Shown: positions 1 to 42,924 of the stretch, in pieces
How positions within the stretch are numbered: position 1 is the stretch's first letter
How the letters are laid out: every line of letters starts with the position of its first letter
Assembly: GCA_030431855.1 (NCBI GenBank)
Contig: JAUIII010000008.1
Coordinates: forward strand, 1 to 42,924
Source of the DNA: a bacterium
Lineage (GTDB): Bacteria > Patescibacteriota > Saccharimonadia > Saccharimonadales > Saccharimonadaceae
Direction: 5' to 3'
Length of the DNA: 42,924 nucleotides
Made by a program: the position numbers and the translations under genes
The notes under the pieces: model-generated
What the model saw: only the letters and a program-made list of their open reading frames with translations
What the model was told of the DNA's origin: nothing
The model's database searches: none

Positions 1-1
1 A

Positions 2-100
2 TATTCAGTTTTCTTGGGGTCTGGGGGCTCTACGGGGTCTGGGGCGGCTTCGTTTGCTTACAAAGGAAGCGGTTTTGCTACTTTTGCCGCCCAAAAGTAG
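2..100 (+). CDS. C-terminal fragment of a CDS entering from the left edge (Gly/Ser-rich tail ...GSGGSTGSGAASFAYKGSGFATFAAQK*)
   Basis: Frame open from the window edge to TAG at 98-100; Gly/Ser-rich translation. Not in the ORF track because it has no start in the window. Confidence 0.4.
   Translation, partial: YSVFLGSGGSTGSGAASFAYKGSGFATFAAQK
78..100. terminator. 9-bp perfect inverted repeat CTACTTTTG-ccgcc-CAAAAGTAG
   Basis: Perfect arms 78-86 and 92-100, overlapping the stop codon of the left-edge ORF. Confidence 0.35.
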
Positions 101-228
101 AAGTAGTATCAAGTTTTGAATCAACAAACATCAACAACTCCTTCACAACCGTCATTGCAATAATCGCCAAAAATAACCCTACAAAGCCAGATAACTGCAC
201 GTTTTCGCCAAACATCACATCGATGGTC

Positions 229-663
229 CTACTTGAAAAACGGATTAATACGCGTGTCGTGTATTTTGGTAATAGTAGCCATAGAACGAAGGGCAACGAA
301 CGTATCTGGCGCGCCGGCTTCATTGAGCGCCTGCATAAGCTCGGCGCGTGGTGCGTGTAGTATACCGCCGCCGTATGTGCGCCATTGCCATGGGTTAAGG
401 TCTGTCACTAGGTCGTCGTCTGTAGGCTCGCAGTAGCGGGGCTCGTTTGCGAGCAGATAATGCCAGTTGCCATCTTCATCTTGGTGGAGCTCACGGCGCA
501 GTAATACGCTGCGGTGTTTCATGGCTTCCATCACATCGTAAGTAAGAATATCGCAGCGATTGCCCATAGACTGATCGTAGCCAGCCGGAAGGCCCATATT
601 CTTATTTAGATCTTCACTCGCATAGCGAGCAAATTCTTGCATTAATCCTTGAGTCACCGTCAT
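229..663 (-). CDS. hypothetical protein (144 aa)
   Basis: Long ORF; TACAGT -10-like box 7 nt upstream of ATG. Confidence 0.7.
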   Translation of the reverse strand: MTVTQGLMQEFARYASEDLNKNMGLPAGYDQSMGNRCDILTYDVMEAMKHRSVLLRRELHQDEDGNWHYLLANEPRYCEPTDDDLVTDLNPWQWRTYGGGILHAPRAELMQALNEAGAPDTFVALRSMATITKIHDTRINPFFK

Positions 664-886
664 TAGGGAAACTGTATCACTTTTTAAGTAATTTGTCGAT
701 ACTAGCTCACGCTAGTAATACCGCGTGCGGTGACCAAAGCATCCTCGCAGAGCTGCTGAGCTGGTAAGGCATTTTTTCGGTGTTGGTTTACTGCTTCTAC
801 AGGCTACTTTAAGGCGAAAAATGCAATGAGGCCTTCTGTACTGCTTTATATAGACTTATATAATAAATTATGATATAATAATACTA

Positions 887-1765
887 ATGTATACGTCAGA
901 ATTTTTGAACCGGCAACCGATAGCCGACAATGTGCGAGCCCGCCTAGAGCCGATTGAGCTACGCGGCGACAAGCCTGATGATCGCTCGATAATTGGTGCC
1001 GAGCCACTGCTCGTGGACCGTGTTGGGTCGGTAGTGCTGCGCCAACTGTACGATTTAGACGGCGAATTTATCACCAACCATGATGATTTTGCAGCGCGTA
1101 TGGCAGTGCTGAATGATTTTGCGACCGCTATGAACGTAGTGCCCTACCTGCCTTACGAAGGGCCAGATGGCGCGATGCTAGTATCGAGCTTTGTGGATGG
1201 AAAATCGGTGACCGAACTACTGCATGCTATGCACGGCAATACAAAAATACCACCAATTAGTTTTATAAAACAGGTAAACGAAATGTACGAAATGCTGGCT
1301 GAATATTACCAGCAGCGAATTGCCGAACGAAAACCCGTGCTGCTAGATACCTATAAATCTGAACAATGGGTATATGGTCGCACAGCACCCAAATCGAAGC
1401 CGCTGATTCATTACATCGATATAGACATACACCCAGTGTTAGGCGACGAAGATGGCTATAACGAACTGGAGGCCTTGCAGATTACGCGCTTTGTAGCGGT
1501 TCAGGCTGCGAGCGTAGCGGGCTTTTTGGCTAATACCAGCAAATCAGACGGCGTGCGCAACCGAACCGTGTTTCGCCCAGCGATACAATCGGTGGTAGCT
1601 TTGCTGGAAAGCATGGAAGCAGACGCTGTGTTTGAGACGTATCGGTCGATACTAGCTGGACTACGCAAACTCGTGATTGAAATTGACGAATCACCCGTGA
1701 CCGACAATGAAGGCATGTTCGCGATTGGCAATATTCGCGCAATGCTTGATAGTCGTTTAGTATAG
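887..1765 (+). CDS. hypothetical protein (292 aa)
   Basis: Long ORF; TATAAT 7 nt upstream of ATG. Confidence 0.8.
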   Translation: MYTSEFLNRQPIADNVRARLEPIELRGDKPDDRSIIGAEPLLVDRVGSVVLRQLYDLDGEFITNHDDFAARMAVLNDFATAMNVVPYLPYEGPDGAMLVSSFVDGKSVTELLHAMHGNTKIPPISFIKQVNEMYEMLAEYYQQRIAERKPVLLDTYKSEQWVYGRTAPKSKPLIHYIDIDIHPVLGDEDGYNELEALQITRFVAVQAASVAGFLANTSKSDGVRNRTVFRPAIQSVVALLESMEADAVFETYRSILAGLRKLVIEIDESPVTDNEGMFAIGNIRAMLDSRLV

Positions 1766-1771
1766 GCTTGC

Positions 1772-2770
1772 TTAACTGCTCGACGATTCCCATGCAAAAC
1801 CGGGATGACCGAAATGACCATAACGAGCGGTTTGTTCATACATTGGCCGCTGTAAATGGAGCGCCGCTATGATACCACGAGGTGATAAGTCATAGCCTTC
1901 TACCTGCTTTTCTACCCCATCTACCACAGCGCTAGCTTCGATAGGCTGATCGTAGCCGATTGCGTATGCTAGGTAAATGTAGACTTCGCGGGCTTGGAAA
2001 CGCGCGAGGTAGTCGAGGGCTATTTTGCGCGCCATGTAGGCAGCCGAGCGGTCGACTTTGGAAGGGTCTTTACCAGAAAAGCAACCACCGCCTATGGGGA
2101 TGCGTGGGCCGTAATTGTCTACCACCAATTTGCGACCGGTGAGGCCTGCATCGGCATCGAACCCGCCTTGCTGCCAGTCGCCGGCTGGATTGATGTGAAG
2201 CGTTGGGTTGGTGTTTCGATGTTTTACAAAGCACGGCGATACATAATTTTGGATTCGCGCCCATTCTTTCACTGCTTGCTTGAGCTCATCGTGCGGTGCA
2301 TGCTGGAAACTTGCCACGATTGAATGAATTTCATTGCCAAGCAACGTGACTTGAGTTTTGCCATCGTGTGGCCAGCGCTTGAAAAGGGTTTGATTTAAAT
2401 CGCGCGCCAGCACCACTTCCAGCGGCAGCTTTTGCGGCGTGTCATTGCACGCGTACCCCACCATAATGCCTTGATCGCCTGCGCCACCCGCATCGACACC
2501 GCTGGCTATTTCGCTGCTTTGTTTCGCGAGGTGAATGTTGAGTTCTATATCGCCAGCTATGCGCCGCACTATTGGTTCAATTTTTGGATGCGAGCTGTTA
2601 GACACTTCACCTGTGATAAATATCTTGCCGTGTCCGCCAACGGTCTCGACAGCTACGCGTGCGTCTGGATCGTTCGCCAAGTACGCGTCTAATATTGCGT
2701 CCGATATTTGGTCGCATAGTTTGTCTGGGTGTTTTGGAGATACCGACTCCGCGGTTCGAAAGTGTGTCAT
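1772..2770 (-). CDS. metK: S-adenosylmethionine synthase
   Basis: MTHFRTAESVSPKHPDKLCDQISDAILD..., GAGDQGIMVGYA; start moved from 2803 to the ATG at 2770 because the upstream part belongs to the riboswitch leader. Confidence 0.96.
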   Translation of the reverse strand: MTHFRTAESVSPKHPDKLCDQISDAILDAYLANDPDARVAVETVGGHGKIFITGEVSNSSHPKIEPIVRRIAGDIELNIHLAKQSSEIASGVDAGGAGDQGIMVGYACNDTPQKLPLEVVLARDLNQTLFKRWPHDGKTQVTLLGNEIHSIVASFQHAPHDELKQAVKEWARIQNYVSPCFVKHRNTNPTLHINPAGDWQQGGFDADAGLTGRKLVVDNYGPRIPIGGGCFSGKDPSKVDRSAAYMARKIALDYLARFQAREVYIYLAYAIGYDQPIEASAVVDGVEKQVEGYDLSPRGIIAALHLQRPMYEQTARYGHFGHPGFAWESSSS

Positions 2771-2870
2771 ACATCTTTCCCTTTCTTGGGCTGAATGGAG
2801 CACCTTGCACGTATACGCGCTGGTTGCTAGCGGGTCGTCGAGTCAGTTCTCTGGCCGCTTCGTGATATGT
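2771..2870 (-). ncRNA. SAM riboswitch candidate (S-box/SAM-I-like) in the metK leader
   Basis: Minus-strand AUAUCACGAAGCGGC..GAGAACUGACUCGACGACCCGCUAGCAACC..AAGGUGCUCCAUUC matches the S-box core (GCGGC, GAUGA-like turn, GCAACC, AGGUGCUNNAUUC) directly before metK. Confidence 0.8.
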
Positions 2871-2896
2871 TGTTAAAGCTTTCCTAGTATAGCAGA

Positions 2897-5425
2897 CTAC
2901 ATGTGCTGCGCACCAAGTTCGCTGCCAGCGGCAGCGGCGATGGCTTCGGTGACTGCAGTCGCTTCGACTTCTTTGAGTGTGCGATCGTGGTGCGTAAGTT
3001 TTATTCGCAGGGTGATGGTTTTATGTTCACTGTCATCCTCTGCCTGATAAATACTTTGCGGCGTGAGCTCAACTTCAATGTCTTTGGCAGCTGCATGTGC
3101 TGCATTTTTAGCGGTTTCAAATACGCTGACGTAGGAAACACTCCTTGCAACCTGCAGTGAAATATCTTGCCATGTGCTCGGGTATCGTGAAAGCGGGCGG
3201 TAGGCTTTTTCATTTTGTTTCAAAATATCTAGGTGAACCTCAAAGCCTGCTGAATAGGCCGGCAATTTGAATGCATCGTGAACTTTGGCAGTGAATTCGC
3301 CTACTACTCCCCAAATTTGGCCGTCCTTTACAATGACCGCCGAGCGTTTTGGCGCGTAGACTGAGCAAAGTTGAGCTCCCCATTCGTCGGTAGAAAGGTC
3401 GAATTCTGACAGTGGTTTTAATTCTACGTTCTGAAGGTCTATTAATTGTTGTAGGTAGTTTCGTGCCTGGTAGTATGCGCCGCCGGCTGGTTGTTGTTTG
3501 TCGCCATATGTCAGCACAAGTGCCAGGTGGTTATCTTCGTTGGGTACAGATGGGTCGCTTTCGTCCATCTCACCCTTGAAATGTGTTTTGCCCATTTCGA
3601 ACAATGCGAACTGGTCGTGCCCAGCGCGGAAATTCATATGCACTTTTTCGAGTAAGCTACTCATAATACTGAGCCGATAGTATTGAAGGTCAGGGCTGAG
3701 CGCATTGGAAAGCTTGAAGGCGTGTGCGGCATCTTGACCGGCTTTTTGAATGGTATGTTCATGCACGAAACTGTAGGTCAGCACTTCGTTGGCGCCCGCA
3801 GCGGCCAGTTTATTTCGAACCGATTGCTTCAGTACAAGCTGGGCATTTTTCGGCGCTGCCGTAGTGTGACGTAGTGGCAGTTCGCGGGGTAGCTTATCAA
3901 AACCATACAAACGGCCGACTTCTTCAACAATATCTTCTGGCGACTCAATGTCCGTTCGCCAAAACGGCGAATGAATGAGTACTTCACTTTCTGCACCATC
4001 ATCTGGGCGATAGGTTGCGAATTGTGCCGGGCGTAGAATATTTCCTATCTGAATGGCATTGAGCTCTACACCAAGTCGTTCGTTTACGAAACTTGCATCT
4101 ATTCGTAATGGTTCATGAATACTTTCTTGGTTTTTAGCCGATTTTTCTCCTGTGAGATCAGCCACATCACTGGCTTGTTGCGCGCCAGCAATATCACCCA
4201 TAAGCTGCATGAGTCGATTTAGCACTCGATGATTTTGCAGGTATGACTGGCCCTTATTAAACCGCGTTAATGCGTCGGTAAAGACTCCGTGGCGCATGGC
4301 TGTTTTTCGCACGGCGTACATATCGAACGTGGCGACTTCTAGCACAATGCTTGTCGTATCAGCAGAAACTTCACTATTATTACCGCCCATTATTCCAGCC
4401 AGGCCAATTGCACCCTCGCCGTCTGCTATCACGATATCATCTGTATCCAGACTGTAGGATTTGCCATTTAGGAGTTCGAGCTGTTCGCCTTCATTCGCCA
4501 TGCGCGCATTTAGCGTGTGGCCACGCAGCTTGTCGTAATCGTAGGCGTGAGTTGGCTGAGCAGTGAGTAGCATAATGTAATTTGTGAGGTCGACCACGTT
4601 GTTGATAGGCTTTGAACCCCAGCGAACCAGTGTGGTTTTCAGCCACATAGGGCTTTGACTAACTGTCACGTTGTTCAGCGCAACTGCCATAAATCTAGGC
4701 ACAAGCTCTGGCGTTTCGTTGCTTACGTGTAGCTCTAAGCCTTCGGCGCCTTCAAAACTGCATTCGCGCCAGTACCAGTCGGCGTCATCAGTGAATTGTT
4801 CTGAATGTTCTGTGGCGCTTGGTTCAGGCTGCAAGATTGCACGAATTTCGCGCGCCACACCAAGCTGCCCGAAAAGGTCTGGGCGGTGCGTGAACATTTT
4901 GTTTTCAATATCGATGATCGTGTCATCTAGGTCGAATGTTTCGGCAAAGCTAGCGCCGACTTCGAGTGTTTTACCTTCGGCAACATCTGCGTCTACGAGC
5001 TCTACGATGCCATCGTGATCTTCGCCAATGCCTAGCTCTTTGGCGCTGGCCAACATGCCGTTGCTGACTACACCGCGAAGTTCTTTCGGTGATAGTACAA
5101 ATGGTTCTGGGTCGCCAGCGGTAGATGGCACTGTAGCACCAGGCTTTAGCCACACGGCCGTAATGCCAGGACGCACATTGGGCGCACCGCACACTACCTG
5201 TGTTAGCTGGCCGCTGCCATCGTCAACTTTACATACATTCAATTTATCGGCATCTGGGTGCTTTTCGCATTCTACAACTTGTACGATAACCGCCCCGTCG
5301 TAGCGCGCGCCGAGGTCTATAACTTCTTCGATACCGCCAAGCTGCTGATTAATTTTCTGCACTAATTCATCGACAGAAATATCGATGGGCGTGAATTGTT
5401 TGATTGTATTAAGGCTTACTTTCAT
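2897..5425 (-). CDS. pheT: phenylalanine--tRNA ligase beta subunit
   Basis: 842 aa; N-terminal tRNA-binding domain (HPDADKLNVCKVDDG), B3/B4, B5 and C-terminal anticodon-binding regions recognisable. Confidence 0.96.
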   Translation of the reverse strand: MKVSLNTIKQFTPIDISVDELVQKINQQLGGIEEVIDLGARYDGAVIVQVVECEKHPDADKLNVCKVDDGSGQLTQVVCGAPNVRPGITAVWLKPGATVPSTAGDPEPFVLSPKELRGVVSNGMLASAKELGIGEDHDGIVELVDADVAEGKTLEVGASFAETFDLDDTIIDIENKMFTHRPDLFGQLGVAREIRAILQPEPSATEHSEQFTDDADWYWRECSFEGAEGLELHVSNETPELVPRFMAVALNNVTVSQSPMWLKTTLVRWGSKPINNVVDLTNYIMLLTAQPTHAYDYDKLRGHTLNARMANEGEQLELLNGKSYSLDTDDIVIADGEGAIGLAGIMGGNNSEVSADTTSIVLEVATFDMYAVRKTAMRHGVFTDALTRFNKGQSYLQNHRVLNRLMQLMGDIAGAQQASDVADLTGEKSAKNQESIHEPLRIDASFVNERLGVELNAIQIGNILRPAQFATYRPDDGAESEVLIHSPFWRTDIESPEDIVEEVGRLYGFDKLPRELPLRHTTAAPKNAQLVLKQSVRNKLAAAGANEVLTYSFVHEHTIQKAGQDAAHAFKLSNALSPDLQYYRLSIMSSLLEKVHMNFRAGHDQFALFEMGKTHFKGEMDESDPSVPNEDNHLALVLTYGDKQQPAGGAYYQARNYLQQLIDLQNVELKPLSEFDLSTDEWGAQLCSVYAPKRSAVIVKDGQIWGVVGEFTAKVHDAFKLPAYSAGFEVHLDILKQNEKAYRPLSRYPSTWQDISLQVARSVSYVSVFETAKNAAHAAAKDIEVELTPQSIYQAEDDSEHKTITLRIKLTHHDRTLKEVEATAVTEAIAAAAGSELGAQHM

Positions 5426-5871
5426 GCGGCCTCAACAATCTGTTTCTGCAACTCATCGAGTCGTTCGTCGCTCATTTTTGGACCTTCGGCTGTGGTGAGC
5501 CAGCCTTGGTATTCTTCGTTGAATTCCTGGTGTGGGCTCCAGACACCAGTTTCGTTTGCCAGGTCACCGTGTAAAGGAATAAGTTTGGCGTGCACGTGCG
5601 CGACGCCGGTACCTTCGAAAATCAGTGCCACACGCTGCGTGTCGAGCGCCTTTTCTAGCAATTTGGCGACTTTCTTCGTGGCTACGAGGAAGCGTATATA
5701 CAGTTCATCGTCTAGCGAGAACACATAGTCGCCCGGGTTTTGCTTTGGAATTACCACGGTAAAGCCTGGTGTGTTTGGAAACGGCGTGAGGAACGCAACG
5801 AATTCATCGTCTTCCCACACTTTCCATGATTTCATTTTGCCTGAAACGATGTCGTCGAATATTGTACTCAT
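5422..5871 (-). CDS. HIT family protein (HVHAKLIP motif)
   Basis: 149 aa HIT fold; 4-nt ATGA overlap with pheT, 1-nt overlap with pheS. Confidence 0.9.
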   Translation of the reverse strand: MSTIFDDIVSGKMKSWKVWEDDEFVAFLTPFPNTPGFTVVIPKQNPGDYVFSLDDELYIRFLVATKKVAKLLEKALDTQRVALIFEGTGVAHVHAKLIPLHGDLANETGVWSPHQEFNEEYQGWLTTAEGPKMSDERLDELQKQIVEAA

Positions 5872-6917
5872 TAAAACTGCCTCAAAAAATCTAATTTTGC
5901 TGATTCGAAATGGCGGACATCTTCGATTTGGTATTTCATCATCACCAGACGATCAATACCACAACCAAACGCGAAGCCGGTGTATTCATTCGGGTCTATA
6001 TCTGCAGCCTTTAGAACATTCGGGTGAATCATACCGCAGCCGAGCAGCTCTACCCAGCCTTCACCGCTGCATACTTTACAATTGTCACTCTTTCCTTCGC
6101 AGAAGGGGCAAGAAAGTGCGAATTCGAAACTTGGCTCGGTAAACGGAAAGTAAAAAGGATTCACACGAACATCGAGTTTTTTACCATAGTATTCTTCGAG
6201 GAATTTTTGCAATGTAGCAATCAACATGCCAGCATGAACATCTTTTGCCACGTATACACCTTCAAGCTGATAAAACGTGTGCTCGTGGCGTGCATCAAGA
6301 TCTTCATTACGGAATACACGGTCTGGCACGATTGCGGCGATAGCTTCGCCACTTTCTAGGTTCGCGTGGTACTTTTTCAAAATGCGGTTTTGCATGGTGC
6401 TGGTGTGAGCTGGCGCCACGAATGGTTCGCCGTCACCATCTTTTTCTTCAGTCATAAAGGTGTCGTAATCGTCACGTGCGGGGTGGCCTTTTGGAAAGTT
6501 CAATGTTTCAAACATGTGGTACTGATCGTCAAGTTCACGAGATTGTTCTACTACGTACCCCATCCGGCCGAAAATATCACTGAGTTTCGCAATTTCTTGC
6601 GTGAGTGGATGTGTGGTGCCGTGCTCGCTTGGCAGAAGGCTTGGTTTGCTAGCATTTACATCAAATGGGGCAGTAACATCAATGGTAGGAAGTTCATTCG
6701 CAGCGTGTGCATCGGCGGCAACTTTTTCTTTTAGTTCATTTGAAAGCTGATTGATAGCCTGGCCAAATGCCCCACGCTCTTCGGGCGGAAGAGATGGAAT
6801 TTTACTAAACAGCTGTTTTAGTTCTGGAGATTTTAAGATGTCGCTTTTGGTTTCAAGCGTTTCGTAGCGCGCAAATAATGTTTCGCGCACACCAGCAATA
6901 TCGTCGAATGAACTCAT
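5871..6917 (-). CDS. pheS: phenylalanine--tRNA ligase alpha subunit
   Basis: Class II aaRS motifs (HPLTQEI, GYVVEQSRELDDQYHMFETLNFPKGHPARD, FGCGIDRLVMMKY). Confidence 0.96.
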   Translation of the reverse strand: MSSFDDIAGVRETLFARYETLETKSDILKSPELKQLFSKIPSLPPEERGAFGQAINQLSNELKEKVAADAHAANELPTIDVTAPFDVNASKPSLLPSEHGTTHPLTQEIAKLSDIFGRMGYVVEQSRELDDQYHMFETLNFPKGHPARDDYDTFMTEEKDGDGEPFVAPAHTSTMQNRILKKYHANLESGEAIAAIVPDRVFRNEDLDARHEHTFYQLEGVYVAKDVHAGMLIATLQKFLEEYYGKKLDVRVNPFYFPFTEPSFEFALSCPFCEGKSDNCKVCSGEGWVELLGCGMIHPNVLKAADIDPNEYTGFAFGCGIDRLVMMKYQIEDVRHFESAKLDFLRQF

Positions 6918-6935
6918 CTGTTGAATAGTATAGCG

Positions 6936-7175
6936 TTACAGGGTTACGAGAACAAGCCAAATAAGTATACCGCCTACTACCAGCGTGAGAAGAATCCAGA
7001 GCCATGCGCGCGAAGTGGTCTGCTGTGTATTGCGCAGGTACGCTGAGTCAGTCACACCATCAGGCAAATCACTTTCGCCAGCGGCAGCCTTTTTCTTTGC
7101 TTTTTCGGCGAGTTCAGCAGCAAGACGCTTTTGTAACTCGGTGCGTTCGTTTTGTTGGCGTACAAATAATGACAT
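6936..7175 (-). CDS. small membrane protein (C-terminal TM), hypothetical
   Basis: 79 aa, charged N-terminus and WLWILLTLVVGGILIWLVLVTL helix; TATAAT 9 nt before ATG. Confidence 0.7.
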   Translation of the reverse strand: MSLFVRQQNERTELQKRLAAELAEKAKKKAAAGESDLPDGVTDSAYLRNTQQTTSRAWLWILLTLVVGGILIWLVLVTL

Positions 7176-7264
7176 AGTGTTTGTATTATAGCACTCTCAT
7201 ATTGCGCTCAGACTGACTATGGTATACTAAAACCATATTTTCATAGTAAGGAGGGAAATATTCT

Positions 7265-8089
7265 ATGGCAACCAAAAAAACTGCCTCGACTGCCAAGAAA
7301 AAGTCGACCACAAAGAAGTCGGCTCCAGTCGCCAAGAAAACAACAACGACCGTAAAAACAGTTAGTGCATCAAGTCGTGCAGCAAAGAAGTTTAGCTTCA
7401 GCCGCTCACCTCTTCTTGCAGCATCAGTCGCCGAATTTATCGGCACGTTTATTTTCGCAGCTGTCGTGATTGCTGTGTCTGGCCAACCACTATTCATTTT
7501 GTTTGGCTTGGCTGCAATCGTGCTAGCAATTGGCGCAATGAGCGGTGCACACGTGAACCCACTTATCACTGTGGGCGCATGGGCTACCAAGCGTATTAAC
7601 GGCGCTCGTGCTGTTAGCTACCTTGTAGCACAAGTACTTGGTGCGATGATGGCACTAGTAGTAATGAGTGCATTTGTAAACGCTGCTCCTGAAGTAAGTG
7701 ACCAAGCTGCCCAGTTCGGCCAAACTGCGCCAGAACTATTCAAGGCAGCGGCTATTCCTGAAGGTAAGGAATGGGTGGTACTTTCAGCAGAACTACTAGG
7801 TGCTGTAGTATTCGGCTTTGCAGTAGCGAGCGCGATGCGAATGAAAGAACGATTTAGCGCAGCATTTACTGTTGGTGGTGGACTGTATGTTGGTCTACTG
7901 CTAGCTGGTAGTGCAGCAAGCTATGTTGGTGCAAGCGCGGTTCTAAACCCTGCTGTTGCAGGTGCTCTGCAAGCAGTGCAATGGGACCTATGGCCAATCA
8001 TGGTATACGTTCTAGCATCACTCGTAGGTGGTGTACTTGGCTTCGCCCTGAACGACCTAGTCACTAAAGAATCTGAAGCAAAATACTAG
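7265..8089 (+). CDS. MIP/aquaporin family channel with a Lys/Thr/Ser-rich N-terminal tail
   Basis: SGAHVNPLITVG and LNPAVAGA hemipore loops, about 6 TM helices; SD AAGGAGGG. Confidence 0.85.
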   Translation: MATKKTASTAKKKSTTKKSAPVAKKTTTTVKTVSASSRAAKKFSFSRSPLLAASVAEFIGTFIFAAVVIAVSGQPLFILFGLAAIVLAIGAMSGAHVNPLITVGAWATKRINGARAVSYLVAQVLGAMMALVVMSAFVNAAPEVSDQAAQFGQTAPELFKAAAIPEGKEWVVLSAELLGAVVFGFAVASAMRMKERFSAAFTVGGGLYVGLLLAGSAASYVGASAVLNPAVAGALQAVQWDLWPIMVYVLASLVGGVLGFALNDLVTKESEAKY

Positions 8090-8103
8090 TTCCGGTATTT
8101 CAC

Positions 8104-8136
8104 AAAACATCCGCTACAATTCGTAGCGGATGTTTT
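8104..8136. terminator. Rho-independent terminator
   Basis: AAAACATCCGCTAC-aattc-GTAGCGGATGTTTT. Confidence 0.9.
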
Positions 8137-8139
8137 ATA

Positions 8140-8168
8140 TTGACACAAATTAATTCTCAGAATACTAT
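8140..8168 (+). promoter_or_regulatory. sigma70-type promoter
   Basis: TTGACA-17 bp-TACTAT. Confidence 0.7.
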
Positions 8169-8243
8169 CAGGGTATATGCACCGTGGAAGGTCCATATGA
8201 CACATCAATCCATAATGCCACCACAACGGTGCAAGGGGGAACA

Positions 8244-8792
8244 ATGATAAAATTCAAACACGCATTAGCGGCGGCGGCTTTGCTTGTCAGTACATTTACA
8301 CTGGTTACCTCACCAGCTAATGCGGCATCATGTAGCCAGCAAAGTCCGACAAGAGCTAGCTTTAAAACAAGGAATTTTTCGTGGGATCGCTTCAATGACA
8401 ACGGTACTGTTGTAGGAGTGGGCTATGCTAGCGTAGATATTATGCAGCTGTATATGGACTGTGGAGACAAGCACACAAAAATCTACCCGACAAGCGCACG
8501 TATTTGCCTTAATGATTTGAATGTCTCGGGCGATCCACTGTTCACGGGTTCAGTAGGTGTGAGTATGGAAGTTACGAACGACTATAACCTAAATTCATAC
8601 GCAGACGCAGCCTATGTATCGAACTCGACTGTTTGCGATTGGGCCCACTATACTTCGTCTAATTGGTACGCTGTCGGCAGTAACCCTACGTTCGAAATGA
8701 GCCCGCTCATCAACAGCACTAACGGCTATTCGTATACAAAGAAAACTTTTACAGTAAACGCTAGCAAAGATCCGATTGCACCGCTTTTCTAG
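8244..8792 (+). CDS. secreted protein with Sec signal peptide, hypothetical
   Basis: MIKFKHALAAAALLVSTFTLVTSPANAAS signal peptide; SD AAGGGGG before ATG at 8244 (preferred over GTG 8184). Confidence 0.75.
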   Translation: MIKFKHALAAAALLVSTFTLVTSPANAASCSQQSPTRASFKTRNFSWDRFNDNGTVVGVGYASVDIMQLYMDCGDKHTKIYPTSARICLNDLNVSGDPLFTGSVGVSMEVTNDYNLNSYADAAYVSNSTVCDWAHYTSSNWYAVGSNPTFEMSPLINSTNGYSYTKKTFTVNASKDPIAPLF

Positions 8793-8835
8793 TAATAGCA
8801 ACGATACTATCTTGTAGCCAAACGGCACTGACTTT

Positions 8836-8864
8836 CACAACACCCGTACACAATGGGTGTTGTG
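8836..8864. terminator. convergent terminator hairpin
   Basis: CACAACACCC-gtacacaat-GGGTGTTGTG between convergent genes. Confidence 0.75.
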
Positions 8865-8866
8865 TA

Positions 8867-9937
8867 TTATTCCTGACTAGGTTTTTCAATTTGCAATGGC
8901 TCTACTGAAGATTCATTTCCGGCAATCTTTACGACATCTTTATCTACCTTGCCGAGCTCTTTGTGGGCAGTATTAAAATGATTGACCGTGGTAGATAGAC
9001 TGGCGCCAAGCTTTTGCATGAATGTTTCAAACTTGGCGATGTGCTGGCCCAGCTTTCCTACCCGCACCTGGATATCTTTGGCTTGTTCTTCAATTTGCAA
9101 GCTGCGTAGACCTTGCAGCACTGTCTGCAAGTACGCCATGAAGCTGGTGGGGCTCACGATAATTACCCGTTTATCGCGGAATGCATATTCGATTAAGTCT
9201 CGAGAACTGCCACCTTCGCCAATGTTGTTTATCAGTAAATCGTAGTAGAGCGATTCGCTAGGTATGAACATAAATGCAAAGTCCATGGTGTTTTCGCTGG
9301 GGCGAATGTACTTGCTGGTTTCGTCGATACGAAGCTTTAGGTCACCCTTTACTTTTGCAAGCAAGGCGTCGCGCTCTTTGCCGCTGGCCTCAATCATGCG
9401 GTTGTAATTTTCAAGACTAAATTTGCTGTCTATTGGCAAAATCTGCCCTTTTTCAAGAAAAATCACCGCGTCGACAATTTCGCCGTCTTTAAATTTGTAT
9501 TGCATTTGGAATCTACCTGGTGGCAACACGTTATCGAGTACCGTTTGCAGGTAGTATTCGCCAAACACGCCACGTTGCTTGGGGTTCGACAGTACATTTT
9601 GTAGTGTTTTTAGCTCATCGGCTACATCTACCACGCGCCGGTTCGTCTCGTCGAGCTTCGCTAGGCGCTGGGTCACATCGGCGACTAATTTGGCGCTTTC
9701 AGAAAGCTGCTTTTGCACCGAACGCTGAATGTTCGTATTGGAACGCTCAAGCTTGTCACCCATAGCAGTTTGTAACTGAGTTATGCTGCGAGTTAGTTCT
9801 GTTACATCACTTTTTACTAATTCAACAGCACTGGAGTTTTTCAGCTCTTTTAGCCGCGAATTTAGCACAAAGATAACGAGGGCAAACCCAACCAGCAAAG
9901 CTGCCAGTACTAGCGTAACCATAAGTTCTGTTGTCAT
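8867..9937 (-). CDS. rmuC: DNA recombination protein RmuC homolog
   Basis: N-terminal TM, coiled coil, GVFGEYYLQTVLDNVLPPGRF, LPIDSKFSLENYNRM, VIIVSPTSFMAYLQTV. Confidence 0.92.
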   Translation of the reverse strand: MTTELMVTLVLAALLVGFALVIFVLNSRLKELKNSSAVELVKSDVTELTRSITQLQTAMGDKLERSNTNIQRSVQKQLSESAKLVADVTQRLAKLDETNRRVVDVADELKTLQNVLSNPKQRGVFGEYYLQTVLDNVLPPGRFQMQYKFKDGEIVDAVIFLEKGQILPIDSKFSLENYNRMIEASGKERDALLAKVKGDLKLRIDETSKYIRPSENTMDFAFMFIPSESLYYDLLINNIGEGGSSRDLIEYAFRDKRVIIVSPTSFMAYLQTVLQGLRSLQIEEQAKDIQVRVGKLGQHIAKFETFMQKLGASLSTTVNHFNTAHKELGKVDKDVVKIAGNESSVEPLQIEKPSQE

Positions 9938-9952
9938 GCCTCTAGTATATCA

Positions 9953-10444
9953 CTAGGCCGTGAGCACGAGTCGAATTGCGACAACCGCTACAGTGGCAAG
10001 CGCAAGCGCAACCGCCAGACTAATGGGCTGCACGACCCACGCAAACAACATATAACTCAGTGCGAACGCGATTGCTATAGTAGCAGTCGCCATCAGCCAT
10101 GGCATTGCTGTTACAACTGAAAATACTCCCCACATTGATAAGCCGACCGCAAGAATAACGAGGAGCGGCCGATACACTCGTTCGCGTACCAAGAACACAA
10201 GCCCCACCATCGAGCCCAAGATAATCGCAACAGCACTGGCAAAGCCCTCTTTGTTGCCACAGCGTGCGTCCATCACACTTTCACGACACATTATTGGTTC
10301 AAATACATAGTTCAGTAACACCAGGTTCAACGCGTACGTGACGACGCCAACCAGTAGACCTATTAATCCTATAGAAATAATTGCCCGCCAGTTCATTGTT
10401 ACCCACGTGACTCGTGGGTCTCGTGCCTCTATTATTTTAGCCAT
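9953..10444 (-). CDS. multi-TM membrane protein, hypothetical
   Basis: 163 aa, about 4-5 hydrophobic helices. Confidence 0.7.
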   Translation of the reverse strand: MAKIIEARDPRVTWVTMNWRAIISIGLIGLLVGVVTYALNLVLLNYVFEPIMCRESVMDARCGNKEGFASAVAIILGSMVGLVFLVRERVYRPLLVILAVGLSMWGVFSVVTAMPWLMATATIAIAFALSYMLFAWVVQPISLAVALALATVAVVAIRLVLTA

Positions 10445-10605
10445 ATTGTTCTCCCTGTTTGACTACACTATTGTATCAGCTTTTTGTTTTCGGGGCGACA
10501 ATAGTATTTTGGTGGCTACCCTGCAAGTAGTACGGTGCCATCGGCAATAATACGAATTATTACTGACATATGCGTAGGTATTGCACCGTCTTGTATAATA
10601 GAGTT

Positions 10606-11010
10606 ATGGGAGAATTTTTACTACGAATATTGATAGCTGGCGGTATTATGGGCGTGATCGACGCGTTTTGGCTGGCAGTTGTCGCAAACAAATTTTATAA
10701 AAGCCAAATAGGACAATTGCTGCTAGAAAAGCCAAACATGGTGGCCGCAGTTGCCTTTTACGTAATTTACGTGGTAGGTATCGTGGTGTTCGCGCTCACA
10801 CCGGCACTCGAGAAGGATTCGTGGCTACTAGCAGCAGGGCTTGGTGCGCTGTTCGGTTTTGTCGCATATGCAACCTACGACCTTACAAACCTGGCTACAC
10901 TCAAGGATTGGCCGCTAAAGCTCGTCATCGTTGACTTGATCTGGGGCGCTGTTCTAACCGGCACTGTCACGACACTTTCATTCTTCGCACTGAAACAACT
11001 AGGAATGTAG
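10606..11010 (+). CDS. DUF2177 family membrane protein
   Basis: GGIMGVIDAFWLAVVANKFYK...GFVAYATYDLTNLATLKDWPLKLVIVDLIWG; ATG at 10606 lies 6 nt after TATAAT. Confidence 0.8.
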   Translation: MGEFLLRILIAGGIMGVIDAFWLAVVANKFYKSQIGQLLLEKPNMVAAVAFYVIYVVGIVVFALTPALEKDSWLLAAGLGALFGFVAYATYDLTNLATLKDWPLKLVIVDLIWGAVLTGTVTTLSFFALKQLGM

Positions 11011-11011
11011 C

Positions 11012-11800
11012 ATGGGCGCGTTTTCCTACGATATAGTGTGGAGTTTCGTCACCGCACTCGCTTTTCTAAGTGTCGTATTTGCCTATGGGTATGCCAAAAA
11101 GCGCTACGATATCATCGACTCCGCCTGGGGGCCAGCATTTATCGTGATCGCGCTGAGCCTTCTGGTTCGTGAAGGAAAGTTACTGCCAGTTATCTTCATA
11201 CTGCTACTTATGGTGAGTGCGTGGGGCCTACGATTGTCGTACCATATTTATTCGCGTTTTCGAAAATCAAATTCCGAAGATCCGCGGTATATTGAGCTAC
11301 GCAAAAAGTGGCCAAAACGCTATATTCCGTTGCAGGTTTACCTTCGAATATACCTAGTACAGGCTGTGTTGGCAACGGTCGTATCACTACCAGTCATTTT
11401 GATAGTGGGAAGTACAGTTACGCCCCTAGTTTCGTTTGCATCGCTCGGTATTGCCGTATGGTTAGTCGGCTTCTTTATTGAAATAATGGCTGATGCGCAG
11501 CTGAAAGTATTTCTTTCTGTACCTGAAAACCGCGGCAAGATTATGCAAGACGGGCTATGGGCTTACTCGCGACACCCGAATTATTTTGGCGAGATCCTTC
11601 TATGGTGGGGTATCGGCATGATGACGTATGGCACACCATATGCACTAGTCGGCTTCCTTGGACCACTCGCCATCACGCTATTGATTGTGTTTGTGTCGGG
11701 TATTCCGCCCGCCGAAAAACGCTCTAGCACGAAGCCAGGTTGGAAAGCATACGCAGCCAAAACCAATGCTCTTGTACCGTGGCCTCCTAAAGAAGACTAG
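11012..11800 (+). CDS. DUF1295 / steroid 5-alpha-reductase-like membrane protein
   Basis: GLWAYSRHPNYFGEILLWWGI motif, multiple TM. Confidence 0.88.
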   Translation: MGAFSYDIVWSFVTALAFLSVVFAYGYAKKRYDIIDSAWGPAFIVIALSLLVREGKLLPVIFILLLMVSAWGLRLSYHIYSRFRKSNSEDPRYIELRKKWPKRYIPLQVYLRIYLVQAVLATVVSLPVILIVGSTVTPLVSFASLGIAVWLVGFFIEIMADAQLKVFLSVPENRGKIMQDGLWAYSRHPNYFGEILLWWGIGMMTYGTPYALVGFLGPLAITLLIVFVSGIPPAEKRSSTKPGWKAYAAKTNALVPWPPKED

Positions 11801-11858
11801 TTCTTGAGGTAAACGGCGTTTTGCGGTACAATTGTCGGAGCTAAAGCGGTTGTTAACA

Positions 11859-11978
11859 ATTCGATTATTTCTCTCCTGGCATATGCTGGGGATTAGCCAA
11901 GTGGTAAGGCAGTGGGTTCTGGTCCCATGATCGGGGGTTCGAATCCCTCATCCCCAGCCAGGAGAAAAGTAATCGAAT
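11859..11978. repeat. 21-nt near-perfect inverted repeat enclosing tRNA-Gln
   Basis: 11859-11879 ATTCGATTATTTCTCTCCTGG versus the reverse complement of 11958-11978, ATTCGATTACTTTTCTCCTGG (19/21 identical; one of the two differences is a G-U pair). Confidence 0.85.
11887..11960 (+). tRNA. tRNA-Gln (CTG anticodon), CCA encoded
   Basis: Acceptor TGGGGAT/ATCCCCA, anticodon arm GTGGG-TTCTGGT-CCCAT, T-loop TTCGAAT, terminal CCA. Confidence 0.95.
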
Positions 11979-12699
11979 CAATACAGTAGCGATGTGTTAA
12001 GGGCGCTGCTTCGAGGTAATTTCTTCAAAATTATAAACATTGATGTCTGCCTGAGGAATTTCTATTTTGCTGAATCTCAGATATGCGATCGCATACATAT
12101 TTATGCTCTTCGCCGCCAGGATACCGCTTCTCGCATCGTCAATGGCAATTGCATCCTCAGGTTGTACGTTTAGTAAGTCTAGCGCTTTTAGTATCATCTC
12201 TGGGTCTGGCTTGCCCTTAGACACTTCTTCACCTCCGACAACTGCCGTAAAATAATTACTTATTTGAAATTTTTCTAATACAGCTTTTAGAATATTGGAA
12301 TGAGTAGAAGAACTGAGACCAATAAGTAGGCCTTTTTCTTTGCAATGCTCTAGAAAACCCACTAGACCTTCGGGCATCTCGGCTTGTTCCTCATATAGGT
12401 TAAATAGACTTGCAGCATGTTTTCTGCTGGCTTCTTCTGGATCTGCCGCAAGGTCATGATTATTGAATACCTTTTCAAAAACCTGTTTGCTCGTTGAGCC
12501 AATCATTGAATGCAGCTCATCAAGAGGTACGTTCAACCCATATGTTTCAAATGTCTTTGAGTAAGCTTGATCATGAAATGGTATACCGTCTGTGATCACC
12601 CCATCGAAATCAAACACAATAGCTTTTTTATTGTCCATACTCTATAGACTATAAATCAAACTAGTTTTCTTTGATAGGCTGGAGAAAAGTAATTGAATC
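11961..12699. repeat. 19-nt direct repeat GGAGAAAAGTAAT(C/T)GAATC flanking the HAD gene
   Basis: Copies at 11961-11979 and 12681-12699, 18/19 identical. Confidence 0.8.
11997..12638 (-). CDS. HAD-family hydrolase (beta-phosphoglucomutase-like)
   Basis: FDFDGVITDG, GLSSSTHS, GKPDPEMILKAL, AIDDARSGILAA. Confidence 0.92.
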   Translation of the reverse strand: MDNKKAIVFDFDGVITDGIPFHDQAYSKTFETYGLNVPLDELHSMIGSTSKQVFEKVFNNHDLAADPEEASRKHAASLFNLYEEQAEMPEGLVGFLEHCKEKGLLIGLSSSTHSNILKAVLEKFQISNYFTAVVGGEEVSKGKPDPEMILKALDLLNVQPEDAIAIDDARSGILAAKSINMYAIAYLRFSKIEIPQADINVYNFEEITSKQRP

Positions 12700-12742
12700 C
12701 CCCACATAGTGAACTAATTATCGGTTCCTGTATACTTTCTTT

Positions 12743-13246
12743 ATGGCAAAAGTAATCATCGTTGATGAAAATGATAACCAAATAGATTTGAAAGAATACC
12801 AGGATGTGCAGCCAAGTGATATCTACCGCGTGTCGGCACTACTCCTGACTGACGAAGCAACTGGCGACACTTTGATAACTCAACGAAAATGGGATAAAAA
12901 GAATAACCCAGGAAAATGGATGTCTGCCGTGTCTGGCACAATCGAAGAGAATGAGACATACGATGACAACATAGTACATGAAACCATGGAAGAAATCGGA
13001 GTCACAAATCTCACTTTCGTAAAAGGGCCGAAACGATACGTTGACGATGGAGAACATAAATATTTTGTCCAATGGTATGTGGCAACTACTGACAAAACCA
13101 CTACCTCTATTACAATCCAGGACGAGGAGGTCGAAGCGTACAGATGGGTATCGAAACATGAGCTTACGTCAGAGCTAAACCATGAACCAGATAAGTTTGT
13201 TCCGTCGCTTCGACGCTCTCTGCAACTAATAGGCTACCTAGACTAA
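12743..13246 (+). CDS. NUDIX hydrolase
   Basis: Nudix-box-like GTIEENETYDDNIVHETMEEIG; TATACT 6 nt before ATG. Confidence 0.88.
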   Translation: MAKVIIVDENDNQIDLKEYQDVQPSDIYRVSALLLTDEATGDTLITQRKWDKKNNPGKWMSAVSGTIEENETYDDNIVHETMEEIGVTNLTFVKGPKRYVDDGEHKYFVQWYVATTDKTTTSITIQDEEVEAYRWVSKHELTSELNHEPDKFVPSLRRSLQLIGYLD

Positions 13247-13259
13247 GGCGTGCCCAAAA

Positions 13260-13862
13260 CTACCCTAAAAACTTCAGGGCACTCATCCAGTTTGTACCAA
13301 GTTGGTCTTGGATTTTCATCTGAATTAAGCCGAAGCCTTCGAGATGGCGAGATTCTGATAGCGGCCCAACATCAATAGCGCGAAGGCTGCTCGAATTTAT
13401 TAGTTCTTTCACGACGTTTTTCGCCTTGTCGTCATCACCAGCGACAAATACGTCGAGCTGTCTGCCCTCTACCTCTCCTGCAACAAGCACTCCGGCTAGC
13501 GTTGTGTTGAACGCTTTTACTACTTTTGCCGCTGAAAGTACATCTGCGACGTGTTGAGCGCCAGATTCACCTGGCTCTGGTAGCAATTCAAACGTATTGA
13601 AATCGACGGGGTTTGAAATATCGACGACGATTTTCCCTGCAAAACCATTGTAGCTTTTCGCGATGTTTTCAACCTCTGTGTATGGTGTAGCAAGTACGAC
13701 TATCTCGTCTGTTTCACTGCCCACTACTACAACGTTTACGCCTTCGATTTCCATCGCCTTTTCTTCATCTTGCGCATGCACGGTGACCGTGTGCCCTCCT
13801 CCAACAAGTCGAGTGGCAATGCCCTTTGCCATATTGCCACTACCGATAATGGTTACATTCAT
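13260..13862 (-). CDS. NAD(P)-binding protein, F420-dependent NADP reductase-like
   Basis: MNVTIIGSGNMAKGIATRLVGGGHTVTV Rossmann N-terminus, VKAFNTTLAGVL; SD AGGAGG before ATG at 13862. Confidence 0.88.
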   Translation of the reverse strand: MNVTIIGSGNMAKGIATRLVGGGHTVTVHAQDEEKAMEIEGVNVVVVGSETDEIVVLATPYTEVENIAKSYNGFAGKIVVDISNPVDFNTFELLPEPGESGAQHVADVLSAAKVVKAFNTTLAGVLVAGEVEGRQLDVFVAGDDDKAKNVVKELINSSSLRAIDVGPLSESRHLEGFGLIQMKIQDQLGTNWMSALKFLG

Positions 13863-13897
13863 GTTGACCCTCCTATTGATCATTTGGTATAATTTAT

Positions 13898-13929
13898 ATA
13901 GTACTATCTAATATAAAGTACTTTATATT
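13898..13929. promoter_or_regulatory. two AGTACT-centred palindromes, candidate HxlR operators
   Basis: ATAGTACTAT (13898-13907) and the perfect 20-bp palindrome AATATAAAGTACTTTATATT (13910-13929) in the divergent intergenic region. Confidence 0.65.
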
Positions 13930-13945
13930 TTAAAGCAAGATATTT

Positions 13946-14266
13946 ATGACGACTCTCAATACAAAACAACCAATCTGCCTTCCCAGCCTCAAAATTCTCA
14001 GTGATTATTGGACCTTGCGCGTAATTGATGAACTTTCCGATGGGAACTCACTGCGATTTAAAGAACTAGAGCGACGAATCAGCGACGCAAATACCGCGAC
14101 ACTATCGAAACGACTAAAGGATATGCAGGCAAGTGGCCTACTAGAGCGGTCTGAACGCTCACGGGCTGATGTGACCTACACCCTCACCCAATTAGGCACA
14201 GAAGCAATCCCCCTTTTAAGGGCGGTAAACCACTTTTCAGCAGCTGCAAAAAAAGCTACCGCATAG
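13946..14266 (+). CDS. HxlR-family winged-helix transcriptional regulator
   Basis: ILSDYWTLRVIDELSDGNSLRFKELERRISDANTATLSKRLKDMQASGLLER. Confidence 0.9.
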   Translation: MTTLNTKQPICLPSLKILSDYWTLRVIDELSDGNSLRFKELERRISDANTATLSKRLKDMQASGLLERSERSRADVTYTLTQLGTEAIPLLRAVNHFSAAAKKATA

Positions 14267-14283
14267 TTTCGGTAGCTTGCTGG

Positions 14284-14376
14284 TTATGAACGAGCGTTTT
14301 TTTGGTTGTTGCTCTTTTGCTTTCGCTTTCGAGCACGCTTGATATCGGCACTATGTCGATTTCTTTTTTTAGCCAT
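14284..14376 (-). CDS. 30-aa highly basic small protein (MAKKRNRHSADIKRARKRKQKSNNQKNARS)
   Basis: ATG-to-TAA ORF with GGGAG SD and a TTGTAG-17-TACAAT promoter; too short for the ORF track. Confidence 0.55.
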   Translation of the reverse strand: MAKKRNRHSADIKRARKRKQKSNNQKNARS

Positions 14377-14400
14377 GCAACTCCCGTCTATTATGTACCC

Positions 14401-14430
14401 ATTGTACATCAATGTGGTGATTTCTACAAT
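14401..14430. promoter_or_regulatory. symmetric back-to-back bidirectional promoter
   Basis: ATTGTACATCAATGTGGTGATTTCTACAAT: each strand reads TTGTAS-17 bp-TACAAT. Confidence 0.65.
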
Positions 14431-14742
14431 AAATGTGCTATAGTAAGAATACTGCGATCACTACCGAATTTGAACGCTACAGAAAATAGAGGAACCATTA
14501 ACTTAAAAACTACGCAGTTCTCTGAAACCATAAACGGCAGATATCTTCATGACGAACTGACAAAAATGGCAAGAAGTAAACGATATAACACTCGTAGCGT
14601 GTATACGCCCTTGAATGGTGAAAGTAATCAGCGTTCATTTGTGGAAAAACACATGAAGTACGCAAGTCAATTCCCAAACATGAACTTTGCTCAATATATT
14701 TCAAACCTGAAGCTTATGACGCGGATCACTAAATAACAGCGT

Positions 14743-15840
14743 CTACTCTTCTCCGCTATGCCCTGTAATGATTTTTGTTTTGCGATCTGCGAACAGTAAT
14801 CCAGCTAAGAACGCGAAGATGCTGGGGAAAAGATAGATTTCACTTGTGAGCAAGCTTATAGCTGCAATAACACTGCTCGCTACGAACACAAATGGGAATA
14901 TAAGACCGCCGCGGTAGCCCATACCAAGCGACCAGGCAATCGTAGCGACCTTTACAAGACTAATCCACACAACTCCGACTAAACCAATTGCGGCTGCTTG
15001 CTGAAATATTGGCTTGATTGCCTCATTGCCTGTAAACTGTACGAGATAGCCGCCAGCGACAAATAGAAGGCCGAGGCCTGTGCCTGCGACAAAGCCATGC
15101 ATGTACCACGTATTTTGCAGCTTGGCGTACAGGACCTTTGCCCACTTAAGCATTGCGATAAACAGCTTCTGATATGCTATTCCTGCAATAAAAAACACTG
15201 TCAACATAGCCATTGCCATGAATGAGAAACCAATCGACTGTTCAGGATAGTGAAAAGCCCCTCGATGCCCAAACAAGCCTAGCGTAAACAACGCCGCAAC
15301 AGACGCAAGCGCAAGCCCTATATAATCAATGATGGAGAACTGTAGTCTCTTAGATTTGTGGGCGAGATACAGTCCCAGAAGACCGCCAAATACCGAACTA
15401 AAGAACGCAACGAACAATGCAACAAAGCCCGCAAGGCCAAATAATCCGACATGCGAATGCAGCTTTAAACGTTTGGCTATTAATTGCCCGCCTATCATTG
15501 CAGCAGGTATTAATACTGCCTCTGGCCCGAGCGCCGCGCCAGCAAACAAAGATAAAAACCCAATCAGTAACACCACGAAAAATTCTTGGCTCAGCGGGCG
15601 ACCTTTTTTCGCTTCTTTTGTATCAAGCCATTGCCGAGCTCCGAAGAACGTTAGACCCAGCACAAGCGACAGTCCCAGCGCTGCGATCTTGTTTGAATCA
15701 CTGTGAAAAATATCATCCCACACCAGATGAAGCATCACATGCAACAGGCCTTCGAAACCAAGATACACGAGCGCGATAAACACGCCAACGAACGCTGAGC
15801 CTACCAGCAACGCTGCACGTTGTCGCGTTGTATTAGTCAT
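14743..15840 (-). CDS. CLC-type chloride channel/transporter family protein
   Basis: GAALGPEAVLIPAAMIGG, GMGYRGGLIFPFVFVAS, about 10 TM segments. Confidence 0.8.
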   Translation of the reverse strand: MTNTTRQRAALLVGSAFVGVFIALVYLGFEGLLHVMLHLVWDDIFHSDSNKIAALGLSLVLGLTFFGARQWLDTKEAKKGRPLSQEFFVVLLIGFLSLFAGAALGPEAVLIPAAMIGGQLIAKRLKLHSHVGLFGLAGFVALFVAFFSSVFGGLLGLYLAHKSKRLQFSIIDYIGLALASVAALFTLGLFGHRGAFHYPEQSIGFSFMAMAMLTVFFIAGIAYQKLFIAMLKWAKVLYAKLQNTWYMHGFVAGTGLGLLFVAGGYLVQFTGNEAIKPIFQQAAAIGLVGVVWISLVKVATIAWSLGMGYRGGLIFPFVFVASSVIAAISLLTSEIYLFPSIFAFLAGLLFADRKTKIITGHSGEE

Positions 15841-16147
15841 TACGATTGTTTCGCTTTTCGTGCCTGTTTGCCATGGTGCGTTTTAGCAGCAAATTTGCAA
15901 AGGTAGCGATAATAGCAATACCTACTAGCACGTAGCCTATCGTGAAAAGCTTGCCGACGGTTGTTTGAGGCGAAATGTCGCCATAGCCAACCGTAGTTAA
16001 TGTAATAACACTAAAGTATAGCGCGTCGACATAGCTAAGCTTTTCGACAAAATGATAAAAAACTATCCCCACGCCCAGCACAATCGCCGTTGCGAAAGAA
16101 ACTAGCCTAAAATTTGTACGTATTCTTGCAATTTCTTCTGTGTCCAT
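15833..16147 (-). CDS. two-TM potassium channel family protein
   Basis: Selectivity filter TLTTVGYGDISPQT between two TMs; ATG at 16147 is 6 nt after TATACT. Confidence 0.88.
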   Translation of the reverse strand: MDTEEIARIRTNFRLVSFATAIVLGVGIVFYHFVEKLSYVDALYFSVITLTTVGYGDISPQTTVGKLFTIGYVLVGIAIIATFANLLLKRTMANRHEKRNNRND

Positions 16148-16229
16148 GCATGTAGTATAACCGAGATGGCTCATCTGAAAAAGCAATATGCTGGTTGTGC
16201 TTGAGTGTGATTACGACTATACTCACGAT

Positions 16230-16787
16230 ATGAAACAACGCGGCTTTACGATTACCGAATTACTTATCGTGATTGTGATAATTGCCGTGCTGGCTGCTAT
16301 TGCCGTGGTAGCGTACAACGGTATTCAGGGCCGCGCGCGTGATGCTCGTAATGAGTCACAAGCCAAAACTTCGCGTGATTTTCTGGAACGCTATATGGTA
16401 GAAAATGATAGCTACCCTACTCCAGCTGAAATGGCCGACTCGAATTGGCGTTCGGCAAACGGTTTTAAAGACGGTTTAATGAGTGACGCGGCCGGTAACG
16501 CAATTGTGGGTGTTGGCGGTGGCGACCCTGCAGTTGCACACATTTCTATAGTTATTCCCGAAGTAGCATTTACTCCACGGTGTGGCGCAATTGTACAGGT
16601 ATACAGAGAATCATCTAACACAACTAGCACCTACCTGCTGAGTAGCTGCCCTCCTGGAACTGGGTTTAGCGCACCAACCGGTGGTAATCAATGCCCAGCA
16701 ACCTTTTACTCTTCTTTCGGTAATGTAAATTTTGATGAAGACCCCACAACGCATCTTTGCACTATAGCATCCGTAGCCGCAAATTAG
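16230..16787 (+). CDS. type IV prepilin-like protein
   Basis: MKQRGFTITELLIVIVIIAVLAAIAVVAYNGIQGRARDA; ATG at 16230 is 6 nt after TATACT. Confidence 0.9.
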   Translation: MKQRGFTITELLIVIVIIAVLAAIAVVAYNGIQGRARDARNESQAKTSRDFLERYMVENDSYPTPAEMADSNWRSANGFKDGLMSDAAGNAIVGVGGGDPAVAHISIVIPEVAFTPRCGAIVQVYRESSNTTSTYLLSSCPPGTGFSAPTGGNQCPATFYSSFGNVNFDEDPTTHLCTIASVAAN

Positions 16788-16991
16788 GCGTTCGTTACCA
16801 AGGTGTTTAGCGATGGCAAACATATCCTCTGGCAAACTCGATGTACATTGTGTTGTTTTTTTAAACATAAGCCTTGTATTTTTCTTTCGGGGAGGCTACA
16901 GTAGTGGTGAGCGATATTGCAAAAACAAAAACTCCAAAAACAAAAATTTTGTGATTTCGCTATACGATATCCACCACAACTCTTTCTGATG

Positions 16992-17082
16992 CGCCCCATT
17001 GTCTCGGGGCGTATTAGTTATGTTGTATTTAAGGAGGGGCTTGCCTCTCCGGTTTGTTATTTTGAACTGAATTCAAAATAAC
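16992..17082. other. cluster of hairpins in the convergent gap
   Basis: CGCCCC/GGGGCG (16992-17011), GGAGGGGC/GCCTCTCC (17033-17050), GTTATTTTGAA-ctgaa-TTCAAAATAAC (17056-17082). Confidence 0.6.
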
Positions 17083-17148
17083 ACTTTCTCCCCCGCTTTC
17101 ATCAAACGTATTTTTATGAAACGCTCGAGTTGAAGCTCTCGTTAGTTC

Positions 17149-17805
17149 TTACTTTGTCGATTTTTTGCTATTTTGGGTGCGCCATTTCGCGATTTCACCG
17201 TGGTGGCCACTCAGTAGTACATCAGGCACCTTCATACCATTAAATTCTTCTGGGCGAGTGTACTGTGGATATTCGAGGGTTTCACCGTCTGAAAAGCTTT
17301 CGATCTCTGCGCTTGTCTCGCCGCCTAGCACACCTGGTATCAAGCGCACTATGCTATCGATAATCGTCATTGCTGGCAATTCCCCGCCAGTTAACACGTA
17401 GTCACCCACGCTTAGCTCTTGATCCACCAGGCTCGTAATTCGTTCATCGTAACCTTCATACCGTCCGCAAATAAATATATAGCCTTGATCAGCGTCTGCA
17501 TATGCCCGAGCCGTAGCCTGTTTCCAACGCTCACCCCGTGGCGTCATCAGCAGGACTTTTGCGTTAGGGTCATTGGCTTTGGCAGCTTCGACAGCGGCAA
17601 ACAGTGGCTCTGGTTTCAGCAACATGCCATCACCTCCACCATACGGTGTGTCATCCACTTGCTTGCGTGGCCCGATGCCGTAATCACGAAGGTTGATCGT
17701 GCTGAGTTCCACATGCTTGTCCTCTTGCGCCTTCCACATCATAGACGCGCCAAAGACACCGGTAAACATTTCCGGAAACAGGGTGATTACTTGGAGCTTC
17801 CTCAT
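17149..17805 (-). CDS. trmD: tRNA (guanine37-N1)-methyltransferase
   Basis: VITLFPEMF, DDTPYGGGDGMLLKPEP, CGRYEGYDERI, SVGDYVLTGGELPAM. Confidence 0.96.
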   Translation of the reverse strand: MRKLQVITLFPEMFTGVFGASMMWKAQEDKHVELSTINLRDYGIGPRKQVDDTPYGGGDGMLLKPEPLFAAVEAAKANDPNAKVLLMTPRGERWKQATARAYADADQGYIFICGRYEGYDERITSLVDQELSVGDYVLTGGELPAMTIIDSIVRLIPGVLGGETSAEIESFSDGETLEYPQYTRPEEFNGMKVPDVLLSGHHGEIAKWRTQNSKKSTK

Positions 17806-17826
17806 CTGTAGATAGCATACCAGCTA

Positions 17827-17855
17827 TTGACTTTTTTATCAATATGTGCTAATAT
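17827..17855 (+). promoter_or_regulatory. strong promoter TTGACT-17-TAATAT with TGC before the -10
   Basis: Same layout as 39731-39759 and 21845-21873. Confidence 0.8.
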
Positions 17856-17920
17856 TTTCATACTACGCCCAAGTATCCCTCGGGCGAGAGTCGCCCTTGC
17901 TTGTGCTTAAGGAGGACCCA

Positions 17921-18115
17921 TTGGCCACCAGGATCCGTTTCCACGGCGAGGGGCTGTTGGAGGTCGAAGACGACTACGACGTCGTGAAGGCGGCACACGC
18001 CAAGCGTGGCGAGAAGCCAGATGTCGAGTTCACGCACCGCCCTACTGGCGCGCGTGTCTTGGTCGATCTGACCACCGTGCAGTTCCTGCGTGAGCTTCGC
18101 ATGGACAAGAGCTAG
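17921..18115 (+). CDS. GC3-rich small protein A (64 aa), hypothetical
   Basis: SD AAGGAGG (17909-17915) 5 nt before TTG at 17921; the upstream ATG 17846 precedes the predicted TSS. By hand count about 53 of 65 codons end in G/C. Confidence 0.75.
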   Translation: MATRIRFHGEGLLEVEDDYDVVKAAHAKRGEKPDVEFTHRPTGARVLVDLTTVQFLRELRMDKS

Positions 18116-18135
18116 CTCACAAGAAAGGCGAGGCA

Positions 18136-18201
18136 TGCCCGCATCCGAACGCCTTCAGTCGAACTCCCGGGAGTTCCTGGGAGTCCGGCTGCGGGCGTTT
18201 G
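18136..18201 (+). terminator. GC-rich structured 3' UTR of cassette A
   Basis: CCCGCA...TGCGGG outer pairing and internal perfect palindrome GAACTCCCGGGAGTTC, then GTTTGATTT. Confidence 0.55.
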
Positions 18202-18222
18202 ATTTGTAATACTTTTCCCACC

Positions 18223-18250
18223 AAAAAACCGCCAAAAAAAGGCGGTTATT
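18223..18250. terminator. bidirectional Rho-independent terminator
   Basis: AACCGCC-aaaaaaa-GGCGGTT flanked by A- and T-runs. Confidence 0.9.
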
Positions 18251-18330
18251 TAGACATATAAGGCTCTCAACTCTTATAAAAGTTGCTCGCATAGAGCTGT
18301 AGTTCTCGCAGTTGGTTGAACTAATGCTTA

Positions 18331-18744
18331 TTATATATCGAGGTCATCGAGCTCTGCAAGCTCTTTTCGTGTATTTTTCGCGAGGTCAGATTCCTTGTTT
18401 TCCACAGCTTCATCTGTAGATTCTTCCACAGGCTGGTCTGAGCTGTCGTCTGATGTCGTAGTAGTACTGCTTGAGCTTGAGTAGCTACCGGCATCTGCAT
18501 CGTTGTTTACAATTTTTAGGTTGTAACGTGCGTCGTTTTTCGTGCCAAGTGCACGCAAAAGTGTACGTAGACTTTGTGCAGTCATGCCACGTTTGCCAAT
18601 CACACGGCCAAGATCTTCAGGATTAACAGTAAGAGTAAGTAGTACGCCCTTTTCATCAATGCTGCGTTCAATACTCACGTCGTCTGGGTTTCCGACAAGT
18701 GATTTTACGATATATTCTACAAACTGCTGATCTATGCTCGACAT
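18331..18744 (-). CDS. khpA: KH-domain RNA-binding protein with Ser/Thr/acidic tail
   Basis: NPEDLGRVIGKRGMTAQSLRTLLRALGTK KH motif. Confidence 0.88.
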   Translation of the reverse strand: MSSIDQQFVEYIVKSLVGNPDDVSIERSIDEKGVLLTLTVNPEDLGRVIGKRGMTAQSLRTLLRALGTKNDARYNLKIVNNDADAGSYSSSSSTTTTSDDSSDQPVEESTDEAVENKESDLAKNTRKELAELDDLDI

Positions 18745-18802
18745 ATGGCCCTCCTCTGGTCTATCGGTCGCTTATGCTATCGTACGAAGCTATTATATCA
18801 TG

Positions 18803-19345
18803 CTACAAGACATTGACTAGCCATCCATTGGCGGAAACACCGGCTGAATCTGAGCGACCATTCTGGTGCACCCAGACCGCCGTAACAGTGGCAATAGCAC
18901 TATTGGCTGCTTGGCAGGTTGCGTTTGGGCTGCCGCCCGGTGGGAAGCTGCCACTAAATTCCGCTACGGCGCCTTCGTCTTTCACGTAAAACGATTTACC
19001 GCTGATACTTTTCCCTATCAAGGCCATTGACCTACCATTTGACGATGCGTTTGTATCGACACAATACAGCATAGCGTTGGCACTGGTTGCATAATTTTCA
19101 AGTGAGACTTTGGCTGATGTTACGGTAAGAAATGCGGTTTGGTCTATTGGGTAGGTGCCGTTGTCTGAATAGTACACATTGAGCGCGTCCGCTATTTGCG
19201 AAACATCGCTTTGCACAGCTGTATCATTGGCACGCTTTCTACTTTCACCATATGACACTAAAATAATCGCCGCTAGTATAGCAATGACCACTATCACGGC
19301 CGCTAATTCGACAATGGTAAACCCTGCTACACGACGCTTATGCAT
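18803..19345 (-). CDS. type IV prepilin-like protein
   Basis: MHKRRVAGFTIVELAAVIVVIAILAAIILVSYGESRKRAND; TACAAT 6 nt before ATG. Confidence 0.9.
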   Translation of the reverse strand: MHKRRVAGFTIVELAAVIVVIAILAAIILVSYGESRKRANDTAVQSDVSQIADALNVYYSDNGTYPIDQTAFLTVTSAKVSLENYATSANAMLYCVDTNASSNGRSMALIGKSISGKSFYVKDEGAVAEFSGSFPPGGSPNATCQAANSAIATVTAVWVHQNGRSDSAGVSANGWLVNVL

Positions 19346-19372
19346 GTAGTCATTGTAGCATACGGAGGTATA

Positions 19373-19828
19373 CTATTTTTCTTCGCTAGGAGCGTCTGCT
19401 TCGGCTTCGGTTTCAGCTTCAGCAGGAGCAGATTCTTCTGCTGGCGCAGCTTCTGCGGCTTCAGCAGCAGGTGCTTCCTCGGCTGGAGCCTCTTCAGTTG
19501 GAGCTTCTTCTTTTGGCTGATTCTTACGTAGCTTTTCAGTATTCTTAGTAGACTTGTTCTTGTCTGACACTGGCTGTTGCACCCAGTTTGGTAGTTTTAC
19601 ACCGGCATCTTTGAGTAATTTCACCACTCGTGGTGTTGGCTGAGCGCCGTTATCAAGATACTTCTGAGCAGTCTCTACCTGGATATTAGCTTCTTTTGTG
19701 TGAGGGTTGTAGCTACCAACATAAGCGACCACGCGACCACTGCTAGGTGAACGCCACGCTTCTTGTACGGCAACACGGTATACTGGGTAGCCCTTACGGC
19801 CTAGTCGTTGCAAACGAATTGCGAGCAT
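19373..19828 (-). CDS. rpsP: 30S ribosomal protein S16 with Ala/Glu/Pro-rich C-terminal extension
   Basis: MLAIRLQRLGRKGYPVYRVAVQEAWRSPSSGRVVAYVGSYNP. Confidence 0.95.
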   Translation of the reverse strand: MLAIRLQRLGRKGYPVYRVAVQEAWRSPSSGRVVAYVGSYNPHTKEANIQVETAQKYLDNGAQPTPRVVKLLKDAGVKLPNWVQQPVSDKNKSTKNTEKLRKNQPKEEAPTEEAPAEEAPAAEAAEAAPAEESAPAEAETEAEADAPSEEK

Positions 19829-19891
19829 ATGAATAACACTTCTTTCTGTACTTATCTTAAAGTTATTTTGTTAGTTCTGTACGATTTTACC

Positions 19892-20629
19892 CTATTTTAC
19901 CTCTGGAGTCAATGACTCACCGGTTTGACGAGCATATTTTTTCAGAGCCGCACGGGCAGCATGCTGCTGGGCCACCTGTTTCGAGTGGCCTTTCCCCTTG
20001 CCCATCAATTTGGTATCAACGTACACACCGAGAGTAAACATCTTGTCGTGATCAGGACCATCTTCGCTGAGCACCTTGTAGTGCGGCGTTGCGCTATCGA
20101 TACGTTGCGACACTTCTTGCAGATGCGATTTGGGGTCACGCCACGTACCTTCATCGAGAATTGTTTCGAGCTTGCTGCTGATGTGCTTGTGAATGAACGC
20201 TTCTGCGTCTTTGTAGCCACGCTCTAGGTAGATTGCACCAATTACCGCTTCGAATGCGTTGGCGAGAATTTGCATGCGTGCACGCTCGCTTCCCTGCTTT
20301 TCACCACGGCTCATGCGCACCAGTGGTTCATAGCCCAGTTTTGCACCAGCGTCACCGATGCTTTCAGTTCGCACAAGCGCCGCTCGCCAGCTTGTCAGTA
20401 TGCCTTCTTGCTCTGAAAAGTTCTGAAATAAATAGTCGGTCACTGCGAGTTCAAGCACGGCGTCACCCAAAAACTCAAGACGTTCATTGTGTTCTGAAAC
20501 ACTTTTTTTGTGTTCGTTGACATAGCTCCTATGCGTGAGCGCGGTGATAAGAAGATTGATGTCTTTAAATTCAAAGCCAAGCTTGGTTTTTGCAAAATCT
20601 TGGTAGGGTGCTGTTTGCATGCCAGACAT
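19892..20629 (-). CDS. rnc: ribonuclease III
   Basis: HNERLEFLGDAVLELAVTDYLF signature and C-terminal dsRBD. Confidence 0.96.
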   Translation of the reverse strand: MSGMQTAPYQDFAKTKLGFEFKDINLLITALTHRSYVNEHKKSVSEHNERLEFLGDAVLELAVTDYLFQNFSEQEGILTSWRAALVRTESIGDAGAKLGYEPLVRMSRGEKQGSERARMQILANAFEAVIGAIYLERGYKDAEAFIHKHISSKLETILDEGTWRDPKSHLQEVSQRIDSATPHYKVLSEDGPDHDKMFTLGVYVDTKLMGKGKGHSKQVAQQHAARAALKKYARQTGESLTPEVK

Positions 20630-21129
20630 TATAGTTTTTCCTCGCGTATACGTTTTTTTGCTTTCAGCATAAGTTTGGCTATGTCCTCGTACTCAATCGC
20701 ATCTAGCGCGTCGTTAAACGTAAACCATTTGATGCCATTCATCCATTCTTCTTTTTGGATAGCGTTGGTGTCGCCCTTGGCACGAACTAGGTAAATTTGT
20801 GTCGTCATTAGAACTAATTTATCCATACGGCGGTAGCGAAAATGTATTTTGCCGAGCCATCCCAGCATATCGACGTCTTTTAGGCCGGCTTCTTCGCCAA
20901 TCTCTCGACGAGCCGTGGCAACGGCTGTTTCGCCTTCTTCAATATGACCTTTCGGTATTGTCCAGCGATCTTTGGCGTCTTGAATGAGCAAAATTTCTAA
21001 GTCTTTGCCATTTTTCGCGTGGCGATATACGATTCCACCCGAAGTTGGTTCGCGTACGATTTCTTGAATTGACGGCTTTTTGCCTTTGCCAAAGTATTTC
21101 TTAAATTTATCAAGCTGAGGCGGCTGCAT
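20629..21129 (-). CDS. NUDIX hydrolase
   Basis: Nudix box [22 protein letters not shown]; overlaps nusB end and touches the rnc start. Confidence 0.9.
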
Positions 21130-21568
21130 CGGCTGATTCCTCCACAAGCGTTCGGTACGCGGTGCCTAGCACCCCGTTGATGAATTTGCTTGAGTTATCA
21201 GAACCAAATGCTTTGGCTAGTTCAACAGCTTCGTTGATGGCGACTTTCGGAGGTACGGTCTTTTGGCAATGGAGTAGTTCATATAGCCCCATACGCAACA
21301 CATTTCGGTCTATCCGTGCGATCTGATCAAGTGGCCAACCTGGCGCGAGCGGCTGAAGTTCTTTGTCGAGCGTCTCCTGAGTCTTTAAAACACCCTGTAC
21401 GAGCGTATCCACGAAGCCGCGGTCTTCAATCGCTTCTTTGTAGCGTTCAACATTTCGTGCCAAGATGTCTTTCACATCTACTTCGCTGTCGTTTGCCTGT
21501 TGTCTGAATTCAAATTCATACAGTGTTTGCAAGGCAACGATTCGTCCTAGATGTCGGTTGGAAGCCAT
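21110..21568 (-). CDS. nusB: transcription antitermination factor NusB
   Basis: [55 protein letters not shown]. Confidence 0.95.
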
Positions 21569-21620
21569 GTATTTGGTTCTTTCGTTATTATGTTAAATCC
21601 ACCCTAAATTAAGCCTAGGG

Positions 21621-21767
21621 TTAGGCTGTTTTCTTGCCAGTTTCACGCTTGGTAGTGTGAACTTTTACTGGTGATTTTGCATTTACCATGCGGGCCAGTT
21701 TCAGGCGCAAGTGGCTACGACGTAGACCAGTTTTACGCATACTGGTTTGCTTTTTGGGCTGTCCCAT
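21621..21767 (-). CDS. rpmF: 50S ribosomal protein L32 (48 aa)
   Basis: MGQPKKQTSMRKTGLRRSHLRLKLARMVNAKSPVKVHTTKRETGKKTA with SD AAGGAG; missed by the ORF track (below cutoff). Confidence 0.8.
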   Translation of the reverse strand: MGQPKKQTSMRKTGLRRSHLRLKLARMVNAKSPVKVHTTKRETGKKTA

Positions 21768-21844
21768 TGTAATGTTCTCCTTTTCAGGTTGATATAAACT
21801 TGATACATATTATAGCGAATTCTATCAGTTTACTCAATAGAATA

Positions 21845-21873
21845 TTGACTTTTTATATATTTTGTGCTATAAT
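21845..21873 (+). promoter_or_regulatory. consensus promoter TTGACT-17-TATAAT facing the leuS 3' end
   Basis: TTGACT TTTTATATATTTTGTGC TATAAT; no sense ORF downstream before leuS antisense. Confidence 0.7.
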
Positions 21874-21890
21874 GAAAAGATGGGGTCGTT

Positions 21891-24401
21891 TTACCGTACG
21901 ACTACACTGACGAGACGACCAGGCACATAAATTACCTTGGTCGGTTTTTTATCGCCAATGAATTTCTGCACGTTTTCTTCTGCCAGCGCAGCCTCTTTCA
22001 CGCTGTCTTCACTAGCATCTGCCGCTACTTCTAGCTTGGCGCGTACCTTACCATTTACCTGCACTACAATTGTGATGGTGTCCGTGACAAGTTTTGCTTC
22101 ATCATATTTCGGCCAAGTACCTGTGTGTACGCTACTACTATGCCCAAGCTGATGCCATAGTTCTTCTGACACGTGGGGTGCGAATGGTGCAATACACACC
22201 ACTGCTGACTCGAGCGCTTCACGCCAGCTAACAGATGAGTCGATACCGTGCTGATCTTTTATCTTGTATAGTACATTTACGTTTTCCATACTGGCTGCTA
22301 TTGCGGTATTGTAACGATTTGCCTCCAGGTCTTCGGTCATTTTCTTTATCATCTTGTGGGTATAGTAGTCCAGGCCAGCTTCCTTCCATTCGGTCTCGTC
22401 TTTGTTGTTTACAGACGAATCACTAGCCTTGGTAAATTCTTGTACCAGGTTCCATAGTCGGTTCAAGAACCGATGAGTTCCAGGAACGCCATTTGGATCC
22501 CATTTGGCCCAAAATTCTAATGGTGCTGCGAACATAAGGTACGTACGTAGTGCGTCAGCGCCGTAGCCTTGATTGATGATTTCCAGCGGGTCTATGCCGT
22601 TTCCTTTGCTTTTTGAAAACATTTCTCCGTTTTGGGCGGTGACTTTGCCATTAAACACAAATTGCTTGAAAGGTTCTGGCTCGTCTATCAAGCCAAGTTT
22701 TTTAAAAAAGTGCCCTATGAAACGTGCATATAAGAGGTGAGCTGTCGCGTGGTCGCCACCATTATAAAAATCAATTGGCTCCCATTTTCGTACGCGATCT
22801 GTCGAAAATATCTCCTCCTGGTTGTGTGGATCCATGTATCGATACATGTACCAGCTTGAGCAAATGTACGTATCCAAGGTGTCTGTTTCACGCTCGGCTG
22901 GGCCTCCACATTCTGGACACGTTGTTTGAAGCCAGTCGGTTGCACGCGCTAGCGCACTACGCCCATCACCGGCAGGTTTAAAGTCATCCAGCTCAGGCAG
23001 CACAACAGGCAATTGATCTTCTGGAATCAGTACTGTGCCGTCTTTAGGACAATTCACGATAGGGATAGGCGCACCCCAATAACGCTGCCGACTAACGCTC
23101 CAGTCGCGCATCTTATAGTTCACTTGTCTTGTACCCCAACCTTGCGACTCGAAATAATCCATGGTCTTTTGCATACCCTCGTCAAACAATAGTCCATCAA
23201 ATTGACCAGAGTTTACCATTTTTCGTTGTATACCATGGTTCAGTTTCACCTGGTCGACCGATTCTTTGGACGGGTCAACCACACGCTCGGTCTTTCCGTC
23301 TTCCCCTTCTACAACACGGATAATAGGCAGACCAAACTTCTGTGCAAACTCAAAATCACGTTCATCATGCGCTGGACATCCTTGTACCGCACCGGTTCCA
23401 AAGCCTGCGAGCACAAAGTCTGCCACCCAAATCGGTGCCTTTTCGCCAGTGAGATGATTTATCACATAACTGCCAGTGAAAACGCCTGTTTTATCCTTGC
23501 CTTCTTGCTGACGCTCTAGCTCGGTCTTTGTTATACAAGCTGCTACGTAGTCGTCTACCTCTGATTTTTTTTCGCTGGTTGTAAGTTCGGTTACCATTTC
23601 GTGTTCAGGAGCAATCACTATAAAGGTCATGCCGTAGTTCACCGGAGTTGTAGTAAAGCAGGTTAATTTTTTATCGCTACCGACCACCTCATAGTCAATG
23701 TTTATGCCCTCAGTCCGTCCGATCCAGTTTTTTTGTGCTAGCTTTACAGTGTCAGTCCAATCGAGTGCATCCGTCGCGTCAAGTAGTTCGTCTGCGTAGT
23801 CAGTAATTTTGAAAAACCATTGCTTGACTTCCTTTTTCTGTACCACTGGGTCATCTTTGCCATCATGACGCCAGCATCTGCCTTCTATTACCTGCTCGTT
23901 CGCAAGCACTGTCTGGCACTTGGTACACCACCACTGCATACGTGCATCTTGGTAGGCAAGACCTTCTGAGCACATTTTCCAGAAAATCCACTGCGTCCAC
24001 TTGTAATATTCTGGCTTGTGAGTAGCGATCTCTTTTTCCCAGTCATTACTCCAGCCCATCGCTTTATATTGTTTATGATAGCCCGGTATTATTGTGGCCA
24101 TTGATTCTTGCGGAGATACGCCAGCTTTTATCGCATAGTTTTCGGCGGGCAACCCAAATGCGTCCCAGCCAATCGGATAATAACTTTCGAAGCCTTGCTG
24201 TCGCTTAAAGCGCGCTTTCACATCAGAAATCGTGTAGTTCATTGCATGTCCAATATGGATACCCGCACCACTCGGATAATTAAACATGCTCATTGCCAAA
24301 TATTTCGGCTTTTCCGTATCAAGATCTGCGGTGTAAACACCAGTCTCGTCCCAGATTTTTTGCCATTTAGGCTCTATTTCGCTCGGAGAAAATCGTTTCA
24401 T
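21891..24401 (-). CDS. leuS: leucine--tRNA ligase
   Basis: FNYPSGAGIHIGHAMNYTISD, FSKSKGNGIDPLEII; 836 aa. Confidence 0.97.
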   Translation of the reverse strand: MKRFSPSEIEPKWQKIWDETGVYTADLDTEKPKYLAMSMFNYPSGAGIHIGHAMNYTISDVKARFKRQQGFESYYPIGWDAFGLPAENYAIKAGVSPQESMATIIPGYHKQYKAMGWSNDWEKEIATHKPEYYKWTQWIFWKMCSEGLAYQDARMQWWCTKCQTVLANEQVIEGRCWRHDGKDDPVVQKKEVKQWFFKITDYADELLDATDALDWTDTVKLAQKNWIGRTEGINIDYEVVGSDKKLTCFTTTPVNYGMTFIVIAPEHEMVTELTTSEKKSEVDDYVAACITKTELERQQEGKDKTGVFTGSYVINHLTGEKAPIWVADFVLAGFGTGAVQGCPAHDERDFEFAQKFGLPIIRVVEGEDGKTERVVDPSKESVDQVKLNHGIQRKMVNSGQFDGLLFDEGMQKTMDYFESQGWGTRQVNYKMRDWSVSRQRYWGAPIPIVNCPKDGTVLIPEDQLPVVLPELDDFKPAGDGRSALARATDWLQTTCPECGGPAERETDTLDTYICSSWYMYRYMDPHNQEEIFSTDRVRKWEPIDFYNGGDHATAHLLYARFIGHFFKKLGLIDEPEPFKQFVFNGKVTAQNGEMFSKSKGNGIDPLEIINQGYGADALRTYLMFAAPLEFWAKWDPNGVPGTHRFLNRLWNLVQEFTKASDSSVNNKDETEWKEAGLDYYTHKMIKKMTEDLEANRYNTAIAASMENVNVLYKIKDQHGIDSSVSWREALESAVVCIAPFAPHVSEELWHQLGHSSSVHTGTWPKYDEAKLVTDTITIVVQVNGKVRAKLEVAADASEDSVKEAALAEENVQKFIGDKKPTKVIYVPGRLVSVVVR

Positions 24402-24437
24402 ATCCTCCTCAGTATAGCAGAGGTGGCAGAAAGTCGA

Positions 24438-25826
24438 CTAGATAGATACCTGAGGGGTCGCGCTACCACCGCCAAGTAGCCGCTCTATTTCGGCCTGAAC
24501 TTCCTTGAACGAGCGGGCATCCTTTGGCACTTCAACACTTGGTTTGGCATCAAAGTCTGTCGCTATATCCATATCGAATGTGCCTTCACTTGCATCATTC
24601 ATATCCGCCTGGGCTTTTATACTGGTCATCTTGTGCGACCATTGGCTCACCCACACTTCAATGCGAGACGTCGATGTATCTGCAGCCGAACTGCTGGGTA
24701 TATCTGAGGCGTCGAACGCATAGTCGCTATCGCATTTCTTCATTTCTTTTGCGAACTCGGTGTCGCTTACTTCCTTGGCAAACGACTTCGCTTTGGCTTC
24801 ATCAAACTCTAGCACGTAGCCGTAGCTGCCATTTTTCACTCCCAGCTCTTTTTCGATCGAAATAAAGCGATTGTCCTGATATAGCTTAACTAGTTCGCTA
24901 CGCATTGATGAATTTGTGCTGGCCTTTTCGAGCACCCCTTCTGTACATTTCTGCGTGCCTTTGTCTGCACTACTAAGATTATCGAGCTCTTCGTATGTTA
25001 CTTTCATCCACTGGTTATCGACTTTCGCAACGATGGGGTCGATACTCTTAGACATTTCTTGTTTCATGCTTGCAATGTCACTGGGACCTAGCGTCTGACC
25101 AAACCCTTCGTAAAAGCCAACTTGGTATTGTACCATCGCGTCAACGTAGGCATCTGCCAGTGGCTGAAGGTTGCCTATCTTAAAATACACAGCGTCATCT
25201 TTTACCAGCACCGCGTCTGCTTTTAAATTCAATGAGTCGACAAAAAAGTCCTCTGTTTTCGGCTTGATAGATAGATCGAGCGACATACCTGCCTGATTAT
25301 CGTCGGCGTTCGTGTCAAATTTCATTGCGATATCAACATCTTTGCTCGCATAGCTCATGGTTCCGTCTATAACAGCTGTATCCGCACTGACTGCATTCAA
25401 TACACCATCAAGCAACACCTTGTTCGGATTTTGATACCAGCTGTATGCTGCCACAGAACCGCCACCTAGCAACAGAAGGCCGGCGATGACGCCGCCAATG
25501 ACGAACCATTTTTTCTTGCTTTTTGCAGGACGTATACTCATCTGATCTGCTACAGTAGGTTGGCTCGTCGTTGCTGTATCATTTGACGCAGTATTGTTAG
25601 TTGTCGAATCGGTGCTCGCTTCTAGCGATACACCTCCACTTGGTGGTTCCGCTTCGACGAACGAAGCTTCTTGCTCTGGTGTTGCGGGTATGCTAGTTTC
25701 TGGCTTAGTTATAGTATCTAACGTATTTTCTGAGCTAGTTGTTTCAGCTTCGTCTTTGGGCATTGCTGTAGACGAATCGCTATTCGCTGTTTCATCGTTT
25801 GGTTTATCGATTGGTTCTTCAGGCAT
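24438..25826 (-). CDS. membrane-anchored protein with acidic Ser/Thr-rich N-terminus and large extracellular domain, hypothetical
   Basis: Single TM WFVIGGVIAGLLLLGGGSVAAYSWY. Confidence 0.75.
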   Translation of the reverse strand: MPEEPIDKPNDETANSDSSTAMPKDEAETTSSENTLDTITKPETSIPATPEQEASFVEAEPPSGGVSLEASTDSTTNNTASNDTATTSQPTVADQMSIRPAKSKKKWFVIGGVIAGLLLLGGGSVAAYSWYQNPNKVLLDGVLNAVSADTAVIDGTMSYASKDVDIAMKFDTNADDNQAGMSLDLSIKPKTEDFFVDSLNLKADAVLVKDDAVYFKIGNLQPLADAYVDAMVQYQVGFYEGFGQTLGPSDIASMKQEMSKSIDPIVAKVDNQWMKVTYEELDNLSSADKGTQKCTEGVLEKASTNSSMRSELVKLYQDNRFISIEKELGVKNGSYGYVLEFDEAKAKSFAKEVSDTEFAKEMKKCDSDYAFDASDIPSSSAADTSTSRIEVWVSQWSHKMTSIKAQADMNDASEGTFDMDIATDFDAKPSVEVPKDARSFKEVQAEIERLLGGGSATPQVSI

Positions 25827-25882
25827 CGCTCCCCCTTAAGCTACCTCAGATACTGCTAATGCTTTTAGCATAGCATGGTTTA

Positions 25883-27163
25883 CTAAATCTTACTAAAGAA
25901 GTCTTGCTTTATTTTCTGCCAACTTTCAGATTGACGCACGAGTTCATGGTCGTCGTGTGTTTCATGCAGTAGTATCTTGAGGGCTTCTTCGAGGTATATA
26001 CCTCCTTGTGATCCCTTCGCCAACACTACCGCATTTTCTTCTATAACACTGTTTATGAATGCACCTGCGTCGATTGCGTTCGAGAATGACTTCACTTGGC
26101 AGCCGCGAGCCTTGGCAGCTGGCGCGATATACTTTTCTGCTTCTTCGCCTACGGTTACTACCCATGCTAGCAAGCTAGCATCACATAATTCACCTAGTGC
26201 CGTGTGTGCGTGTTCAGACATGTCGCCTAGTTCGTTCATGCTCCCCAGTAGTGCAATCAGTTGCGGTGCGTCCATGCTGTAAAGGGTCTGCAGCGCAGCG
26301 GCAGCTGAATCCGGGCTCGAATTGTAGGAGTCGTCAATAAGTACCGAATGCTTGACCCCCCTTAGCACGTTCATGCGGCCTTTCACGGGTTCAATGTCTT
26401 CAATGCCATCTACTATATTGGCTTGATCGAGCCCTAGCTCGACGGCTACCGCTAATGCCGCGGTAACAGGAAGTAGGCTATGCTCGCCGACGACTCGCAC
26501 GTATGCAGGCACAGCCTCTGCAAAATTCGGTGCAAACAGATTTGTTTTAAAGCCGTAGTCCAAACTGAAATCTTCTGTTTCAATACGATATTCGGCTGCA
26601 CTCGTGCGCCCGTATGTGGCCATCTGCGCATTGGTTAGGTCTTTCGCGTATTTGGTGTCTATCATATCGCGGTTTAGCAGTGCTTTTTTGCTGTAATTCG
26701 CAAGGCTCATCTCTTCTTCAGCCACGGTGTCTAGGGTTTTGAAATATTCCATGTGCTCTGGCACGACAGCAGTAACCACCCCAATATCGGGGGATAAGTA
26801 GGTACCAAAATGCGCCATTTCACCTATGCGATCGGTGCCGAGCTCCTGTACGATAACATCAACATCGGTCGGGTCATGAATACGTTTTCTGGCAGCGCGA
26901 AATACGGCGAGCCACGATGAAATACTGCGAATATTTTCAGGGTAATCAATACCAAGTATTGCGAGCGGTACGCTCATGTGTGTATTGAGGTTGCCCTCTG
27001 CCATTCGGACACGCAACTGTCTGCTCAGAACCGTGGCGATGGCGGTTTTTGAACTCGTTTTGCCAACACTGCCGCCAACGGCGACCAGCTTTACTTCTGG
27101 ATGTTTTTGAAAATATTTTTGTACGTGCTTTTCTAGTTGTTTCTGAATAATTTGTTTAAACAT
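25883..27163 (-). CDS. MurF-like Mur ligase (UDP-MurNAc-tripeptide:D-Ala-D-Ala ligase family)
   Basis: GGSVGKTSSKTAIATVL, DDSYNSSPDSAAAAL, LLGSMNELGDMSEHAHTALG. Confidence 0.9.
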   Translation of the reverse strand: MFKQIIQKQLEKHVQKYFQKHPEVKLVAVGGSVGKTSSKTAIATVLSRQLRVRMAEGNLNTHMSVPLAILGIDYPENIRSISSWLAVFRAARKRIHDPTDVDVIVQELGTDRIGEMAHFGTYLSPDIGVVTAVVPEHMEYFKTLDTVAEEEMSLANYSKKALLNRDMIDTKYAKDLTNAQMATYGRTSAAEYRIETEDFSLDYGFKTNLFAPNFAEAVPAYVRVVGEHSLLPVTAALAVAVELGLDQANIVDGIEDIEPVKGRMNVLRGVKHSVLIDDSYNSSPDSAAAALQTLYSMDAPQLIALLGSMNELGDMSEHAHTALGELCDASLLAWVVTVGEEAEKYIAPAAKARGCQVKSFSNAIDAGAFINSVIEENAVVLAKGSQGGIYLEEALKILLHETHDDHELVRQSESWQKIKQDFFSKI

Positions 27164-27269
27164 ACTCTATTAATCATAATCGAAATTGCCGGAAATAGAA
27201 ACGCATCCCCGCCCTACCCCTATTGAAAATTTCACTTTTCTTGCTTATAATTATGTCTTGAAACAACAT

Positions 27270-27345
27270 GCGGGTTTAGCTCAGTTGTTAGAGCGCTTCC
27301 TTGCCATGGAAGAGGCCAGGAGTTAGAGTCTCCTAACCCGCACCA
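27270..27345 (+). tRNA. tRNA-Gly (GCC anticodon), CCA encoded, with non-canonical U19 and A56
   Basis: GCGGGTT/AACCCGC acceptor, CTTCC-TTGCCAT-GGAAG anticodon arm, D-loop AGTTGTTA, T-arm AGGAG-TTAGAGT-CTCCT. Confidence 0.93.
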
Positions 27346-28903
27346 ATTTAGACTTTGAGGACACACCGGTGTCCTTTTTGTTTTCTCTACCTCTGAAAAT
27401 AGGACTGATTTCGTGAGTGTAAATATTTTTATCTGCGTCAACGTAAATTTTGCCTGTAAAAATCAATTGTTTACACCGTTTCATATCCTCCCCTGAGAGC
27501 TCGAAGAAGCTGCTGCCTTTTTTGCTCAAGAAGCTGAAGGCGAAATCGAGAAATTGGTCGAGGTCATTTTCGTGCTCACGAGTAAGCAGGGCTAGTTTTA
27601 CTTCATTGTCCTTGAGGGACTGTTTCTGCTTTTTAATAGATGCCATCAGCTCATCTTTGATGATTGAGTTATTAGGGTCTGTAATCGCATCTACGGTACG
27701 GGAAATGCTCTGGCGGATATTGTTGTTCGCCGATTGAAGCCGTGTTATCTCTGCCTTTGTCTCATTGTTTTTTGAATTATGCATAGAGATAAGTTGAGTG
27801 CGAAGCTGATTGAACTTGCTTGAAGGTAGGATCACGGCGTCTAGTAGGCGAGAAAAGCTTTCGTGCACCTCTTCTCGGCTTAAATATCTATTGCACTCAC
27901 GACATCTATACTTTCGGTAATAACTGACCTTTTTACGCTTCTTGCCGTGGTTAGTCTTGCCATTGTTTAAGGGGACGCTCGTGAACCGAGGATACTTGCG
28001 TTCGGCGGCGTCGCAACTTGCACAGGTCAGCTCATTGCTCAATGGAAACTCTGTATCTTTGTCTATGCGATGCCCTTGCTGATTTTTCGGCTTGCCTTCG
28101 AACACCCGCAGGATGCTTTGGTGCTCAGCACGGCTAATAAGGGGCTCGTGCAGGCCGTTTTCATTGCGTATATTGAATTTCCCTTTAAGGTCGATAATGC
28201 CTGCGTAGTATGGCTCACAGGCGAGTATGCGGAACTTATCCATTTTGTATTTTGAGTACTTCTTGCCAAACTCTGTTTGCATAAGGTCTTTAAGGGCGTC
28301 CGTCGGTGTTTTGGTGTGGGATGCGATTTGCTTGAGTGCTCGTTGCAAAGGAGGACCGATAAAGGGGTCTATCTGATGCACCCCTGGACTAATCCCTTTT
28401 TTGTAACCAGCTTTAGGGCCTGACGGGAGACGACCCTCTTCGATGGCCTTTTGTCCACCGGCGATAGACTTCTTGATGCGTTCTTCGTTACTACCTTCTG
28501 CCGTGAAGTACTTCACAAATCGCATCATTTTTGCACGCATATCGTCAGTGTTCAGGTCTGGGTCTGATGCGTACCAGATAGTAACTCCGAGCATTTCAAA
28601 CTCGACTTCAAAGTGGTAGGCCTCACGTGTGGAACGCATAAATCGGTCTGGTTCGTCGACAATAAGGTATTTAACTTGTCCCTTTTTTGCCTTACAGTAC
28701 GCAAGCATTTCCTTAATATCTTTACGGAAAACGTTCGTACCTGCTTTACTCGATACACTACCGGACCATTGGCCGTCGACTGGTATTGTGACGCCTAATT
28801 CTTTTGCCGCACGCAGGACTGCTGCCTGCTGGCGGCTTAAGCTATTGTTCTCCAGTTGCTCGGTTGAAGAAACTCGACAGGTCGTGATTGCAAGGTATGT
28901 CAT
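27323..28903 (-). CDS. large serine recombinase/integrase
   Basis: Resolvase N-terminus TTCRVSS...DEPDRFMRS, recombinase domain, zinc ribbon CASC...CREC, coiled coil; ends inside tRNA-Gly. Confidence 0.93.
   Translation of the reverse strand: MTYLAITTCRVSSTEQLENNSLSRQQAAVLRAAKELGVTIPVDGQWSGSVSSKAGTNVFRKDIKEMLAYCKAKKGQVKYLIVDEPDRFMRSTREAYHFEVEFEMLGVTIWYASDPDLNTDDMRAKMMRFVKYFTAEGSNEERIKKSIAGGQKAIEEGRLPSGPKAGYKKGISPGVHQIDPFIGPPLQRALKQIASHTKTPTDALKDLMQTEFGKKYSKYKMDKFRILACEPYYAGIIDLKGKFNIRNENGLHEPLISRAEHQSILRVFEGKPKNQQGHRIDKDTEFPLSNELTCASCDAAERKYPRFTSVPLNNGKTNHGKKRKKVSYYRKYRCRECNRYLSREEVHESFSRLLDAVILPSSKFNQLRTQLISMHNSKNNETKAEITRLQSANNNIRQSISRTVDAITDPNNSIIKDELMASIKKQKQSLKDNEVKLALLTREHENDLDQFLDFAFSFLSKKGSSFFELSGEDMKRCKQLIFTGKIYVDADKNIYTHEISPIFRGRENKKDTGVSSKSKLVRVRRL
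27357..27384 (+). terminator. tRNA-Gly terminator nested in the recombinase 3' coding end
   Basis: AGGACAC-ACCG-GTGTCCT followed by TTTTTGTTTT. Confidence 0.75.
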
Positions 28904-28915
28904 TCGCAGACCTCA

Positions 28916-28980
28916 ATATCAGTAGGCGACACCTCTCGGACAAGCTTGCGGAAAGCCAAAGAGACGCCACCTACTAATAT
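28916..28980. repeat. imperfect inverted repeat immediately upstream of the recombinase
   Basis: Arms ATATCAGTAGGCGACACCTCT and reverse-complemented ATATTAGTAGGTGGCGTCTCT, 16/21 identical, differences all transitions. Confidence 0.7.
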
Positions 28981-28987
28981 CGAAATA

Positions 28988-29167
28988 TCATTTTGATTGT
29001 TCCTCATCTTCCGCAATTTGTCCCTCTACTGGTTCTATTTTATCATCGTCTTTTTCTTTTAGGCGACGATAGGCGTCGTAAAGGAAACTAGCCAGCTCAC
29101 TAAGCAGCTCGTTGCTGCTTACAACTTGTGAGCCGTCACCAGCTTTTCTAGTCTCCTTTGACGCCAT
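28988..29167 (-). CDS. 59-aa acidic protein, hypothetical
   Basis: MASKETRKAGDGSQVVSSNELLSELASFLYDAYRRLKEKDDDKIEPVEGQIAEDEEQSK; one residue below the ORF-track cutoff. Confidence 0.55.
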   Translation of the reverse strand: MASKETRKAGDGSQVVSSNELLSELASFLYDAYRRLKEKDDDKIEPVEGQIAEDEEQSK

Positions 29168-29229
29168 ACTCCGACTGTGTCAAAAGGCGGTGTATGTGTC
29201 CGGATTATAGTCGGGTTTATTAGCCTTTA

Positions 29230-29697
29230 TTAGGACTTTGAGCGTTTATCTCTCGTGGAAGTGATATAGTCGTCAACTTCTTTGGGGCTGATATGAAATA
29301 GCTCTGCCCGCTCTCTCGTGATTTCAGTGTGAACCTGGATTTTCTTGCCGTTATGAGATGTTCTGAAAAAAGCTTTTCGAAGCGATAGGGGTATCTTAAT
29401 GTTGTTCACGATTGCGTAGCCACGCTCCTTGGATGGTAGCTCCGCCTCCTTGACCGGTCCGCTGTTTCGCTCTCTAGCCGCCGGACTATCGGGGTAGAAC
29501 AACTCTCTGAAAATAAGGTCACCGTCCTCTTCCCACTGAAACTTCTTGATGACAAAATGCTTGCCAAACTTAAGTTCGCTAGTGCGTTGGTCGTAGGTGA
29601 GTTTGTATAGTACATCGTCGGGCTGAGGCATTTCTACTATTCCGTAGCTTGATGTGGGTTTGCCGCTGAGGCCTATGCTCTCATCCTTTGAATTCAT
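29230..29697 (-). CDS. 155-aa hypothetical protein, R-M associated by position
   Basis: Starts 2 nt after the methyltransferase stop on the same strand. Confidence 0.75.
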   Translation of the reverse strand: MNSKDESIGLSGKPTSSYGIVEMPQPDDVLYKLTYDQRTSELKFGKHFVIKKFQWEEDGDLIFRELFYPDSPAARERNSGPVKEAELPSKERGYAIVNNIKIPLSLRKAFFRTSHNGKKIQVHTEITRERAELFHISPKEVDDYITSTRDKRSKS

Positions 29698-29699
29698 AG

Positions 29700-30953
29700 C
29701 TATCGCTTAGCCGAGAGAGCTTCTCCGACTTTTTGAATTGCACCGACAACTAGAGCATTACCCATAAAGAAAGCTCGCTTTCCATCTGAGACGCCGTCTA
29801 GTTTCGTGTGGTTGTCTGGGAACATATCAAGACGTTCCAGTTCTAGTGGAGTAAGGCGTCGGTAGCGTCCTGAAGGCGTTTTAACGACGTGCTTAAAGCG
29901 AGATGCACCCGAACCGCCCTCGCCGGTGATAATCGTGCGAGAAGGCTTGTCGAGGGCGTCTGGGAATACCATCGCACCTTCTGCGTAGTGATAGACGTGC
30001 CCGCTAGCTGATTTTCGCTCTTCCTTCTTTGCACCCTTGAGATATGTCCAAGCTGGAAGTTTGTCATCGGCGATGAAGAATTCTTCAGGTACATCTTTCT
30101 CGTCTATAAGGATTTCTCCAAGTGTTGCAACCTTGCCATCGTAGCTGGGCGTTACTCGTCCAGTAACTGCAATACGGTCAATCATAATACCGGCGTTATC
30201 GAATGGACTGACGGTTGGCTTGTGTGACGAGAAGTTGTCGGTAATTTCTGCGTAGGTGCCTTCAATCTTAATCTCACGAGTGTTCAACTCTTCTTCTACC
30301 GCAAATGCCTCGGCGAGAACACCCTTATTTGTAAGCCAGTCGTTCGATGCCGTTTTGACGGCCTTTTCGTATAGCTTCGTGCCTTTTTTGTAGCCGACAA
30401 TGAAGATGCGACGTCGACGCTGAGGAAAGCCGTATTCAGCGGCATTAACAACTCGCCACTCGATAGCGTATCCAAGGTCAGAGAGTGCCGCTAGCATTAC
30501 TGCGAAGTCTTTGCCGCGTTGCTTTGCTGGTGATTTTAGTAGGCGGTCTACGTTTTCAAGAAAAAGATAGTCTGGAGCCTTGTCGCCTTTGCGTTTCAGA
30601 ATTGAATAAATCGACCAGAAGAGTACGCCCTTCTTTCCGATAAGTCCGTGGGAGTTCTTTAGGGTACTGGCAACCGAATAGTCCTGGCAAGGAAAGCCAC
30701 CGACTAGCAGGTTGTGGTCAGGGATTGCCTCGAAGTCATCCTCTAGTACTTTTTCAATGTCACGGTTGCTGAAGCCCTCTTTGCCAAAGCGGGCGGCATA
30801 TACTTCTGCTGCGTGTTGTCGTGTTGTCGACGGTTCATATTGGTTTGCCCACACGGTCTCGTAAGTAGTCTTGTCATCACTTGCAGCTTCAAGACCAAGG
30901 CGGAAACCGCCAACGCCAGCAAAAAGTTCGACAATTTTGATTTTCTTTCCCAT
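29700..30953 (-). CDS. DNA (cytosine-5-)-methyltransferase
   Basis: ELFAGVGGFRLGLE, GGFPCQDYSVA, ENVDRLL, QRRRRIFIVG, RRLTPLELERLDMFPD. Confidence 0.96.
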   Translation of the reverse strand: MGKKIKIVELFAGVGGFRLGLEAASDDKTTYETVWANQYEPSTTRQHAAEVYAARFGKEGFSNRDIEKVLEDDFEAIPDHNLLVGGFPCQDYSVASTLKNSHGLIGKKGVLFWSIYSILKRKGDKAPDYLFLENVDRLLKSPAKQRGKDFAVMLAALSDLGYAIEWRVVNAAEYGFPQRRRRIFIVGYKKGTKLYEKAVKTASNDWLTNKGVLAEAFAVEEELNTREIKIEGTYAEITDNFSSHKPTVSPFDNAGIMIDRIAVTGRVTPSYDGKVATLGEILIDEKDVPEEFFIADDKLPAWTYLKGAKKEERKSASGHVYHYAEGAMVFPDALDKPSRTIITGEGGSGASRFKHVVKTPSGRYRRLTPLELERLDMFPDNHTKLDGVSDGKRAFFMGNALVVGAIQKVGEALSAKR

Positions 30954-31027
30954 ATTATGACCATTTTATCAACAATCATTCAATCGATCAAGTCCAATCG
31001 ATAAACAGTTTTGATATAGTTAATAAT

Positions 31028-32356
31028 ATGCAACCCACATATGACATAACCTCGCCGCAATCGCTACTTGATTTTGCAAAGGGACTGTCAGGCAAAACCC
31101 TGGCTGAGGTTATTGATATGACCGCTGTCACCGAGAACAGAAGCAACAAGGGTGACTTGGGCAATATGGTTGAGAAGTACTACTATGGCTTTCAGCCTGA
31201 TAACTCAACACACCTTCCAGACTTCCAGGACGCTGGTGTCGAACTAAAGACGACGGGCGTACTGAGAAAGTCAGACGGTAGCTACAAGGCCAAAGAACGC
31301 CTTGTGTTAACGATGATTAACTATATGTCTCTCGTTGATGAGCAGTGGGACAGCTCTTCGCTGATGGAAAAGTGTCGCTTGATGCTCATACTCTTTTATC
31401 TGTACGAGAAAGGGCTTCCTGTATTTGATAGGCGTTTTGTGTTGCACCCCTCGCTGTTTGAGTTTCCGGAAGAGGACCTTGAAATTATTCGTCAGGACTG
31501 GGAGACAATTCGCCGAAAGATTGAAGATGGTAAGGCTCACGAGCTATCCGAGGGTGATACCTATTATCTAGGTGCCTGCCGTAAGGGTTCGGGTGGTCCA
31601 GACGAGAAGCTAAGGGAGCAGCCTTTTTCCGATGTACTAGCAAAGTCTCGTGCGTTCTCTCTAAAGCCAAGTTACGTAAACCGAATTATTGATGGCCATA
31701 CATCAGAAGTGGGTGCTTTTGAGGTTGGTGCCGGCATTGGGATCGAAGAGGCGACACGTCGAAAGTTTCAACCCTATCTGGGGAAGACCGTTGCTGAGAT
31801 ATCTACTATGCTCAATTTCCATAAAAAAGGTAAGAACGATAAAAGCTTTTACGCAAACTTGACCAAGAGAATGCTGGGTGCTGATACAAAAACAGTGCCT
31901 GAATTTGATAAGGCGGGTATAGAGCCCAAGACTGTCAGGGTGGACAGGAACTGGAAGCCTGCCGAGCCAATGTCGTTCCCAGGCTTTAAGTATATGGATA
32001 TCATTCACGAAGATTGGGAGAAGAGTAGCTTTTTCAAGAAAATTGAGAAGCGTTTTCTGTTCGTGATATTTCGTAAAGACGAATATGGTGAGCTGCGTCT
32101 TGAGAAGGTTAGCTACTGGAATATGCCATATGCAGATAGGCTGGAGGCTCAAAGGGTGTGGGAGGACACGAAGCGTCGTGTAGGCATTGACGCAAGTGAC
32201 CTGCCCGGCTCAAAGGAGAGTGCTGTCGCTCACGTTAGGCCAAAGGGTCAGGACGGCAAAGATTTAATACCCACACCTCAAGGTACGAGCCTCGGGAAGA
32301 AGTGTTTTTGGCTCAATCGTGACTACATTGCTGATGTGGTCCAAAATCACATCTAG
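31028..32356 (+). CDS. Type II restriction endonuclease, Sau3AI/MutH family
   Basis: GDLGNMVEKYYYGFQPDNSTHLPDFQDAGVELKTTGVLRK...KERLVLTMINY, with a second MutH-like half. Confidence 0.85.
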   Translation: MQPTYDITSPQSLLDFAKGLSGKTLAEVIDMTAVTENRSNKGDLGNMVEKYYYGFQPDNSTHLPDFQDAGVELKTTGVLRKSDGSYKAKERLVLTMINYMSLVDEQWDSSSLMEKCRLMLILFYLYEKGLPVFDRRFVLHPSLFEFPEEDLEIIRQDWETIRRKIEDGKAHELSEGDTYYLGACRKGSGGPDEKLREQPFSDVLAKSRAFSLKPSYVNRIIDGHTSEVGAFEVGAGIGIEEATRRKFQPYLGKTVAEISTMLNFHKKGKNDKSFYANLTKRMLGADTKTVPEFDKAGIEPKTVRVDRNWKPAEPMSFPGFKYMDIIHEDWEKSSFFKKIEKRFLFVIFRKDEYGELRLEKVSYWNMPYADRLEAQRVWEDTKRRVGIDASDLPGSKESAVAHVRPKGQDGKDLIPTPQGTSLGKKCFWLNRDYIADVVQNHI

Positions 32357-32367
32357 GGTAGCTGTGG

Positions 32368-33330
32368 CTACAGGTACAGACTGAAGCCGTCGTCAAAGAC
32401 TATATTCCTGGGGCCGACGAACATAGTTTCCTCAAAGATTTCGGCGTACCTGGCTTTGGTTGCGGCGGGTATTTTACGCCAGTGAACAGGGCTGACAACG
32501 AAGTTTTCTGTAAAGCCGACGATAAGATTTGATATTAGAACCTCTTTCTCGCCCTCGTTCTTATTGGCGAGCTCTCTAAGAAAGGCAAAATCTTTCCTGT
32601 CCTTCCTGAAGTGCGATATGAGGCAGTAGGTCTTTCCATCTTGCGGGAATACAGTCATAAAGCACGGCTTCACCCTTTTTCCGTAACCTTCTGGGCTTAA
32701 GTCGTTTATGAGCTTGCCCTCAGGGCTGTACTCCATATGGAATAGAGAACTGACTGCAAGGGGAAGCTCTTTATCTGTAGATATTGTAACGGTTTCCACT
32801 ACATTAAATTTCTTTTTGCGGTAGGTGTCCGTGAATATTGCCCCGATTGTGGTGAGATCTTGTACAGCAACGTCAACACCAGCCTTGTAGATTTCTAAGC
32901 CGGTTGTGTCGACTTTGCGGCCGACAATCTGGCCGCCCTTTAGTTCCGCTGCGAACGTATGCTGAACGGTCTTCTTGGTGTGGAGCTCTTTTGCTGCGGC
33001 ACGCATTGCAAAGAAAAACTCCTGCTCGGCATTTTCGGGGGAGTAATCTTTATTGTCGACTAGAAGGAAGATTTTGTCGTGGTCGCCACAAAATCCTCCG
33101 AATGTAGATGCAATACCACGACCGGTCTCAATAAGAGAGCCTGCCCCTCGCCCTTCTTTGTCCATATGCATTACCTTGCCGTTTTCGGATAGCTTGAGAA
33201 GCAACCGCTTGTTTGAAATCGAGTGTGCCTTAATCGGCTTTTCCGTACAACCTGGAAAATAGCAGCGTTTAACCGATGCCGCCGATTTCTTCAAGGCGTA
33301 TGCTACATCTTTCATTAGTTCACTACTCAT
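32368..33330 (-). CDS. uncharacterised zinc-motif protein in the defence island
   Basis: CYFPGC...KAHSISNKRLL...STFGGFCGDHDKIF (C-x4-C, H, C-x2-H). Confidence 0.75.
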   Translation of the reverse strand: MSSELMKDVAYALKKSAASVKRCYFPGCTEKPIKAHSISNKRLLLKLSENGKVMHMDKEGRGAGSLIETGRGIASTFGGFCGDHDKIFLLVDNKDYSPENAEQEFFFAMRAAAKELHTKKTVQHTFAAELKGGQIVGRKVDTTGLEIYKAGVDVAVQDLTTIGAIFTDTYRKKKFNVVETVTISTDKELPLAVSSLFHMEYSPEGKLINDLSPEGYGKRVKPCFMTVFPQDGKTYCLISHFRKDRKDFAFLRELANKNEGEKEVLISNLIVGFTENFVVSPVHWRKIPAATKARYAEIFEETMFVGPRNIVFDDGFSLYL

Positions 33331-33373
33331 TTATTTAATCTTACTGTTTTTCGAGGAATTGCCAACCGTATTT

Positions 33374-33415
33374 CCCAACAACCGCAACCACCGTTGCTGG
33401 CGGTAGGAAGTTGGG
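33374..33415. other. nested hairpin
   Basis: CCCAAC..ACCGC AAC cacc GTT..GCGGT..GTTGGG. Confidence 0.5.
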
Positions 33416-33422
33416 CGTGTTC

Positions 33423-33457
33423 AAAAATGCCGAAAATTTTAATAGCGGCGTATTTTT
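33423..33457. terminator. candidate bidirectional terminator
   Basis: AAAAATGCCG...CGGCGTATTTTT with A/T flanks. Confidence 0.5.
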
Positions 33458-33515
33458 AGCTAGTTTGTGCGTTTACGCGAATTCCTACACAAGACGGTCG
33501 TGTGGGTAGGGGGGG

Positions 33516-34439
33516 CTATTCGGACTTTTCTTCTGGGAGTTCACCGATTGTCATAATGCGAATTCCGTATTTTGACTTGTCTACCTTCGATGGTTCGATA
33601 CGTGGCCAGTCGGCAATTTCCTCTAGAGTTAGTGGCTCCGATGTGATGTCCTGGTTTGTCTCAAACACGCCTTTTGCGGCATCGAATAGGCCTTGGGCGT
33701 GTTCAATATTCCAGCTGCCCTCAAGATATTCGGTGCCAATTTCATAATCAAATGAAAATTCATTTATTATACCGTGTTCGCCGCTGGCCATAACGATAGC
33801 CTGGTCTTTAAGTGTGTAGCGGTAGCCACCGTCCTCTCCCTCGTTGAACTCAGCATTCTTCTCGACAAAGAACCCATCATTCCATAGTTCTTTAAAAAGT
33901 TCGTACGCAGTCGAGGTTTTTACGCCATCATCTGCGATGAGCTCCTGACGCCCAAGGTCCTGGAATACACTAAAAGGCTGGCCTACCGATGAGTGTTTCA
34001 CTCCAAACCCCAAAGATTTAACGTAACGCACTTCAATGAGCGTAGACGAGGCAATCGAAAACGGGTTTTCTCCATCTGTTGTATCTATTAAGTGAGTGGG
34101 CTTTATGCCGAGATGCGTGGCCGCCGAGAGGGCTGACTGGGCGTAAGGGCTGTTTGATACCATAACGCCGAACTGTACGCCCTCGTCCCTAAGCTTGAAG
34201 TCGTATGCGGCAATATCGTCAATTCCAATATTTCGTTTGTGGTCTTTTGCGTCGAAATCTATTTTATGTAGGCCAAGGTCAAGTAGGGTGTCAATTTGTC
34301 GTTTTCCACCCGTGATTGTCGCAGGGAGCTTTACGTCGTCACTAATGACGGCATATGGGTACATTTTCTTAACCATCTTGCTGACTTTTTGTTCGTATTT
34401 TTTTCCATTGTTCAGCTTGCGTCGCCTCTTGTTATTCAT
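33516..34439 (-). CDS. Mrr-like PD-(D/E)xK restriction-endonuclease-like protein
   Basis: GKKYEQKVSKMVKKMYP...QIDTLLDLGLHKIDFDAKDHKRNIGIDDIAAYDFKLRDEGVQFGVMVS. Confidence 0.8.
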   Translation of the reverse strand: MNNKRRRKLNNGKKYEQKVSKMVKKMYPYAVISDDVKLPATITGGKRQIDTLLDLGLHKIDFDAKDHKRNIGIDDIAAYDFKLRDEGVQFGVMVSNSPYAQSALSAATHLGIKPTHLIDTTDGENPFSIASSTLIEVRYVKSLGFGVKHSSVGQPFSVFQDLGRQELIADDGVKTSTAYELFKELWNDGFFVEKNAEFNEGEDGGYRYTLKDQAIVMASGEHGIINEFSFDYEIGTEYLEGSWNIEHAQGLFDAAKGVFETNQDITSEPLTLEEIADWPRIEPSKVDKSKYGIRIMTIGELPEEKSE

Positions 34440-35131
34440 AGCCAGTAGCTCCTTTGTTTCGCACTGAGTTTTGGTCGTATGGTCCGCTTTCCGATAGTTA
34501 AAGTGCAGTCAAGAGCGGCTTCTTCGTAGCCTCCTATATTCCAGACTTGTATGGCGATAGACTTGCCTGGTAATACGTCACCCAGGGTGATTGTTTGTGC
34601 TGGCTCAAGGACTTGCGTGTGCTCGCCCTCGGGAAGGGCAGTAATTGTATCGGGAGTTCCGCTGAGATGTAGCATCGGTGATTTCACTAAAGACCTTGAG
34701 CTATTAGTGAAGGTAAGCTCCCACATATGCCTAGGGCTGTAGCTCGGCATCTGCTCGTTATATTGAGGTATGTATGCGGCAATGAGACGGTACTTACTCT
34801 TATAGATGAGGTGCACAGCTCCCCCTATACTTGCCCCAACGACAGCTATTACTATAATTAACTCAACTATTACTAGTTCGACGGTTACAGGGCGGGTGTA
34901 GTGATTGCCCGCTAGCTGGAGTGCAAACCCGGCGATGATTAGGGCGAGACCTATTCTGGACAGCATTTCGTATTTCGCAGCCTTACGCTTGAGATGTGCA
35001 CTAGTACCCGTAGAGAGTGCCACTGCCCCATCCTTGCTCAGTAGTGGTGCGAGACCAAAGAAGAAGAGCAATGTAGCCCCCAGAAGGTCGGCCAATAGCC
35101 CAATATCTCCAAGTTGAATATGTAGCATCAT
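34436..35131 (-). CDS. membrane protein (N-terminal TMs, C-terminal soluble domain)
   Basis: About 3 TM helices then a beta-rich-looking domain; ATGA overlap with the nuclease gene. Confidence 0.8.
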   Translation of the reverse strand: MMLHIQLGDIGLLADLLGATLLFFFGLAPLLSKDGAVALSTGTSAHLKRKAAKYEMLSRIGLALIIAGFALQLAGNHYTRPVTVELVIVELIIVIAVVGASIGGAVHLIYKSKYRLIAAYIPQYNEQMPSYSPRHMWELTFTNSSRSLVKSPMLHLSGTPDTITALPEGEHTQVLEPAQTITLGDVLPGKSIAIQVWNIGGYEEAALDCTLTIGKRTIRPKLSAKQRSYWL

Positions 35132-35178
35132 TATATCTGTATTTTAGCAAATATTCGGCTTAGGGAGGACGTGTAAGT

Positions 35179-35313
35179 CTAGTCCGGTATTAACAGCCCT
35201 TTATGTGTAGCGTAAGGCACGGCCAGAATATCTCGCCATCTTTGTACTTCTAGCCTCAGTTGAGCGTAGTAGTCGACCTCGTTTTGGTGTAAAAGATTTT
35301 GCCCCTCCTGCAC
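35179..35313 (-). pseudogene. 44-aa coding-like remnant or small ORF at the island edge
   Basis: GTG-to-TAG: VQEGQNLLHQNEVDYYAQLRLEVQRWRDILAVPYATHKGLLIPD; looks like a protein C-terminus, no clear SD. Confidence 0.4.
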
Positions 35314-35341
35314 CAGAATTATTACAGAACATTACCTCTAT

Positions 35342-35371
35342 AAAACGTCGAGCAATTCGGCGTTTTTTGAT
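35342..35371 (+). terminator. Rho-independent terminator just upstream of the serine hydrolase gene
   Basis: AACGTCG-agcaatt-CGGCGTT then TTTT. Confidence 0.65.
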
Positions 35372-35382
35372 AACATGTACAT

Positions 35383-36756
35383 ATGGACAAGGACAAACTC
35401 AAACGTTGCCTACAGTATTTGGACTCGTGGATAGATTTTAATTATAGGGATTCTCGTTTACCTGGATTGGTCGTAGCAATTCAACAAGATGACGAATTAC
35501 TATTTAATAATGCGTACGGCTATGCCGATGCCATAAACAAAGTCAGCCTTGAACCAAATCATGTATTCCGCATAGCATCACATTCAAAGACGTTTACTGC
35601 TACCGCTATATTTCAGCTTTACGAAGCTGGCAAGTTACGGCTAGATGACCGCATAAGCTCGCACCTTGAGTGGTTTAAGTCAGCTCAAGATAGTGAAGTA
35701 GAAAATATTACCGTTAGGCACTTCCTTAACCACACTAGTGGTCTAATACGAGACGGCGTCGACTCAAGTTATTGGCAACTTGATAGAGACTTTCCAAGTC
35801 AATCCGAGCTAAAAGAATTTGTCAAAAATTCAAGGCTTCATATACTGAAAGCCAACGAGCATTTTAAATATTCAAATTTTGCTTACTCCTATCTTGGACA
35901 AGTAATCGAAGCCGTAAGTGGCATCAGTTATGAGGAATTTGTATTAAATAATATTATCAAGAAGTTAGGGTTAACAGATACCTATCCAGAATTATCAGAT
36001 GAAGCCGAGAGAAAACTAGCAAAAGGTCATACGCCAATTCTCTTCAATAGCGAGAGAAAGCTTGTCAGTCATGTGCATACCCGGGGTATGACCGCCGCCA
36101 CGGGATTTTGTTCTACAGCATCAGACTTATGCAAATACTTCTCGGCGCACTGCCTAGGCAATGAATCGCTGATAAACGATATGAGCAAACGCGAAATGCA
36201 ACACGGTTATTGGTCTTCTGAGAGAAATGAAGAAAGTTATGGTCTTGGCATGGCTGTTTATCATCATACTAGGAATACTTTATACGGACATGGCGGAGGC
36301 TTTCCAGGCTTTATTACTAACACTAGATTCGACCCTAAGCATAAGCTAATAGTTTCCGTGATGACAAACGCATGGGATGGACCTGCTAGCCTTATCGCAA
36401 AACGAATTATTAATATTATTGATTATTTCAACACAAACGAGGGTAAAGCTAAGGGTGGTGACAAGTACGAAGGTCGCTTTTTTACTCCATGGGACTTAAT
36501 GGATATCATTAATGTGAACGGTAAGCTTATTTCATCAGGACCAAGATACTGGGGTGATTTTGAAGACGGCAATTCAGAGGAGTTAGAAGTTGTTGACGAA
36601 AACACGCTTAGAACAGAGAAGAAGAACAGTTACGGCTCACCTGGGGAAGAGATAATTTACACTTTCGACTCGGATGGTAAAGCAAAGTCTGTTGTTGCCA
36701 CTGGAACAGAAATGCTGCTAGAAGATGATTACCTGAAAAAGATACGGAACAGTTAA
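35383..36756 (+). CDS. beta-lactamase-family serine hydrolase (class C/PBP4-like)
   Basis: RIASHSKTFTATAIFQLYEAGKL (SxxK), YSNFAYSYLG (YxN), GHGGGFPGF. Confidence 0.9.
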   Translation: MDKDKLKRCLQYLDSWIDFNYRDSRLPGLVVAIQQDDELLFNNAYGYADAINKVSLEPNHVFRIASHSKTFTATAIFQLYEAGKLRLDDRISSHLEWFKSAQDSEVENITVRHFLNHTSGLIRDGVDSSYWQLDRDFPSQSELKEFVKNSRLHILKANEHFKYSNFAYSYLGQVIEAVSGISYEEFVLNNIIKKLGLTDTYPELSDEAERKLAKGHTPILFNSERKLVSHVHTRGMTAATGFCSTASDLCKYFSAHCLGNESLINDMSKREMQHGYWSSERNEESYGLGMAVYHHTRNTLYGHGGGFPGFITNTRFDPKHKLIVSVMTNAWDGPASLIAKRIINIIDYFNTNEGKAKGGDKYEGRFFTPWDLMDIINVNGKLISSGPRYWGDFEDGNSEELEVVDENTLRTEKKNSYGSPGEEIIYTFDSDGKAKSVVATGTEMLLEDDYLKKIRNS

Positions 36757-36869
36757 GTCATCGTATCCGTAAGTTAAAAGATGCATCCAGTTCTTTCGAT
36801 TTATAATTGTTTATTTCATCTGTCTTAAGAGTTTGAAATACATCTAATAGGTGGCGCCACTACTTGATC

Positions 36870-36903
36870 ATTAAACATAAGCACAGCTGCGCTTATGTTT
36901 AAT
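36870..36903. terminator. convergent terminator
   Basis: ATTAAACATAAGC-acagctgc-GCTTATGTTTAAT, perfect 13-bp arms. Confidence 0.8.
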
Positions 36904-36915
36904 TAGTATTCAGTG

Positions 36916-37167
36916 CTACTTGTTTCGGTGCTGACAGCCTATCCAGCAACATGGACGTCTCATGCCACCACTCAACTTGGACAACGCTTTTTGAATACGA
37001 ATATCTCTGGTTTCTTCTTTTTTACCTGAGGTTACCCAGCAAATCCATTCATTACGAGCAAGAGGAGTTATATCTTGCCAGACACCGAAGGCTTGTTGGC
37101 TAGACAATAACGCATCACGCAAATCGTTTGGCAATTTATGCACAGTACCTGTAGCAACTTTATCCAT
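36916..37167 (-). CDS. YdeI/OmpD-associated family protein
   Basis: ARNEWICWVTSGKKEETRDIRIQKALSKLSGGMRRPCCWIGCQHR. Confidence 0.85.
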   Translation of the reverse strand: MDKVATGTVHKLPNDLRDALLSSQQAFGVWQDITPLARNEWICWVTSGKKEETRDIRIQKALSKLSGGMRRPCCWIGCQHRNK

Positions 37168-37173
37168 GGCGAT

Positions 37174-37554
37174 CTATGTGAACAATTTCCATTTTCTGTA
37201 GACAGCCCAAAACCATAGTCCTGCACCTGCTACGGTAGTGGTAAATACCATTGCCTGCATCTCAGGCACTACATACACGAGGTCTATGGCAATCTTTGAA
37301 ACGAAGTAGGCTACAAGCAGATACGCCGCCCATTTCTTCATTCGCCACATACCGATGATGATAGCGATATTGCTGAGCAAGCCCACAACTGCGTAAAGCG
37401 AGTACCATGAAGGCACTGTACTATATATTGTTTTTAGCTCGTCTGGGTTTGCTATGTAATACGGTATCTGCAAGTCGCCGACAACGAGCGTTAGTATCAT
37501 GATGATGAGAAACCAGCCTTGTCGTTTGCGAATGGTCTGTAATAGATTTGCCAT
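37174..37554 (-). CDS. small multi-TM membrane protein, hypothetical
   Basis: About 4 TM helices; start chosen at MANLLQTIRK. Confidence 0.7.
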   Translation of the reverse strand: MANLLQTIRKRQGWFLIIMILTLVVGDLQIPYYIANPDELKTIYSTVPSWYSLYAVVGLLSNIAIIIGMWRMKKWAAYLLVAYFVSKIAIDLVYVVPEMQAMVFTTTVAGAGLWFWAVYRKWKLFT

Positions 37555-37555
37555 T

Positions 37556-37921
37556 TTAACTGACTGCCTTTCGAACGAGCTCAGCAATTATAGCCTCCTC
37601 GTCGTCTGCTAATTTTGTTATCGCGTAGCTGATCGGCCAAAGATTACCGTCGTCTAACTTTGCAACATCATTAAATCCAAGCGTCATGAATCGTTCGCCA
37701 AATTTCTTCTTGCTACGAAAAAAGCATAGAACTTTACCGTTGTTATCTGCATACGCTGGCATACCATACCAGGTACGAGGTATTAGGCCAGGCGCATTAG
37801 CGCTGATAATCTCATGTAATCGCTGTCCTATAGCGCGGTCATCGTTGGGCATAGATTCTATTGCCGAGAGAACTCCTTTCAACCCCTCTTCTGCTTTGTC
37901 TTTGCTGGTATTTCTTGGCAT
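37556..37921 (-). CDS. DUF1801-like protein
   Basis: IISANAPGLIPRTWYGMPAYADNNGKVLCFFRSKKKFGERFMTLGF. Confidence 0.8.
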   Translation of the reverse strand: MPRNTSKDKAEEGLKGVLSAIESMPNDDRAIGQRLHEIISANAPGLIPRTWYGMPAYADNNGKVLCFFRSKKKFGERFMTLGFNDVAKLDDGNLWPISYAITKLADDEEAIIAELVRKAVS

Positions 37922-37961
37922 AGAAACCTTTCTACTTGCATTTTTTATAATATTACTGTAT

Positions 37962-37984
37962 TATCAAGATACTTGATATTCAAG
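37962..37984. promoter_or_regulatory. overlapping palindromes, candidate MarR operator
   Basis: TATCAAG-ATA-CTTGATA (37962-37978) and CTTGATATTCAAG (37972-37984). Confidence 0.6.
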
Positions 37985-38001
37985 ATAATGTCAACAACTG
38001 T

Positions 38002-38454
38002 ATGAATAAAGATAACCCACGACACGAAGTATTTGGCGCAATGCAATCATTCGGAGTAAACTCTGTCATGTTTCGTAACGCTATCGGAAAGAAACTAGGT
38101 CTGAATATCACAGATATTGGCTGCTTGAATTATATGCTTATAAAAACGAAATCGACACCTGGTGAACTATCACGCTACACGGGGCTAACATCAGGCGCAA
38201 CAACCTCTATGCTGGACAGGCTAGAGAAACTGAAATTTATTCGCCGACTACCAAACCTTAAAGACCGCAGAGGAACTATGATAGAGCTGTTGCCAGAGGC
38301 AAGAAGTATGATTCTACCCTTTCTGGCGGGCGCTCAGGCAGCTCAACAGGAGCTACTAAAAGAGTTTTCCGATGACGATCTAGAGATAGTTACGCGTTTC
38401 GTAAACGGTTTTAGTAAATCGATTCAGGATCAAGCTGATCAAATAGATCTGTAG
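38002..38454 (+). CDS. MarR-family transcriptional regulator
   Basis: PGELSRYTGLTSGATTSMLDRLEKLKFIRRLPNLKDRRGTMIELLPEA. Confidence 0.92.
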   Translation: MNKDNPRHEVFGAMQSFGVNSVMFRNAIGKKLGLNITDIGCLNYMLIKTKSTPGELSRYTGLTSGATTSMLDRLEKLKFIRRLPNLKDRRGTMIELLPEARSMILPFLAGAQAAQQELLKEFSDDDLEIVTRFVNGFSKSIQDQADQIDL

Positions 38455-38722
38455 TCTCACATATCTGAGTGTATAAATCTCTCGACCTACTACATCAACT
38501 AGTCCAACCGATACTCAACTTCTAGCAAGGACCTCCATCGACTCAGTTCTACATCAATTGAGTGTAAACTTTTCTATTCGGGCCGCACCACAAGATACAT
38601 CCCAGATATTTCGGCATCTATTTGTTTTATATCAAGTATACTTTTCACTTGTAATGGTATAATCGTAGCGATGCGGTGACCGAGAATAGGTGTTGCCTTG
38701 CAAAGGCTTCTACGGCGAAGTT

Positions 38723-39721
38723 ATGTCCGCCCCGCATCTCCAAGTTAATATGACAGCGCAAGAATACATCCAGCAACGACTAGAGCACCTGCACGTGCCC
38801 AGCAAGCCCGTCGAAGTAAGGGGATCTGTTGAAGATGCCATATACGCGCGGCTAATGTCAAAGAAGTTTCGTAAAATGAAAGCAGGTGATCCCTGTGTTG
38901 AAATCACGAAACGTGTGGTTGCGAAAGCCGTAAAAGAACAGACACCGATTATGGTGACTGAGTGCTTCGGCGGCAATAAACTGTGGAGATTCGAGGAAGC
39001 ACCGGAAATAGACTGGGCGGAGCTATTCAGTCTCTTTTACTTTGTTGATTGGATGAAGTATGTCGCAGCAGTACACAAACCAGGCATGATATTTGACTAC
39101 TTTTCGCAAGATTTGTCTGTGGAGCGACTTGATAATCTGTCTCGCGAAGAAATGGATGCTTATAGTAATACGTTTCGCCAGATGATACGGTTTATCGAGC
39201 CGTATCTGCCGGATGGGGTATCAATAACTTATCGTCGTCACCGTGAGATGTTTGGTGATGAGTCAGATTACGACAAAGAGATTCAGGCAGCTATGGAAAA
39301 GATGTTGCGAGACAACGATGGCAAGATGCCAACACTGGACGACGAGATGAAGACAAGAACTGAGCTGAATGTACGACCATTGCCCGGACAGACAGATGAA
39401 GCTGACTGGCGAGAAAAAGTTGAGTTGCAACATCAAGCAATTTTTAGAACACCGACTCTCGGTAAATATCTGAACTTTCCAGACATGGTGTGGACCTGCC
39501 CGACCTACTATGAAGATTCCATCGTTACAGGTAGCACAAAGCGATCGATTGCGAAATTTTGGGCTGGCGTGGGTGCGCTTGAGAAGTCCGACAATACCTA
39601 CCAAGAGCTCGTACTAACACCAAAACAGCTAGAAAAAGCTGAATTTGTTTGGCAAGATGTAATCATCGACGGCTTATCTGGTAAAAACTTCGCTAAAATT
39701 CGAGTCATCACAAAACAATAG
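38723..39721 (+). CDS. hypothetical protein (about 332 aa from the ATG at 38723)
   Basis: Long ORF; start uncertain (38723 or 38750). Confidence 0.75.
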   Translation: MSAPHLQVNMTAQEYIQQRLEHLHVPSKPVEVRGSVEDAIYARLMSKKFRKMKAGDPCVEITKRVVAKAVKEQTPIMVTECFGGNKLWRFEEAPEIDWAELFSLFYFVDWMKYVAAVHKPGMIFDYFSQDLSVERLDNLSREEMDAYSNTFRQMIRFIEPYLPDGVSITYRRHREMFGDESDYDKEIQAAMEKMLRDNDGKMPTLDDEMKTRTELNVRPLPGQTDEADWREKVELQHQAIFRTPTLGKYLNFPDMVWTCPTYYEDSIVTGSTKRSIAKFWAGVGALEKSDNTYQELVLTPKQLEKAEFVWQDVIIDGLSGKNFAKIRVITKQ

Positions 39722-39730
39722 ATATAGATA

Positions 39731-39759
39731 TTGACATTTTATTGTGTTTATGCTAAAAT
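39731..39759 (+). promoter_or_regulatory. strong promoter TTGACA-17-TAAAAT with TGC before the -10
   Basis: TTGACA TTTTATTGTGTTTATGC TAAAAT. Confidence 0.85.
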
Positions 39760-39801
39760 TGGCTTGTTGTCGGAGTTTATTGTTATACTCCGAAGCACAC
39801 C

Positions 39802-40178
39802 ACAGGCAGACACGAGAGGACCAGTCATGCAGACCAGCACAGAAACGATCGTGTTCCGTCGGATCTCGCTCGAACCGCACGAGGAGTTCGACGTGCGTCT
39901 GAGGGGGTTCCCCCGATGGCGCGTGAACATGCTCGAGGTCACCGCGGCCTACATCACCGTGTACGGCGGCAAGGGCAACAACTCGCGGGGCTCATGCGTG
40001 AAGTTCGAGCACCGCTTCCGGGACGTCGATGACCTCCCGGGCATGCCGCACCACGTGGCTGTTGAGGTGCGTAGCGCCTTCAACGACCTCGGCCCACAGC
40101 AGGTCACCAGCTAGCTCTTCCGGAGCTGGACGAATATGACAAGCGGGCGCAGAGGACGTACCACTTGTGTCTGCCTGT
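39802..40178. repeat. perfect 12-bp inverted repeat bracketing cassette B ORF
   Basis: ACAGGCAGACAC 39802-39813 and GTGTCTGCCTGT 40167-40178. Confidence 0.9.
39827..40114 (+). CDS. GC3-rich small protein B (95 aa), hypothetical
   Basis: SD GAGAGGA 6 nt before ATG 39827; by hand count about 84 of 96 codons end in G/C. Confidence 0.8.
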   Translation: MQTSTETIVFRRISLEPHEEFDVRLRGFPRWRVNMLEVTAAYITVYGGKGNNSRGSCVKFEHRFRDVDDLPGMPHHVAVEVRSAFNDLGPQQVTS

Positions 40179-40194
40179 CAAATTCGTTTCACTG

Positions 40195-40230
40195 AAGTAT
40201 TCTCAATATTCTGGGAATACTTTTATTTTG
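40195..40230 (+). terminator. Rho-independent terminator of cassette B
   Basis: AAGTATTC...GAATACTT followed by TTATTTT. Confidence 0.7.
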
Positions 40231-40336
40231 CTGATGAAATATCTTCAAAATAAAAAAGCCATTTACATTCACAAAAAAAGTTATACACTTATATCAATAC
40301 ATAATTACCTCGGTGGAAGGCACAAAGGAGACCAGG

Positions 40337-41686
40337 GTGTCACGAATTGTTAACAAGTCTAAGTTTTTGAAGGGTAAATCAAAGCGCTTTACAGCTGGCG
40401 TAGCTGGAGTACTGACGCTATCGCTCGTAGCAGCTGTTGGGGTACTGGCTGCATCGCTAAACCTACAGGACCGTGCAGTACTGGCAGGAGTCAACTACCC
40501 GTCTACCCCGTCTTGGGACGTGTGTGTGGGCGATGTAAACAACGACGGAAATGAAGATTTTCATGTTAGTTTGCACATGAAGAATTCTGGACCGCTATAC
40601 CAGAGTAATGGCGATGGGACCTTTGCCCGCATTGCGACGAACATTTCCCCGCGCCCTACACCTGGGTTTGCGAAGAATTCATATGTAGACCGCCACGCCT
40701 GCGCAATGGCTGATGTAGACCAGAACGGTTTGTTAGACGTGTACAACGCGGCTGGTCGATGGGCGACTAATAAACTTAAAGACGAGGGAATAAACAACGA
40801 GCTATGGCTACAGACAGCGCCAGGTGTGTATGAAGACGCTGCTACTGAGGCAGGTGTAGGAGAAGAGTGTTCACGAGGCCGCTTCCCTGTATTCGCTGAC
40901 TTTAATGGCGACGGCTGGGTAGACATGTTCCTCGGTGCGCAATATGAACGAGCTGATAGTGCTGATGTATGTAACAATTTGCCAGACTCCCCCACAAATG
41001 AACAGTCTAAAATCTTTATCAACCGCGGCCTTAATTCATATGGTGACTGGGCAGGTTTCAGCATTGCGAGTGAATACAACGTTAGTCAAAAGAACACAGG
41101 CAATCGATTCGCTATCAGCTGGGATGAGAACAACGATGGCCGTCCAGACCTACTGACACAAGCATTTGCGAACAACCGACCATACTTTTACCGCAACAAT
41201 GGTACTAGCTTTACTGAAATGTCACGTGCTGGTACGAAGCGCTTTCCGCTGATGAATGGTGCAACCACCGGTGACGTAAACGGCGACGGCTACACAGATG
41301 TGGTATTTGCAGACAACAATGGCTTTGCATGGATGCGCGGTACTGCGACTGGTGTCAGTACGTCAGTAAACCGAATCGCTTCATTGCCATCTAGCCAACG
41401 TGCGTGGGGTGTAGCTGTAGGTGATATCAATGGAGATGGTGTAACCGACATCTACGGCTTGATTCGTGCTGCAACAGCGGGTAGCGCTAACCCAGATGAC
41501 ATAGTATATGTTGGCCAAGCTGGCGGTACGTTTGTAGCACATGCAGCTCCAAGTGCTGGTGGTGATGCGAACGATGTCGAGGCGGTTTTTGTAAATGGTC
41601 GCGCACAGTTCGTGGTTCTGAATGGTGGCAACGATGAAAAAGCAGCGCCAGGCCCAGTTCAGCTGATTAGCTGGGTAGAAAACTAG
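40337..41686 (+). CDS. FG-GAP/VCBS-repeat surface protein
   Basis: N-terminal TM; repeats DVNNDGNED, DFNGDGWVD, DVNGDGYTD, DINGDGVTD; SD AAGGAG before GTG 40337. Confidence 0.9.
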   Translation: MSRIVNKSKFLKGKSKRFTAGVAGVLTLSLVAAVGVLAASLNLQDRAVLAGVNYPSTPSWDVCVGDVNNDGNEDFHVSLHMKNSGPLYQSNGDGTFARIATNISPRPTPGFAKNSYVDRHACAMADVDQNGLLDVYNAAGRWATNKLKDEGINNELWLQTAPGVYEDAATEAGVGEECSRGRFPVFADFNGDGWVDMFLGAQYERADSADVCNNLPDSPTNEQSKIFINRGLNSYGDWAGFSIASEYNVSQKNTGNRFAISWDENNDGRPDLLTQAFANNRPYFYRNNGTSFTEMSRAGTKRFPLMNGATTGDVNGDGYTDVVFADNNGFAWMRGTATGVSTSVNRIASLPSSQRAWGVAVGDINGDGVTDIYGLIRAATAGSANPDDIVYVGQAGGTFVAHAAPSAGGDANDVEAVFVNGRAQFVVLNGGNDEKAAPGPVQLISWVEN

Positions 41687-41702
41687 CCTTTACTGAACAA
41701 TA

Positions 41703-41734
41703 AAAAAACCGCTGGCCTAGACCAGCGGTTTTTT
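41703..41734. terminator. bidirectional-looking Rho-independent terminator
   Basis: AAAAAACCGCTGG-cctaga-CCAGCGGTTTTTT. Confidence 0.95.
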
Positions 41735-41813
41735 ATTGTTGCTGTTGCTTTTTTTCGAAAAAGAGGTTAGAGTAAACGTAATTAATCAAGTAGATATCAG
41801 GAGATTGTTCACC

Positions 41814-42924
41814 ATGAAATCCATTAATACTAAGTTTATTTTTGTTAGCGTACTTGCAATTGCAAGCATGGTCGCCGGATTCGCAACAATCAGCAAAGCT
41901 GCTTCTACTGAACTTGAGGACGGCATCAAAGGTTCAGGCCTGTACGGCTATCAACGAACATGGTCGGCAAACACTGTCGACTTTAACAACGATGGCCTAG
42001 AGGACATTTGGCTAGGTTATCACCAGCAAGTAGACTCAAAACTTATGCGCAATAATGGCGACGGCACCTACACCCGTGTGGCCCACAACGTAACAGCCCG
42101 AGTAAATGAAGACGGCGGTATTTTAGATCGACACGACTGCGCTTGGGCGGACGTAGACCACAATGGATTTAAGGACATGTACTGTTCTGGTGGTCGTAAC
42201 CTGGAAAACTATTACAAAACCGCTGAGAAAGACAACGAGCTATGGCTTCAAGTAAGTCGAGGTAAATTTACAGAAGCAGGCACCGAGTGGGGCGTAGGTG
42301 ACCCATGCGGACGTGGACGCTTTGTGGCATTTCTCGATCTAAACAATGACGGCTGGGACGACTTGTTTGTCGGTAACGAAAAACCACGTGACGTTGCAAG
42401 TCCTGAGTGCGACCCGCTAGAGGGCACCGAGCGACATAGCTACTCAAAAGTATTTCTCAACGACAATGGCGAACGATTTGTATTTGCACCACAATTTGCA
42501 ACCGCTAACCCATCTACTGGTGTGAACTGCGCGGTACCTATGGACTACAACAAAGACGGATGGATTGACCTGCTGGCGTGTAACTATAAGAACAGCCGTG
42601 GCCAACTATTTCGAAACAACTCCGGCAATGGCTTTACAGAAGTTGGTTCATGGAACTTGTCGCGCCTAAAGCCTATGACTGACGCAGAATACGCTGATAT
42701 TACTGGCGACGGCATAGAAGATATCGTTGCGTCTGATCAGCAGGGGCTCTACTACCACGCAGGTACAGCAACAGGATTCGACCCAACACAGACTCGGTTT
42801 TACTGGAATAACTTTAATGAAGGCGAAGCGCTGTATGGCTGGGGCTTGGCAATTGGTGATATCAACGCCGACGGACAGATGGATGTTTACGGTCTTATCC
42901 ACGACACGACCGAGAGTCGTAACC
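41814..42924 (+). CDS. second FG-GAP/VCBS-repeat secreted protein, truncated by window end
   Basis: MKSINTKFIFVSVLAIASMVAGFATISKAAS signal peptide; DFNNDGLED, DLNNDGWDD, DYNKDGWID repeats; open to the edge so absent from the ORF track. Confidence 0.92.
   Translation, partial: MKSINTKFIFVSVLAIASMVAGFATISKAASTELEDGIKGSGLYGYQRTWSANTVDFNNDGLEDIWLGYHQQVDSKLMRNNGDGTYTRVAHNVTARVNEDGGILDRHDCAWADVDHNGFKDMYCSGGRNLENYYKTAEKDNELWLQVSRGKFTEAGTEWGVGDPCGRGRFVAFLDLNNDGWDDLFVGNEKPRDVASPECDPLEGTERHSYSKVFLNDNGERFVFAPQFATANPSTGVNCAVPMDYNKDGWIDLLACNYKNSRGQLFRNNSGNGFTEVGSWNLSRLKPMTDAEYADITGDGIEDIVASDQQGLYYHAGTATGFDPTQTRFYWNNFNEGEALYGWGLAIGDINADGQMDVYGLIHDTTESRN

Follow-up and report, generated by a model that had tools for sequence, protein, structure and literature searches.

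Does the short GC-rich reading frame upstream of trmD in a member of the Saccharimonadaceae belong to a defined class of genes, are the messages of such genes closed around the coding region by pairing of their untranslated ends, and does actinobacteria-like codon usage betray a host origin or a host-directed function? In the window, that is, the whole 42,924-nucleotide stretch analysed, this gene (cassette A; all cassette features given here lie on the forward strand) consists of a promoter TTGACT-17-TAATAT (17827-17855, with boxes at 17827-17832 and 17850-17855 and a 17-nt spacer), a 5′ UTR with hairpin-forming segments (17866-17896), a Shine-Dalgarno sequence AAGGAGG (17909-17915), a 64-codon ORF (17921-18115, from TTG 17921 to TAG 18113-18115) and a terminator-like GC-rich hairpin GCCCGCA...TGCGGGC (18137-18196). 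Promoter, Shine-Dalgarno sequence and ORF lie where the initial annotation had placed them, and its GC3 estimate of about 82% agrees with the value of 0.81 obtained here (0.69/0.38/0.81 at codon positions 1/2/3); the region of about 250 bp has 63-65% GC vs 47% in the window. The observation that this ORF stands far above its neighbors in GC3 is correct and applies equally to some 25 other islands of this genome. The proposed 5′ hairpin stands in part: CGCCC (17866-17870) and GGGCG (17882-17886) exist, but GGGCGA-GAG-TCGCCC (17882-17896) forms a tighter hairpin that competes both with this stem and with the long closing arm claimed for A.

The 64-aa product is an orphan. No family was detected in Pfam, PHROGs, PDB, phages, plasmids, GTDB contigs or 100 relatives, and a comparison with 399 Actinomycetota genomes, where a source had been suspected, gave matches at chance level. 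A beta-beta-alpha-beta-beta-alpha fold is predicted from the single sequence (pLDDT 69), and Foldseek returned no significant match to it.

In the window's own genome (G000) and a relative (G005), the region upstream of trmD carries a common promoter, 5′ UTR and terminator around unrelated ORFs, namely cassette A in the former and a 66-aa membrane protein in the latter (G010 denotes a congener; other G and L labels denote relatives or fetched stretches). The GGGCGA...CCCTT segment of the 5′ UTR of A aligns to the G005 scaffold, and the terminator-like hairpin is homologous to the end of the G005 cassette. Other ORFs occupy this position in G001, G013, G018 and OX335598; some species keep the promoter alone, others keep nothing, and the promoter box is common to relatives, cassette-less ones included. 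Other genera were sampled at trmD, motif and hammerhead loci, and cassette-like ORFs proved scarce around trmD in other lineages, where 281 kb yielded a single one. UTR elements are also common to two adjacent C15 cassettes and two G010 cassettes, the ORFs again differing.

The class of high-GC3 mini-genes, originally guessed from two examples, is real and much larger. Cassettes were identified with a codon-likelihood caller, a few more being added by hand; the caller yields 24 ORFs (29 per Mb) in the genome of the window, which was reassembled from fetched stretches (830 kb, GC 48%), 30 (38 per Mb) in G010 and, in the 394 kb of G001 and 400 kb of G005 covered, 5 and 1, respectively. Altogether, G000 carries about 25-30 scattered single-gene cassettes and G010 a similar number. 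The typical island comprises a strong TTGAC-17-TATAAT promoter, a 5′ hairpin, a Shine-Dalgarno sequence, a high-GC3 ORF and a GC-rich terminator hairpin; ten of the G000 cassette proteins belong to no Pfam or PHROG family. The computations show dispersed single-gene units in which a native AT-rich promoter and, often, a conserved UTR scaffold are combined with an exchangeable ORF. Cassette A, an isolated gene with its own promoter and terminator, GC3 of 0.81 and LLR of 23, owes its membership in this class to its coding, its promoter and the exchange of ORFs in its scaffold; closure plays no part in it. Composition alone might suggest misassembly or contaminating host DNA, but in independent genomes the cassettes run without a break into orthologous flanks, which makes this explanation vanishingly improbable and excludes the artefact by which the initial annotation would have been undone.

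With respect to the origin of the composition, synonymous codon frequencies of the cassettes correlate far better with those of Rhodococcus pRHL1 (r 0.954) than with those of the cell's own normal genes (r 0.340), a comparison that is partly circular because the cassettes were selected on codon use. Stop codons were not used in the selection, and they show TGA 53, TAG 10 and TAA 2 in cassettes vs TAG 188, TAA 158 and TGA 47 in own normal genes (a TGA share of 82% vs 12%), the figures for Rhodococcus being TGA 25, TAG 7 and TAA 1. This shift from TAG to TGA is GC-neutral; cassettes A and B both stop with TAG, unlike the TGA-rich class as a whole. The choice between C and G among GC-ending codons correlates with own normal genes at r 0.92 and with Rhodococcus at r 0.69 (8 points).

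For several cassettes, congeners carry an orthologue in synteny, and the flanks are continuous. The orthologous proteins are mostly 30-64% identical, compared with an average of 71% for normal genes, and GC3 stays near 0.8-0.95 on both sides. At fourfold sites of conserved residues, 285 of 364 are G or C in both species, with 87 C-G exchanges vs 56 GC-AT (pooled counts that include two nearly identical cassette pairs), whereas the same comparison of normal orthologues gives 23% GC in both, 8% C-G and 46% mixed; normal codons of the compared species differ at 57% of conserved residues. Furthermore, cassette ORFs are more strongly folded than expected from shuffling of synonymous codons (z -1.38 ± 0.24, n=44), compared with -0.35 ± 0.11 for normal genes and -0.40 ± 0.11 for Rhodococcus genes. 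Composition kept in syntenic orthologues with C-G exchange, together with the excess ORF structure, makes recent transfer alone an insufficient explanation. Of the suggested host origin, the actinobacteria-like codons are therefore upheld but a plain recent transfer does not suffice, and the computations show that this ORF composition is kept through vertical descent. Regional mutation bias was rejected, as promoters and flanks remain AT-rich; as far as the incomplete assemblies show, the tRNA sets look ordinary, which speaks tentatively against an explanation from lack of tRNAs.

Two explanations that keep the products at home have to be measured against these data. The cassettes could be captured actinobacterial or phage accessory genes, placed under native promoters for home use, for instance against the cell's own phages; the GC-rich coding would then be inherited from the source and renewed each time natural competence led to another capture. 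The Tad4, DUF6197 and NUDIX families are known from phages and actinobacteria, ORFs are swapped and sites empty at trmD, and G010 contains an ICE-like gene cluster, all of which is in keeping with capture. We nevertheless hold this explanation to be somewhat doubtful, given that syntenic orthologues hold GC3 near 0.8-0.9 with C-G exchange despite the 57% codon difference, that actinobacterial homologues could not be detected for most of the cargo, including A, and that the special UTRs and the ribozyme described below are left unexplained. Alternatively, GC3 might be selected for mRNA structure or stability at home, such as in long-lived messages of starved swarmer cells; the ORF structure beyond synonymous shuffles and the closed ends would fit, but the GC-neutral stop-codon shift would be left unaccounted for, as would cargo of the anti-Thoeris and alpha-CTD kinds, and we consider this very unlikely.

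As for closure, the example from which the idea arose does not sustain it. The claimed arms of A, TCGCCCTTGCTTGTG (17891-17905) and CACAAGAAAGGCGA (18118-18131), are present but weak: the best gapped 5′/3′ complementarity lies at the 6.6% level among partner-swapped pairs, perfect complementarity extends over no more than 6 nt, a length equalled by 206 of 300 shuffles, and the partition function assigns the arm pairs p about 0.1-0.5. The 5′ arm is not conserved, and its partner is absent, in the homologous G005 scaffold (the single homologue available at trmD), and cassette A has neither significant closure nor a ribozyme match. The closure claimed for cassette B, in contrast, is strong. Here, a promoter TTGACA-17-TAAAAT (39731-39759) precedes the arms ACAGGCAGACAC (39802-39813) and GTGTCTGCCTGT (40167-40178), which enclose a 95-aa orphan ORF (39827-40114, GC3 0.87; the predicted protein fold, at pLDDT 37, is unusable) and pair over 12 bp perfectly, with 0 of 300 shuffles doing as well and pair probabilities of 0.87-1.0. 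An intrinsic terminator-like hairpin with a T-rich tract (40197-40228) stands 3′ of the closing arm of B, where no hammerhead was found.

For the class as a whole, ranking of arms by RNAduplex proved to be confounded by UTR length and was replaced by local alignment with partner swaps and by perfect-run tests. Across 58 cassettes, own 5′/3′ complementarity exceeds that of partner-swapped pairs (z 3.4, permutation p 0.0005), and the perfect-run test at p<=0.01 retrieves 6 of 60 cassettes vs 0 of 55 normal genes. The scaffold of B, with the consensus TTTGACARRCAGAY...RTCTGYYTGTC, recurs around unrelated ORFs: the arm ACARRCAGAY and its post-stop reverse complement are found in B, in G000 C9-3.9k and C14-41k, and in the DUF6197 cassette of G010/G001, and 5 such arm pairs were observed vs a mean of 0.075 with shuffled motifs. 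In the closing stem of these four non-homologous cassettes, three of which were picked for complementarity and C14 by motif alone, 5 of 14 pairs are changed on both sides, and the covariation score of 0.381 was reached by 0 of 500 shuffles and compares with at most 0.115 in slid controls. Both arms were then recognized by their pattern in about ten further species among 101 relatives; the scaffold is seen in about a dozen relatives. Cassette B is accordingly a closed scaffold, with conserved arms and compensatory changes around an unrelated ORF, and the UTR covariation that the initial annotation had made a touchstone is present in its scaffold. As a class trait, closure is significant for the set and covarying in the B scaffold but fails for A; 5′/3′ pairing closes part of the transcripts, as the computations show.

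Inverted repeats that bound GC-rich cargo, unrelated from copy to copy, also allow the arms to be read as the terminal repeats of integron- or MITE-like mobile DNA, with closure as a by-product. Presence/absence variation and insertion beside tRNA genes are compatible with such mobility. However, the promoter lies outside the repeats and the TSS-to-arm distance is constant (33-36 nt in three cassettes), arm sequences vary between scaffolds with pairing retained, and a predicted self-cleaving ribozyme after the 3′ arm points to RNA, so that we find mobile DNA quite unlikely as the explanation of the arms. Closed cassettes lie directly 3′ of tRNA genes in L268, L270, L272, L276 and L279, which hints at an insertion preference. 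Separately, L269, L276, L277 and L280 contain a conserved potential micropeptide ...GKWIWVQ[TA], followed by GTGATGTTTTCCT, before the 3′ arm; the GKWIWVQ[TA] stretch is common to cassettes whose main ORFs are unrelated.

In other genera, a predicted type III hammerhead (RF00008) follows the 3′ arm (40.3, 35.4 and 30.8 bits). Of 396 Saccharimonadales genomes, 74 contain matches, the richest of them 12, compared with 1 of 14 control genomes; G000 itself has none. In the related cassettes the core is intact and scores are 30-50 bits, with E down to 1.9e-10 per genome, mostly under the Rfam curated cut-off of 48.5, which is exceeded in 3 of 396 genomes. When hammerheads were taken as the starting point, 11 of 19 same-strand upstream ORFs had GC3 >= 0.75 (median 0.78; local background mostly 0.45-0.77), and closing arms stood just 5′ of the ribozyme match at 8 of 22 loci (p<=0.017). 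The NUDIX cassette of G010 also ends in a hammerhead match. The ligase RtcB joins hammerhead-type ends; it was found in Corynebacterium and in 0 of 41 relatives, a detail that is suggestive only, and RtcB circularisation inside the donor is unsupported. Among the openly accessible papers searched, none treats hammerhead ribozymes and Saccharibacteria jointly.

Some of the cargo is recognizable. The product of the L269 cassette is Tad4 (E 3e-34), which inhibits type I Thoeris and shares 49-55% identity with proteins of Bacillus phages; Tad4 recurs in G611 with a hammerhead match after it. The L300 product resembles the alpha-CTD of RNA polymerase (E 1.2e-12), and other cargo consists of small membrane or basic proteins. 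Judging by sequence, cargo of the Tad4 and alpha-CTD type would make most sense in another cell, and together with the stop-codon shift it lends indirect support to a host-directed function.

We tentatively favor the view that the cassettes are made by the epibiont and adapted for translation in its presumed high-GC actinobacterial host, where the products would serve as effectors. The Saccharibacterial T4SS is essential and conjugation-like, without relaxase and coupling protein (PMC10633639, PMC12102498). This view draws on the density of cassettes in G000 and G010, their codon and stop-codon use, the kept GC3, the excess ORF structure, the exchange of ORFs at trmD, the covariation in B, the hammerheads, the Tad4 and alpha-CTD cargo and this relaxase-less T4SS. 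Against it count the promoters, which are of the genome's own type and so allow expression at home; the C/G choice, which tracks own genes; the islands that are plain transfers; the lack of closure and ribozyme in A and of hammerheads in G000; and the rarity of cassettes at the trmD locus elsewhere. Under host translation, closed, hammerhead-trimmed, highly structured messages would form a stable nucleic-acid cargo, possibly carried by the T4SS, although DNA or protein alone might be delivered instead, and would presumably be read by actinobacterial ribosomes; Tad4, the alpha-CTD-like protein and the small membrane and basic products might act in host takeover. A more specific version, in which Saccharibacteria send closed, hammerhead-trimmed mRNAs in host codons that the host translates into anti-defence and transcription-hijacking effectors, and which a host RtcB-type ligase could circularise, strikes us as unlikely.

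Several known systems offer partial parallels. Type III hammerheads have the CUGAUGA...GAAA core and three stems found directly after the 3′ arm of many related cassettes, but the matches here are mostly below cut-off and are tied to closed protein-coding units. Like phage morons and anti-defence genes of plasmid leading regions, the cassettes are small single genes with their own promoter and terminator and Tad4-type cargo; unlike them, they are scattered over conserved chromosomal loci away from any phage or plasmid, and have shared UTR scaffolds, vertically kept host-like codons and ribozyme ends. Integron gene cassettes likewise place promiscuous ORFs between inverted-repeat elements, whereas the present units are dispersed singly, each with its own promoter, arms on both sides of the ORF and, in relatives, a ribozyme; a non-systematic look at the stretches inspected revealed no array or integrase. 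Agrobacterium T-DNA might be a loose analogue, with donor genes suited to the expression machinery of the recipient, but no border repeats or relaxase have come to light for the cassettes, whose transfer is hypothetical. Hammerhead-processed viroid-like or circular RNAs and Tornado constructs also combine a ribozyme with a terminal stem joining the ends; the cassettes differ in being chromosomal and protein-coding, with only a 3′ ribozyme recognised and no RtcB in the relatives surveyed. The list of cassettes, with host-like coding, closed ends, ribozymes and anti-defence cargo, provides concrete candidates for two questions: by what means ultrasmall epibionts gain control of their hosts, and which cargo the essential relaxase-less T4SS transports. 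If the messages are indeed translated in the host, this would amount to mRNA delivery from bacterium to bacterium, for which we know of no precedent.

Ordinary transfers also occur among the GC-rich genes (NUDIX, Band_7, DUF6197, an ICE-like T4SS cluster and an NCS2-like permease). By eye, the GC-rich NCS2-type permease at G010 C1 715204-716679 and in G001 C6 (95% identical) looks plainly transferred, and the GC-rich cluster at G010 C1 269.9-281.3 kb (L095-L096), which encodes VirB4-like, VirB6-like, M23/endonuclease-like secreted and ParA-like proteins, resembles an actinobacterial integrative conjugative element. GC-rich secreted proteins with host-like codons are encoded at G000 C24 1.2-4.9 kb (L031) and G010 C1 733-738 kb (L148), one of them with LPDTG and LPSTP motifs.

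A few further candidate RNA features can be listed. A cassette with a structured leader of about 600 nt and a short ORF (G000 C19 7050-7880, L021; G010 C1 66.2-67.1 kb, L085) carries an anti-SD-like ACCTCCTTTC in the leader, and its ends are closed by the arms GACAGGAATGAT and GACGGGAATGAT, with one compensatory change between the species; a 16S-like GGATTAGATACCC in the C19 cassette is missing from the G010 orthologue and was judged a chance match. Close by, a conserved GC-rich island with a promoter and no convincing ORF (G000 C19 11240-11720, L021; G010 C1 70.7-71.1 kb, L085) may be a noncoding RNA with the motif ccATGGGGGARTGc. Finally, the window contains a SAM riboswitch (RF00162, 48.4 bits) at 2768-2871 on the reverse strand, a lysM-TM7 RNA (RF03005) is present in the same genome (L053 8255-8403), and a sub-threshold match to 6S RNA lies close to a closed cassette at L268 1725-1866.

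Follow-up and report, generated by a model that had tools for sequence, protein, structure and literature searches.

Cassette B, a tiny single-gene unit of foreign appearance in the 42,924-nt stretch of Saccharibacteria DNA analysed here (the window, which is the entire contig C20 of the 830-kb, 28-contig genome G000), is, as judged from its sequence, a worn member, with a decayed hammerhead ribozyme, of a widespread family of "clamp cassettes". The interpretation regarded as fairly likely, given sequence comparison and predicted folds, is that B is a single-gene cassette of a Saccharibacteria family in whose mRNA the 5' and 3' ends would be clamped together by complementary arms, an arrangement that probably also throttles the ribosome-binding site. 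In the family, predicted ribozymes that cleave themselves, long-range pairing between the 5' and 3' ends of an mRNA and a rapid turnover of genes are brought together in a single conserved RNA layout. Literature searches for hammerheads or gene cassettes in Saccharibacteria gave no relevant result, and the family is apparently undescribed so far.

Layout of cassette B

The promoter, 5' hairpin, 95-aa ORF, 12-bp arms and terminator that a sequence-only reading had described for B were confirmed to the exact coordinate by direct reading of the sequence, and the GC3 of the ORF, given there as about 87%, is 0.874 in a genome with a GC content of 48.1%. All features are on the forward strand. The sigma-70 type promoter (39731-39759) consists of TTGACA (-35, 39731-39736), a 17-nt spacer and TAAAAT (-10, 39754-39759), the latter extended by a TGC in front. 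It is followed by a hairpin at the 5' end (39770-39793; TCGGAGT 39770-39776, ACTCCGA 39787-39793), the CCGAAGCAC spacer of the family and the 5' arm ACAGGCAGACAC (39802-39813; family form TGACAAGCAGACA), from which pairing reaches 39819. Directly 3' of the arm is a Shine-Dalgarno-like GAGAGGA (39814-39820), which lies partly within the predicted 5'-3' duplex. The ORF (39827-40114) begins with ATG at 39827 and ends with a stop codon at 40112-40114. The 3' region that matches the family covariance model R1 (40115-40257) contains ACGAATATGACAAGCGG (40130-40146; GCGAATATGGCAAGTGG in the family), a local competitor strand able to pair with the 3' arm region, then the 3' arm GTGTCTGCCTGT (40167-40178; extended arm 40161-40178) and ATTCGT (40182-40187), which in the alignment to R1 corresponds to the 5' strand of helix III in the hammerhead. 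An intrinsic terminator (40195-40229; stem 40195-40205/40212-40222, with the T-run TTTTATTTT) stands at the hammerhead position, and CTGATGA (40231-40237) aligns as a possible remnant of the hammerhead core, of which GAAA and helix III are lost.

Pairing of the arms is perfect over 12 nt on B's own register and covers 11 of 13 positions on the family register; it extends to 18 nt at 89% (39802-39819/40161-40178), the duplex having an energy of -31.3 kcal/mol. When the 5' UTR (66 nt) and the 3' UTR (121 nt) were shuffled 4000 times on a dinucleotide basis, arms of 12 bp were reached once. Among 661 ORFs of the genome (60-400 aa, 170-nt flanks; B itself is uncounted, as its ORF begins there at an upstream TTG), arms of at least 12 bp were present at two, one being another family cassette and the other overlapping a further cassette. 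Long arms with a similar motif are present in two further cassettes of the genome, C14:41429-41821 (TGACAAGCAGACA, 13 bp) and C9:3891-4436 (16 bp). That the complementarity arose by chance in an ordinary horizontally acquired gene is hardly credible: 12 bp taken alone is moderately rare and B is an orphan, which would suit chance, but the shuffling result, the arms of C14 and C9 and like arms in Saccharibacteria elsewhere all speak against it.

No relative of the B protein was found in Pfam, NCBIfam, PHROGs, PADLOC, phages, plasmids, genome contigs or 396 genomes of the family, so protein homologues cannot be used to test the arms. The sole match in the viral_contigs protein search (L202) comprised 22 residues within an unrelated ORF. 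The AlphaFold model of the protein alone is uninformative (pLDDT 37). The sequence-only reading had named conservation of the protein with loss of the complementarity as the outcome that would overturn it; what was found in the family is the opposite, complementarity being kept while the protein changes.

The cassette family

The family was searched for over 85,488 genomes with the 19-nt pattern TGTCTGCYTGTCANNTTCG, which derives from the 3' arm as it stands in B and C14. It matched 66 loci, a count which alone says little because about 60 matches are expected by chance (authors' estimate). The complement of the 3' arm further upstream, which is absent from the pattern, provided an independent criterion. 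The cassette family was recognised at 14 of the 66 loci: 13 of them have, about 450-1030 nt upstream of a match, a 5' arm that agrees at 12-13 of 13 positions, and the remaining one (L265) begins within its ORF. At the other 52 loci the upstream 5'-arm match never exceeded 10 of 13. Eleven of the 14 loci are titled Saccharibacteria or Saccharimonadia; three (L203, L257 and L265) stand under one Spirochaetia MAG, but these are contigs of 1.0-1.4 kb with the same cassettes and are probably mis-binned. Cassettes occur in tandem in L260, where the first of three matches has no such 5' arm in the available stretch.

The letters of the arms (two mismatches or fewer) matched 36 times in G000, as against about 43 expected, which is noise; the 13-mer CTTTGACAAGCAG was weakly enriched over the family genomes (24 matches versus 12 for the reversed control pattern). 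The arm signal resides in the pairing, not in the letters.

The covariance model R1 was built from 16 units, all from outside G000. Searched against the 830 kb of that genome, it yielded at E < 0.05 C14 (84.8 bits, E 1e-18; a palindromic, weaker echo lies on the reverse strand) and B (34.7 bits, E 3.8e-6) alone; the E-value of B is partly circular, as the 16 units had been gathered with the 3'-arm motif that B has. Three features of B are independent of the search pattern, namely ACGAATATGACAAGCGG right after the ORF, the CCGAAGCAC spacer by the 5' arm and CTGATGA at the expected hammerhead core. Of these, CCGAAGCAC also stands just before the 5' arm in L220 and C14, and ACGAATATGACAAGCGG corresponds to the local-hairpin strand of the family (of the type GCGAAUAUGGCAAG, upstream of the 3' arm), pairing more weakly than in the relatives. 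The 5'-end hairpin directly before the 5' arm is likewise a family feature, and CTCCGAAGCAC from this region of B is also present in L260b.

Regarding distribution, R1 at E 1e-4 matched 50 of 199 genomes sampled from the order, that is, a quarter (49 of the 196 genomes of good quality; 37 of 110 genera), with as many as 36 matches, reverse-strand echoes included, in the single genome RYN_414. Of 148 genomes drawn from the phylum, R1 matched 12. Most matches beyond the order are weak as well as short, and may represent a hammerhead without the rest of the unit.

In most family units a type III hammerhead follows just after the 3' arm. The exceptions are L243, which has no hammerhead, L260b and L266, whose cores are changed, and L203, where the contig ends before the hammerhead position. 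Matches of the relatives to Rfam Hammerhead_3 (RF00008) reached 28-41 bits (E 1.5e-5 to 0.055), which is below the Rfam cut-off of 48.5 bits; the hammerheads so matched in L214, L220, L224, L238, L260 and L263 show covariation, and the hammerhead helices of the family contain 10 pairs changed on both sides. Hammerheads conforming to a strict pattern also lie 3' of cassette ORFs in the closest relative, G012 (C19), and in G005 (229400); the strict type III pattern has no match in G000. In B, Rfam returned no hammerhead and chance matches only, and of the elements of a type III hammerhead (core CUGANGA...GAAA, helices I-III, open at helix III) CTGATGA alone is present. Since its GAAA and helix III are gone, the ribozyme of B would be dead.

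The ORFs between the arms differ between cassettes and are mostly unannotated. The cargo of L203 (1-1078) matches Tad4, an inhibitor of type I Thoeris (PF25186, E 1.4e-29), that of L214b is a DUF2807 protein, and the cargo proteins of L224 and L260a are 63% identical.

Pairing of the arms and insert borders

In nine distinct arm pairs, 95.7% of the cells are paired and 4 of 13 pairs are changed on both sides; the covariation score was reached by 0 of 500 shuffles, and sliding the partner lowered pairing to 48% or less. The rows are different cassettes, partly paralogous, and the test thus shows that complementarity is kept, not how many independent events there were. At one site the change can be followed directly: G012 has, at the equivalent position, a homologue of the C9 cassette (76% identity) in which both arms have changed in concert, GCAGATTGC having become GCAGGTTGC and GCAATCTGC having become GCAACCTGC, which replaces A-U by G-C. 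(Cassettes adjoining cmk in relatives were considered as occupants of the C9 site and rejected; they sit on the opposite side of cmk.) Because cassettes whose ORFs are unrelated preserve the complementarity through compensatory and G-U changes, the arms probably act as RNA.

A second covarying structure is a local hairpin of 26 bp in the 3' UTR (92% paired; both partners changed in 7 pairs). It uses the same 3' arm, so the arm strand can pair either with the 5' arm or locally, and it also covers the strand of hammerhead helix III. In transcripts cut near the cleavage site, the predicted probability of 5'-3' pairing, P(clamp), was 0.99 for B, 0.99 for C14, 1.00 for C9 and 1.00 for the G012 homologue of C9, and ranged in other members from 0.00 (L232) to 1.00 (L224, L260a and L214b). 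The local hairpin is favoured over the clamp in several members with hammerheads, P(clamp) being 0.00-0.11 in L232, L214c and L259.

The sequence-only reading had also offered the arms as terminal repeats of a tiny element, which the comparison with a cassette-free locus contradicts. The MarR and FG-GAP genes around the region of B are 233 bp apart in G012 (C23:2614-2848) versus 1858 bp in G000. The extra DNA of about 1.7 kb (about 38576 to 40272, ends good to a few bases) holds a 343-aa ORF of unknown family and cassette B, whose promoter and arms are all internal to it. The borders lie outside the arms, not at these repeats as in a transposable element with terminal inverted repeats, and the arms are thus not the ends of an element. 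Cassette A (window 17827-18219) is absent from G012 as well, and its insert borders are the TATTGAC of its promoter and a point just past its terminator.

In a wider form, the same idea would make the arms DNA-level sites of recombination or transposition of a mini-element, be it as terminal inverted repeats or as integron-like ends. It draws on arms that hardly vary (TGACAAGCAGACA) from one genome or cargo to the next, on the fast turnover of cassettes (7 of 29 G000 cassettes have a homologue in G012) and on the tandem cassettes of L260. It is nevertheless held to be unlikely, as the inserts of A and B end where they do, the promoters lie outside the arms, and the arms vary with compensatory and G-U changes and are tied to the hammerhead and to a covarying RNA hairpin. 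The arm sequence is conserved beyond the needs of pairing, a point against the clamp reading that hints at binding by a protein or at recent shared ancestry.

According to the preferred reading, that of an end clamp at the RNA level, the mRNA would begin with the hairpin, followed by the 5' arm, and the 3' arm past the ORF would pair with the latter, clamping the ends. In most relatives the 3' end would be produced by the type III hammerhead that follows the 3' arm, with a short tail left past the clamp, and the same 3' strand, when engaged in the local hairpin, would hide the helix III strand, which would amount to a two-state switch. In B, with its hammerhead apparently decayed, the intrinsic terminator would make the 3' end and the clamp would be the favoured state. 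The clamp of B runs into the Shine-Dalgarno sequence and would most likely protect the mRNA and, as soon as the 3' end has formed, lower its translation.

Some weight, well short of a probable account, is given to a reading in which the arms of B are mainly a translational gate, a late fold-back over the Shine-Dalgarno sequence of the hok type, and the clamp does not contribute to stability. Gating of this kind, which had been proposed from the sequence, is plausible for B itself, where the duplex runs into GAGAGGA at the predicted pairing of 0.99 given above. Also in favour is a structure in the 5' UTR of some relatives: just upstream of the start codon of L214, L224 and L263 is a RAGATH-10-like structure (RF03147; 33.5 bits versus a Rfam cut-off of 41.2 bits, and not found in B) with the Shine-Dalgarno sequence in its 3' strand, with which an upstream strand could compete. 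RAGATH-10 has, to our knowledge, no assigned function. But gating did not hold as a general function: the 5' arm lies tens to more than 100 nt from the start codon in most relatives, where gating cannot explain its conservation, and Shine-Dalgarno gating is therefore special to B.

Circularisation of the mRNA, likewise put forward earlier, would require that the clamp joins self-cleaved ends for ligation, as a natural analogue of circularisation by ribozymes and RtcB. Engineered circular RNAs of the Tornado type combine a ribozyme with a complementary end stem, and the clamp cassettes resemble them in having a 3' hammerhead that adjoins a perfect 5'-3' stem. They differ in that no 5'-end ribozyme was recognised, B itself lacks a functional one, and RtcB (PF01139) was found in 0 of 14 genomes of the genus, in 9 of which a control search was positive. 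A covalent circle thus looks very improbable, and an end-to-end clamp fits the lack of RtcB in these genomes better.

Known systems and genome setting

In the type I toxin-antitoxin system hok/Sok, the 5' UTR and the 3' end of the mRNA pair over a long range (tac/fbi) in competition with local structures. The clamp cassettes are alike in setting long-range 5'-3' pairing against local structures; they differ in their diverse cargo with no evidence of a toxin, and 3' processing would be by the hammerhead. Integron cassettes and phage morons are single, variable, often orphan genes, morons having their own promoter, terminator and odd base composition. Clamp cassettes differ in being dispersed on the chromosome, with no link to an integrase array seen (attC sites were covered unsystematically), and no clamp unit with both arms was found in the viral_contigs searches (13 + 3 loci).

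The nearest published setting found is that of prophage genes with hammerheads: in the available part of the report by Perreault et al. (2011, PMC3088659), type III hammerheads are described from bacteria, and hammerheads flank single prophage genes, e.g., around the anti-restriction gene ardA. TM7 bacteria are unmentioned among the hammerheads in that part of the paper. The two settings, so far as that text describes the prophage one, are alike in placing self-cleaving RNA beside single, non-constant genes, one of them anti-restriction. They differ in that the unit described here is a monocistronic cassette with its own promoter, dispersed in bacterial chromosomes, whose ribozyme is framed by paired 5' and 3' arms together with a 3' hairpin that competes with their pairing. 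The family provides a concrete biological setting for bacterial hammerheads, for most of which no purpose is known, and a way into the accessory genes of tiny parasitic bacteria, nearly all of them unannotated.

About 28 short, mostly single ORFs of high GC content (GC3 up to 0.96) are dispersed over G000, e.g., at C4:10731-11093, C6:8951-9796 and C24:1238-4859. Most are preceded by an AT-rich promoter of the TTGAC-17-TATAAT type and followed by a hairpin, and a Pfam search at E 0.01 gave no match for any of the 28. Cassette A had been credited with the same architecture as B. This holds for its promoter, GC-rich ORF and terminator but not for long arms, the longest 5'-3' arm being 7 bp, and R1 does not find it. 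As a tentative suggestion, one that could well be mistaken, Saccharibacteria may maintain a rapidly changing stock of single genes, high in GC and mostly orphans (one cargo being Tad4-like), on a standard RNA chassis of strong promoter, end clamp, 3' switch and hammerhead, which would give very long-lived or switchable mRNAs and represent a new class of mobile expression cassette. If this were true, such chassis mRNAs would suit a cell living on another bacterium.

Proteins of G000 are about 30-77% identical to those of named Saccharibacteria loci, many of them 45-60%, and the genome is assigned to Saccharibacteria on this basis. The tandem cassettes L016 (G000:C15, 10720-11618) and L152 (G012:C1) have near-identical promoters and terminators, unrelated ORFs and, by eye, a short 5'/3' complementarity GCACCTCAG/CTGAGGTGC. 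The proteins of G012:C25:48044-49522 are 100% identical to those of G000 C15, other contigs being mostly 70-99% identical; the G012 bin may be mixed, or there may have been recent exchange. The 343-aa ORF next to B (38690-39721) has a 37% homologue on C7. The FG-GAP repeat protein gene adjoining B lies within 40313-42924, where a second run of similar sequence is located downstream of it. Elsewhere in the window (27323-32356), genes for a serine recombinase-like resolvase, a C5 cytosine methylase and a MutH-domain protein are clustered in what looks like a restriction-modification locus.
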